Source: Aphrocallistes beatrix (lineage: Eukaryota; Porifera; Hexactinellida; Sceptrulophora; Aphrocallistidae). From it: a DNA stretch of 64,000 bases. The position numbers and the translations under genes were made by a program. The notes under the pieces were generated by a model. That model was given only the letters and a program-made list of their open reading frames with translations. It ran no database searches and was not told the DNA's origin. The first letter of the stretch is position 1. The number at the start of each line of letters is the position of its first letter. Location of the stretch: positions 1,860,001-1,924,000 of the forward strand of contig OY725500.1 in assembly GCA_963281255.1 (NCBI GenBank), in the 5' to 3' direction. Below, piece after piece: positions 1 to 64,000 of this stretch.

Positions 1-450
1 CATTAAATCATTATAATTGAGTAACTGATTAATTGATTGGGTAAAGTATTATTGAATTAGTGGAGGGTTGTAAATACCGGTTAGGGAGGTATAAATTGTC
101 TATAGGATATACATACTATACAAACACACTGAAGTCCCATTATAACCAAGTGGGTTATAACGAGGTGGTTATTTGTCCCTTTTAAAATCAGATTCTAAAT
201 TCACATTATGGATAATAATCGAGGCACCAAGCTTCAAATGTAAGTACTAGCCATGTCAAAAATTTAATGATTTATACACTTGAAAAAATCAAAATGCTAA
301 ATATGAAATCAAATGCCACGCCCCTTGAAATGATCATGACGCCCCCCAGGTTAAGAACATTTGGTTTAACATATTAATTTAGCATATAAAAAATGTTCTT
401 CTGATAACTTTATAAAGTAGAATAGCTCAAGCCTATTATACCAAGTAAAA

Positions 451-566
451 AAAAGCCCCTCACAGACGGGCCAGAATTGTGCTTCCACATTCCTTGGATG
501 ATGACAAAATACATCTCATCCAAGTAAATTGGAAGCACAATTCTAGCCCGTCTGTGAGGGGCTTTT
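451..566. repeat. Fold-back (hairpin) element
   Basis: Two 37-bp arms (451-487 and 530-566) are inverted copies with a single mismatch. The outer end is AAAAGCCCCTCACAGACGGG. The 42-bp loop holds a second, shorter inverted pair (CTTGGATGA / TCATCCAAG). The compact perfect-hairpin architecture fits a small fold-back MITE. No target duplication is obvious. It abuts the dispersed repeat that starts near 574. Confidence 0.7.
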
Positions 567-573
567 CTAACAT

Positions 574-1060
574 CAATCAAAGTTTGTAGAATTAAAATTG
601 TGGATGTAAATTTTGGCTGTGTCATCATGATAACGTAAGCATGATTAATTAAGATAATTTTGTTTAGTCATCTATAGTGAACAATTTATTGAACAATTGT
701 TTATCTCAAACCATCAAATTTTTTGCTCTAATAGGCATTTATCATTAAAATTACGCGATGATGACGCGACAAAATCTTTAACCCAAATTGCTCAGAGGTC
801 CTATGTCCGATAGATCTAGGAATGAAATAGATTTTAGAGGGTCTTAGATTTCACCAGTGTTACCAATCTCAAGTTTCTTGCTCTTCTAGTGTTTGTGCAA
901 TAAGCAAAAGAATGAAATCACAAAATGCTAAGTATTGATGATGATTTAGCATATTTTGAAAATCGTATGAGTAGGTGCACATCTACATATGTATATGTAC
1001 GCAGCTACACAAAATATTTCAGGAAGACATCTTTTAAACTCTGGTCTGTGCACCACTAAC
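574..1060 (+). repeat. Dispersed ~490-bp repeat, copy 1
   Basis: This stretch matches 41375-41860 in the same orientation over nearly its whole length, from AAGTTTGT through GTCATCATGA to GGTCTGTGCACCACT, with scattered substitutions. No coding capacity is evident. It is probably the body or end of an unclassified interspersed element, because neither copy shows clear terminal inverted repeats. Confidence 0.65.
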
Positions 1061-1256
1061 AGCCATTGTACAACCATTTGATGGCACTATAATTTCTTGA
1101 ACAAATATATATTATACCTTGAAAAAATCCGGCGATTATTAATTAAGTCTCATTTACCTTTTCAGAAATAAAATACTTTTCAATGAAAATAACCGCACGA
1201 AATATTGGATAGTTGTTAAATGGAAAGAATATATTAGAGAACATTGAAAATTACTA

Positions 1257-3465
1257 CAGTCAACTCCCGTTATATCGAACACGTATATATCGAAATACCC
1301 GCTTATATCGAAGTTAATTAACAACCCCAAAGCAATCTCATTCAATCTAATTTATAAGAATTCGGTTATATCGAAATCAAACTTCGCTTGTATCAAAATT
1401 ATTGAAACTTATATCGAATTATTGCTTTACATTAGTGCTTACAATATAATAACACTAGTAGTAGTATGTATATACTATAGTCTACAAAAAATAACATTCG
1501 ATAACTACCACACACGAAGAACTTCCGACATTACACTGCATTAAGCATTGTTTCGTATTTTCATCTATAAAATAACTCTTATTTAATTAATTGTATTTGC
1601 GCCTTTTGGTTCTACTGAAGGAAATTATTAGTATACTAGCATACGTAATTTGGAGACTAGAATTCTGATATCCAAGCGGACCCATTTATCAATCGAAAGC
1701 AAGATTAGCTGCCGTTGAAGATGTCGAAAAACAACAGAAAACTAAGTCGGAAATCGCCAAGTCTTACGGGGTTCCATGCAGTACACTCTCAACATGGTTA
1801 AAAAACAAAGATATTCTCATGTCTGCTATGGACGATTTCAAACCTACACGCAAGCGCACGCGAACTGCAAAACACGCGGATCTAGATTCAGCATTGTTTT
1901 TGTGGTTCAAAAATGCTAGGTCCTTAAACATTCCTATATCTGGACCAATACTTCAGACTAAAGCCGATAATTTAGCCAAAATGCTCGGGTTAGAAAGCTT
2001 TTTATTAAGTTCTGGGTGGTTGTCTCGTTTTAAACAGTGGCATGGAATACATTTTAGAATTATCAGCAGTGAATCTAATGCAGTGACTCCCGAACAAACA
2101 GATTTCTAGACTACAACAACCCTCCCCAAATTATTAGCTGACTATCACCCTAATGACATATTCAATGCCGATGAATCAGGACTGTTTTTTAAACTTCCCC
2201 CCGAAAGGTCGCTGGTCCTGAAAGGGGATTCGTGTCATGGTGGTAAACGTTCTAAGGATCGTCTCACCATTCTATCTTGTGCTAACATGAACGGAACAGA
2301 GAAAATCCCTTTGTTAGTCATCGGTAAATCTGAGAAACCTTGATGTTTCAAAGGTGTTAATTCACTTCCTACACCATATCGTGCTAACAAAAAAGAATGG
2401 ATGACATCGATCTTATTTACTGAGTGGATGCGTGAACAGGATCGCAAATTCTCTAGGCAAAATCGAAATGTAACAATTGTTATCGACAATTGTCCAGCTC
2501 ATCCTCGTGTTTCAGGTTTGAAATCAGTCACACAGGTATTTCTCCCCCCGAATACAACTAGTAAAACACAACCAAAAGACCAAGGTATAATTGCAAACTT
2601 GAAGCATCATTATCGCGCTATACTTCTACAAAATATTATCACCACTATGGAAAAAATGAAGTTTTATGTGTCACAGTACTACATGCCATGCGATTGATTC
2701 ATCAGGCGTGGAATCTTGTAAAACCGTCAACTATCAGTGGTTCCTTTAATCATTGTGGGTTTATAGCCCCATAAATATCAACTGACAAAACTAATAAAGA
2801 TGAAGACATACCAGATTCCACAATTATTGAACAGATTTGTACCCGATATAATGTCAACTTTACAGATTACTTATCTGCCGACGACGAACTTGAAACAAGC
2901 GAACCACTTACAGACGATGCTATAATAAGTATAGTTCAGAGGCCTGATGATTTGGATACCGAAAGCGATGGCGAGTTTATGCCCCCACCTGAGAAGCCAC
3001 CCAGTCATTTGTTAGCAATCGATATGTGTCATCAGTTACGAATCTACCTCGAATCCCAAACTGAATCAACGAACTTATTCTCACATCTCAATCTAATAGA
3101 ACAATTTATAAGAAAAACACAACAGGATTGTATGCAACAAGCAACTATCACTAAGTTTACTACTGCTCATCAAATCACTTAATACGTATATAGAACAAAT
3201 TTGATACGATAAGGATCAACCCATTATATTCAATGGTTATATACCAGTAGTATATTATTAGTTACGTAATTACTGTAATCATATAATAAACTAACTACGT
3301 ATTGATTGAATATTTAATTCATCGAAGTAATGTTCTGGTTATATCGAAATCATGTATCAACTTGTATCCAGCTTCGCTTATATCGAATTCCGCTTATATC
3401 GAACTCCGCTTATATCGAAATGGAAATAAGGGTCCCTTCGACTTCGATATAACGGGAGTTGACTG
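1257..3465 (+). mobile_element. Tigger/pogo DNA transposon, full length but decayed
   Basis: The ends are inverted repeats starting CAGTCAACTCCCGTTATATC, flanked by TA on both sides (1255-1256 and 3466-3467), the target duplication of the pogo/Tigger group. Both subterminal regions repeat the motif GCTTATATCGAA several times. The 2.2 kb body carries a CENP-B-like, DDE-type transposase on the plus strand. Size, TA duplication, end sequence and transposase all agree, so the assignment is firm. Confidence 0.93.
1669..3183 (+). pseudogene. Tigger/pogo transposase pseudogene
   Basis: The reading starts as a CENP-B-type N-terminal helix-turn-helix (EIAKSYGVPCSTLSTWLKNK), continues through a second DNA-binding domain (SSGWLSRFKQWHG), then a DDE core. 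The catalytic acids are visible in FNADESG, VIDNCPAH and QPKDQG, the DDD pattern of Tigger elements. An acidic tail encoded from about 2952 ends near 3182. The frame is open from 1669 but broken by an in-frame TAG at 2107, a TGA at 2341 and a frame change around 2660-2690, so it cannot encode an intact enzyme. No certain start codon is visible; the HTH begins upstream of the first ATG at 1819. Confidence 0.9.
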
Positions 3466-3735
3466 TAAGTGGTATCAAAAGCATTCTAACACCATGATTG
3501 GAGATGATGATTCGAAGGAGGCGAATATTCGAAGGATGGCTATTATTCGAGAAAATACGATATATACTTCGACGGTATGTTCACATAGGTCAAAAAATTG
3601 CAGAAAGGTTAAAGATTTCAGGGAAATTGTATTTTTAAAATGCACATCTTATCTAGGGTCTAAATTTAGTATGTGAGTTGATCTTACATAGCAAGGCCTT
3701 GTCCATAATAACTTATACTGAAAAAGTATTAATAC

Positions 3736-3832
3736 AGTAGTGTGGATACAACAATAATTTATATCGTTACATAGAATTGTTATACAAAGTTGGTATCAAT
3801 TCGCCCCGATTTTTATGTTGTATCCACTTCTC
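3736..3832. repeat. Short inverted repeat
   Basis: GTGGATACAACA near 3740 and its complement TGTTGTATCCAC near 3820 bracket about 70 bp of AT-rich sequence. It could be a minimal MITE. No gene is seen in the surrounding 3.47-4.39 kb. Confidence 0.4.
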
Positions 3833-4399
3833 AAAATTTCGATAAAGGTATCATAAAAGCTTGGTTCTATTGAGAAGAGGTTGTTTGAAATGAAGAAAAG
3901 TTACTTCTATTTCTATATCTAAACTGCTATAAATAATAAATGATTATAAATCGACGAAGCTGAATATAGCGATACAGAAAGGGAGCAATCACTTTTAGAA
4001 AGGATTGTGGCACCACTAGTTCATCAGGGCTTAATTTATTAATTTTTTAAGCACTAAAAATAAAAAAGTGCCCCTCAAAAAGAATGTGAGCTTACCCCTA
4101 CCTTTGGTAATGATGATACCATATTTTAGTTCGTGTAATCAACACCTGATGCAAAAGACATTTCCATTTATTTGTGATCCATATTTTCACCACTTGTTGG
4201 AAGATGTAGAAAATTAATAGGTATAGGAAGCAACCTATTGCTTGGGTTCCGATTAGGCTATGCATGGCAACTATAAACGGATATCGAATGTTTGCCAGCT
4301 GCTTTGCACAAATGTGCAAAGAAAGATAAAAAGAAAATCGATATCATTCGAATCTGAATTTTATTCAATATAGAAGATAATAAATAAAAAATCATCAAC

Positions 4400-4609
4400 C
4401 TACTCTTCATTCTTTTGCTCAAGGATTTTAATTTCGCTAGAACTCTCTTTAGGAGATATCTCAATTCTTTCGTTTATTGACTTTGGTAGTGTTAAAATCT
4501 CATTTTTCTGATATTCAGCACCAACTTCAATCGATTTAACGTCACCGATAACAGATCGATTCGTCTCACTCTCATTGGGTGGTTCTAATCGTGCCTCCTT
4601 TTGGACATT
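4400..4609 (-). CDS. Possible terminal exon, charged tail
   Basis: Read on the minus strand, an acceptor-like AATAG at 4610-4611 is followed by 69 open codons beginning NVQKEARLEPPNESETN and ending KILEQKNEE, then TAG. The composition is hydrophilic and charged, like the tail of a cytoskeletal protein. It lies 1 kb downstream of the last kinesin exon and could be its terminal exon. However, the best donor of that exon leaves one extra base that does not join this frame, so an unseen exon would be needed. It could also be a chance open frame. Confidence 0.3.
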   Translation of the reverse strand, partial: NVQKEARLEPPNESETNRSVIGDVKSIEVGAEYQKNEILTLPKSINERIEISPKESSSEIKILEQKNEE

Positions 4610-5635
4610 CTATTAAATTATATTTTAAAGTTAATATTCATTAAAATGAAAAAAATTCAAAATAAAAGCCTCGTTTAAAGAGTCTAACTTGTTAAACCTT
4701 GTTAATGTTAACCAACCCCCCTTAAATTTTGATATTAAATTGTCACATGGGGTAAAACTTGAAAGTGGAGTGACTTGAAAATGTCAAATAGTAAGTATAT
4801 GTGCAGGAATAACTTAGTGAGTTTTGAAGATATCTTAATTGACACCAAACGACTCATAGTTTTCTCAGCATTCAGATAACAGAATTGCGATACCAGGTAA
4901 TTTAGGAAATTTGGTGAGTTATTATAAAGTTTGAAAGTTCAAAAACTCCAGAAATTTTTGGGGAATTAGACGTTAAATTATATATCTCGCGAAAACTCAC
5001 TCGTATCGCGATTCTGCTAGTCATCTGAAAGCTGAGAGGATTTTGGGGGGTGTCAAGAATATCAAAATATCTTAAAAAATCTCTATGAGTGATTCTGTGA
5101 TGATTATAAATTTGCAAAACATTCACTTCCAAGTTGTTGACCTATGTGACTATGGTCTCTCAAAAGTAATATTTCGTTCTAAGCTGAAAACGAGGCTTTT
5201 CTAAATCTCAAATTATGTCCATTCTGCCAAATGTTACTAGTACTTCAAAAGATTTCGAATAAATTCTAGTTAATTACATTGAATGGTCATACAAATCTGG
5301 AATCAGTTTAATTGGGTGAAATAAAAAGTAAATAGAAGAGGTATAATTTTGCTTTGTAATAGTGCAAAACTGAAATGAAGCTCCACCAAAACAATACAAA
5401 TAATTATTAGAGGCAGTTACCTATCTATTGTTTTAATTTTCAAAATAAAGTAAACACCAGTCTACAGGATTGCCTATAGAGAATGCTAGTGGGTGAATGG
5501 TGAAATTGATAAATCATAAATAGTCTCATTATAGTAGGTAGTGTTTTCAATTTTATGCCATCGAAATACGTATATTATGAACAGTATAGAAAACTATCTA
5601 GACACTAATTGTTATTTTAAAAAACTAACATACAC

Positions 5636-5726
5636 AATTGCAACGTGCTAATAACATCTCAAGTTCTTTAATACGCTCTCTAAACCGCAACAAAGTTCCA
5701 CTTGATTCGTCTTGATTGACTTTTAC
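5636..5726 (-). CDS. Kinesin-4-like motor, neck exon
   Basis: Minus-strand exon with acceptor CTATAG and the likely donor GTGTATG. It encodes VKVNQDESSG followed by the heptad-like segment FRERIKELEMLLAR. In kinesin-4 family motors (KIF4/KIF21) the neck immediately after the motor reads VNQD and then a short coiled coil, so this matches the neck that follows the exon at 8579-8681. The donor is less certain than at the other exons. The coiled coil would support dimerisation if the tail continues. Confidence 0.72.
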
Positions 5727-5952
5727 CTATAGGATATGAAAAATATTAAGTAATCCAATTTAATAAATAATATTTTTAAAAAATTAATGTCAATTAATAA
5801 ACCTTCGAAATAAAGTCGATTAAATTTATAGTCATTATGAATGCATTATACTCTATTGGTATTTGAATACAAGGTAATTAATTGTACAATTCAATAAGTA
5901 CTAAATGTATTTATTCCTGAAAGTAAATTTTCCAAAATGTAAGAAATAACTG

Positions 5953-6141
5953 CAGTTGACTCCGCTAAATAGGGCCACTGGTTAATCGGGTCAACCGCTT
6001 AATTGGGACACTTTTGATTGGACCGGATTAATTCTCACACAAAATAGAACTAGTACAAAATATTTTCGGTTTATAACGTTCTCGGCTTAATAGGGCAAAA
6101 TGTCTTCTGACTGATGTGACCCTATTAAGCGTAGTTGACTG
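5953..6141. mobile_element. Pogo-type MITE (189 bp)
   Basis: The ends CAGTTGACTCCGCTAAATAG and, inverted, CAGTCAACTACGCTTAATAG form terminal inverted repeats. A TA follows the right end; the left TA has mutated. It is the same family as 36156-36343. The internal motif TTAATCGGGTCAACCGCTTA also matches that copy. Non-coding. Confidence 0.8.
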
Positions 6142-6142
6142 T

Positions 6143-6919
6143 ATATCTAAATCATATTGAATTCAATTCATTTGGACACCCATTTCGTGATTTCAACTCA
6201 ATTACTCTATTCCATGTCTAAAATTATCACCCAATACTTCCAGGTGCCGCACATCACCATCAAGTAGTGCTTGCTTGACGTGCGAAGTGATACTAGACAT
6301 AAGTGTTTAAAACTGTCACCTCAAAGCCGGCGCCACCGAGGGTGTTCTGGGTGTCTGGACACCCACTGCCTCCTCTTTTATCTAATTGTATACATATAAA
6401 CCTCTATATGGACACGCAATTTCAAACAAATCTCTCTAAGGACGCCCACTGCCCATAAAACATGGCGCTGGTCATTCACCTGATGATTAAATTTCACCCT
6501 GAACGAGTATTTGAGTCAAAATATTTCAAGTGGGTAATAAGAATATATATACGTAATTCAAATATTAATCCAAAAAATAGATATTTCATCGTAACTTGAT
6601 ACACACTTCTACTACATCTATTGCTTCTAGATCCGCATTGTGGATATACTACACCTATCGTAAGTTGATCAGCTATTATTATCTAGTATATTAGAGTAAC
6701 TTGCTTCACAATTCTATTTTCAGTTTTTAGTGCAGCTCCATTAGGGAGATGCCTTTAGGACATGGACGGAGTATCTCGTCCATCCGTATGTATGTGTGTC
6801 CGTACGCGCGCTACTGCGAAATCTAACAGTCGGAGTTTTACCAAATTTCGCATGTAGGATCTCATTATGGTGTAGATGCGCACTGTCAACATTTATTTCG
6901 CAAATTCTCATCACTTCCT
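6143..6919. other. No gene seen
   Basis: This intronic stretch of the kinesin gene has no convincing open frame. It contains two short GC-rich patches (GCCGGCGCCACC near 6328 and ACATGGCGCTGG near 6462) that may be ends of a decayed MITE, and the palindromic GGACATGGACGGAGT / CTCGTCCATCC near 6760. Confidence 0.5.
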
Positions 6920-7345
6920 GTTTTTATAAGTATAAATTCATATTTTAACACCACCACTGCAAAACTTTGTGTTAAGATATAAGTAAGAACTCAACGACTA
7001 ATGTAGGGTATTTTACTATGTATTTTAATATGTGGAATCCGGTTCTCACATTTTAAAAGTAATAATGTGAGTTATTAGCATACGTATATATGTATACATA
7101 TCTTCACACCTTTTGAAAAATTTTTATTTTGAGCTAAAGCGAGTTCTCAACGGCTAATATATTATATTTTAATAGTATATTTCGATTTACGCACTTTGAA
7201 AGCAATAATTAGAATATTGTATGAGCTCTTAAATTTTGATATATACATATTTTCACAACTTTTGAAAAATTCTTATTTTGAGCTAAAAGCGAGCTCTCAA
7301 CGGCTATTATAGGATATTTTAATATGTGGATTCCAAATTCCACAC
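6920..7345. repeat. Diverged ~130-bp tandem repeat
   Basis: About three imperfect units follow one another. Each contains ATCTTCACACCTTTTGAAAA or a variant, TTTATTTTGAGCTAAAGCGA, TCTCAACGGCTAAT and a terminal ATATTTTAATATGTGGATTC-like block. The CACACCTTTTGAAAA and CAACGGMTAA elements also occur in the arrays at 23.5 and 32 kb, suggesting a related but older array. Confidence 0.6.
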
Positions 7346-8578
7346 TTAGAATTACTTAAATTTCGTCCAAAAGATGAATGCCACTGAGCATGATAATCTG
7401 CTTCAATTCATATCAGCTGGAGCATATCCCGTCAATATTCATTATATAATTTCAACATTTCAAAATGATTTTAACTGGGATCATACAATGATCATGCTTT
7501 TCTATGTAGATTATGAGATGCATTTGTAATTTTAAATAATCCACAAATTCTTTATTGATTTCTCAGCTAAATTCCAGCATTCATCGCGTCATAAAATCAC
7601 TCATTTTGTTATGATTACTTCCATTATAAGTTATTCTGTCAATTGTTTCTCAACACCTGAATTCATCACAACGATTATGCAACAAGACGATAAATATGAA
7701 ACCGTATTCTTAAAGCATGATGTAATTGATTTTTTTTTTAAAATTTCGATAATATTCAAATTGTACCGAACTAATTACTTGTAGAAATAGTGGGGCAAAA
7801 GTGAGATAAGTGATTTGTTAAATTCGACTGATTGATTGATTATTAATTAACAGGAGTTCAACGATATGCATCAACAGTTGGGGATTAATAACCAAAGGAC
7901 AAGTATATACTATCTTCAGAGCAACGTTCTTGTGAAAGCGCACAGCAAAATTTTGAAAATGTTTGAAAATGTTTGTTCCAAAATCTTGCATGGTGTGTAT
8001 GTATAGCAACAGGTATGAAATAATATAACCGTATATAGTAGGTACACTATATAAGAATACTGTCTGGACCGTAAAATATATTCTTACATAGGAAATATAC
8101 CATATTATATGAATATCATTCTCATATGGTATATTATACTATATAAGAATAAGATGTGTTTTCAATTGATATTTCTTCGGTTAAAACGGACTTCGGATAA
8201 GGCGAACAAATTTACGGTCCTTTGGTGTTCACATTAACGAGGTTATATTGTAAAGTAAAATAATATGTTAGATCTGATGAAAATATTCTTAAGAAAGGTT
8301 AAAATAACTGCCAAAAATATTCTTATATAGGTAGTAGTATAAATATATTTTTATATGAAAAAATTTAATGGGGAAATTTTAAATTGGGGATGGGGACAAT
8401 ATTGTTTATTTGTCAGGGATGTTCGGATAAGTGAGGATGTACTGCATTTTCTCAAAATTATATCTTCAGTTTACTAAGAAAAATTTGTTTTGGGTTAGTT
8501 AGCTGAATTATATGGAGGATTTGATTTATGACTGTGTCATAATTAAGTTGAATCAGCTGTAAATATATGTATAATTAC
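7346..8578. other. Intronic DNA without a gene
   Basis: AT-rich intron sequence of the kinesin gene. At 8030-8160 and 8310-8350 it holds repeats of a TATAAGAATA motif and an inverted pair around ATTCTTACATAGGAAATATACC, possibly remains of a small MITE. I see no supported coding region. Confidence 0.5.
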
Positions 8579-8681
8579 CGTGTTTTTAATGTTTCTTGCT
8601 CTATTAGCATAATCAAGCGTACTCTTTGTTTCATTAATCTCTCCAGCCGATGGACTGATGCATGCAATCATTAACGTCTTA
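8579..8681 (-). CDS. Kinesin-4-like motor exon, C-terminal motor core
   Basis: Minus-strand exon with acceptor CTTTAG and donor GTAATT. It encodes [18 protein letters not shown], then [14 protein letters not shown], the last strand and helix of the kinesin motor domain that lead into the neck. The first base completes a serine codon begun by the AG at the end of the exon at 10315-10427, giving GGNSKTLMI across the junction. That phase match is strong evidence that both exons belong to one gene. The RARNIKN ending is typical of kinesin-4 motors. Confidence 0.9.
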
Positions 8682-9346
8682 CTAAAGAAAAATAATGAGA
8701 ATGAATGATGTATACATTGAGTAATTAGACATACTATACACTAACTGGACACAAGTTTAACGTTTCACTACTTCAGATGCAAATACAGCACCGGCGCCAC
8801 AGTTTTAGTTAATTTTCTCGGTAAACTAAAACAACCGGGGTCACTTTAGCAAAGTTATCCGGACCAACCGGAAAATAGCATTAGCCCATAATAATGGTGA
8901 ATAATGGTGATTCATGAAGGCAAATACCTCAAACCATTCAAGGATATAACTAATCGGATTTCAGGTTCATAGTATACTATCCATTCAAATCAGTCAGGGT
9001 AGAATATTTTTAATATTCATTCATCCGAACAATCATACTCCTAGTATCCTAGGGTTCGAATGTATCTCTTAAACATGAATGAAAAGACCCAATTTAGGAC
9101 TATTTGTATTGGAGGTATGAAGTGTCCAAATAATTTTGATGGTTAGTGTATCAAAAAAATCATAAAATCGTCTCATAAAGATCTGGAATTTTGGACTCAA
9201 AGGATTAAATTTTAATCTCTAGGATCCATATGAGTATCATAAATGGAGTAAAACTATCCGACTTTCAAATTTGTTTTGTAAGAATAATTACCAATTATGA
9301 GCAGAAACCTTTTGGTCATCGAATTCCAAAAATTATGAAGAAAATG

Positions 9347-9399
9347 CATAACCTAAATGATCCTCCTTTGTGGACCAAAGGAGGATCATTTAGGTTATG
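9347..9399. repeat. Perfect 24-bp hairpin in a Tc1 remnant
   Basis: The arms 9347-9370 and 9376-9399 (outer end CATAACCTAAATGATCCTCC) are exact inverted copies separated by TGGAC. One arm is transposase sequence, so this looks like a local inverted duplication produced by template switching, not a terminal repeat. A similar structure sits at 39291-39337. Confidence 0.85.
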
Positions 9400-9900
9400 A
9401 TTCGGATTCTCCCCTGAGATATCCAAATTGATGCTTCGTCAGCAAATACTGTATGTTCCCAGTTATTGTGGATATTTTCTCTCACCCATTCAAGCCCTGA
9501 GAGGCGATTCTTCTCTGGCAACAGAGAAATAGCAGTGGGATATGGATTAGTGTAATTTAGCTTTTTTAGACATTTTGAAACTGAATCCTGAGAAGTTTTT
9601 AAATGAATTTTATTTGCTAACACTCGTAAAGATATGTGGCGTTGTTGTGTAACACTATTCGCAATCAATGGTGTCTTAATTGGTCTACAATTTCCTTTAT
9701 CCTTTCGTAGAAGATACACTTTCCCAACGCGATAAAATGCAGTTAATGGTGAGTAAAGAGACACCAACAATATCAGAAATTTCACTTACTGCAATGCTTT
9801 ATACCTTCCAAAGGTGTAATGACATGATTCCTCTTCTCGATCTGAATAAAATTTGGTAATCGAGGAATAGGAAAATGATTAGTGAATGTACGAGTATTAT
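9390..9900 (-). pseudogene. Tc1/Tc3-like transposase fragment
   Basis: Minus-strand remains of a Tc1-type transposase. An N-terminal HTH remnant with a RLPNFIQIEKRN-like reading (9800-9870) is followed by an open stretch with HISLRVLANKIHLKTSQDSV (second HTH), SGLEWVRENIHNNWEH, and FADEASIW, which carries the first catalytic Asp. The second and third acids are absent because the sequence ends at the hairpin at 9347-9399. Truncated and frame-shifted; no terminal repeats identified. Confidence 0.8.
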
Positions 9901-9948
9901 AAAAATAGGTTACAAAAAAATTCATGTTGACGTAAGCAGAATTCATTT

Positions 9949-10094
9949 CAGGGGCGTAACTACCATTGAAGCAGAGGAGGAAGTCGCTTCCTTACTATTT
10001 CTGGACGTGGTCTCCAGGCAAGGCAGAGACCTAGCCGCTGAAACATATGCCTCTTGCTTGCCTCCTGGCTTTGGAGATTCTAGTTAAGCTCCTG
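9949..10094. mobile_element. Small MITE with CAGGGGCGTAACTA ends
   Basis: The left end CAGGGGCGTAACTA and inverted right end CAGGAGCTTAACTA are matching terminal repeats around a 146-bp GC-richer body. CAGGG-type ends are usual for hAT elements, but the flanking 8-mers do not match, so the superfamily is tentative. The small open frame across it is not gene-like. Confidence 0.55.
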
Positions 10095-10314
10095 TGTTTA
10101 TAATAGTTTAAAAAAAAACACTAAACACTAGGTAAATGATCTTCAAAATGTTAACTACATTCGCAACGCTAATTCCTATCGAGATTCGACCAGTATTCAT
10201 TCTTCTTATAAATCAACACTATAGCTTTATCTAAGTCTAAATTCCAGATTTTTATGAGACAGACTGTAAGTTAATAATGTAGTAATATAAAAGTATAAAT
10301 TCTGAATTAATTAC

Positions 10315-10427
10315 CTGTTGCCCCCTAGAGAATCTTTTAAAAGCTGTGTTAGTTTAGAATCTCGATAATTAACAAGCGTTCCTTTTTTTTGACTTCCAAG
10401 TTGGGATATAACATTACCAAGAGCGAA
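10315..10427 (-). CDS. Kinesin-4-like motor exon, YRDSKLT segment
   Basis: Minus-strand exon with acceptor TTATAG and donor GTAATT. It encodes [16 protein letters not shown], then [19 protein letters not shown]. These correspond to the conserved helix after switch II (LALGNVISAL) and the microtubule-binding YRDSKLTRLLQDSLGGN loop of kinesins. The exon is phase 0 at its start, following the ...INQGL end of the exon at 34018-34152, and leaves two bases (AG) for the exon at 8579-8681. It is 23.6 kb from the preceding exon. Confidence 0.92.
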
Positions 10428-10440
10428 CTATAATAAAAGT

Positions 10441-10491
10441 AAGATATATATATATATATAGAGAGAGAGAGATATAGAGAGACAGAGAAAC
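10441..10491. repeat. AT/GA microsatellite
   Basis: A (TA)n run passes into (GA)n and interrupted GATA/GACA units directly upstream of the kinesin exon acceptor, on the intron side. Just beyond it, at 10551-10597, the 23-bp unit ending AATTGAAATCGACTA is duplicated in tandem. Confidence 0.8.
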
Positions 10492-10849
10492 TTGAAATAA
10501 GTATGCAATACAAAAATGATCAAGTCAATACTTGAGTAGTTTAGTAGAGAGTTATAATTTAATTGAAATCGACTATAATTTAATTGAAATCGACTAAATA
10601 TTTTCCGACAGGGATGACAAAAAGCGGAAATGTTAATTTAAAAAAATCTCGACCTGGGTTAGTAAATGCCTACATAGGATTTGTAGTATAAGACACCCAT
10701 CAAGTTTCTAACGGAAATATACAAAAGGAAAAGTCACAATGAAAAAATTTAGTCCTGATGTGCACCTTTTGGATATGCTTCGAGACAGGTCTCTAGCGTT
10801 TTTTCACAGTTTTCATTCACATCTTCACCTACATTAATGTGACCAGAAG

Positions 10850-11810
10850 AATCACCTCACTCAGCTCGCACTCTCCTAGTATAAATAGAATCGAGTCAGT
10901 TGACTTTTGAAACCCACTCTCCTCTTCTCCCTACTTCGCTACAACAACCAACCATTACTCACTCTAGGCCTATAACTTTCCCCTTCGCTCGATGCGCTCC
11001 TCCCCCTCGCTCGATGAGCTCACTCGGGGGAGACAGGTGCTCTGCACCTGGCTCACTTTTCCTTTCTTAATCTGAGTAATTCTGTTTTTCCTTCTCCACT
11101 TCCTACTCATTCTTATTCTCATCATTCTCCCCTTCCCTCTTGGCTAACACTATGTGTATTTCTTCGGATCAAAATCCATTCAATCTTATTACTATCAAGC
11201 CTACAATATCTTCCTCGCGTGGTTAACTTCATTTTATATCCATCCATCTTCTCAACGCTCGAAAATTACGGTCAAATCCTATCGTTTTCTTGACTATGTA
11301 TTTGACCACCATCCTGACGTTGTTGCCATCACTGAGACCTGGTTCACGTCAAGGGATGCGGCCATGAGAGTTGAATGCACTCCACCGGCTACCAACTACT
11401 TGATCGTGCTAGGTCAGCACGTGATTCCTTCACGCTGAAGTGCAATGCATCTGGTGAAGTGTCATCTTTTGAGTTCTCGTATTGGACGTTCTCTTCTTCT
11501 GAATTCTTCTTTTGTGTTATCTTAATATATAGGCCTCCATACTGAAGGAACCATCCTGTTTCTATTTCCACTTTCCTTGAACAGTTTTCATCTCCCCTTG
11601 AACCCATCCTCTTATGCAAGGAGCCCCGAATAATAACTTGAGATTTCAACATCCATGTCGACTTCCGGTGAGAGTCTTTACAGTTCTCCGAGCTCTCTGA
11701 GGAATGGTCCTTCACCTCTTCTCTTAAAAAAGTCCTGAAAACTCATCTTTTCCGTATCGCTCGACTCAGTCACTTAATTAAAACATTAATACACTGCAAT
11801 ATCGATTTTA
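10850..11810 (+). mobile_element. CR1-like LINE fragment (endonuclease end plus 3' tail)
   Basis: A CT-rich 5' leader (10850-11150) precedes coding sequence with DYVFDHHPDVVAITETWF, the TETW motif of the APE-type endonuclease domain of CR1/L2 LINEs. Further on are LEPILLCKEPRIIT and DFNIHVDF in a second frame. Near 11720-11780 the reading jumps to SLKKVLKTHLFRIARL, typical of the very C-terminal end of such ORF2 proteins, so the reverse transcriptase has been deleted internally. The DFNIHVDF region recurs at 63860-64000, and RT sequence of a similar element is at 50340-51070. Several frame breaks. Confidence 0.75.
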
Positions 11811-11859
11811 CGAACTAGATGGGACCCAAAGTGCTTCACTCCTCGCAGCCCAGTTGCCT

Positions 11860-14800
11860 AGAGATATCCAAACGAGGGTAAAAGCTGAAGTCACAGACAT
11901 ACATAGACGACGGTCTGGAACATGAACATGCTCACAAACTTATTCGCTCGGTAAAGAACGAGTTGGTTGAGAAAGGATACGCTGTGAATAAGGGGAACCG
12001 CGATTTTGAGGCAATCGCAAAAGAGGCTGTGGTTCACACAGGAAAAACCGCTGATGAGATAACTCCAGAATCTTTGAAATCGGTAGCATACATAGGGGTT
12101 CGTTCGGTAATCACAGGGCGAAACAAGTTCAAGTTCAGACAGAGTGACGGGTGTTTTATTTGCGGTCGCAGCCACCCCTGGCATTTCTGCCCGGACAAGA
12201 GGTGCCCCGCTTGCAGTCAGAAGGGTCATGTCGTCAAAGACTACCCATCCAAGCGCTTTGAGGGAGATACACGGAAGGTGATGAGTACAACGAAAATGGA
12301 CTCTGGCGATGACTTATCCGTGGCACTCCCAATTAAGATCAATGGAAAATCGGTTTCAGCGCTCATTGACAGTGGGACGGGCCCTTACTACGCAACCTCG
12401 GGTTGGAAACTCAAGTTATTGGTAAGACTGACAAGATATTTGGTTTAGCCCGAGAACCAGTCAAAGTCGTCGGCACACTAGACCTGACCTTAGATATTGG
12501 AAATGGACAGATTCTGGATCATCCATTTGAAGTCGTGGAGGACATTCATACTACTTGCATATTGAGGCGGGATTTACTTTTGAAATTCGGAGTTACCGAG
12601 TTTAATTGGAAGGATCACCAAATCCGCATCGGTGACGTATGGATGAATTCACAGGTTACCATTGAGGGGGAGAACCCTTGGCGAGGGCACGCATGTTGAT
12701 GTCAATCGAACGGGAATATTTCGGATCCAAAGACGTAGTCAATTCCCGCTCAGATGGTGCGAAAGCAAATAATACGAGCTTTGACGTTTACCCAGAGCTC
12801 ACTCCTGGACAGGGGAAATAATTGATCTCTTTAATTCAAACATATTCGGATGCGTTTACCAATAACCCGAATCGCCACGTAATGGCAACTGGAGTGAAAC
12901 ACGTAATCGATACAGGTAACGCACAGCCCGTGAAACAAAAGCTGTACCCCGTGGCGCCTTCGGTCGAAGAGGAAATAATGCGTCAAGTTAATGAAATGCT
13001 CTCCAATGGAATTTGTCGATCCTCTAACTCGCCATGGGCGAGTCGAGTCCTGCTGGTTACCAAGCGTGATGGAAGCAGACGATTCTGCGTCGATTTCAGG
13101 GAGTTGAACAGAGTCACACGCGGAGATTCCTATCCGATGCATGAGATTCCTATCCAATGCCCCCCCATGGACATTCTAGACCGCATGCATGGCGACTCCT
13201 ATTATTCGTTTTTGGACGGGGCTTCGGGCCTACTGGGCCATCGATATTGACGAGGAGGAAAAATACAAAACATAATACAAAACACAAAAATACAAAACAT
13301 CGCTACGCCAAAAGGATTGTTCGAATTTAATAGGATGCCATTTAGCTTAATCAACAGTGGGTCGACCTATCAGCGCTTGATGGATGATGCGTTGAGAGAT
13401 GTGAACAGAGCTGATCCGTACGTCGACGATATATGCGTACACTATGGCGAATTCGTGACCCATTTGGAGGATCAAAAGTCAACCTTCAATGCTTTGAGGA
13501 ATGCAAAAATTCAGCTCAGGTGAGTGTTTGTTTGGGTATAACGGAGGTGAATTTGTGGGACAAACGGTTTCAGCCAGCGGGCACCGTCCCGTTCCTAGAC
13601 TGGTAGGGAAGATAAAAGACACTCTAAGACGAAGAAGGGATTATTAAGATTCTTGGGATTAATCAACTATTATCGTGAGTATATTCCAAAATTCGCTGTG
13701 CTGGCTGAGCCTTTATACCGCTTGACGTATGAATTAGTGGACTGGATATGGCTTGACGGCGCCGAAAATGCTTTCACTATTTTGAAGAATCGCTTGACCA
13801 CCACACCACTAATACTTGCATTTCCAGACTTGAATTCTGAATTTGTTTTGCAAGTCGATGCATCTTCAGTACTAGCAGTTGGTGGCTTGCTAAGTCAGCG
13901 GGACGACAAAGGAGGTTTGAGGTCCATCGCGTTCTTCTCGTCGGGGTTGACTGCAGCACAAAAGAATTATTTCGCAGGCGAGCTTGAGTGTTGGGTTCTA
14001 ATCGCGGTCAGTCGGAAATTTCGGAAATACCTTCAAGCGGCTCCCCGTATCCGATTTCTTTCGGATCACAACCCACTCGTATGGCTGCGCAGCCAAAAGG
14101 ACCATAGGGGTAAATTTTCGCGTTGGATCCAGGAGTTGGAGGGATTCAACTACAATGTAGAACACGTTAAGGGAGTGGATCGCGCACGTGCTGACTTCCT
14201 TCAAGAGCGGAGTGCAGCATAAATTACGGGATAAACTACATGAGCGATTTTTTGAGAGGCACGTTTACCTTGCATGGTTCTTTCTGACGGCTTGCTGTGC
14301 AGAGGGAGAAAAATTGTCGTCCCACACAACTTGAATCAGGAAGGAATAAACCCTATACATCGGGAGGTGCATCCGCGAGTCGACAAAACTACACAATTGA
14401 CCTGTAATCGATTTAACTGAAACGAATGGATATCGAACTGTTTTGCATAGGTTATCTTATATACAGTATGAACAAGCCTAAAACCAATCCAGGGAGAAAA
14501 TAGTACCGAAACTCGAACCGAAGAGACCACGAGAGGTTGTCGCGTACAATGTGGGTACACTCCCATGGACATCGACACACCACAGATATTTTTTATTACT
14601 CGCGTCGATATTTTCTCGAAATACGTTGAGTTGTATCCCATGCCGGATAAAGAGTCGTCAACGATCATAAGGGGCATCGTTGACGGTTGGATCTACCAAC
14701 ATGGACCGCCAGACTATAGGATTAGTCTCCAGGGAGGGCCCCAACGTTGATGGGATCGAAGTTAGACGCACGCTAGGGAAGTACGGTATAGTTAAGAAGA

Positions 14801-15151
14801 GGAATTCTTACCACCTTGAGGGCGATGCCCAGAGTGAGCGTGGCATTCAAGCTGTAAAGCTAGTAATGAGCTGTCTGCTGCAGGAGAAAGAAATTGAAAT
14901 CAATAGTTGGTCCACCCTGATTCCACAAGTGTGTTATATTTTGAACTCGATAACAAGCACCAGCACCGGTTTTACTCCTTACCGAATTTGTATGGGGTGG
15001 AATCGAAATCACTTGCGTTGCTGGCTTGGACTTGGAGAATTATTATTATTCCTTCCTCGAGTGGACAAGGGAGCTTCGGGAATTGGAAGGGATGGTGAAT
15101 GAAGAGGTCGAGGAAAACCTCGGGACGGCGCGAGACAAAATGAAGAGGGCT
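11860..15151 (+). mobile_element. Ty3/gypsy LTR retrotransposon fossil, 5' part
   Basis: An old broken copy of a Ty3/gypsy (Metaviridae) element. In order it shows a CCHC zinc knuckle of gag (about 12150-12240), an aspartic protease, a reverse transcriptase (about 12880-13520), RNase H (about 13650-14220) and the start of the integrase (14565-15150). The copy is interrupted at 15151 by the Ginger-like transposon and resumes at 21670. It carries roughly ten or more breaks and is not functional. No 5' LTR was recognised; upstream sequence belongs to the LINE fragment. Similarity to family motifs is still good, suggesting middle age. Confidence 0.88.
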
Positions 15152-15371
15152 GTTGTATCGTATTTTGAGGCGCTATCGTAGATTGAGGCGCTTGTATTAC
15201 TGAACCAGGGATGCGCAATATAAACTTAATCTATCGTATTTTGAGGCACTACTGTATAGTATAAATATGTTACCAACCATATTATAAGCAAAATATTTTC
15301 TATTTTGAATCAATATTTCGTTATATCGCTTTTGTTTCATACATCAATTTGTAATTGGCGATAGTATACCA

Positions 15372-16916
15372 ATGGATTCAGCCAAATTCCAAGAAATCGT
15401 CAAGTTTCTTACCGAAGGCACTTACCCGGAGGAAGCATTGATTTCACGGAAGACGAGGTGGAATTACAAAAGGAAATTGTCATCCTTTTTCATCAGAGAT
15501 TCCAATATGCTCTACAAGGTAAGATTGCTTTCATATTCTAATTTTACTGCTTTTATTTCGGGAGTACAAGGGAGTATCGCCTGGGTGTGAATGGCCGTAT
15601 TAGCCACCAAGCCAATTAAGTTGCACTGGCTTAGGCTCAATTCTGAGTGAGGCCCACCAAATCGACGAAAAAAATGCGTGGCGTAGCCAGTCCCCCATAT
15701 ATGGCATTTTATTGTTTGCATATTGAATGTAAATTATAAGCTTCTAAGCAGTGTATATTGAGCGAGGTAGGGTGTGAGATGTCGGTGTGACGGTTTGAAA
15801 TGCTTGATAATTGATATTCTATGCAGGAGTGCCACATCGTGTGCAATCTGGCCCTGGGTTTGTGTATGCGGGGTTGGAACTGTTATGTCATATATGGTTC
15901 TTCCCCTATATTTGGTTCTGACGCACCATCCATGGAAACATAACTGTTCATCCCTAGACAATGACCTTTGATTAGCCTAATTTGTCAAATAATGTAGAAC
16001 TAACGGAACTAGTTCTGCAAAATGGTATCATGATTTAGAACTAGTAGTAATTGAATTGTGAGCTCACCTGAAGCATTAGAAATGTATACATATTCGAATT
16101 GATAGCATGGAGCTGTCAATTTTCTTAAGTGCTATCTAGGCCAAACATATAATTTTAATTATTCTAGAGAGTAAACGTGAAGGGTAGAGAAACTGATTTG
16201 GAAGTTCCATCTAGTTCTCAGGTTCAAGAAATCTACAAAAAATTCCATGATGAAGTCGGCCATCCCGGAATGAATGCAACCGTTCATTCAGTCCAGCAAA
16301 GATACACATGGACAGGGATGTACAAAGACATTGAATATTATGTAAGTGATTGTGATTAACGAATTGCTAAATTCTAGCATTTAATTAATGTCTGATTTAA
16401 ATAAGCACTTGAATTAGTAGTAAATAAAGGGTTGCAAATCATCATTGTAGAAATCCGATCATTTTAGAAAACATTGCTTCACCATGTGTGAAATCCTAAC
16501 CTAGTTGACTAGATTAAATGCTAGCAAACAATTCTAAGTTTTATTTTCAATGATCTTATGATAAGATCTTACCTAGCTAATGACAAGATTATACCATTAA
16601 ATAGGTGAAGACTTGTAATACATGTCAAAAGTCAGCGGCCTTGCCACCTCAACCGCAAAAAAAGCTCCAACCAATCCCACCTCCTTCAACTCCATGGAGA
16701 CATATAGGAATGGATCTCATTTGTGACCTTCCCGAGAGTGCTGAGGGCTACAAACATGTCTTAGTGACTGTTTGCTATTTGAGCAAGTATGTGGTGGTAC
16801 GTCCTCTCAAGTCTAAAACCTCAGAAGAACTAATCCAGAACTTGAAGGATATCTATCTTGATATAGGACTACCTGACATCATCCAGCACGATCAAGGGAA
16901 AGAGTTCACGAGTAGC
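15372..16916 (+). CDS. Ginger1-like transposase, exons 1-3 (YPYY, zinc finger, DDE)
   Basis: Three exons with consistent GT/AG borders: 15372-15518, 16168-16341 and 16605-16916. Exon 1 starts at the ATG (MDSAKFQEIVKFLTEG) and includes a TYPEEA segment in the position of the N-terminal YPYY motif. Exon 2 has the H2C2 zinc finger: FHDEVGHPGMNATVHSV, completed in exon 3 by KTCNTCQK. Exon 3 begins the catalytic core, with the first Asp in HIGMDLICDL and the second in IQHDQGKEFTSS. All three junctions keep frame. The product would be a nuclear DNA-cleaving and joining enzyme acting on the element's ends. Confidence 0.85.
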
Positions 16917-16995
16917 GTACGTAAATATCTTTCATTTATTACTATATATCGGCAGGTGTTTGAATAACTACTTGTTAATCATAATATGTATCTAG

Positions 16996-18328
16996 ATATT
17001 CAAGGAATTTCACCAAAAGCTACATGTCGATAATCGTAGCACTCGTGCTTACCACCCAATGGCAAATGGCTTAGTGGAAGCACACAACAAGATTCTTAAA
17101 ACGTGAGTTATTTATTCAGTTCCTATGTTATTGAATCTGAAGTTGCCATCTAATTTCTTATTTCCTTCTTTATCAATTTTTTAATGAATTGTTTCTTTTC
17201 ATTGTACTAAATTGAAACATTAAAATGTTTATTTTATAAAACTTACTAAAATGGAAATTCAGACCGGAGAGCATTGGTCCAAACTGCTTAAATCCGCGAC
17301 AATTGCAATGAATTCGACGAAAAAAAGATCTCACGGACAAATAGCATTCAAGGTGATGTGGGGAAGAGAATCCAGGCACGAGATCTTTTATCGGCCATCA
17401 ACAATCTGCCTTCTACTGTTGAAGAAGATTTTGAAATGGAGGAGGCCATCCTAACTAAAGTCTTACTTCCACAAGATGAAATGGAACAGATTGAAGATGA
17501 ATTTTCCCCACCTCTTGACCAGCCCCAAGAAGAAGTTCTCATGATAGATGATTGTCGTGCTGCAACACAGAAGTTGGCTGTTGATTCTATCAATTTCGAG
17601 CAAACGAAACAGTCGATGCAGTACAATAAGAAAGTCAATCAAGGATGGTGAGTTGAAATTACAATGATAATTAATAATATATATATTATAATTATAATAT
17701 ATATTGCGAGTTTGACTTGGGGTCAAAAGTATACACAGAAATGACCCCACTTTCATTTTCAGTGTACATTCACTTTCAATTAACTTTCAGTAACCACAAC
17801 ATTCCTAGTTTAGCTATATTTCAATCTATGCTCACTTTTCGGTTTACATTTTATTATTCAATTACTCTAGTTCCTCTCTGAAAAAAGGCGAGCTAATATC
17901 ATACATTAACATGCCTAAACTCAAGCGGTTACCTAATACCAAGAAGCAACCCAAATATTTAGGACCGTATACAATCTCAGAGGTAACGAATAGTAACGTT
18001 ACGATCTCAAAGGAGGAATTAGGAACCAATCGCGATAAGAAAATTCCTATTCATATCGTGCGACCTTACTTTCAAAGATCTGCCAAACCAGGAGAGAGGA
18101 AGCGGAAATCAACAGATAAAGCAAGCCCAGATGGAAAGCGAACAAGAATCGACTCTTCTCAGGTAAGAGAATTGGAAATAATTTATATTTTGCAATATCA
18201 TATGGATTCCAGAGGTTGTTTGAGGAATTATATGTAACATGATATAAATCATGGCGTTCCAATTTTCTAGGCTCAACTATTCGGATTTACCAAAGAATCC
18301 ATAGATACCCATCTCGCAAGCCTGAAAG
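16996..18328 (+). CDS. Ginger1-like transposase, exons 4-7 (third catalytic Glu, GPY/F)
   Basis: Exon 4 (16996-17102) holds DNRSTRAYHPMANGLVEAHN with the catalytic Glu. Exon 5 (about 17263-17648) carries TGEHWSKLLKSATIAMN, then an acidic stretch; it changes frame near 17350, and its phase does not fit exon 4 cleanly, so this copy is probably inactive. Exon 6 (from about 17830 to 18162) has KQPKYLGPYTISEV, the GPY/F motif that marks gypsy and Ginger1 integrases, followed by a basic KRKSTDKASPDGKRTR segment likely to be a nuclear localisation signal. Exon 7 is 18271-18328. Confidence 0.78.
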
Positions 18329-18520
18329 TAAGGGTGTTTCTTTTCTTCTTTCTTTGGTTTCATACGTATAATGATAATTATTTCACAAAATTCTGTTGAT
18401 TGACGTCAATGTTTGAGATCTGATTCAATAATGCTATTGTAACTACGAATAATGTTTCTGTAATCATTCTAATGATGATGTTATTTAAGTTGTTACTTTA
18501 TTTATCTTTATCATCAAAAG

Positions 18521-19595
18521 GGAATTCTTGAGCAGAACGTGAGAGAGGGGACTTTCATGACTCCTCTCCACGAAGAATTGCATAACAAGCTCAAGGTGAA
18601 TCATGATTACGTGCCCAATACTTTACTTTTTCAGCTTTTGATTGGCGAAAGAGAAGACAATATTGTAAGTTTACGATTTACTCGTGTAAGCAATTTAGCG
18701 TATTACAACAATATCTGATAACTATTCTTTTTAGAAGAGAGAGATAATCGAGACAGTTTTAGGATGGACGAGAGATTTCTTTCCTGACTTAACCGACATT
18801 CAAGCTGCTCGATATACACACAAAGTATTGTATTTTGTGGTGAGTAGTAAGTATTCAATAATATCTAATGCTGTATGCTGGATGGAATAGTTAATAAATA
18901 TTTCCGTTTAGGCTATGCAATACTTGAATACGATGTTGTGGGACACTCTTCCAGACACAACTCCGTATTATTTTCCAGATAACCGTGCTAAATCCCCTGA
19001 AATTGCTGTTATTGACGAGAAGTGGCAAAGAAATAAATGCAATATATTGGGACTAACATTCGATTCTGTTAGTAGGCAACCATCTAATATCGTAGGACGG
19101 CCCCTGAGTGGTTACGAACCTTACGAAACTGAGGATATTAAAAGAGATGGCAACTGCTTATTTCGTTGCCTCTCTAAAATAATTACTGGGAGTCAAAACA
19201 GCCATCTACAGCTTCGCTCCTTGATTGCCAGATTTATTGCGAGTGAGGGCGCATCTAAACTTGGATGGTGTTTTAGATCCAAACGAACGACACCGTGTGA
19301 ATATTTTCTAACGGAAAACCTTGTTCATATTGAAGGGACTTGGGCAAGTGACGTAGAAATCATGGCTGCTTCAGCTATACTTGATGCAGACATATATGTA
19401 GCTAACAGCGAATATAGAAGTCAAGGTTCATTGATTCGTGAAGTGCGCTGGAGCTTACATAGAGCTAGTCCAAATCCGACTGCCACTCTCTACATAACCA
19501 ACTATGTTAATCATTATGAACCAGTCATATCAATGTTGAACAGCCCCACTCCAACCTATGGGATTGTACCAGATGAAGCGCTGTTAGTCGAATGA
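18521..19595 (+). CDS. OTU-like cysteine protease domain of the Ginger1-like transposase
   Basis: Small exons (about 18521-18594, 18640-18664, 18735-18840) lead into a long last exon (18912-19595, stop TGA). It carries an OTU domain with DIKRDGNCLFRCLSKII supplying the catalytic Asp and Cys, and YITNYVNHYEPV supplying the catalytic His. The triad is intact. OTU domains are deubiquitinating cysteine proteases. A C-terminal OTU is a known feature of some Ginger1 transposases, where its role is not established. The homologous segment of a second copy is at 25409-25764. The exon borders show usable GT/AG signals. Confidence 0.85.
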
Positions 19596-21564
19596 ATGTA
19601 CTCAGTATCGAAACACATACACATCACCACCCACACATCCATCTGCTGTGTATTACGTGAAAGGGAACGTAACTGATGAGTCCAATCCCGGGACGAAACA
19701 CAGATTGAAATCAAGTGAGTTTAACTAATTTATTTTCTACAAGTACTATACTATGTCAATACAGTAGAAGGTCAGTTATCCGAACCCCTTTCAGTTAAGT
19801 TCCATCATGTTAGGATAACTGACGTCCTACTACGTACTTAATTGTCTATGTCTGTTTCGTTTTCAGTAAATACAGTGGAGATTATAATATATTAGGTTAA
19901 CTCATTTACTTGTAATACTCATTGCGATCTAATACAATATATACACATGTACATTGTACACTATTCCTGACTAAATCCTCTGACAATCCTGGTGCTATTT
20001 AATTAATTAACCTCGTGTAAATATATACATGGACAAATAAGAAATTCGCATGAACTTGCGAGCACACCAATCTCGCTTCTACATTGCAACATTTAACACT
20101 TTTTATAATTTCACATCTAATTATTTTTCAAAATGAGTTTCTTAAGTGAACGTGTGTCACTCGTCTAAAAATTGCTCTTACTCAGACCTTGGTATACACA
20201 ATCTCGATTCTCCAGTGTTTCACGAGTTCAGTTCATCCGCTCGAATCAGTTACGGACCCACAGAACTCTACAGTTGCTATTTTGCACATTTCGACTCGGT
20301 ACAATCTGACTCTAGAAGTATATTGATCTGACGCATTCGAAATCGGTATAGGCTGACCATCACAATGTCTGAATTATTACTAACTAAATATACAAATTAA
20401 TACTAAATAATAAACTACCAGATTTGTACACTGTGTTACAAATCGGGATAAGCCGTTTTGAACGAAATGGCACATAGATTTTAAAGAGTAATGACTAATT
20501 TTACCACTTTATTAATTTCGAAATTCTTTTAAAAATTTCGCCACTTAATTAATTAAATACAACGTATATCTATTAACAACTTCTGTCCTTTAGATTTCTT
20601 CTAGGTTATTGTTTATTCGTTACATATGCTGTAAATGATGTTTGCTATTTAATTATGTTAATTTGATATTCTAAAACATGTAAAGCTTAATGTTTGTATC
20701 ATGATGATATTGTCTCTTTGGTAACAATGCTGTTGAATAAAATGTAACTATGCTTATTTCAAATGGTCACTTTTGTTAGTAAACGGGTTATTAGATACGT
20801 ACTTGGAGTTGGGCGATAATAGAGATAATTAGTAATGTATATACTGTACGAGGTATTGATGAATTTCAATGAAATTTTACTAAATTAACAGAATGCTGCT
20901 CATCAACTACAAAGTTAACTGAATTGAAGATCCGATTGAATTGTCTGACCAATTTCGAAAAGAAGACCTGAAATAAGTAAATGTAAAAGAAGTATTCACA
21001 ACTTGAATCATCTCCGTAGTAATATCTCGCTTCTCGGTAGTAAAATTCACTCAAAAATATCCAAAAAATATTGATAATCTTTGGATACCATTTTACTGTG
21101 TATTTTAGGCTTATACTCTACCTGCATAAAGATTTTGTGTTCATAACAGTTACCCATTCAATTTCGGACTAAGGCTATGTAAAATTAATTACTTGTTTAT
21201 CGTTCCCGTCTGTCTTAATTTTTATTCTCCGCCTGGACAATGTATTTTTACTGTACCCCCTAATATGCTATTATAGTAGCGAAGTACTACGTATATATAT
21301 ACTATGAGAACCGAAAACTGCCCAAGTGGTAATTACGATCGTAACAAATCTCGATACGCCAATTTTGAACGAAATTGTACATAAATTTTATAGGGAAATG
21401 GCAACATTTAACGCTTTATGAATTTCAAAATTCCCTAAGTATATAGCCATTAAAAATATGACCTATTACGCGTATTAATAAATATAAATAAAAATGAGAG
21501 AGTAGAAATGCGCATACATAATATAATAAATAAAATAAGCTTAGCTTAGAGCGCCTCAGAATTC
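19596..21564. other. Non-coding 3' half of the Ginger-like element
   Basis: No convincing coding region. Near 19761-19840 a small inverted pair (GTCAGTTATCC / GGATAACTGAC) flanked by TA marks a likely tiny MITE. Otherwise the sequence is AT-rich and featureless up to the right terminal inverted repeat. Confidence 0.5.
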
Positions 21565-21669
21565 TACAGTAGTGCCTCAAAATACGATAGACTAAGTTTA
21601 TATTGCGCATCCCTGGTTCAGTAATACAAGCGCCTCAATCTACGATAGCGCCTCAAAATACGATACAAC

Positions 21670-22379
21670 AGGGCTTACGATCCCGGGAAAGGTGAATCCA
21701 CTGCGTTGCCAGGAGATCTGGTGCTGGTGAGGAATCATTCGAGAAGAAGTGGACTAGACCAATGTTTCAAGAGCCCGTTTGTTGTTCTGAAACGAGATGA
21801 GTCCAACGTCATGATCAGACAACAGAAAGAGGAAGGTAAAACCGTCGTGAAGTGGTTGCATTTGAATAGGTGCAAGATTACGTCCCTGATTCTTTGCAAC
21901 TTATAATGACTGTGCCCCGTACCGTATAAACCAGGGATTGGAACTAGGTCAATCCGAGGAATCATCTGATGGTGACACATGCTATACTGATGCCTCCAAC
22001 GAGCTCACAGGCGAAAGTATACCTAATGAATTAAATGCTCGTAGATCAGACGGAGTAAGAAAATCGACTAAAAGCTTATTGAAGCACAGTAGTTGGATGA
22101 CCTGACGGATGACGATGATTGAACGATAGCTGATGGAAGGGAAAGTGATGTAACGATCTATTTAATCATTATTTAGTTAGTTTACCTTAGTTACCGTAGT
22201 TCCAATGAATATCTCCCAAGTAGAAGCCTGAGACGGATAAGTATGTTTGATTAGGCATATACTTTATTCACCTGTTATCTAGCTTCTAAACTAGTATTTC
22301 TTCCTTCCTTAATTTTACTTGCTATTACAATATATTATTCGGGTTGTAATGACTATTTGGGACGCAACAGTACCATCAA
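21670..22379 (+). mobile_element. Ty3/gypsy fossil, 3' part with probable LTR
   Basis: Continuation of the gypsy fossil after the Ginger-like insertion. The integrase C-terminal region (about 21676-21900) is followed by low-complexity sequence, a purine-rich tract near 22135-22145, and a probable 3' LTR of about 234 bp running from TGATGTAACG (22146) to a TACCATCA end (22379). No matching 5' LTR was found. Broken, as for the 5' part. Confidence 0.7.
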
Positions 22380-23474
22380 TTAAGTAATGTCAAAACATCA
22401 TTCAGAAGTAACATGATATCAAAAGCGTTCAATGTTAGCTTTCAGCACCGGAATTAAGCTTATATACGAAAATGTTGTAGGAATTCAAGGATTTTCACGA
22501 GGCATAAAATGTATACAATCGCAGTACACGAGCTTATTATCCACAAAGCAATGGACTTGTGGAATCCCATAACAAGATAATCAAAAATGTGCGTCTAGTA
22601 AGAAAATTAGTAATACAAAATACTTATAGTATTATATTATAACCCAATAATAACTTTATAGCAAGATCGAAAAGATGAGGACTGAATCTGAAGGAGAAAG
22701 TCCATCAAAATTACAGCATGCTGATTTTGTCGCAAACACTAAAGTTAGAAAAACAACTTGGTTTGCACCGTTCAAGCTTATGTTCGAGAAGGACACTCAA
22801 TCAGAAAATTTGCTATACATGACCAAAAGCGATTCAGATGATATTAATATTTTTGAGGGTACCAAAAGTGGGGATGACTATCAAAACCAATCTAAACAAA
22901 TTGCTACATTTGATAAGATCTGCGAATGTGAAACTGAAAAATAGAACTGTGAGAATATTGAAGGACAGAAATCTGATTTAGACTTAGCAAAAAGAAAATC
23001 AAAAAAGAACAATTAAGGCAAAAGAGAATATATGATAGAAAAGTAATTCATAACAGGTATATTGCAATAACTTGACTGATTCATAAATACTTCTAGATAT
23101 ATAATTACGTGTGCTTTAATGATATTTGTAGATCTAAAATCACTAAGGGCGAACTAATGCTAGTACATAATATCGAAAAATTTAAAAACATACCCAGTAC
23201 AAAAGATCAATTCAAATATAAAGGTCCTATGAGATTACAAAAATGAAAGACTCTCATGCTTATGGATGTGAAAATAATTCAATGTCTAAAATCGGAAAAT
23301 TGCACTTGTATATGACGAGAAAATATTTCGAACAGGATACTCAGGTATTTATCATTATAATTCTACACTAGCACTTTTTATTAATTGTTGTTATTATTTT
23401 ATCATAATTTTTAAAAAAGGGAAAGAAGGATACGCTAGATCTTATACAAAATCTATGTGATACTTTAAAAAAGG

Positions 23475-24030
23475 TTATGTGCATATTTTCACACCTTTAT
23501 ATACATACTTTCGCTCCATTTGACGAATTTTGAAAAATATGCTAGAGACTAGCTTCCAACGGATGACATGGGGTTTTTAGAAGTGTAGATTTCGAATATC
23601 ATATTACCAGATCGATATGATAAATTATTTGCTTACTTTTGTTTACATTAGATATATAAAGTAAATAAATTACAAAAATAAGCTAGAGACTAGCTTCAAA
23701 CGGATTACATGGGATTTCAGGAGTTTAGATTTCGAATATCATATTTTCGAATCTATATATGATAAATTATTTGTTTTTATTTTTGGTTACAATTTTTATA
23801 TGAAGTAAACAAATCACAAAAATAAGCTAGAGGGGGTTTTCAGGGGTGAAGAGTTCGAATATCATATTTTCGAATCTATGTGATAAATTATTTGTTTACT
23901 TTTGTTTACATTAGATACATAAAGTGAACAAATTACAAAAATAAGCTAGATTGAGTAACTCCAGGCGCCCGCAGGGAAACTCTGCGGGCACAAAGTCGCG
24001 CAGCGCAAGCAAGCGAAGCGCACTTATTAT
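23475..24030 (-). repeat. Tandem ~130-bp array with GC-rich head (inverted copy)
   Basis: About three units containing AAAAATAAGCTAGAGACTAG, GATTTCGAATATCATATTTT and TGATAAATTATTTGTTTACT are followed at 23955-24025 by a GC-rich block (CAGGCGCCCGCAGGG ... GCGCAAGCAAGCGAAGCGCA). The whole is the reverse complement of the arrangement at 31738-32430. The opposite end is marked by GCATATTTTCACACC. It looks like one transposable family that carries an internal satellite. Confidence 0.75.
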
Positions 24031-25400
24031 CAATTAATATTGAACGAAAATGACATCGTATATTCAACAAAAAGTATGGATATTAATCTTTAAAATCAAT
24101 AATAATGAGCTTTAACATCAATAATAAAACGCCACAGGACATTTTCGAACCATATATGTTTATTATGAATCAATTCTGAAAAATTATTTTTGAGATACGT
24201 ATTTCAAAAAAATCCCCCTAATTTCGGTGATTTTCTGCTTTTGGAAAGGGCTATCTCATAATCAATAGGTTTTAGCTCTAAATATAGAATTATCATGGTA
24301 TAGGAAACAGCTAAGCTCTAACAGTTATAGTTTAAAGTAATGACATTTCTACGGACCGCTGAGTGGGGAAATTATGTTCGTACTGCTCATTTGATATAAC
24401 TTTTGAATGGATTGTCTGATTTGGAAAATCTTTTCTTCTATCGAGTCATATTTGACATTCTCTTGGCATAGAATATCACTAATTAGTCAATATCACCAAT
24501 TCTAAACAATTTCAAAGATAATTGTATCAAGAATCGGTTTTCGGACATCGGGGATGAAAAATTTGTCTTCCGAAACTTGGACTTTTGATATGTTTTCAAG
24601 GATGCTTTTGACTAATTTCGCTGATATTTTGGTCTTGTTCGGAATTTCTTTTGGGTTTTCGTCGATTACTCCTGGACTAAAAGCATAATGCCTTTTCAAC
24701 AGTACAACTAGTTCCATGATAATTATTATACTCAAACGATATTTAATTAGTCTCTAAAATGTATCTTCGGGTTTTCTAAAGAAACAATACTTAAGTATCT
24801 CTACGATCTTAAGGTATAGAATTATTAATTATATTGCAACTAACTCTGAAAACCCTATCTAAAATTTGATTTAACTTTCTTTAAGCATTACTCCAGCAAA
24901 GCATTTCATCGAAAACCTTTCATTCAATTTTAAAGGAAGATTTATATAAAAACCTAAGCAGATTTCACCTACGTACCCAACAAGGGATTATCTAGGAGCG
25001 CGAGAAGCTCCTTTAGGCGTATGACTTTAAGCCGCAAAGTGTTTAGGAGCATAAAAATTCAGAAAAATACCCAATTTAGCCAATATAATAATGTTATTTA
25101 GCGATTTAGGCGTATAAAAATTTAGAAATTTTAGATTAGGAGTGCATCTCTGGAAGACTGTATAATACTCTGGTACCCAATACATTTTTGTATAACCTCC
25201 TCAAAGATTCCAGTGAAGATGAAATCGTAAGTACTATTATAGATTATTAGAAAAAAGTTACTTGTCACTTCCTCAGATTGAAAAGAGTCATAAAACTTTA
25301 ACTATTATATAAATCTTAGAAATCTGACATAACGAAGACCATTCTGGAATGGACAACTGAATTTTATCCAACTGAATTGAAAGTTCGAAGATAAACAAGC
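24031..25400. other. No gene seen
   Basis: AT-rich sequence between the tandem-array element and the OTU fragment of the second Ginger-like copy. No motif-bearing frame was found. Part of it presumably represents non-coding introns of that copy. Confidence 0.45.
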
Positions 25401-25764
25401 TAAAAAATATGCATCAAGATAGTCACCTACAAATTCGCACTTTGATAGCAAAAATTATTGCTAACGAAGGAAATACTAAACTTGGATGGTATTTCCATCA
25501 AAAGTACACCACTCCATACGAATATCTAATGAATGAAAACTTAGTATATCTAGAGACAGCCTGGGATGGCGATGTCGAAATTGTGGCGGCTGCAGCTATA
25601 CTAAGAACAGTTATGTAGCCAATAATTTCTACCGAACAGGAGGATTATTTACCAATGAAATTCAGGGGAGTAAATTTAGAGCATTGAATAATTAAAGTGA
25701 CAAAGGATCCCTATACATTTTCATGAACATTATGAGGCTGTGAAATTGATGATCAACAGACCTA

Positions 25765-27088
25765 CAGGGTGTAAAGTGTTGTGGGCACTATAATTGAATT
25801 TAAAAACCCAGAATGTATATCATGTATATATTTTCATTTATTTATGTAATCTCGACTCTATTACTGATTTAATACGATCAGGCAAACTGCCGAATAGATT
25901 TTCCAAGATATTCGGGTCAATGCTTGCCCAGGCCTTTTTTACTTGAAAAATCAGGTCTTCGATTTTAGTGACATTCTCCATTTGACTGACACTATCCTTC
26001 AAAATCGATCATAGATTCTCGATAGGATTGAGATCGGATGAGTTGCCTGGCCACTCCCCTTTACGCCAAAACCCTGGGAAATGCTTTGCACACCAGACTT
26101 GAGTCAAATTTGCTATGTGTGCTGGGGCACCATCCTGCATTAAAATAAAATTCGACATGTTTGAGAGCATTGACTTCTCCATTATTGAACCATGATACGA
26201 CCTACGTTCAATGGCATCCTTACAGGTCTTTTCCAGAATATATTTTCGGTAGTAACAACCATTTATCGTCTGTCTTTGCGGAACAATATGCAACTCAGAT
26301 AATGCACGATGTGACATCATGCAATTTTTCCAGGAAATTTGACTTGAACACAAGGATAAACCTCAGCTGAATTCCGATCCCAAACACAATCATTTTGTCT
26401 ATTTGGGATATTGAACAATTGAGAGGGTGCTTCGTCGGACCACAAAACGCGTTTCCAATCTTCAAAAGTCCATTCTTTGCGAGATTCAGCAAATTTGAGA
26501 CGGTTTTCTTTTATTTTCGCAGTCAATCGCGGGATTTTTGACCTTTTAAAGGATCTCACTCCTAAGCTATCCCTGAGATAACGGTAAACAGTTGAATGGG
26601 ATATAGGATATCCCCCTATTACTCACTATTCTTGCCAGTTTCCTAGTAGATTTCCCTCTTTACCGAGAGATTTCGAAATCATAATTTTGGCGGCCTTTTT
26701 AAAAGTTGAACTTCGTCCGGGGCGACATTTGGTCTTTTGAGATTCTCCAAGTTTCTCCTTGTGCCACCAACGTTCGATTGATCTCAAACTAGAGCGGACC
26801 TTTAATGCAACATCCTTCTGAGTCATTCCTGCATTCAACGTTCCAATGGCCTGCATACGGAGCTCTAAACCATGATCTCGGACATTCATTTTCCAGGAAA
26901 TAACAGGTTGACAGCGTTAGTATTCTGGAATTTCAGTTTAGCTAGAAATAGATTAAGTAATTTTCTACAAAGTGCAACCGGATACTAAAAAATACTGAAC
27001 TAATAAATGAAGACTACTTGTGGTTATAATACAATAGTATGACTACATAGGCAATTCTACTACCCGACAACACTTATAATACACCCTG
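25765..27088 (-). mobile_element. Tc1-like transposon, DD37E type
   Basis: A 1.32 kb element with TA on both sides (25763-25764, 27089-27090) and inverted ends starting CAGGGTGTAAAGTGTTGTGG and CAGGGTGTATTATAAGTGTT. It encodes a Tc1-type transposase on the minus strand and has landed in the OTU region of the second Ginger-like copy. TA duplication, length and ends all fit a complete-length Tc1/mariner element. Confidence 0.9.
25985..26889 (-). pseudogene. DD37E Tc1-like transposase
   Basis: Starts at ATG 26889 (MNVRDHGLELRMQAIGTLNA), with a first HTH (GMTQKDVALKV) and basic region. The middle part carries KEWTFEDWKRVLWSDEAPS with the first catalytic Asp. The end carries ILMQDGAPAHIA (second Asp) and NSSDLNPIENL (Glu). 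Counting residues between the second Asp and the Glu gives 37, so the signature is DD37E rather than the classical DD34E. The three parts are in different frames, so at least two small indels have inactivated it. Normal Tc1 transposases are about 340 residues, which fits. Confidence 0.88.
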
Positions 27089-27433
27089 TATATTAACTTT
27101 TGGAATGAAGATTGATACTGATCTCACAAATACACGGATAGAGTACATTGAGAATGTAAAATAATTGTGTAATTGGGTGTTGCATGTTAATTAGAATATT
27201 TAGATGCATCAATGTACCTGCTGAACTAGCGAATTAATGGCCCGTCCAAAATTTACATATGTCTGGACGATTTATTATGACATTAAAATTCGACTTTCCA
27301 ATTTATATAGGTATATGCAAAGGGCAATTCGCATGCTTGCGCTGCGCAGCTCCCGAATATTGTAACTGGTGGTCCACAATGGATACATCGATTTGGTCAT
27401 AAAATTGATATTAATAGATGTACCTTTAAATTG

Positions 27434-27935
27434 TACAAGCGCGCATCGCTTGCTTGCGCAGTGCGGCTGGCGGACACTTTGCGTCGGCGGGAGGCCTGTG
27501 GTCACCATTGATTAATTATACGGGAGATAACATCTCTAAATACGTCTGTCCTACTGTTATCATCGATATCGCACGAAAAATCACCAAAATTGTAAATATT
27601 TAAATTTTGATGCGCAATGATGACATCATAACAGCGTGCAGAGTTATTATTTTTGATAATAGTTGTATCATATGTGTGGTATATTAATATACATATTCTA
27701 TCAACATTTCAGCCTTCTATCGCCTAAAATGGCTGAGTTATAGTCGAAAAACTGAAATTTCTAATTATAAAAAGGTGACAATGACGTCATAATTCCATGA
27801 TGAGTTGACATTTTCAGGTCAGAACTTAGTGGAGCCATAGCCAAAAGACCAAAAATCAGCTTTCTGCACCTGGCAGTTTCTTGAATCAATTCGTTATATA
27901 TATATACACATTAATCGAGTTTTAATAGTAAAGAT
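27434..27935 (+). repeat. GC-head/TCGAG-tail repeat family, copy
   Basis: Begins ACAAGCGCGCATCGCTTGCT, continues with GGCGGACAC and AGGCCTGTGGTCACC, an AT-rich body with AATGATGACATCATAACAG and ATGGCTGAGTTATAGTCG, and ends TTAATCGAGTTTTAATAGTA. Other copies are at 35644-36398, 49318-49676, 51890-52140, 52144-52567 (minus) and 52607-53025. It is non-autonomous, with no coding capacity. Confidence 0.8.
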
Positions 27936-28209
27936 TTTTAGAATATAGTAGACCTTCAAAAACCTCGAAATTCCAAAAATCAGATTGTAATATCAACTGT
28001 AGCCTGAAGTGCATATCGCGGAGGCAACGATAAGAATATGACATCATATTGCTGATGAATTCACCTTTCAAGGCTATAATTAGAATTTGTTCAAATTTGT
28101 ACTACCTTTATATTGTTTTATAAATCCTATAAAATCTGAAAATGATAGTGAATATTCTAAGCCAATACTATACTATTTGTAATATTTGAATTGATCTATC
28201 GAGATTTAT

Positions 28210-30430
28210 GATAATTGGAAAATCAGACCGAAATTGTTTTTTTCTGTCCAAGGTATGTTGATAAAATAACCAAATCTTTTGAGATCCGTCGCGATCCTTA
28301 TAACGATCATTTGGAAACAGATAGTTACAATGGCCAACAACATTTTCTTGGATGATAACTTGAGACTATTTCTAGGGTATATCGGGGTCACTGAGTTCGA
28401 AAATGGCACTAGTTCTGGTCAATTGGCTCTACTTTGTGATATTGTAAAATTATGTGTTTTTCAGTATCCGTGAATCGTGTTCACTGATAGTATATAGTAT
28501 GTATGTATTACCTTATAACTAGAATTGAACATAAGTAATAAGCAGATAATTTGAGATATAATATGATCTGAATACTTATCAATCATGAACGAACGTTCTC
28601 TTATACGATTTCCGCTTGTGAGGTTCCTGGGCGCAATCACGCATAAGGCTCCAGCAGTAATCTGACAACATGTGAGCGTCCCATCGTCCTTGGTACCGTT
28701 CCTCCATAGTCTTGATGTCTTGGTGGAATCGCTCGCCCTGTTCTTCGCTTAAATCACCAAGATTTTCAGGGAATCTCTCTAAATGGCTATAGAGGTAGTG
28801 AAGTTTTATGCTCATTCTGGTTCCCAAACTGTGGAAGTTCTTGAGCATGCCTTCGACCAGATTCTGGTAGTTAGCTACTTTGGTGTTGCCTAGAAATCCC
28901 TTTACAGCATCGACAAAGGAATACCACGCGGCAGCCTCTACCCCAGTCATGTGGATGATACGGCTAACTAGTGGCTCGTTAACGATATTCTTTTCCTCTA
29001 CGGCGAGCTCTTGACGAACGGGCCAGTTCTTCTTTCCCCAGTGCACCTCATCCGCTCTGCTGTCCCACAAACAAAGAAAGCATGGGTATTTAGTGTAACC
29101 ACTTTGCTGTCCTAACAGAATGTTGACCATTTTCAAGTCCACACACGCGATCCAGTTATGTTCATCATAACACAGCTTTTGTAGGACCATCTTTACAGTT
29201 GCGTAGTACTCTTTCAAGATTACTGAATACCGAATGAAGGAACACAGGCAAACTTGTTACCATTATGCAGCAACACACACTTTAAACTCCGTTTAGAGCT
29301 GTCAATAAATAAACGCCACTCATTCGGATTGTATTGGGACAGTCCCATCGCTGAGAGAAGTTCTGGGATGTTATTACAAAACACGAAATCGCATTCTTTA
29401 CTGAAATAGCAGATAAGTTCTTCGTCTCTGCGTCGGTAATAAGTTATCATAGCTTCACTGTGGAGAACATGGTGTTCACTGAGACGGGAAGCCAGGATCT
29501 CTGAAGCATCTTTTGACAAGCCTAAGTCTCTCACTAAGTCGTTGAGCTGCCCCTGTGTGAAAGGCTCCGCTTTACTTATCTGTAACGACTCAATACAGCT
29601 ATTGCTGCTGTAAGTGCTGTCCGACGATTCATCAATAGCCTGAGTAAACGCAGCATCAGGAACTAGATCAGGTAAGGACGTAAAACAGGCACCTGAATTT
29701 CGCTGCAGTGTGGAATTGGCCGTCTTGCAGAATCTATGTCAGGATATTGCCACGAATTCTTTTTCTTTCGGTTCCATCCAGACATGTTAACCATGCAGAA
29801 GTAACAGTCATCGTGATGGTTCTTGGACTCTCGCCAAACCATTGGTATCCCAAACTTCATGGATTTGGCTTTTCCTTGTGTCCATAAGCGAAGGGTTTCT
29901 GTGCAATATTTGCACACTTTGTGAGGGCTCCATGACTTATCCTGATCGCCTAACTTCATACCAAAGTAAGCCTGATAAGCTTTTTTGGTGACATCTCTAA
30001 CATTAAAACGGTGCTCCTTTGCCATATATTCACCACAAATATAGCAAAAGACATCAGGATCATTGAGGCAACAACGTCTAATGCGCTTTGAATCCATGAA
30101 AGGTTCTAATATGCTGGAAATAGAGTGAACAATTAGATGTCAATGTTGTAATAAACCTACAAATCGCATATATTTGTATATTATCTCAAAATTTAAGGTT
30201 GTGTAATATCTAGAAAACTAGAGCCAATTCAGCAAAACTAATACTATTTTCGGAATCAGCAACCCCGATATACCCCAAAAACGCTCCAACAATCTGAGCC
30301 AAGAGACAAAAATATTTTTTGTTGGCCAGTGTTAGATGCTGAACGTCAAATTTTAATAGTTCTTAGATCCGCGAAAAACCGCGAGCCCTGTTTTTTTCAC
30401 ACAACTCCCAGGATTCTCAAATTTCGGACA
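28210..30430 (-). mobile_element. Unclassified DNA transposon with long inverted ends
   Basis: The coding block at 28579-30097 is bracketed by imperfect inverted repeats of about 170-200 bp. The left one contains GTATATCGGGGTCACTGAG (about 28377), the right one its complement near 30265-30290, along with matching AATTGGCTCTA and ATGGCCAACAA segments. Exact ends and target duplication were not resolved. The protein family does not match a superfamily I can name with confidence. Confidence 0.65.
28579..30097 (-). pseudogene. Transposase-like protein of unnamed family, frame-shifted
   Basis: Starts at ATG 30097. The N-terminal 140 residues are Cys/His-rich with three pairs (CYICGEYM, HKVCKYCTETL, CYFCMVNMSG), suggesting zinc-binding. 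The middle contains WRLFIDSSKRSLKCVLLHNG and NWIACVDLKMVNILLGQQSG, then YPCFLCLWDSRADEVHW. The C-terminal part has LHYLYSHLERFPENLGDLSE followed by EQGERFHQDIKTMEERYQG. Acidic residues in LFID, CVDL and SEEQGER could form a DDE triad. The reading is in three frames with breaks near 29660-29540 and 29220. Proteins of this plan recur in arthropods and other invertebrates as unnamed multi-copy genes, which together with the flanking inverted repeats points to a transposon origin. Confidence 0.65.
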
Positions 30431-30879
30431 AAAGCCCGATTCATAAATTAGATTTATATGTGTACTTAATGTGCTCACATCGTCGAACAACTTAACATAG
30501 ACATATATTTATATATGAATCTTCCTTATTATCCTTATATATACATACTGATTTAAATTATTTTTGTTTCCTTTATATAATACCCGAGCACGAACGGTTT
30601 CAAATGTTGGTTGAATTCCCGTTTATCAACCTGTTCAAATATTGCAAAAATTTATTTTCAACTTCAAAAGTTAGTATTTATATTTGTACTATAATCTTAA
30701 TTCGTTCAGTCGTTCTTATTATTGTAAATATACTTACATTTGAGTTGATTATAGAATTTAATCTAATAATAATAATACTCACTAAGTAATAGCTAATTAC
30801 TAACATAATACTAATACTAACATAATACATATACTAAACTAAACAATTCCCCTACTAGTATATCCCTCAATAAAACCCT

Positions 30880-31163
30880 CAAAGCTTCGCGGTCCTCTTC
30901 CCTATGTTCCCTCATGAGCCTCAAGCTTCGTGGTCCTCCTCCCTCATGAGCCTCAAAGTTTCGCGGTCCTCCTCCCTCTGATTCCATATCAACCTCATAG
31001 TTTTGCGGTCCTGCTCCCTCTGTTCCCTCATCAACTTTAAGGCTTCGCGGTCCTCCTCCCTCTGTACTTGATAGTTGTTGAGCAGCTTACTATCTTCATC
31101 CCTTTCTTTCAAAAGTTTTTCGAAATTTGTGGCTAAGATTTTCAGTTGTCCGCTAATTTCCAT
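30880..31163 (-). CDS. Repeat-coded charged coiled-coil frame
   Basis: From ATG 31163 the minus strand encodes 80 residues: MEISGQLKILATNFEKLLKE, then repeats of a 14-15-residue unit such as QREEDREALKLMREQ, REQDRKTMRLIWNQ and REEDRETLRLMRE. The DNA is itself an imperfect tandem repeat of about 45 bp containing CTTCGCGGTCCTCCTCCCTC. It would form a long charged helix. It may be a genuine small gene or a repeat with an incidentally open frame. No splice sites or promoter were identified, and it abuts the 18-bp minisatellite. Confidence 0.4.
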
Positions 31164-31164
31164 C

Positions 31165-31395
31165 TTAGAGCGATTGTGGGAAGTCGAGAGATTGTGGGAA
31201 GTCGAGCGATTGTGGGGAGTCCAGCGATTGTGGGGAGTCGAGCGATTGTGAGAAGTTGAGCGATTGTGGGGAGTAGAGCGATTGTGAGAAGTCGAGCGAT
31301 TGTGGGGAGTCGAGCGATTGTGCGAAGTCGAGCGATTGTGGGGAATCGAGCGAATGTGCGAAATCGAGCGATTGTGGGGAGTCGAGCGATTGTAA
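31165..31395. repeat. 18-bp minisatellite
   Basis: About twelve copies of an 18-bp unit close to GAGCGATTGTGGGGAGTC lie head to tail, with point variants (GGGAAGTC, GTGCGAAGTC). Because 18 is divisible by three, each strand shows an artefactual six-residue repeat frame. No spacer structure of the CRISPR kind is present. Confidence 0.92.
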
Positions 31396-31737
31396 TATTA
31401 TTTATACTCGCATTCGTGATACGCCTCGTAATCATATTAAAGTTGATGGGAAGTAATTGGCATCTCACTTAGTATTAAAATTGTATGTGTAAGCGAAGAC
31501 TTCTTGTTTCAGTTATGCAACCGTTGTTTCGCTTTTATTGGTTCCTTGGTTAGCTGAAATAACAGTTTTACATCCAATGTATTATTATTATTTTATAAAT
31601 TCTTTTAAGTATCTAGTTATAAAATCTACCTATTTTTTTCGGATTATTTGAACGAAAAAAGTTTCAAATACAAGTAGAGTTTAATGAATACTTATATTTG
31701 ATTTTTCGCAATTGTACTAGATATCTAGGTATAATAA

Positions 31738-32430
31738 GTACAAGCGCGCTGCTTGCGCTGCGGCTTGCGGACACTGTGTGTCCGCAGAGTCGCCCTGTGG
31801 GCGCCTGGAGTGACTCAATCTAACCTATTTTGGGAATTTGTTTTCCTTTATATAAATATGTATTTTAAACAAAGGTTAACGAATAATTTCTCAAATGGAT
31901 CCGAAAATATAATATTTGAAATCTACAACACTAAAACCCTAATTCAACCGTTGGAAGCTAGTCTCTAGCCTATTTTTGCAATTTGTTTACTTTATATATC
32001 TATTGTAAACAAAAGTAAACAAATTAATTATCAAATTTACTCGAAAATATGATATTCGAAATCTAAACTCCTGAAAACCCCATGTAAACGTTGAAAGCAA
32101 GTTTGTACCATACTTTTGGGATTTGTTTACTTTATGTATCTATTGCAAACAAAAATAAACAAATTGATCATCAAATTTACTCGAAAATATGATATTCAAA
32201 ATCTACACCCTTGAAAACCCTATGTCAACCGTTGAAAGCAAGTTTCTAGCATATTTTTGAGATTTGTTTACTTTATGTATCTAATGGAAACAAAAGTAAA
32301 CAAATAATTTATCCTATAGATCTGGAAATGATATTCGAAATCTACACCCCTAAAAATCCCATGTCATCCGTTGAAAGCTAGTCTCTAGCATATTTTTCAA
32401 ACTTCTTCAAATGGTGTGAAAATATGCACA
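31738..32430 (+). repeat. GC-rich head plus ~130-bp tandem array
   Basis: GCGCGCTGCTTGCGCTGCGG, GCGGACACTGTGTGTCCGC and CCTGTGGGCGCCTGG form the head. Then come four or more tandem units with GAAAGCTAGTCTCTAGCATA, TTTGTTTACTTTATGTATCT and AAAATATGATATTCGAAATC. The far end reads GGTGTGAAAATATGCACAT. It is the mirror image of 23475-24030. Confidence 0.8.
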
Positions 32431-32793
32431 TAATCTTTTTTATTGCTATACATTATGAAACATCTAAGATATCAAACATAAGTTGTGGCTTTGAAGTATT
32501 AATAACAATGACGATATAATGTAGTGTCGTACAATGATTTCTATTATGATAGTGTAGTCATTTATTTTGTATAGAAAAGGTGTGAAAAATTGTTTTCCAT
32601 TTTCTTTGCAGAGATGTGAAAATTTCGCTTAGATCTTAGAACTTAATCGTAGTCATATCATTTGACACCTACATGCCAATTTTCACAACTCTATGACTTC
32701 CCAATTCTTCAATCAATTCGGACAAACACAAAAAAAACAACCTAGCATTTAAATATATAAGATAAACTAGACGCCAAACCAAAATTTTCCAAA

Positions 32794-33497
32794 TGAACAA
32801 CGAAGACGCATATACTTTTCTGAGTCAAAGCTACAGCAGTTGTAACGCAGCGCGCAAATACATGGAAATCTTCAATTTAGAATCCTATTTTAACTCTCTG
32901 AAATCTAAATTTAATAAATCAAAATTATCAAGGCCAACCTAGGTGAAGAATCAAAATATGGATACATGGAATTCCCAACCTTTTGAGCCACGTGAGTCAC
33001 AAGTTATAAATTTTCACAAGAAACGCAAGTCTGTTTCTACAGACGACTCAATTGAAAATATTCCCCTTGAAAAGTATGCTCCGATTGTAGTTATAAATAC
33101 GTAACTTTGTGGTTAAATTGCACAAATGGTGTTTTTGCTGAGCCAATCTGTAATAAGCGAAAAGACATTGGTGAATTGAAATTAGAATCCCAAAGGTCTA
33201 GACTCAATGTCTTACTGAAACATATACAGTTTATTGCTAACAATGAATGTGTATTAATGAGCGGTGCTGGCGGTGCTTCGTGTCAATTATGCACTGTCAC
33301 TCATGCTCAACTCAAAGATCTTGAACTATTTAGAACTTGTTTTTCCAATTAATCGACAGATTCAAGATGCGATTACAATATGTAATGACGTGGATCAAGA
33401 AGAATTTCTCAATTTCGACTCTAATTCGAGATTTGGATTAACTCATCCGCCTACCTCTAGTATAGATATAATTCCAGCCATCACCACTACATAGCTA
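32794..33497 (+). pseudogene. RAG1/Transib-like transposase fragment (copy 1)
   Basis: Starts at ATG 32794 with MNNEDAYTFLSQSYSS, close to the N-terminus of the 45.9 kb copy. Later fragments include SGAGGASCQLCT (33260-33300, the zinc-binding CxxC region), FPINRQIQDAITICNDVDQE and SNSRFGLTHPPTSS. The catalytic first Asp region and everything after the TSS motif are missing, and several frame changes and stops are present. No ends recognised. It is an older, internally deleted member of the family. Confidence 0.82.
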
Positions 33498-34017
33498 TCT
33501 TTGCGTTTTTCGATGGTTCATGTTATTGTAGAATACGAGGATAGAAAGAGATGAGAGCGAGCTATCACGAACATCATCTATTTTACTGTTATTTTAACAT
33601 AGTTTGTTACAAATAAAACAAAATATTGTTGGTATGATATTGAAAATGTATAAAGTTGATTAAATTACATTGTTAGATTTATGAGTAGATAATATCTGGG
33701 GACATGAAATAGCTTTTACGCTAAGCAGATAGATTTTTAAGGATTTAAATTCTCATCCTCTACTTTATCCATGGTACATTTGATACCAGGCCTTATATTG
33801 AGTTGGCTATGCACAAATATAATACAACTCTCACCAAAAAATGATGACACATCACTCTGTTATGACGTCATCAAAACGCATAAAAAATTGAAAAACTGAC
33901 TAATTTGTGATTTTGAGCCATAGCTAAAGACTCCCATATGACAAACACACACACACACATATATATATATATACATGAATCGAGTTTTAATAGTAAGGAT
34001 ATAGTATCTAACATTAC

Positions 34018-34152
34018 CAGCCCCTGATTGATTCCAATTCCTTCTTGTTTTCTATTACCCTCTGCCCCTGTCTTTCCAATTCGTTCGGATCCAGCTAAGT
34101 CGACCAAACAAAACTTCGCGTCCAGTGTCTCTCTCTCTTTGCTTTTAATGTC
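34018..34152 (-). CDS. Kinesin-4-like motor exon, switch II
   Basis: Minus-strand exon of exactly 45 codons, acceptor GTTTAG and donor GTAATG. It encodes [20 protein letters not shown], then [19 protein letters not shown] and [14 protein letters not shown] is the invariant kinesin switch II motif that couples nucleotide state to microtubule binding. Phase is 0 at both ends, matching the neighbouring exons at 49770-49895 and 10315-10427. EGIGIN replaces the usual EGISIN, a mild divergence. Confidence 0.94.
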
Positions 34153-34329
34153 CTAAACAAGCAAAATAAAGTTATCTTGATCATTAGTTTGAGTGTACAT
34201 TTAGATTCAAGTTTAATATTTGAATCCCTTATAATACAAGTGCACTATCATTCACCAGCAGGACAAAAGTATTTTAACACTTGACTCTTTCCCATACAAA
34301 TAATACTACAATGGGCCTATTCATGAGGG

Positions 34330-34660
34330 TTACTTCTAAACGGTATGGGATACAGCTAATCGTATTCCAGATAATGCTAGTCCCCATAAAAATTGGCTTG
34401 TGAAGCATACGTTGGAGTCTTTGGGGGTAGTGGAGCTACAGGATCCACTTTACAGCCCAGACCTTCCTCTATTTGACTTCTAACTGTTTAAAAACCTCTA
34501 ATCACATCTACCTCGATTTTGAGATTACCACCAGCTTGGAAGTGCTATTTTCAGGATCCCAAAGCCATGCCCAAAGAAGAATACCAAAAGGCCTTTGATA
34601 AGTAGTTGGAGCAGTTGGAACTCTGTGTTCAGAATAATGGCAATATTTTGGATATTAATG
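34330..34660 (+). pseudogene. Mariner transposase remnant (DD34D)
   Basis: Plus-strand fragment reading DNASPHKNWLVKHTLESLGV and then DPLYSPDLPLFDF. The two Asp residues are 34 residues apart, the mariner DD34D spacing. An in-frame stop follows (DF*LFKNL), and the remaining C-terminus is recognisable to about 34660. The N-terminal part is absent. Confidence 0.8.
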
Positions 34661-34662
34661 TA

Positions 34663-34846
34663 CAGTCAGAGTCGCTTATTATAAACCCGCTTAATATGGA
34701 AATTAGTTTATTATGAACTAAACGGTTCCAATTTCATTTTTTAGATAGGATTTGCATTGAATCAAGTTCGCTTAATATGAAGTATCTCTATTATGAACAT
34801 ATTTTTTGGCCCCCTGGTGGTTCACAATAAACGACCCTGCCCTGAC
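34663..34846. mobile_element. Pogo-type MITE
   Basis: The left end CAGTCAGAGTCGCTTATTAT follows TA, and the right end, inverted, starts GTCAGGGCAGGGTCGTTTAT with a TA beyond it. The internal motif CGCTTAATATGGAA recurs. It resembles the Tigger-derived MITEs in this window but is a separate family. Confidence 0.65.
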
Positions 34847-35643
34847 TAGTTTTGTCTTTACATTTGAAAATTAATTAATTTTTGCATCACTAATCCTGGA
34901 ACCCATTGGTTGCCCGTAGAAACTTTAAGAAAAAAACACGATGTTGAAATATCATAGTATTATATATTACTCTCCATGAAAATAAATCATTTTATGACAC
35001 CACAATATAATGACAACATCTGATACTATTCGCAGATCGTAATCAATCAATAACTTCCTTTATAATCATGACAGACCATACTTTGATTGTTGATTCATGT
35101 TTAGCACACAAGGTTTCCAGCGATATATATATATATTATTATTTATATATATATATTGACAATATTTAGAGAATGTTTTGAGTGCCTTTTCCAAACAACG
35201 ACCAGGAATGTGAAACATTTCGATCTCCAAATTTTGGAGTTACAATCTCGACTGAACCCTTGTTTTTCTTGGCTTTGTTCACCGAGTATAAATATGCTAA
35301 TTAGAACGCTCTTATATATTATATGTGGAATATAAGAAGGTTTTATACATTCCATTATACCAGTGTTACCATGACTCGAGATGGTTTACTCTAAAATTTG
35401 AAATTTTCATTAAAGTTTTTCATATACCTAACCATTGACAGGGACGTGAAAAATTCAGAAAGGGTACCGAAAATGGTCAATATATGTCAACTCGCTGGAA
35501 ATTTAGTGATGAAAACGAATTCAACATTCAAAATATGATCTGGGCTGATTAAAAGAAGCAATTGGAAAGGTATAATCCCGGAAATATCATCAGACGTGGT
35601 AATTTTACTTATTTAAGAAATGTGTACATTATGTTATCTTATA

Positions 35644-36398
35644 GTACAAGCGCGCTTCGCTTGCTTGCGCTGCGCGGCTGGCAGACACAAAGTGTCCGCC
35701 GGAGACGCCCTTTGGGCGTCTGGGATCACATTGATCAATTATAAGGGAGACAACATCCCTAAATACGCCTGTACTAATGTTATAATCGAAATCGCACGAA
35801 AAATCAAGAAATTTGTCAATTTTGAAAATTTTGATGCGTAATGATGACGTCATAACAGGGTGATGAGTCATCATTTTTTGATGATAGTTGTGCCATATGT
35901 GAGATATATTAATATACATTATCTATTAAAATTTCATCCTTCTATCTCCGATAATGGCTGAGTGATGATCGAATAACTGTATTGCTTAACTTTTAAAAAT
36001 GTGAAAATGACGTCATAATTCCATGATGAGTCGACATTTTAGTCTGAGCTCAGAACTTACTGGAGCCATAGCCAAAAAACTCACACATGCCAAAAATCAG
36101 CTTTCTGTGACTGGCAGTTTCTACAATCAACTCGTTACAGTGATATATATATATACAGTCGACTCCGCTTAATAGGGCCACATCGGTCAGAGGACATTTT
36201 GCCCCGATTAAGCGGAGGACCCTATTAACCGAAAATATTTTGTATTAGCTTCTATGTGTGAGAGCTATTCCGGTCCTGCCAAAAGTGGCCCGATTAAGCG
36301 GCTGACCCGATTAAACAGTGGCCCTATTAAGCGGAGTCGACTGTATATATATACGTATACATATATATAAACATTATTCGAGTTTTAATTGTAAGGAT
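35644..36398 (+). repeat. GC-head/TCGAG-tail repeat with nested MITE
   Basis: The copy starts ACAAGCGCGCTTCGCTTGCT and has perfect GGCAGACAC/GTGTCCGCC-type and GACGCCC/GGGCGTC head hairpins, the AATGATGACGTCATAACAGG body and the AGTTTTAATTGTAAGGAT tail. A pogo-type MITE (36156-36343) is inserted in its terminal TA-rich region, so the MITE is younger. Confidence 0.85.
36156..36343. mobile_element. Pogo-type MITE (188 bp)
   Basis: The termini CAGTCGACTCCGCTTAATAG are perfect inverted repeats flanked by TA at 36154-36155 and 36344-36345. This is the better-preserved copy of the family also seen at 5953-6141, so it is the younger of the two. Confidence 0.92.
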
Positions 36399-36419
36399 AT
36401 AATAATAATATAGCAAACA

Positions 36420-38030
36420 AAAAATATGACTACATGTACATAGTTTATCCTCGGAAGGTTAACCTGGACTTTTAGCGTCAATAAAATAATCCCGATGACG
36501 TGTTTTGAAGAATAGCGTTTTTACGTGATAGAAACATATAGTAATCAAATTCTGAAAGAATCTAGAGATCAGCATTCAACAGGTGAAATGGGTTTTTCAA
36601 TGATGTAGATTCTGAATAACGTATTTTTGAAAATAGGATGTCAAATATTTTTAGTTTTTGCTGACAATGAGATAAACGACAAATCCTAAAAGTGGGATAA
36701 TGACTAGATTTCAACGTTTGAAAGGGTTTTTTAGTATGCAGAATCCGAATATTAAAAATTTGAAACTGATGATCAATCATTTTTCGCTTTTGTTTACAAT
36801 AGATACATGAAGCCTTGGTTGTTTAGATTCATTTGAGTTAATTTGATGATTTAGGTAATTTTTTGTGCTCTTAAAGAACATTTGGTATATTTACTCATAC
36901 AAATCGAGTTATTAAGCCATTAATTTTCAAATTCTCTAAATTATGCAGTTTGATAGGTTGGAATTATAAAGTATTGATGCGTTTCGACGCATGGTCTAAA
37001 ATTCACTATAGGTTTGTTTCAACCTGTAATTCAATGTCTTTAAGTTTTCTAAACTTTAATGCTAGCGGATGTCATCAGAAAAAGTTACAAAAATACATAC
37101 TAATCACGCTAAATTCGGATTTCAAAGGTGCCAAGTTCGATATTAATATTTTTTCCTGATTAAAATAATTCATACATATATTCCAATATTTCCATAATTA
37201 ATTCATAGTACAAGTTATCTTTATCAATTTTGATTTATATGGAGGTAGTCATCGATAGGAACGAATGTTTTGAAAATATAGATATAAAATCTCCTGAGTT
37301 TGAGATATTAAATAAAAAGAGATTTTATAGGAACATGCAAAAATAGCATGACAAATTAATTAAGAGATATATGCCATTGATATGGAAAATAATTAAGATA
37401 ATCCTCTAATCCAAAATGGGCATCGAATGTTAGATCCTAAACAAAAGGATCTAACAAGTTCAATACAGACAAAATATAATACACCTACTTAATTCGAATC
37501 ACTGAAATTTAAGAAATGGGCACATAGCATGGAATAACAACCAGTATAATGCATTTTAGAGATGAATAGGAGGGACACTCACAAAATATGACTTTTGTAT
37601 GCTTGGAATTACCTTAGTTAATGAAATTTTATCCCCACCGATATGTAAGGTGTGATTTGTATGAGCATTTATTATCATATAAATAGTTTCTAGATTAACT
37701 TTCAATATTTCAATCCTATTCTATATATTGTGTAAGTCCAGCTATCAAAAATTTATAATACAAAATCTTTGGAAAAAATAAATCGGATGAAACTTCAGAA
37801 TAATGACATAATTTTAAAATACTAGTAGCTTTTTTTAAAATTTGTAGGAATGGTAAAATTAATATATTTAATAAATGCAAAAGTTATCTAATCCAAATTA
37901 TCATTCCACATAATTAGAAAAACGTCATTTTTAAGGAATTGCTTTAAACCTAATTATCATACTATTAAAAAATATATATTGAATCATATATTCGCAAGAA
38001 AATATACTCAAGTCGAATTTAGCAATTTTC
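36420..38030. other. Intronic DNA; decayed array then no gene
   Basis: 36540-36800 contains diverged fragments of the ~130-bp tandem unit (CTAGAGATCAGCATTCAACA, TTTTGTTTACAATAGATACA). From 36800 to 38030 the sequence is AT-rich, and I see nothing that can be annotated. Confidence 0.45.
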
Positions 38031-38048
38031 AGTCCGATTATAGAAATA

Positions 38049-39170
38049 CAGGGTCGCAAAAAATTTAGACATTTTTGTTGATTAGCTTTTATTTGATAAA
38101 AGGAAGTTCCATTTATTATGTTTATATATCAATACTTATTCATTATTATTGATTGAAAGATTAGAATAGTTAAAAACGAAAAATTAGAGAAACGCAAAAT
38201 GGCGGAGTCGCAATTCAAAGGTGGTAAAAGTGCACTAGAAATGTTGACTCTTTTAAAACATGAAAATATCTCCCGTACAACAATATATCGTGCTGTCAAA
38301 AGGATTCAGTATGCCATAAGTTTGTCTAGAAAGGAAGGATCTGGCGGAAAAAGTGAAAGATCAGAGAAAATTAGAGCCAAAAGAAAGTTTGCTGATCATC
38401 TTAGACGAAATCCAGCTGAACCCATCAGGAAATTACAAGAGAGATAAATATTCCCGAAACCAGGGCCGCTAGAAATATTCTGGAAAGAGATATAAAGCTG
38501 ACTCGAAGTAAAAGGGATTGGAAACAAAGCTCTTAAATCTCTCCAAAAAAGAAGCGGCGAACAAGGTCATTGATACTCTACCGTAGACTCGGAGTTGAAG
38601 CATACTGACGAGTGATCTTTATTGACGAGAAACACCTCTAAACCGTGAAAACGACAGGGTCTAAATTCGAAAGGGCCAGCCCTAGAATTCAAAAACTATT
38701 GTAGAAAAGAGGAAATTCCCGGAATTCCCAAATTATATTTTGGTAGGTATAGTACAAAATTTGTAAACCACTTTGTTATTCATTGAAAAGGCTCAACTCT
38801 AAACGCAAACAACTTCAAATTAACAATTTAAGATACACTGTAGTCCCCTTTTGTCGTAGGAACAAGCTATGATATCAACAAGATGGAACCACCTGCCATA
38901 TTGCAAAATTTTTCCCGGATTATCTTAAATCTGAAAATATCGAATTCTTGGGCAAGAAAGACTGGCCTCCAAATTTACAGACCTCAGTCCTCTTGATCAT
39001 GGGAAGTGGGGTTCTCAAGGCTGAACTCTACAGAAAAACTCGAAAAGGCTGGAAGCGAAGGATTTAGCAGAGTTAGGACCAGCTTCCAACTACCATTGTT
39101 AATAACTGCATTGATTCGTTTAGAAGTGCCTTAGAAAATGTGTAAACGCTGAAAGAGCTCATTCTTAACA
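38049..39170 (+). pseudogene. maT/mariner-like transposon remnant (DD37D-like)
   Basis: The left end CAGGGTCGCAAAAAATTTAG follows TA. At 38199 a frame MAESQFKGGKSALEMLTLLK gives the HTH. Later frames show VIFIDEKHL (first Asp) and YQQDGTTCHIAKFFPDYLKS, then KKDWPPN. The expected PDLNP-D segment is out of frame, but its position would put the last Asp about 37 residues after the second, as in maT elements. Several stops and indels are present. The right terminal repeat was not found; the sequence runs into the hairpin at 39291. Confidence 0.72.
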
Positions 39171-39290
39171 AAATATGAAGATAAAAACATTTTATGATAC
39201 TTTTGTAATATAACTAAGATTAAAATAAAATTCTAATTCGAATGTGTAGATTTCGAATCTGAAATCATATTTTTAGTATCTCTTTGAATT

Positions 39291-39337
39291 TGAACGTATT
39301 GCCCTTCATGAAAAAATCATGAAGGGCAATACGTTCA
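39291..39337. repeat. Perfect 21-bp hairpin
   Basis: TGAACGTATTGCCCTTCATG plus one base (39291-39311) and its exact complement (39317-39337) are separated by AAAAA. The right arm is the start of the frame at 39319. It is structurally the same as the hairpin at 9347-9399. Confidence 0.88.
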
Positions 39338-39570
39338 GTATTATTTGTGTGGGAAAGAATCAAGTGTTCAAATACTTTTGTCCGGTTGGTGTATATGAAG
39401 GCTCTTCCAAAGAATTCTTATTGGCCATTGATAGAAGGATCCAGGTTAACCGGTTGCCTGCCCAAATAGTCTACAACAACATTATCTACCCCTTTAAGAT
39501 AACAAATATTATACGTGATTTTTCTAATTCTAAACGCAACCGCAAAAGTTTTCCTCGTGGATCACGTTGA
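39319..39570 (+). CDS. Unrecognised frame of repeat origin
   Basis: An 83-codon plus-strand frame beginning MKGNTFSIICVGKNQVFKYF and ending KRNRKSFPRGSR. It includes GVYEGSSKEFLLAIDRR and LPAQIVYNNIIYPFKI. I do not recognise the family. Its start lies inside the hairpin and it borders a gypsy fossil on the other strand, so it is more likely part of a mobile element than a host gene. Confidence 0.3.
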   Translation: MKGNTFSIICVGKNQVFKYFCPVGVYEGSSKEFLLAIDRRIQVNRLPAQIVYNNIIYPFKITNIIRDFSNSKRNRKSFPRGSR

Positions 39571-39639
39571 GATCATCCATCGCAAATAACTAGGGTCATA
39601 GAGAAATATTAGGCAAATACTTTAGAAATAGTTTCTTTG

Positions 39640-41160
39640 AATTCATATCGACTCTTTGGAGTTACAAAAGATATTTTTTGCAATCTTGTTTCCTAATAGG
39701 TACAGACCAATGATTATTCTGATACGCCATGCAATATTGAAAAGAATATACGACCGCAAGTATATCAAACATGTCTTCGACCGGATTGGATACGAACTCA
39801 AATCAGTTGCATAATTAAGCAGGTGATAATCCACAGCAAATCGCAATGTATCGTCTCTTTTCTCCACTAAGAATACGTGACTTTTAAATGGTGATTTGAC
39901 CAATGATGCTCCCCCAGTCTCAATAACATGTTCTAACATATTAGATAAATATGGTTTCTTTGGATCAAAAGTAAAAACATGCTTGTCTTTCAATAAAGGC
40001 GTTTGTAATACCTCTTGATATTATGTACACATATTATCTTTTGTCAATAATATATACTGAATTTCTTCCCAAATCGAGCTTCTGCGACATTACCAGATTC
40101 AGTACATTGGCTTGTGAAAATGGTTTCACTCCCCTCAATGTATCCTCAGTCAGGTTCCAATAATTTCTTAACTTGATTCTCCTGGAATCCCATTGAAATT
40201 CCTACCAAGTATTAACATAGATTTGGGATTATTTATCACTTCCATTAACTATCCTACTATCTGACCATTAATAAATCAATTTTCACTTACGCTGTTCCTA
40301 ATACTGCAATTGGATTGGGGCAGAATTCATGAACCTCACTTGCACATACGTACTAGGATATTAAGGGGATCTCAAAATATTATACTATGTACTGGAATCA
40401 ATTACTGACAACTGAGCACCAGAATCCTGCATCGCTAGTCCCTTGTTCCTTTTTACCAGAACTGAAACTATAATACCAACTTCGTCAACACATTCCTTTC
40501 TCTTAGTATCTTCGACCACGAAAATATTCTGCGGTAAATTGTAATCGTGATGATCATGACCCTTCCGAACATATTTCTGACAAAACTGTTGCGGGCCTCC
40601 GCCTTGCGAAATGTCAATATCATTGCAATTAAAACAAGAAAACTTCTTTTCTCTTACTTAATAATGTCTTGCTTTCGCCGATCTGAATAGTACGTACTCG
40701 GAATACGACGTATTGCGGACAATTGGTCCACTGATTGCTCACTTTGATTTTGTGACACCGTATGACCTTTGATTGCTGGTTAGTATACAACTTTTCTTAT
40801 TCTACATCGAATTGTGGAACTTCTACCAGGGAAATTTTGCGACTTATTCTAGTTTGGTTATTGATATTCCTATCTTTGTCAATACAATTCGAACTCTTTT
40901 GATAAAGTATAGAGTAATTGGATCATCAAAGTGCTCTCATTCTGTTAGCCACTCTTTTGCTGGGTTATGTCACTCATAGGCAAATTATCAAAATAAATTA
41001 GGCAGGACAATCGGTGAAGAGCTTCTACTGAATATTCCATTGGTTAATAATCACCAATCAACTGATCCGATTCTCAATCTGAACAGCACAATGGGGCCAT
41101 TACTCTTACTGAATTGTCATCCCGGCGATTAGGATTCGAAACGCTTCTGCCAATTTAGCA
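39640..41160 (-). mobile_element. Ty3/gypsy fossil, minus strand
   Basis: The reverse transcriptase N-terminal part is readable at 39643-39993. Upstream on the minus strand, protease-like and CCHC zinc-knuckle-like gag sequence is detectable up to about 40660. A short broken remnant of a Ty3/gypsy element with no LTRs seen. It looks older than the copy at 11.9 kb, with many breaks. Confidence 0.65.
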
Positions 41161-41374
41161 ATTTTTTGAATGATCTACTTAACCAAGACGTTGTCAGTGG
41201 GACGACAACATACTAAGGAGGGTAGCATACAATTAGCAAAATGCTTTCCCTCTGCTGCTATAAACAAAATGACAAAAACATTGCCATGGACAAACATTTC
41301 AAATCTCGCATACGTTAATTTGGAAGATGATAAAGAATTACAATGCCATTACTAACACCTCGATTTTTTTCTTC

Positions 41375-41860
41375 AGCAATTAAAGTTTGTGGGATGAAAA
41401 TTGTGGATGTAAATTTTGGCTGCGTCATCATGATGACGTAAGCATAATTAATTAAGACAATTTTGTAGAGGAATCTATATTGAACACTGTATTGAAAAAT
41501 TGTTTATCTCAAACTATTAAAATTTGAGCTCTAATAGGCATTTATCATTAAAATTAGGCGATGATGACGGGACAAAATTTTTAACCGCAGATTGCTCAGA
41601 GGTCCTATGTCCGATGGATCTAGGAATGAAATAGGTTTTAGAGGGCCTCATATTTCACCAGTATTACCAATCTCAAGTTTCTAGCTCTTCTAGTTTTTGT
41701 ACAATAAACAAAATAATGAAATCACAAAATGCTACGTAATTATGATAATTTAGCACATATTGAAATCGTATGAGGAGGTGCACATCTACATATATGTCCG
41801 CAGCTTCACAAATAACATCAGGGCGATATCTTTTAACTCTGGTCTGTGCACCACTTACGG
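41375..41860 (+). repeat. Dispersed ~490-bp repeat, copy 2
   Basis: Direct-orientation partner of 574-1060. Shared segments include ATGTAAATTTTGGCTG, GGTCCTATGTCCGAT and CTCTGGTCTGTGCACCACT. Both copies stop at the same base, which marks a real element end. Confidence 0.65.
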
Positions 41861-41982
41861 ACGGCCGGCTGGCCGCACACCAGCACTCATTTAGTACTGT
41901 GCTACTATATTATTATATTGGATCATAGTAGATCCAATTAAAATATATAGGAAGCACACTAAAAACAAAAAGATACTTTGTA

Positions 41983-44226
41983 GTCAGGTGGCTTAGTGAA
42001 ATAATGGGGACACGCTGGACAAAAGTACCAAATTTTTTTCACGACATCTTTAGATGTAGTACTTTACATTTTTCTTAGGCCCCAAGGTCAAATATCATTT
42101 TTTCGTGTCAAAATTTTATTTTTAAAATTTTTACTTTCTGCCTCCTTTCCCAAAATTAGGGTGTTTTTAAAAAATATTTAACTTCATTAAATCAAATCTA
42201 ATCATTTATATTGGTGATATTCTTTATCTACAATGAATTTCCTGCAATTTGATAGGTCACACGAATAGATTCTGACCACTTTTGAGAATGGAATGTGGTA
42301 ACATTCCATTGTTGCTATATCGTTGCTATGGTTAAAAATTTAAAAATGTCTGAATACATTCAGGTGGCTTAGCAAAACAACTCTAATTCATACAGTTACA
42401 ACTACAGAGTTCAGTACATGACCAGTTAGCCTTTTTACAGCCACATCTGGCACCACAACCATTGTTATTCTTGCACCCACACTTTATTAGTTCAGCGCAA
42501 GCTTTGCTAGCAAGAGGTAGAGTTGTCCAAACAGGAGTCCAAGATAGGATTTCGTTGTCCCAACTCCAGCCCCAATCCTCTGGGCTAGGCCTGTCCTGTT
42601 TTGTCAGTTCACTAGTGGTCCAGACACCAGCTTGATATACTGCACGTTTCGAGTGCTGTAAAAGAGCTGCTTTAGTAGGTGGGATTTTCTCCATTGTTTT
42701 GTTCCCGTGACAGAATAATTCCATCCTTGCTTCATCAACGCTTTCCAGTCCGCTGGTTTTGTTGTAAAGAATTACTGTGAAGCGTCACTCTAAAACGCAT
42801 GCTTACTCGCTCCCGTGGCTATCAACCGACCCTAAAATGCCTTGGACTGCTCCCTTTCCCGTGTTTCGTTTCCTACCTAAAAGCGTCGCTTAACCGTCCC
42901 TTATTCTAAATTTCTGGCCTAAAATGCTCATCGAATCCTCGGATTATCTACATTCCATTCCTAAACCCTACTCGCAACCGTTTCCATTAGTTTCCATTAA
43001 TTTCCATTCCATTTGATCCATTTCCATTCGTTTCTTCCATATTTTGCATAAAATTTCTCGTTTCGTCCACTTTTATTCCATTTCTCGCCAAAATTCCACA
43101 ATTCGTCCCTTAGCAACCAATTCCCAATCAAAAATGCCTCGATTCGCCACTGATTCCCATATTCGCAACTTAAAAGCACCGTTTCTACTAGTTTCAACCA
43201 TTTCCTATTAAAAATGCCTTAAATTACTCCTTGGATTCGATTAGTTTCACAAAAATGCCTTAAATTAGCTTAGTTTCCACAGTTTCATACAAAAATGCCT
43301 TAGATTAGCTCCTTAGCAACGTAACTCACTATTAAAATACTCGTCTTATCCACAGTTCGTATCTACATTCCTTTAAATTACTTGCATCGTCACTCTTACC
43401 ATTCCGTAACAACAGCACCCATACAATTCATCGGATTTCATTCTTACTATCAACCTCTCACACCTTACAGAACTGATGAAAGCTATAAATTAGCCGAAAG
43501 TCCTATTATTGTAACTTTTCTCTACAAATCAATTTCTGTACTATGTTCACTTTCTATTAAAATACCTACCTATCTACAAACGTTACAATTTTATCTCGCT
43601 GCAAAAACGCACAAATTACCTATTTTATGAGGCTTACTGCCTCTCCACAAAAACACTCTACTTCGCCGCCTCCACAACAACATTCCACAACAAAAAGCTT
43701 GCGCTGAACTAATAAAGTGTGGTGCAAGAATAACAATGGTTGTGGTGCCAGATGTGGCTGTAAAAAGGCTAACTGGTCATGTACTGAACTCTGTAGTTGT
43801 AACTGTATGAATTAGAGTTGTTTTGCTAAGCCACCTGAATGTATTCAGACATTTTTAAATTTTTAACCATAGCAACGATATAGCAACAATGGAATGTTAC
43901 CACATTCCATTCTCAAAAGTGGTCAGAATCTATTCGTGTGACCTATCAAATTGCAGGAAATTCATTATAGATAAAGAATATCACCAATAATAAATGATTA
44001 GATTTGATTTAATGAAGTTAAATATTTTTTAAAAACACCCTAATTTTGGGAAAGGAGGCAGAAAGTGAAAATTTTAAAAATAAAATTTTGACACGAAAAA
44101 ATGATATTTGAACTTGGGGCCTATTGAAAAGTTAAAGTACTACATCTAAAGATGTCGTGAAAAAAATTTGGTGCTTTTGTCCAGCGTGTCCCCATTTCAT
44201 AAAAAAATGGTACTAAGCCACCTGAC
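41983..44226. mobile_element. Element with ~530-bp inverted arms
   Basis: The arms 41983-42510 and 43695-44226 are near-identical inverted copies starting GTCAGGTGGCTTAG, flanked by TA on both sides (41981-41982, 44227-44228). The end motif CAGGTGGCTTAG recurs internally at about 42361 and, inverted, at about 43828, as if one end had been extended by a second event. The central 1.2 kb lacks a transposase and has repeats of AAAAATGCCTTAAATT at 43200-43310. It is probably a non-autonomous TIR element that captured the end of a gene. Confidence 0.85.
42383..42724 (-). CDS. Cys-rich C-terminal protein fragment in the inverted-arm element
   Basis: A 113-codon minus-strand frame starting MELFCHGNKTMEKIPPTKAA. 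It contains EDWGWSWDNEILSWTP and ends with a cysteine cluster (KCGCKNNNGCGARCGCKKAN, then WSCTELCSCNCMN). The W-rich then CxC-repeat ending is like the C-terminus of unnamed invertebrate multi-copy proteins. The last third lies in the inverted arm, so the same cysteine cluster is coded again at 43717-43812 on the plus strand. Function unknown. Confidence 0.45.
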   Translation of the reverse strand: MELFCHGNKTMEKIPPTKAALLQHSKRAVYQAGVWTTSELTKQDRPSPEDWGWSWDNEILSWTPVWTTLPLASKACAELIKCGCKNNNGCGARCGCKKANWSCTELCSCNCMN

Positions 44227-44345
44227 TATTGGGGGTATATTTATATTTGTCAATAACATGTTTATCATGTTTAATATACTTGTTGTTGAAATGAATTGTT
44301 CAACAGATATCGCATAGAAAAGGAAAAACAAATATAATAGATACT

Positions 44346-44549
44346 ATGGAGTCCGACTGTTTCTTTACTTACGAATTTCAGAAAACAATTTACTATGAAA
44401 CTAATTATCACATTATTGACGAATATAAAGACATCAGCAATGTATCTAATTTTGCTGTTTTGGACCAAGTAAACCAAGGTTGTGGATGGTTTGGAGTTTA
44501 TCTAACGTCGGGACCACTTCCTAATTCAAATTGCAGTTTAAAAAAATAG
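44346..44549 (+). CDS. Unrecognised short frame
   Basis: 67 codons starting MESDCFFTYEFQKTIYYETN, with NVSNFAVLDQVNQGCGWFGV near the end. No motif or homolog recognised. No other gene is visible between 44.25 and 45.23 kb. Confidence 0.2.
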   Translation: MESDCFFTYEFQKTIYYETNYHIIDEYKDISNVSNFAVLDQVNQGCGWFGVYLTSGPLPNSNCSLKK

Positions 44550-45232
44550 ATAATACACTCCTTACAAACTTGACGAAATCTTGGAAAATTTTCATTTGGT
44601 ACAAAATATAATGATTTAAGGTATACTATGTATGAACATTTTGTTGATTTCGCGGCACCTTAATATGCTATGTAAGTGGTTATATATATTAGTATCTTGT
44701 CAAATTAATGACGTAATCATATATTAAAATTAAATTGCTACAGTGCAATAAACGTAGTATTGGACTCATTAAAAAAAGACTTAATGGATATCCACTGGCG
44801 CCTAAAAATGATCCATCAGCTCTCAAATTTAAACAGAGGAAAGTATTTCACACTGAATTAAGCTAATCAAAGGATTAGGGGCTGGAAATTTTGCAAAATA
44901 TCTATTTACAATTTATTCCTCCGTTTGACAATTTTGACAAGCCCGGAGGTTAGTTTTTTTTAAGGTGGAGAATAAGAAAGTTTGCAAAGTTTGCAAGTTC
45001 GAAGTTCTTTTCCCAATAAAAGGTTTATGAAATAATAAATTAATGTTCAGATTTTACATATTAATTATATACAATTCCGCAGGAAATTAATATTATTTCA
45101 TTAAATAGTCGCAGTGAAACCATTAATCTGATTTAAATTAATGATACAGAGCCGTATGTATTAGCGGGGATGCATTGTACTAGTAGCGAGTGATTGGAAG
45201 ATAGTACTATTCAAGAATAATAGAAACATTTA

Positions 45233-45252
45233 TCTGCTTGGGTGGTGCAGTG
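45233..45252 (+). repeat. tRNA-derived SINE, 5' end
   Basis: TCTGCTTGGGTGGTGCAGTG is the start of the SINE-like repeat that continues at 48648 after a 3.4 kb nested insertion. It holds the first part of an A-box-like promoter. Confidence 0.6.
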
Positions 45253-45310
45253 CAGGGCTGTATCAACTCATTTTGAGTAGGCAAAAAAGCTCATTTTCAC
45301 GGGACCAACT

Positions 45311-48250
45311 CACAATGGCACGGCAGGTGGCTTTTGGATGGAAATTCATAACAGAATTTCTTTCTAATGTTGATTTTCGAAATCAGCATACTCGTAAACC
45401 TAGGAAACCAAATTTCATTCTTGGAATTTCATTTCCGTTAACCTCATATTACTCTTCACAGGCATGTCATCTTCAATATTCCAAAAGTATAAATTTAGGT
45501 TTCGATTTTCGACTATGATGTAATTCAGAATAATAAAGGCTCCCCTCATCGGCTCATCCTAAGTTGTGATTATTATATATCAATCAATAGCTCTTTTTCT
45601 GCTGAATAATAATTGATATACTTCGTTACTGCATTTACTATCCGGAATTTGATGTTCTAATTTTAAAACTGAGTGGATTTCCAAGTCGTATAAAAATAAA
45701 CCGCGCTGCTTAAAGTGATAGAACTAATTTTGCCTATGCTTGCGAGTTATAAGATTTATATATAATATAAAATTTATAGCTATTCCCAAGCTTTCCGAAA
45801 TTTGTTACATTAACTTTTCTAATTTACCGATTTGTAATTTCATCATTTTTTCAAAAAATTGACACATTTTTTATTTTATGGGTGATTAGCAATTTGACAA
45901 ACTATCGAACATGAATAACGAAGAAGCTTATAGTTTCTATCTTACCAACTCGGATAAAAGTTTTAGTGATATTTCTCGTATGTTTATTGAAGAACATGGC
46001 TGTAAGGATTATCAAGTTGACCATTTGCGAAGGAAATTCTCTGAAATAAAGAAAGAGATATTGACTTATCTGAGGAGGGAGGATTTACCGACTTGGAACC
46101 AGTTGTTCTTTTGCACATCTTCAGATCCATCGCACAGTGATCTCAATATTCCAATGAAGATTCTCCCTTGGAACAGTTTCCTCTAACTTTCGAAATCCAG
46201 GAGAATTTCAGTCAGATACGTGGAAAACACATCAGCCAGTTACAGAATAAGGCAATTCGGAACCGACTCAACAAACTTAGATCTCACGTTGAAGTAGTTC
46301 CGAAAACTATAGTTATGTATCTGGTTAAATTATACTCATTGGAGGAGCACGATAAAGGTACAGCTAATGTTATCACACATATAATCAATACATGAAAGTT
46401 CGGGCAATTCGGTGACAAGCTGTCTTTAGATACATCCGCTTTCTTGTTAGACTACCTTGAAATTGGAAAATCGAAATATATTGATCTGAGGCGTGTACTA
46501 TTGATAGAATCCATCATCCTCCCTGGTTATAATCGAGTTGCTCTTCATCGAAGTCAGATTAGTTTAGCTGAAGAAGTTAAGTTAGTGGAGAGAGACTATC
46601 CGATTGGTATCAGTATATCATACAGTAAACTGCTCACACATACAATTAACAGAGTTCTATTGAATATTCCTCTCGATGATTGTGGACAACAACTCAAAGT
46701 TCGTATTTCTGATGGGTTGGATGGATCAGGTTCCCATCGCGTGTATCAGCATGCTACTTCATATCTGGATATCACAACTAAAAATTTTATCTTGTTTTGC
46801 TTCAAACTGCTAACAATTACAGACATTCATGATAATACTCTCTGGAAAAACATAGCACCAAATTCTCCCTTTACCATTCGACCAATTACCTTACTCGCCC
46901 TCCCCGAAAATGAGGATAATATTAGTTTTCTTATGAAAAAAACCATCAACATAGAAACGAGTGAAATTGTGGCAAACGGATTAGATTTAATTAACGGTCA
47001 TCATGCTACAGTATAGGTTTTACGGTCACAGGTAGATGGTAAAATGGCTCAGATTCTCAGCGGTGCAGGAGGTGCAGTCTGCCAGTTCTGTACTGCTACA
47101 TTCGGCCAGATTCATGACGTGGACATTGTAAATGACGGCTTTCCTATTAATAGATACGTTAGTGATGCCATAAGTCTATTCGAGGAGGTCAAAGAGGAGC
47201 ATTTCTTGTCTTTATCTACTGATCAGCGGTATAACCTCACGCATGCCCCATTATCTGACATAGATATAGTCCCCAGTTCACCATTGCATGCTTATCTCAG
47301 GTGTTTCGGTTGGCTGATGCAATTGGTTGGACATCTGAATGCTGGAGTTTCCAAATGGTCACCAAGTTCAGCAAACGTCAAAGGTGCAAAGTTCTTTGTG
47401 TGCGGATTAGTGAAAGAAAAATTAAATATCCTGATTGATTTTGCTTCTTCTCAAGGCGGGACTACCACTACAGGGAATGTTGTCAGGCGCTGCTTAATCC
47501 GAAATACTGATAACGAGAAGGATTTCCTATATTGGGTGCTGTCAACACTACCGACTGAGCACAAAGACGCTATATTTTCATTCATACATACCTCGGAGCT
47601 GTCTTAAGAGTGTATAACTGTGGAAGACAAATCGATACAGAAGAATTAATAGTGGTATGTCGAAAACTCTACTTATTTATCCTAAATACATTTCCTTGGG
47701 CAAATATTACTCCGACGTTGCACAAGGTGTTAGCTCACGCACCAGAGATCATAATAACATTCAACAATGGCAAAGGGTTAGAACAACTATCTGAAGAAGG
47801 GCTTGAGGCGAGTAATAAGCTGATCCGCAGGTACAGAGAACGGTTATCCCTTAAGTTTTGTTTTGAAGATAACATAAGGGACGTTTTTACTCGAATGTTA
47901 TGCCAGAGCGACCCAGTGATATTACTGAATAGAAGAATAAAGAAATCAATTCAAAAGAAAAACACGATGGTTGAGGGTGTGGGCGAACAAGAAATACTTG
48001 TAAACAGACTTATTTTACAAGAGGATGATTAGAGCTTATTATGAATGACTTTATGAAATATTTAGTGTTCTTTATAATTGTAGCATCATGACAATAACCA
48101 CATAACTTGAAAACCTGAAGTCCCACATAAGTTTCATTGATTCCATTCGATTTTTTAGGTATGATAACCTATAGGCTAATAACACTTTTTACTAGTCTAT
48201 CGTTCAAAAAAATAGCCAATGCCACCAAAATGCCATTTCGTGCCACTGTG
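45311..48250 (+). mobile_element. RAG1/Transib-like transposon, copy 2
   Basis: The left end reads CACAATGGCACGGCAGGTGG and the inverted right end CACAGTGGCACGAAATGGCA; the first 12 bases agree except one. CAC(A/T)(A/G)TG ends are shared by Transib elements and by the heptamer of V(D)J recombination signals. CAACT precedes the left end and GCAACT follows the right, so a 5-bp duplication is possible with one extra base. The host MITE is rich in CAACT, which weakens that reading. It carries a nearly full-length transposase. Confidence 0.82.
45911..48032 (+). pseudogene. RAG1/Transib-like transposase, copy 2
   Basis: Starts at ATG 45911 (MNNEEAYSFYLTNSDKSF). The first catalytic Asp lies in RISDGLDGSGSHRVYQ (compare RAG1 Asp600), the second in SQVDGKMAQ (RAG1 Asp708), followed by the CxxC of AVCQFCTA (zinc ligands). 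Then LHAYLRCFGWLMQLVGHLN leads to TPTLHKVLAHAPEI, with the paired His of the RAG1 zinc site, and LSEEGLEASNK with the Glu matching RAG1 Glu962. Breaks: a frame change near 46160, TGA at 46393, TAG at 47014 and a frame change near 47595. The total would be about 700 residues. No RAG2-like gene and no RING domain are seen. Confidence 0.9.
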
Positions 48251-48647
48251 GCAACTCATTCATTTATATAATACCAACTCATTCAACTCATTCATTTGGA
48301 TGTAACCAACTCATTCAACTCAATTTTTTAAATTAATTAATTAATAATTATTAATTAATTAATACATTCAAAATAATTAATTAAAAATATGCTAATGTAA
48401 TGAAATGAGTCAACATGAATAAGATTTAACTCTCTACCCCTAAAGTCAGAAATGAGTTGGTTCAAACCAACTCATTTCAAGTTGAGTTGGTTTGAACCAA
48501 CTCATTTCAAATGGTTGAACTCTTTTCAACTCATTTCAGGGAACTATTAACTCATTCAACTCATTCATTCGACCACTACCAACGCAGTCAACTCATTCAG
48601 AAAAATGAGCAGATTTTGCCAACTCAAAATGAGTTGATACAGCCCTG

Positions 48648-49015
48648 GTGCAGTCGTTAGGGCGTTTGAACACCGTGACTTAGGTCATGGGTTTTAACCT
48701 CGCCCTAGTCATTTGCATTTTGCTCTCAATTATTTTGCTTCGGGAATTTATCTGAGCCTACACTCTTGCTGAACCTTAGTGAGCTGAAAGCACTAAGGAT
48801 GTCATATTGCTAAAGGTAAAGTTAGGTGCTATCTTTCTTGCCTCTGATAGCCGAGTTTTTCTCTGTAACATGCTATCATATTCACACAGACATGCCGCAT
48901 GAACACACACATTCAGCAACTATCAGTAGGTCTAGCACCTCACCCAGATTGTGAACCCCCTGAGAACATATTAGCACGGATTCGGGGGGTATATAAATAT
49001 ATAAACTTTTACTTT
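48648..49015 (+). repeat. tRNA-derived SINE, body and tail
   Basis: Continues from 45252: GTCGTTAGGGCGTTTGAACA, then GGTCATGGGTTTTAACCTCG, resembling the A and B boxes of a tRNA-derived pol III promoter. A unique body follows, and a simple-repeat tail with TTTACTTTACTTTTATTT ends near 49020. This is not a functional tRNA: the acceptor and anticodon arms cannot be folded convincingly. Confidence 0.65.
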
Positions 49016-49317
49016 ACTTTTATTTAATACTAAAATGAGTCTATTAATAATGAAGATCAAAATTCTTAAAATAAAAGTGATACAACTAATCGGATTATAG
49101 AAAATATATATGAGCATTGGACTAATTAGTAGGAGAGAATTTCTAACCAATTATTTATCCAAACGTTTTTAAATAATCAATTAGCGCCATCATGTCGCTA
49201 TTTATAACCATACATGATGACGATCAATTATACCTAGTCCCACATGTTGATAAGACTCTTATTATCTCTTAGAGCATGAATACATCTATTTCCATAAAAA
49301 ATTCAATATACTAATAC

Positions 49318-49676
49318 CACAAGCCCGCTTCGCTTGCTTGTGCTGTGCAGCTGGCGGACACAAAGTGTCCGCCAGAGGCGCCTGGGGTCACATTGATTAA
49401 ATATAGGAGAAAAAACATCCCTGATTACGTATGTCATACTGTTATAATCGATATCGCACAAAAATAACAAAAATTTTTGATGCATAATGATGACGTCATA
49501 ACAGAGTGATTAGTCATCATTTTTGATGAGAGGTGCATCATATGTGAGATATATTAATATACACATTCTATTAAAATTCAGCCTTCTATCACCAAAAATG
49601 GCTGAATTATGGTCGAAAAACTGAAACTATATATACACACATATAAAAACATTAATCGAGTTTTAATAGTGAGGAT
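49318..49676 (+). repeat. GC-head/TCGAG-tail repeat, copy
   Basis: The head CACAAGCCCGCTTCGCTTGC with GGCGGACACAAAGTGTCCGC, the body AATGATGACGTCATAACAGA and the tail TTAATCGAGTTTTAATAGTG. The part between the palindromic head and the body is shortened compared with the copy at 35644. Confidence 0.8.
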
Positions 49677-49769
49677 TTGCATGGGAAATAGTGTAAATTA
49701 TAAATACACTTGTACGGTAAACAAAAACGGGACGGTTGGTAAATATGAAATATATATAATAAGGCTCAC

Positions 49770-49895
49770 TTCTTTGATAGGAAAACTTTGCTTAATATGA
49801 ATAGTAAATATCGCATGAGATCTGCTTGATTCTGAATTCATCTTTGTTCCTCCTACTTGACGATTAAGGGCTGCTTTCTGAAGGATATCCATTGT
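49770..49895 (-). CDS. Kinesin-4-like motor exon, switch I
   Basis: Minus-strand exon of exactly 42 codons, acceptor TTTGTAG and donor GTGAGC. It encodes TMDILQKAALNRQVGGTKMN, then SESSRSHAIFTIHIKQ. The NxxSSRSH motif is switch I of kinesins, which contacts the gamma-phosphate and magnesium of ATP. The Ala-Leu-Asn-Arg run replaces GALSRTTAS of typical kinesin-4 motors, so the protein is divergent. Phase 0 on both sides. Confidence 0.94.
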
Positions 49896-50339
49896 CTACA
49901 AAAAGGAATTGCAAATTATTAGAAAAAGTTAAAGCATTTTACAAATACATAAAAAAACCACTGAAATGTAATACTAATATACGATACCTCAGTCAGTCAA
50001 TTCATGGCAAAAATGGAGGAATTCTTGAATTATTTAGAAATAACAATATTATAAAATAGTATTATAAAATATTTGTGAATATGATCATTTCGAAATAATT
50101 CAAGAAAAATGAAGTTATGAATAATATATTACAAGCGCGCTTGTTATATATAAAATCCTAATTACTTATTGATAAGGTTTCAATATAATCAGTTTAGAAT
50201 TGTCTGCTGATATCCTTACTGCTCGTTATATATGCTACGTATTTAGGATAGTCTTTTGAACAAACATAACCTGATGTTTGCAGAAACTATATTTCTTGTA
50301 CAATCTTATTCTAATAATCATTTATACTCTTTGCAATCT

Positions 50340-51070
50340 TCTTTCGTTTCTAAGATAACTGAGAGGGCCGCTTCCATCCAGATCGTGAATTAACTTACAT
50401 TACATGATCTCTCCACCGGGACGCAGTATGCATATCGTAAGCATCATAGTACGGACACTGTGCTCCTGAAGGTCACAACTGACATCCTCCCCAGCATGAA
50501 TCGCCAACACGTATCCCTTCTGGTTCTTCTTGATCTTAGTTCAGCCATCGACACCGTCGACCATACCGTCTTTTCAATCGTCCCGTCTCATTTCGGCACC
50601 TTGACTCTTCTCTGTTTTGGTTTGAGTCTTACCCCTCTGTTAGTAGGGGCGTAGCCAGTGGCGCCGACAAGGGCCTGCCAGGGGCTACGGTCCGTCTTAA
50701 CTGGGCCTGCAGAAAACATTTTCTGGGCCTGCAGGATATTTAGTGGGTCTGCGGGCAGGCTCTGCAGGCCCATTGGCTACGCCTATGTCTGTTAGGACTC
50801 AATTCGTCTCATTAAGAGTTCTAATTTTTCAAGAATCCAGGTCCAACACGGAGTTCCTCAGGGTTCTTGTCTTGGTCTGCTTCTATTAAGCCTTTATACC
50901 AGTTCTATTTTCGAATTTATTAGGTTCCAAATCACCGGCATGCACATTTTTGCAGACGGTACCCTCACCAAGAAGTTTCTTATTAATGGCACTAAGCGTG
51001 ATCTCCTTTTAATATGGACTCATCAACACTTGTTTAAGATTCAAATTGATAGCATCTCTGTTGGTTAAGT
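50340..51070 (+). mobile_element. CR1-like LINE, reverse transcriptase fragment
   Basis: Plus-strand coding remains: YAYRKHHSTDTVLLKVTTD, NRQHVSLLVLLDLSSAIDTV and, after a nested MITE, SNTEFLRVLVLVC / QGSCLG-like and FIRFQITGMHIFADGTLT readings in shifting frames. The central (F/Y)xDD motif is degraded to FADGT. It is the RT part of the same kind of LINE whose endonuclease part is at 10.9-11.8 kb and at the right edge. Several frame breaks. Confidence 0.75.
50644..50787. mobile_element. hAT-like MITE (144 bp) in the LINE
   Basis: The ends TAGGGGCGTAGCCAGTGG and, inverted, CATAGGCGTAGCCAATGG are terminal repeats. The 8-mer TCTGTTAG occurs exactly on both sides (50636-50643 and 50788-50795), a perfect 8-bp target duplication. 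The body is GC-rich with repeated GGGCCTGCAG. Confidence 0.9.
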
Positions 51071-51880
51071 CAGAAAACAAACCTTATCCGCATCGCACAC
51101 ACTACTTAAGTATAACACTTAATTAAACACGTAAAATACAAATCTTAAATTAATCTCTACACATATGCATAAATTACAATACAAGAATACATACCAATAC
51201 ATACGTTCATGGATATATTACATACATCTATGACAGCGCACTTGAATTTGTTAAATGGAATCTGCGTAAAATAATTGTATATAATAATAATAATAATAAT
51301 AATTTTGAATATTATAATTATTACTATTACTTAGGGCATTCAATTAGATCGTAACCTAAATAGTATGAACACTTCCCGTTGACAAGTCCAGGGTACCAGC
51401 TAACTGTTCTACTGTAATATGCGGGTCAGAATCACACATTTCAGCTACAAGAGCAATATTGTTGGATGTAGTAGCAGTAACGGGTTGTCCCATCCGAGGG
51501 TCATCTTCTATCGACTCCTAACCTCCACGAAAACGGACTCCACTTCTTAACCATCGATTCCGAACAGGCCTCTTCCCCAAATACGGTAACCAAATCTTGG
51601 TGGATATTCCTTGGAGTATTGCTAAGTAATGAGCGAATTTTGATGTAGGTTCTCTGCTCAAGTAAAATTCGCTCGATTAGAAGCTATAAATTCTTCTGTG
51701 GTTACTATAGCCAATCTTTAGGAAAGCGTAACTTGGAAATCAATCAATCGATTCTATCAAACTAAATTGTTCCTACTAGAAGAATATACATATAAGCTAT
51801 ACTATAATTGGAAGCAAATAGGGGAGAAATGTGGTTAAACAATATAAGTAAAAGCAAGGGTTACAAACTAATTGAATGGC
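51071..51880. other. Tc1-type traces, no clear gene
   Basis: An (AAT)n run lies at 51284-51302. Around 51340-51660 the minus strand has short stretches suggestive of a transposase HTH (for example VAEMCDSDPHITVEQLAGTL), followed by CGTCCATTTTCGTGG-like sequence. I regard it as a mariner-type remnant of low certainty. Confidence 0.35.
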
Positions 51881-51889
51881 CTAAGTATT

Positions 51890-52140
51890 ATTAGTTGCTT
51901 GATTGCGCTAAATGGCTTGCGGGCACTTTGTGCCCGCTAGAGGCGCCTAAGCTCACAGTGATCAATTATATGGTAGATGACAACTAAAATAAGTGCATCT
52001 TTCTGTTATAATCGATATCAATCGAACAATTTTTGATGGGTAATGATGACGTCGTAACAGTGTTGAGTATTCTTTTTTGATGATATTTGTAACACATCTG
52101 CATAAAACTAATATACTACACATTCTATGAAAATTCCAGC
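51890..52140 (+). repeat. GC-head repeat, eroded copy
   Basis: GGCTTGCGGGCACTTTGTGC, AGAGGCGCCTAAGCTCACAG and AATGATGACGTCGTAACAG show an eroded member of the GC-head family that lacks its tail. Confidence 0.65.
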
Positions 52141-52143
52141 ATT

Positions 52144-52567
52144 ATCCTTACTATTAAAACTCGATTAATGTGTATATATATAGATATACTCTAACCGGAC
52201 AAAAGTAATCGAAATCCTTACTATTTTCCATCATAATTAGTCATAAAGTGGGTCTATTCATTTNNNNNNNNNNNNNNNNNNNNNNNNNNNNNNNNNNNNN
52301 NNNNNNNNNNNNNNNNNNNNNNNNNNNNNNNNNNNNNNNNNNNNNNNNNNNNNNNNNNNNNNNNNNNNNNNNNNNNNNNNNNNNNNNNNNNNNNNNNNNN
52401 NNNNNNNNNNNNNNNNNNNNNNNNNNNNNNNNNNNNNNNNNNNNNNNNNNNNNNNNNNNNNNNCATCCCCATTGTACTTAATAAATGTGGCCCCAGGCGC
52501 CCAAAGGGCGCCTCCGGTGGAGACAAAGTGTCCGCTAGCCGCGCAGCGCAAGCGAAGCGCGCTTGTT
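52144..52567 (-). repeat. GC-head repeat, inverted copy containing the assembly gap
   Basis: The tail (complement TCCTTACTATTAAAACTCGA) lies at 52144 and the head (complement of ACAAGCGCGCTTCGC) ends near 52567. A run of exactly 200 N at 52264-52463 sits in its middle. The gap probably reflects failure to assemble across neighbouring inverted copies. Confidence 0.75.
52264..52463. other. Assembly gap
   Basis: 200 consecutive N. The round length suggests a placeholder of arbitrary size. Nothing can be said about its content, and frames spanning it are meaningless. Confidence 0.99.
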
Positions 52568-52606
52568 ACTATTAAAACTCGGATAATGTGGGTTTATATA
52601 TATACA

Positions 52607-53025
52607 AGCACGCTTCGCTTGCTTGCGCTGCGCTGCTGGAGGACACTTTGTGTCGCCCGGAGGCGCCCTTTGGGCGCCTGTGGTCACATTTAATCAATTA
52701 TAAGGGAGATAACATCTCTAAATACGTCTGCCCTACTATTATAGTCGATATCGCACGAAAAATCACTAAGTTTGTCAATTTTAAAAATTTTGATGCGTAA
52801 TGATGACGTCATAACAGAATGATGAGTCATCATTTTTTGATGATAGTTGTATCATAATTGAAGAATATTAATATACATATTCTCTTAAAATTTCAGCCTT
52901 ATATCACTTAAAATGGCTGAGTTATGGTCGATAAACTAAAATTTCTAATTATAGAAAGAGGTGACAAATGACGTCATAATGCTTTCTGGGCATGACAGTT
53001 TCTTCAATCAATTCGTTACATACAT
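52607..53025 (+). repeat. GC-head/TCGAG-tail repeat, copy abutting a MITE
   Basis: The head ACAAGCACGCTTCGCTTGCT and the body AATGATGACGTCATAACAGA run up to TTCGTTACATACATATA, where the pogo-type MITE at 53029 begins. The terminal TCGAG tail is displaced or lost. Confidence 0.75.
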
Positions 53026-53445
53026 ATACAGTGGAACCTGTATATAACGGCCACCCAAGGGACTGGACAAAATTGGCCGTTATACACAGGTGACCGCTAT
53101 ATACAGGTGATTGTCTTAATCCCCAAAAGGTATCAACGTAGTGCAATAAATATAAGTTTTTAGAAATCCATTACTTGAAGTAATTACATGAAACTTGTTT
53201 ATCGTTCGTAACTGGTCCAGTATTAAACACATAAAAAGGTGAAAAAGGTGATGACCGTTATAGACAGGTGATGGCCATTATAGATAGGTAGTGGCCGTTA
53301 TAGACAGGCGATGGCCGTTATACACAGTTTTAGGGTCAGTAATGGACTACAAACTGGTGGCCGCTTGCCGCGTTGAGCAGGTGACCGCTATACACAGGTT
53401 CAATATTATGGAATTTCGGACGGGACTGTTCATTAGTGACCGCTA

Positions 53446-56400
53446 CACAGTGGCTCAGAATGATCATTATCTTCGAATTGACATTTAGAAGACTCTTAGA
53501 CAGGTGGAATGTATTATTTGCATATGGGTTATCAACCATAAGGAGTCCATTGGTGCAATCAGATATTTTGTATGGCTTCAATTTCTTAAATTATGACGTC
53601 ACCATATTTTATAAAAATTCTTTAGCATTACTAAACAGACATTTAGAAGACTCTTAGACAGGTGGAATGTATTATTTGCCTATGGGTTATCAACCCTAAG
53701 GAGTCCATTGGTGTGCCATCATTATGATACTGCCTTGTTAGTAAGAACATTATATTTCTTTCTCGAAAAACGTTTGATAATATATTATAATATTTAAAAG
53801 TACTATATTATTATTTGACCCAAGGTAATGCATTGGCTAAACGAATTTGCATTTACTAGTAGTTTCCTCCTATTCATTTATAATCAACTAATCATCATTA
53901 TTGAGCATTATTTCTATGAAAATGAACCTACAGTTTACAATCTTTACAGAAAATGTCTGGTTCACACATTATAATTGATTTTACAATTATATCTTGCTGG
54001 GACAATTCTTGGGACGAGTCCTTTGACTGTTTAGTTTCAAATTTCTTGAAACTATTTCTCCTAATTGCCAGTAGAACGGGATCGCTTTGAGTTATAAGCC
54101 TTACGAAGATGTCTCTTACGTTATCTTCGAAGGAAGTTTTTCCGCTAGTTTATCCCTGAATGAACGCACATATTTGTTTAGTGCTTCTATGCATTCCTCT
54201 GAGTAGAGCTTAAGCCCGTATCCATGATTGAAGCTAGAGATGAGTTCTGTTGAATGTGCTAACCATTTGTGAAGGGAAGGGGTTGTGCTAACCCAAGGGA
54301 AATTGTTGACAATGTACATGTATGTCTCTTTACAAATGCTATCAAGCTTGCAAACATCCAATTTATGACTGCTGTTGTAAACACGGAGTATAGCGCCAAG
54401 GTTTGTGTGGATAGTCTGAACTTTTTCTTTGTCTTCTGGGTTAATCGTAGAGGTAATCCACTTTAGAAAATCGCGCTTGTTGTTAAAGCAATTTATCGCA
54501 ACATTTCCTGTCGAACTTGTTCCCCCATCACAAGAAGGCAGGTCAATATAGTATGAAGTTTCTTGCAATAACAAAGAACGAATTCTATTCATTGCATTTT
54601 TCACTCGGGAGGAGGTTGGGGACCACTTTGTCACACCTGCGTCGAGATGATATATTAGGAGCATTGGCCATCTAAATACACATAGGTAACTATGCAAGGG
54701 TGAAATAGCGAGAATGTCGTTCCCAGATATCGGAGGATGTGTGAAGCCAAATCTTGAATTTGAATCCATTTTCAAAAAATCTTCAACATTGACATCATTG
54801 AAGATTTCAATTGCATCATGAATATGCCGATTGATTGGAAATCCATCACTTATTAGAGTTGTGTCTTTTAGTTGATTGTGATTTGCAGTACATAATTGAC
54901 AGCTTGCTCCTCCAGCACCACTCAATGTTGCTGCCATTTAAGAATCAAATAGACTTCTAAATATCCTGACATTGACGTGCCCTCCTATAGTGTCAAATCC
55001 GGGAATGTTCTATTTTAAAGGTTTCGTGATTGGTCAGGGTTTTCATTATGAAATCGACACTTTCATGATTTTCTTTCAAAGACACCAATGTTATAGGTCT
55101 TGTTACGAATGGAGAATTTGGCGTATCTTTTAACCATAATATCTGATTTTTGTTGTTCTTGATTGTGAGTATTCTAAAAGCGAAAGATAAAGCTTTTGGT
55201 TGAGAAGCCTATGTGGCTGTTAACTTGATTGTAAACCTTATGACTGCCAGATCCGTCAAGGCCATCGGCTATTTCAATGTTTAAGGGAAAATGAGTTTCT
55301 TGTATTGGTCCTATCACCTCAATCAGTCTTTCGGTAGTAAATGATAGGATTTTCGAGTAGTTCATAGCGACGCCAATTGGGTAATTGTTGATGTTCTTCA
55401 CTATTTCAATATCGTTTGACAATGCTAGTTGATGTCGATATAATGAGACCTTCTTATAAGTTGGGACAATGAATCCTTCTGGTTTACAAATGAGCCTTAA
55501 TTGTGTGTATTTCCTCTTCCCAATTTCAAGGATATCAATGAGAGCTGCTGCCTTATCGAAGACTAAAATGCAATTCGATGGTGCAAAGGTTCCTGTGGAT
55601 ATAATTTCCTTGCACACTTTAGTGGTTTTTCGATCATATTCCCTTTGGGCAAGAATTTCGAGAGATAGTGTTGCTATTTTCTTTGCATCAACTGATTCTC
55701 TTTTAGCAATAAAATTAATGTGATCAATTAGAATTGATAGTTGCTTCGTGAGAGATTCAGTAGTTATATCAAGCTTATGTTTTCGAGATGGTAATATCTT
55801 CTCTTCAATAAACACTTCTTTCTCAGACGTAGTGTTTTTTGCTGAATTGTGCCTGAAAGAATCAGCAGAGATTGCCCCTTCTACATCATCGACAACTTCT
55901 TGGTGGTGAAAAAACACTTGACTATTCCAATTTTCAAGGCTTATCAACCTTAAGGAGAAAAACCTTTCGTTCCGAGATCAATCCTCTGAAACGGTATCTA
56001 AAGTGCTCAATTTCTGTTTGAGAAATCTGGAATAATTCCAGGAAATTCTTTGTAGCTTCATTTACGCTATCATTGTTACTTTTTAGGAGGTCATACGCTT
56101 CGAGGTTATTCATTGTTTGAAGATAGATATATTCGAATGTACTTCGCATCTTATTTATTTATGCTGATTCAAATTATTATACGCTCATTATTCGATTGAG
56201 TTAAATGCATATGATATTTAAGTTCAGAAAATTAGCATTATACGAGTATAATTGAATACCATGAGAAGAAATAAAATGCACTATTTGATCGTTTTTAGCC
56301 ATTGTTTTCAATCACATAGGGGAAAAACAGAGCTTATATTTTATAAGCTTCCTATAGAAAGAAAATGTAGAAAATACCATGTTATTTTCCAATGGGTTTA

Positions 56401-57201
56401 GTGGTAAATGTCCCAATAATATTCCAATTTCGGAGAATTCATAATATAGCATCGAATACAATGAAATAATATGCACCGTTTGATGCTATTATTAGACATT
56501 GTTTCTTATTGCACAAGGAGAAAACAGAGCTATCTAAAGGTTTCCCCCAGTATAGAACAACAATTAAGTATAACACAATGTATTTATCCACTGGTCTTAT
56601 TGATTTGATGTGAATACCTTCGAATTTTTAACATACCACAATAAGTGAAAATATTTTATGAATCCACAAATATTGGTCCGATTAGGCGAGCTGAAAGAGG
56701 TTCTTTGCGCCTTCGTACTATCCTAAACCCCATATATAAAACATGCAAAATCGAGCAAGCTTTTAGATAAGCAATGTCTTGTATAACCCATATGAACCCA
56801 CAAGAAGTTACAGCTTGTATAAGCTCATAAAACTTTGTTCTAAAATGGTGCCTCTATAGTTACTTATATCTAATTACCATTACAATATAGCGCCTGAAAT
56901 TTAGTTTTATCAAAAAGATCACGAAATTTTGATCTAGAATCTTCCATTTTGAAGAAAACTTCAGTTGTATTTTGCGATTCACAAATATTTGCAAAATGTG
57001 AGAATCTATGAATCCCAATAAACATCGAATTTTGAATTCTGGTCACAACCATATAATAAGGAATAGCTCGCAAAATAGGAAGTCAATCGTATTTTTTTTC
57101 TGGTTATAGGGTAATCAATATCGCTGGAAACGAATATCACAATATCGAATCGATTGGAAGTAGTAGAAAAATTTCCTATTCGAACATTCTGCCCCATAGT
57201 G
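53446..57201 (-). mobile_element. RAG1/Transib-like transposon, copy 3
   Basis: A 3756-bp element whose ends read CACAGTGGCTCAGAATGATC and, inverted, CACTATGGGGCAGAATGTTC: 16 of the first 20 bases agree. Flanking CGCTA (53441-53445) and CGGTA (57202-57206) form a 5-bp duplication with one mismatch, the length made by both Transib and RAG transposition. The first seven bases of the left end equal the consensus V(D)J heptamer. The insertion is inside a pogo-type MITE. A 75-bp direct duplication (53481-53555 and 53639-53713) lies near the left end. Confidence 0.92.
53975..56149 (-). pseudogene. RAG1/Transib-like transposase, copy 3
   Basis: Starts at ATG 56149 (MRSTFEYIYLQTMNNLEAYD). The core begins with IADGLDGSGSHKVYNQ (first Asp). 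The segment at 55173-54940 has the second Asp in LFDS directly before MAATLSGAGGASCQLCTA (CxxC). TTPSLHKWLAHSTEL (paired His) and YSEECIEALNK (catalytic Glu) follow, then EDNVRDIFVRLITQSDPVLL. Copies 2 and 3 align throughout but differ at many positions. Breaks: frame changes near 55940, 55180 and 54985, and a TAA at 54938. The C-terminus ends near 53975. Confidence 0.9.
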
Positions 57202-57259
57202 CGGTATAGACAGGTGACCGTTATATAGAGTGGCCGTTATAGCAGGTTCGACTGTATAT

Positions 57260-58150
57260 ATATATTGTTTTTAATATTATTAAATTTTAGATCGATATTC
57301 TATACTCATAACAGTAGTATATTTTGAGATAAAATATTGATCAAGCAGGGGCAGAGCAAGGTTATGCTCAACCCGGACACTTTCCTAGAAAATATTTCTT
57401 CCAATATAAGAAGAGTGGAAACTTTTTCTTAATCTGCTCAATTCTCAATTCTCATGAATAAATTAATCATAATTGATTAAAAATTTAGAAGATTACAGAC
57501 ACTCATTCGATTTAAGGTAGAGTGAAAAAACATTCTTTGGATCCACTTCCAAAGAATTAGACAAACTTCATGAACTTTTCTACCATGATTAGATCATTCA
57601 AGCATGCGAGGACCAGTAATATATATTGCGGCAGGTCAATTAGCTGTTTGGCTTCATCAACTTCTACCACACCATTCTGATATCACGCTCCTCTCACTTT
57701 CTATTTTATTTGTCCTTTAGGGAAACAATATCCATTCCACCATTGATCAGACCAACAAATTGTCAACGTCACAAGCTAATTCTTCGTCAGATATTCTTTT
57801 CATTAATTCACAAACTGACTTCTGCATACTTGAGAATTGTCTCAAGAAAGAATCCTTCCATCATTGCCTCTGCAACGAAGAAATCGTGCAAGGAAGACTC
57901 GATTGATACTTTCCAGGTCAAATTATCCTCACATATCGCAAGATTCTTAACTTGATGGAAAGCTTTATCAAGAAAGGACGATAATGAAGCTAAATCTAAA
58001 TCGACAAACGTTTACAAGCCTCAAACATTCCTGTCTCTGACTCCCGTTGTTAAATAAAGATGAAGGCAGATCTATAGAGTTAGAAACAGCATTTTGGTCA
58101 ACATACTAAATACAACTAATTGTGGAAAAACATAATGACATAAGATATAC
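57260..58150. other. No gene identified
   Basis: A plus-strand frame at 57710-57955 follows an acceptor-like TTTGTCCTTTAG and contains NCQRHKLILRQIFFSLIHKL, but no family is recognised. It may be a decayed element. Otherwise AT-rich intron sequence of the kinesin gene. Confidence 0.35.
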
Positions 58151-58160
58151 TATAGCCAAC

Positions 58161-58247
58161 CTGTTTAGCAGACTCTACTGATTTAAGCACTGATTGAACA
58201 GTCACCCCTTTAAGTGGGTTTTGTGATATTTTGAGAACAGAGGAACT
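58161..58247 (-). CDS. Kinesin-4-like motor exon preceding switch I
   Basis: Minus-strand exon of 29 codons, acceptor TTTATAG and donor GTTGGC. It encodes SSSVLKISQNPLKGVTVQSV, then LKSVESAKQ. In kinesins this is the segment after EIYNE...DLL (IREDPKGVYVKGLTEVxVSSVEEAL). Joined to the next exon it gives ESAKQ-TMDILQKAALNR in frame. Exons for the N-terminal beta-strand and the P-loop (GQTGSGKT) were not found between here and 64000. The motor is therefore incomplete in the window: the missing exons lie beyond the edge, or the gene has lost them. Confidence 0.78.
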
Positions 58248-59417
58248 CTATAAACATCGAAAAAATAAAAGTCAATAATAAGAGAAATGAATATCAAATA
58301 TTCTGTAATATTTTGCATTTTTAAGACATAATATACCCTTTATTGTAACCATGATTCGATATAATTAAGATATGAATATTGTTTTATATTTCAAAATGCG
58401 AGGATTTTTCTTTTTTTATTAGTATGAGAATTGAATGGAGAAGCGGCATGTAATAAGGAAGATATTCGTGTTTTGAACAAAATTTAATTATGCACCTCCT
58501 TTTGGGAGGCATTATTCGAAGGCAGGATACCTTTGAGTAAATATGGTTCATTATATAAAAACACAGTCGAGTGTTGATCATTCTATTTTATAGGATCTTG
58601 GTTTACACGAGAAGACAATCTAATTCTAATTTTATATAATGAATTTTCTTGGAAGACAAAATGTTCAATAGTAGGTTTTTAAAAGATAAATTTGGAGCCT
58701 ATACAAATTAACCTATAAGTAGTCAGGCATTATAGTTTAAAAATCGAAAGAATTGATCTCGAAACATCGTAGGTTCTTATTGACGAAGTACACTAAAATT
58801 CCGTTCGGCACCGCCAGTAGAATTGTTACTAGCTGTGTAATATTTGATAGCATATCTCTCACCTCTTTAGTCAATGATATGTATATTGAAATAAAGCATG
58901 TAATCAATGGGACCGTTTATTTTACTGACTTTACTAATCATTTCATCTGAAGTTCGAATTGTAGATCTTCAACTAAAGATCATTCTTGTAAAATGTGCAC
59001 GCAGACGATATCAAGATTCTGCATTTATCACTGATAAGAAAGCTGTTCAATATGATTTATTATACTCACAATTTGAAAAGCTAGTGCTATCAGTTGAGTG
59101 CAGCTTCATCAGCTTAATAATTAGACCAGAGTATGTACATAGCCTCGAACTATAACGTAAGCTCACTTAGAAATTTCAGATAGTTATTACTCAAACAAGG
59201 AAGATCCGCAACTGTTCTTGTAAATTCAGCATCCTGACTTGAAATAGTACTTGCACCTCAACAGCAACTTTGTGTTGCTGTGATTTCCTGTGATCATTAA
59301 ACTTTTCAATTGCTTTTTTTCAATTTCAAGAATGCAAAATTGCTATCAGAAATGAAGTTTCAATTTTTAGATTATTGTGGGCACTTTGTTCTTGACAAGT
59401 TACCCATGTGCCAAAAC

Positions 59418-59715
59418 CAGGGTTGCTATGGGAATGGGAATATGTGGGATTTCCCATGGGAAAAATCAACAGATTCTCATATGGAATGGGAATCAGAATG
59501 ACTTTAAGCCTATGGGAATTCCTACATATAAGGAATCTGTGGTATTCTGTAGGATTCTGTGGGATTCCTTGTGAGATTTCCTGCAGGATTCTGTGAGATT
59601 TCCTGTGGGATTCTGTGAGATTTCCTGTGGGATTCAGTGAGATTATGTGTGAATTTCCACAGAAATCCTGTGTGATTGGGATGTGAATGAAAATTCCATT
59701 CCCACGGCAAACCTG
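59418..59715. mobile_element. hAT-like MITE (298 bp) with internal repeats
   Basis: The ends CAGGGTTGCTATGGGAATGG and, inverted, CAGGTTTGCCGTGGGAATGG are terminal repeats. The flanks GCCAAAAC (59410-59417) and GTCAAAAC (59716-59723) form an 8-bp duplication with one mismatch. Inside, TGTGAGATTTCCTGTGGGAT repeats about five times in tandem. Confidence 0.82.
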
Positions 59716-59960
59716 GTCAAAACACTCAAATTGGTGACATATAACGATGTCGCCTTCTTGTATATATTGTAGGGAATCAAAGTTTCGAAACAATGTTTTG
59801 GGCCTTTAAATTCATTCAAATGATTTTTCAAATAGTTCTGAAAGGAAACGATTGCAGTCCAGGAAGTCATAGCCGTTCGACGAGACAATGAATTCACTAA
59901 GTAAGCTTCTTCGATCACGAGTCCATGCTTAAATAAATCTATACATTCGACATATAATTA
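59716..59960 (-). CDS. Unrecognised minus-strand coding remnant
   Basis: An open minus-strand stretch with KHGLVIEEAYLVNSLSRRTA and SWTAIVSFQNYLKNHLNEFK, ending FETLIPYNIYKKATS. The MITE at 59418-59715 splits it from 59326-59417. I cannot place it in a family. It does not look like the missing kinesin N-terminal exons. Confidence 0.25.
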
Positions 59961-62100
59961 TATTGGTTCTTCGAAGCCAAAATGGGATTCTAGATCCGTA
60001 TTATTAGTGGATCCACGTGAGAAGACTCGTCTTCGGGAATATGAATATCTCCACAAGCGAATTATTTTGGCTATTCTTAGTAATTGCGTACTTTTCCATT
60101 AGCAGACATAAAACACATGGAAAATTACTTTATAACAGTTATCTTAAAATATACTATACATCCAAGGTGTCAATTAAACAATAAATAAATTGATTTAAAG
60201 TATACCTAACAGGCTTCAAAACAGTTTTCAAAATACAGACTGGTGTATGAGGTTTTCTATTATAAGAAAATTTTTCTTATTCTCAAATCGCGATCGCGCG
60301 TAGGAGTGATGATAATCCATTCCCGTTTATATAATGGGGGAAAGAATAGCCTCCATCCCCCGCTCCCGAAGCCCCTGGTCCCATTGTGTTCAGATAACTG
60401 ACATTCTAATGTATGCATATTAATTATTTAAAGACATAAAATAATATTAATTTAAGACTCTATTAGCAGCCATTTTGTGAGCATAACTCGAGTTGTTTAT
60501 AAGCGAATTCGACTATACAAACAAAATTAATATAAGATCAACAAAATTGATAAAAAAACTAATAATATTAACGTAACGTCTGACAAAATTGATGAAAGAC
60601 AGGCAAAAATAATAGAAAGTCTAAAAATCAATCAAAAATTTCGCAAAAATCCCGCGGAATCATTAAAAATATTCGATTAGTATAACCAAATACAAATACT
60701 ATGAGATTCACTCTCGCTTAATAGCACATCGAGTTTACTTCGAAATTTCTTTTCAAATCGACTCTTGCCATAGGAAAACGAAAATAACATCATTTGTGAT
60801 CATGTTTGGTACCTGAAACCAATTAACTGTAAATATTTTATTTGCATAACCTAGTAATAATAAGACTAATATTTGGTAGTTAACTAATCGAAAACAAGAT
60901 ACTATTTGTTCGCAACCGTTCACTTTCAACTTGACAGATAGATAGAGATCGAATTCTGGAACATCTTCAGCTTTGAACTAAGAAAAACTGCAATTCGAGT
61001 TCAATAAAAATAATTCGATAATCATAACAAACATATACTACTAACTGAAAGGCAAAAATTCCAAAATATTATTTTTTCAGAATCTAATCAAGTTTCAATT
61101 GGACCCGGAGTCAAAACCAAGAAAATTTCAAATCCACCCAAGTTTTAGGAATTGTTTCCAAATATACTCAAGTTTTTCGAAAAATTCCAAATTTACTCAG
61201 GCTATAAAGAATTTGTCATTGTCTGTAACGAAGTCCTTAAATTAAACAGCTGTGGTTATCAACTAACCAATATTCATATGCAAATCAAGGAAATATCATT
61301 ATCTTTCATAATTTACTCGTTCTATATTCGGTCAATCAAATTGTTCATTTTAATCTCTGCAACAATTTGAATGCGAATATAATCGCATATGCAATTACAG
61401 TCGAAACAGGGTTTTTCTAGCACCGGGTTGTTCTAACTATCGGGTTTTTCTAACTCATTCTTATCTGAAAAGAAATGGTTAGAAAAACTGGTTTGGACTC
61501 TGTACTCGTAATTAGCTCGTTTACTGTAGGCTTGGAGATGTAGGTATCACGGCGCGAACATTTTTTAAGATGTTCTTGCAGAACTTCATCTCTAAACTTC
61601 ATAAGGTTTACTGGAGTTCTGAACTTTGCTTTTAATAGTGAAATAGTGAGTCGCAAAACTTTCCTAGTGACGCCTATAATCTGGAACAAATAAATCCTTG
61701 CTAGCAAAGAGTAACTAAATAGCAAAGAAATATAGTTGCAGTACATCTGATTATAAACTGCTCAGAATAGATTTTTGAATTGGAGGGACAGACTTTATTA
61801 CATTTAAATTGCTGTGCACAAACAAAAAAGGATTTTGAATGGGAAATCTCAAATGCTTGTTCAGAAACAGCACAATTCCCGATTCCTTGCTGAAAGAATT
61901 CATCGATTAATGTTTTAACGTGCCTACATAAGCAGTAAACCTTCACTGTACAATTAAGTCTAGTCAACTGGTACTTCTTCGAATAATTTGATTGTGGATA
62001 GGAAAATTTGTTCCAGCGCGTAAAGACATGAATTATTATGATTGAACCCTAAATACTTATGATATTTAGAAGTTTATTCATAGCATAACGAGCCGATTGG
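59961..62100. other. Mostly featureless; one partial MITE
   Basis: AT-rich sequence. At 61398 an end CAGTCGAAACAGGGTTTTTC after TTA with internal GGGTTTTTCTAAC repeats suggests a decayed MITE. A minus-strand frame near 61500-61640 has FRDEVLQEHLKKCSRRD, but no family was recognised. Confidence 0.4.
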
Positions 62101-62112
62101 TTAAGCAAATTA

Positions 62113-62537
62113 CAGTCGAACCTGCTATAATGGCCACTCTATATAACGCTCACCTATCTATAGCGGTCACCAATGAACAGTCCCGTCCGAAATTCCATAA
62201 TATTGATATAGCGGTCACCTGCTCAACGCGGCCAGCAAACACCCGTTTGTAGTCCCTTACTGACCTTAAAACTGTGTATAATGGCCATCACCTGTCTATA
62301 ACGGCCACTACCTGTCTATAACGGTCATCACCTTTTTCACCTTTTTATGTGTTTATTACAGGACCTGTGAACTATAAACACAAGTTTCATGCAATTACTT
62401 TAAGTAATGGAACTACATGTAGTAGCTATGTTTCATTCTAATAGGGTTAAGACAATCACCTGTATATAACGGTCACCTGTGTATAACGGCCAATTTTGTC
62501 CAGTCCCTTGGATGGCCATTATATACAGATTCCACTG
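62113..62537. mobile_element. Pogo-type MITE (425 bp), uninterrupted copy
   Basis: The ends CAGTCGAACCTGCTATAATG and, inverted, CAGTGGAATCTGTATATAAT are flanked by TA (62111-62112, 62538-62539). The internal CACCTGTCTATAACGGCC repeats match 53029-53445. This copy gives the empty site against which the RAG1-like insertion at 53446 can be read. Confidence 0.92.
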
Positions 62538-63028
62538 TATCTGTCAAGCCGAAACCCGCTCGTTTAATTAAGATGAGAAATATCTTTCATGCCGAAATGC
62601 AAAGTGTTCTCAGATATGGGGTTAGCTTTAGAAGGAAATGCATTAATAAGTATTGTATATCCTCCTCCAGGACTCGCAAGGGTTGTATAAAAATTAGTAA
62701 CTTCCTAACTTTCGAACAATTCCAACAGCAATGAAATGAAAAAAAAAAAATGAGTACACGATGTTTAGAAATTGATGTCCCTCTTTTGAAATTTAATAAG
62801 ATCATAAATTAACCAAACTAATCGCGTTTTTGCTTCAAATTCTCTTCCTACATACTGTAAATAATATAATTCATATCAATTCTAAAAATTGTAGATACAA
62901 AAAAAATATTTTATTCAGATATCCTTAATTCTCATAGACTAGAAATAATCATGGTCAGAGAAGTGACTCTAGCCGCCCGTAAACGTGCAGTTTGATGATA
63001 GAAGCTAGAATTTTACTAAAAAATTTAC

Positions 63029-63485
63029 CAAGGATCCCGGGCATCAGCTGCTCGATGTCTTTCAATGAGGCCAGCTGATCAGCCAGTGGATCCACCACGT
63101 CGACCGTCAGCAGTTTCCGGGCCGTCTCGCCCACGTCGATCATGGCCAGCGAGCCCAGCAGCTTAACCCGCTTCACCTCCTCGCACAGACCCATGCGGGA
63201 GCCGAGCTCGCACAAGAGGGCCGTCGTTGCCGAGTCCCCCCTTCGTGGGGGCCGTGGGTCAAGGTGCTCGGGATCCTCCCAAGTCAGCGGGAAGGTGCCG
63301 TTGTTCCACAGGTAGCCGCGGTAGGGGAAGCAGCTGTTCACGAACCTGATCAAGGCTTGTTCTGATTGGCCAGCAGCGGGACGTCGTGCATGGGTGAGAT
63401 CAGCTAGTCTCCGTCGGAGAGTAACTGCCGGTTCTCGAGCGAGAACTAGGACCCTCTCGGCTAGGGTTTGTACTGGGAAAGCACT
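63029..63485 (-). pseudogene. Inorganic pyrophosphatase-like exon, catalytic residues lost
   Basis: Minus-strand exon with acceptor TTTTAG and donor GTAAAT, open throughout (457 bp). The reading RFVNSCFPYRGYLWNNGTFP, LTWEDPEHLDP, VKLLGSLAMIDVGETARKLL and VDVVDPLADQ matches the core of soluble family I pyrophosphatases (PPA1-like: [44 protein letters not shown]). The metal-binding signature GDNDPIDV is replaced by GDSATTALL and the Asp of ETDWK by Ala, so it cannot be an active enzyme. The donor falls after the MPGIL motif, as an intron in a real gene would. GC content is far above the surroundings. It is either a degenerate paralog or a captured exon. Confidence 0.72.
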
Positions 63486-63589
63486 CTAAAATTCCTCAAG
63501 GGAGATGTTGTTGCTAGGGTTGACAACAATATATACATTCAGTTAGAAGCTTTTATTTATACAAACTCAACATTCCTTTCACCAAAGTT

Positions 63590-63743
63590 GCTGGAGGCAA
63601 GGGACTAGATGTGAGGCGCTTCAATTTCAAGGTGTGGCCGAACCATGGAGTGCCGCTGTTCGCCACCAGTCCATCGCCTTCATCTGCACAGTGAACAGGA
63701 ATCAGCTGACAGATACGACGGGACTGCACGTGGTGCACATCAG
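63590..63743 (+). pseudogene. Protein tyrosine phosphatase-like exon
   Basis: The plus strand reads GLDVRRFNFKVWPNHGVPLF, then after a one-base frame change near 63680 SIAFICTVNRNQLTDTTGLH and VVHI, ending at a GTGAGT donor. The WPNHGVP motif (usually WPDHGVP) and the position of VVH before the catalytic Cys identify a classical PTP domain. The Cys codon is Ile here, so the signature HCSxGxGR is broken. Frame-shifted and inactive; the 5' border is uncertain. Confidence 0.62.
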
Positions 63744-63859
63744 GTGAGTAATATAATCAGCTGATCCAGGATTCAGGACAGTTGACAGCTGTTTGTAGTG
63801 CAAGCGTGGGGAGGACTGGCACGTACATTACGCTTAACTCAATGCTTTCCACAGCTTTA

Positions 63860-64000
63860 ACAGTTTTCTGTCTCCTTGAACCCATCCTCTTATGCAAGGA
63901 GCTCCTATTAATAACTGGAGACTTCAATATCCATGTCGACTTCCCACATGAGTCTATACAGTTCTCCGAGCTCCTGCGTTCTCTATCTATAATCCAGCAT
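63860..64000 (+). mobile_element. CR1-like LINE, endonuclease region (continues past the edge)
   Basis: Reads LLEPILLCKELLLITGDFNI, then HVDFPHESIQFSELLRS, nearly the same nucleotide sequence as 11580-11700. TGDFN is a conserved APE endonuclease motif of LINEs. The element runs out of the window. Confidence 0.8.

Follow-up and report, generated by a model that had tools for sequence, protein, structure and literature searches.

The window, i.e. the whole stretch of 64,000 nucleotides analysed here (C14:1860001-1924000), carries at 53446-57201 a transposon of the Transib/RAG1 superfamily that is inserted in a MITE (Table 1). The copy is dead, because its transposase frame is split over at least three ORFs. 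Its boundaries, the flanks CGCTA/CGGTA and the ends CACAGTG and, read inward from 57201, CACTATG had been proposed in a first-pass annotation of this DNA and were all found again, as were the motifs DGLDGSGSH in the ORF 55174-55947(-) and LHKWLAH and SEECIEALNK in the ORF 54116-54937(-). It had also been claimed that the flanks restore an empty MITE site. When the joined flanks were compared to the MITE near 62113-62537 in reverse complement, the alignment score peaked at 629 exactly with 5 bp removed, compared to 624 with 4 bp and 622 with 6 bp, and with 5 bp removed the junction aligned without a gap, which confirms the restoration. A 76-bp direct repeat (97%) lies near the 3' end of the element at 53480-53555 and 53638-53713, and a 20-bp part of it occurs again at 55938-55957. 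A run of 200 N is situated just outside of the element at 52264-52463. Besides a second copy, a third transposase of this superfamily is present in the window as a small fragment at 33194-33528.

Table 1. Transposon features in the window (positions are those of the window).
Feature	Position	Strand	Remark
Transib-type transposon, dead copy	53446-57201	-	3756 bp; transposase on the minus strand, hence the right end is the 5' end
Target-site duplication, left copy	53441-53445	+	CGCTA
Target-site duplication, right copy	57202-57206	+	CGGTA, 4/5 match
3'-end heptamer	53446-53452	+	CACAGTG, the consensus V(D)J heptamer as given in a passage of PMC8289069
5'-end heptamer	57195-57201	-	CACTATG, also in related copy L029
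3'-end second motif	53472-53481	+	TTCGAATTGA, end bases 27-36
5'-end second motif	57175-57184	-	TTCGAATAGG, end bases 18-27
Host MITE, left part of interrupted copy	53026-53445	+
Host MITE, right part of interrupted copy	57202-57256	+
Uninterrupted MITE copy	62113-62537	-	empty site
Transposase, C-terminal piece	54116-54937	-	CxxC, LHKWLAH, SEECIEALNK (third acidic residue)
Transposase, middle piece	55174-55947	-	DGLDGSGSH (first acidic residue)
Transposase, N-terminal piece	55934-56149	-
Region homologous to the RAG1 nonamer-binding domain	55585-55794	-
Second Transib copy, other subfamily	45311-48250	+	closest to L026; duplication CAACT, 3' junction with an additional G
Transposase of the second copy	45911-48029	+	in pieces

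The C-terminal ORF 54116-54937 alone matched HzTransib with E=2.8e-6, and the middle ORF 55174-55947 alone had no relative in the PDB set. The family profile matched HzTransib (3e-49), amphioxus RAG1L (1.9e-21) and mouse RAG1 (1.5e-20). Judged by these sequence matches, the kinship of the transposase to Transib/RAG1 exceeds chance and, together with the three acidic motifs, corresponds to what characterizes the Transib superfamily. In Pfam, the RAG1 family was reached by none of the window ORFs tested; the intact L006 protein gave a weak RAG1 match of 18.2 bits compared to the cut-off of 25 and the L002 protein gave none, and the proteins P0043 and P0018 lay above the cut-off. The proposed assignment to a Transib/RAG-like family is borne out by the CAC-starting ends, the 5-bp duplications and the homology of the transposase, and in an unrooted tree of 32 proteins the sponge family stays with the Transib and RAG1 sequences, not outside of them. 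The RAG1L/RAG1 clade received a support of 100/100 in this unrooted tree, with the sponge rows outside. The question whether the element is nearer to Transib or to the ProtoRAG branch is narrowed by the single gene, the position outside of the RAG1L/RAG1 clade and traits like those of Subgroup I Transibs; the unrooted tree, which contained no Subgroup I sequence, does not fix the exact placement.

In the genome (100.5 Mb, 28 contigs), a six-frame search with the C-terminal ORF resulted in at least 151 matching stretches, counted piece by piece, and open frames of 681-761 codons exist at several loci. Five copies of the L023 type, 3412-3425 bp in length, share 99.21-99.85% identity; four of them are flanked by different perfect 5-bp duplications, and the duplication of the fifth is perfect after one extra base. 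A frame of 734 codons is open in three of the five copies, namely L023, L024 and L027 (L006, L007 and L011 in the frame list), and split in the other two. Near-identity, different duplications and intact frames point to recent movement, and relatives of the dead copy may still be active. The elements L021, L023 and L026 (3.0-3.4 kb) contain one frame of at least 400 codons each and no second one of that size. No RAG2-like partner gene was seen, and searching the genome for RAG2 with Pfam gave no match, with the control likewise giving no signal. The search with the L006 protein, which scored only the 7995 candidates sharing most words, gave 52 relatives; all nine with a species name are from the glass sponge Oopsacas minuta, and one without a species name is 99% identical. 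Judged by these transposon proteins, the genome probably belongs to a hexactinellid sponge.

A 5-bp target-site duplication, as is characteristic of the Transib superfamily and as the first-pass annotation had advised to look for in other copies, was perfect in eight of 12 full elements, matched at 4/5 in two (the 53446-57201 copy and L035) and was perfect in the remaining two if one additional base at the 3' junction is allowed for. In three deleted elements found later, the duplications match at 5/5, 4/5 and 3/5. The extra base was observed at 4394 in L024 and at 48250 in the second copy of the window, after which the 5 bp match perfectly; it is perhaps a trace of imprecise end processing. 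Where the ends of other copies could be fixed, their position corresponds to the same kind of base. For many loci this was achieved for one end or for none: only one end was fixed in L022, L029, L030, L034, L042, L043, L045, L048, L053, L055 and L057, and neither end in L031, L033, L036, L037, L040, L044, L047, L049 and L050.

The tabulated 5' ends start with CACAGTG (13 of 19), CACAATG (3), CACTATG (2) or CACAACG (1), and 18 of the 19 3' ends with CACAGTG; the remaining one, CACAATG, belongs to a contig from a bacterial bin. These counts are biased upward, since many of the ends were detected through searches for motifs of this kind. The same applies to the CAC start typical of Transibs, which is present in all 38 listed ends, but CAC-based patterns were used to seek them; the 12 elements with checked flanking duplication account for 24 of the 38. 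The identity of the left end of the 53446-57201 copy with the V(D)J heptamer, as had been noted before, is no accident of this copy, because CACAGTG recurs in other families of the genome.

Inside of the heptamers, a second motif of approximately 10 bp occupies bases 18-27 of the 5' end and bases 27-36 of the 3' end in six of eight families. Its letters vary between families and, within one element, tend to be the same at both ends. The L023 type has AAAGAATAGG in both ends at these positions; the respective 5'/3' pairs are TTCGAATAGG/TTCGAATTGA in the 53446-57201 copy, AGGGAGTTGA/AGGGAGTTGG in L021 and TTGCATTAGC/TGGTATTGAC in L026, where only 6/10 letters agree at 18/27 and other 10-mers of the two ends agree better. 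In the second copy of the window, TGGCTTTTGG (5') and TGGCATTGGC (3') agree at 7/10, and a shift of -2 scores higher with 8/10. Further inner motifs are GGGAGTTG and AAATAGG. With one element per family, a shift of +9 was the best of 36 shifts in six of eight families. The exceptions are L035 (1221-5595), in which the second motif is found at 18-27 and 29-38 and a shift of +11 is preferred, the same difference as in 12/23, and L039, which shows no such shift. Such asymmetric paired ends, 18/27 in six of the eight families, 18/29 in one and without assignment in one, are a trait of Subgroup I Transibs. The search for a nonamer-like motif, recommended in the first-pass annotation, was thus successful with regard to a second motif at two spacings, and not with regard to its letters. 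A vertebrate-like nonamer was rejected, as AAAGAATAGG, AGGGAGTTGG and TTCGAATAGG do not resemble ACAAAAACC.

The geometry was examined by shuffling and by an open genome search. With the 5' stretch fixed at 18-27, none of 20000 shuffles reached the observed agreement. In a scan of position pairs over six families, 18/27 came out on top, tied with 15/24 (which has the same shift), and was reached by none of 5000 shuffles; with a seventh element included, 15/24 was ahead by one. The open search with the pattern CACAGTG, 3-33 bases, GAATAGG found 35 sites, among them nine with 13 bases (all one sequence) and 16 with 22 bases (nine distinct sequences from about four lineages), while the remaining ten were scattered over nine other lengths; the reversed control gave two sites. 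Six new loci were fetched through the 22-base sites. In three of them (L052, L054 and L056) a 5' end was found, chosen among several candidates for its duplication and first 12 bases and not for the inner motif, and all three have the motif at 18-27; in the other three no 5' end was found.

The protein traits can be compared in a similar manner. By profile comparison, the N-terminal region has sequence homology to the nonamer-binding domain (NBD) of RAG1. The scores against the mouse RAG1 NBD were 36.8 for the sponge N-terminus, 20.4 for the RAG1L NBD and 11.0 for insect Transibs, from alignments of unequal depth. Because of its higher score, the sponge N-terminus may be a good model for the role of this domain before RAG. 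A C-terminal zinc knuckle (C-x2-C-x3-G/N-H-x3-6-C), corresponding to the CTT1 tail of Subgroup I, was detected in ten of those 13 sponge proteins (of 52) whose tail was long enough, in none of 72 HzTransib-type proteins (of 120) and in all 25 RAG1L proteins (of 47). One of the three sponge proteins missing the pattern has a variant knuckle, and the knuckle seems to be absent from the subfamily of the 53446-57201 copy (L003 frame) and from the L026 type. The distance from CxxC to LH is 62-64 in sponge proteins (38/52 measured), 25-32 in HzTransib-type proteins (106/120) and 65 in RAG1L (4/47); the alpha11-alpha12 insert of the zinc domain is recognized here by its length and not by structure. 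In the zinc-knuckle tail and the long zinc-domain insert, the sponge proteins resemble RAG1-like and not HzTransib-type proteins.

Taken together, we regard it as quite probable that the element is a cut-and-paste transposon with a single gene, which belongs to the Transib/RAG1 superfamily and there to the Transibs of the 'Subgroup I' type, and that its ends are recognized by the transposase at two spacings. Two transposase molecules would bind and pair the two ends, with the catalytic core reading the heptamer CACAGTG and the NBD-homologous N-terminal domain as the putative reader of the second motif, which is separated from the heptamer by 10 bp at the 5' end and by 19 bp at the 3' end, or by 21 bp there in one family. 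By analogy to the 12/23 rule, the pairing of a short-spaced with a long-spaced end would presumably be favoured. As expected from the family, the cut would be placed at CAC, probably with a hairpin step, and a 5-bp stagger on insertion would lead to the 5-bp duplication.

The asymmetric geometry could be a chance alignment of AT-rich ends, given that the motifs are short, the families few and the pattern was noticed before testing. The shuffle counts and the spacer peaks of the open genome search led us to reject this explanation, which appears extremely improbable. It is more conceivable, but still unlikely, that the second motif represents a shared relic or has another function, e.g. as promoter or for a host factor, and that reading by the transposase is confined to the first 12-17 bp. 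According to a passage of PMC7204232, invertebrate RAGL depends on the first 15-17 bp and responds relatively little to asymmetry; moreover, L035 shares a longer block, GGGTGAAATT, at another offset (26 and 21), and in the 45311-48250 copy another shift is slightly better. However, the letters change between families and yet tend to agree between both ends at fixed positions, and descent alone does not predict such a joint change, which counts against this reading.

Loss of the RAG2-like gene from a RAG-like (RAGL/ProtoRAG) transposon could also explain the element, which would then not be a Transib, since the sponge proteins have the zinc-knuckle tail and the long zinc-domain insert in common with RAG1L and in their N-terminal region resemble the vertebrate RAG1 NBD more than insect Transibs do. 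But the sponge proteins are located outside of the RAG1L/RAG1 clade in the unrooted tree, the family profile scores higher with HzTransib than with RAG1L, and L021, L023 and L026 have only one frame of at least 400 codons. An identity as RAGL transposon was rejected on these grounds, and we consider it very improbable.

A collection of 84,980 prokaryote species was searched using three peptide patterns derived from the sponge profile, by which only relatives with those patterns are detectable, and one relative was found, in a contig of a metagenome bin. This contig, JABAAK010000070.1 (L051, bin Candidatus Paceibacter), encodes a stretch of 32 residues approximately 91% identical to the sponge transposase, in a deleted element with a 3' end of the same design and a longest frame of at most 119 codons. 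Its GC content of 0.356 equals that of the window. It is likely, judging from these sequence features, that the contig is sponge DNA in a bacterial assembly. Apparently, glass-sponge Transib DNA gets into bacterial bins, hence reported bacterial Transibs deserve a check for contamination.

The origin of the 12/23 rule is a long-standing question, for which the sponge family represents a strong test case. Related elements are numerous in the genome, some of them recent and with intact frames, and comparing spacing, inner motif and NBD-like domain between the families amounts to a natural experiment on how a RAG1-like enzyme and its signals co-evolve, with no RAG2 seen so far. We tentatively suggest, as an idea that falls somewhat short of being probable, that the V(D)J-type layout, i.e. 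CACAGTG plus an inner motif in short and long spacing, read by a RAG1-type NBD, existed in a RAG2-free transposon lineage, that this layout is older than RAG, and that the 12/23 rule is a retuned ancestral rule of end pairing and not an invention of vertebrates. This is based on the 18/27 geometry shared by glass-sponge Transibs and an algal RAG-like transposon (see below). Neither asymmetric Transib ends nor a Transib NBD are new as such. We did not find in print a sponge family with the exact heptamer at both ends, the 18/27 geometry and a close NBD match, and a literature search, with most subscription papers beyond its reach, found no description of sponge Transibs. The words 'Transib' and 'RAG1' do not occur in the main texts, as far as consulted, of the genome papers on Oopsacas minuta and Aphrocallistes vastus.

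Among the known systems, the Subgroup I Transibs are likewise single-gene Transib kin, with asymmetric ends, the CTT1 tail, the long zinc-domain insert in the alpha11-alpha12 region and an NBD equivalent (Tao et al., 2022, PMC9435367). The main text of that paper covers Transibs of bacteria, fungi, plants and ctenophores and, without names, 'hundreds in other metazoans'; it does not mention sponges, and sponge Transibs may be among the unnamed ones. AanRAGL of the alga Aureococcus has elements of 13 bp and 10 bp separated by 4 and 13 bp (PMC9435367), which by arithmetic places the second elements at 18-27 and 27-36, the same positions as in the sponge families, and it also makes 5-bp duplications; it differs in carrying RAG1L and RAG2L, in starting with CACACCC and in the second element CCTCAAYAYG. 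HzTransib (6pqn family of structures) was solved as a chain of 497 residues without the N-terminal NBD region, its relatives have a short zinc-domain insert and no knuckle tail, and its ends, like most Transib ends, are called symmetric in a passage of PMC8289069; some insect Transibs have a 12/23-like spacing according to a part of PMC8355894. Amphioxus ProtoRAG shares asymmetric bipartite ends and the knuckle tail, and its CACTATG equals the 5' heptamer of the 53446-57201 copy, but unlike the sponge elements it has spacers of 27/31, the TR5 motif GCCATCTTG and RAG2L (PMC8289069, same passage). Vertebrate RAG1 and its 12/23 RSS have the CACAGTG heptamer, a second motif at two spacings and the NBD homology in common with the sponge family, whereas vertebrate RAG1 needs RAG2 and uses the nonamer ACAAAAACC, and the vertebrate spacers of 12/23 (difference 11) compare to 10/19 in the sponge (difference 9; 11 in L035 only).
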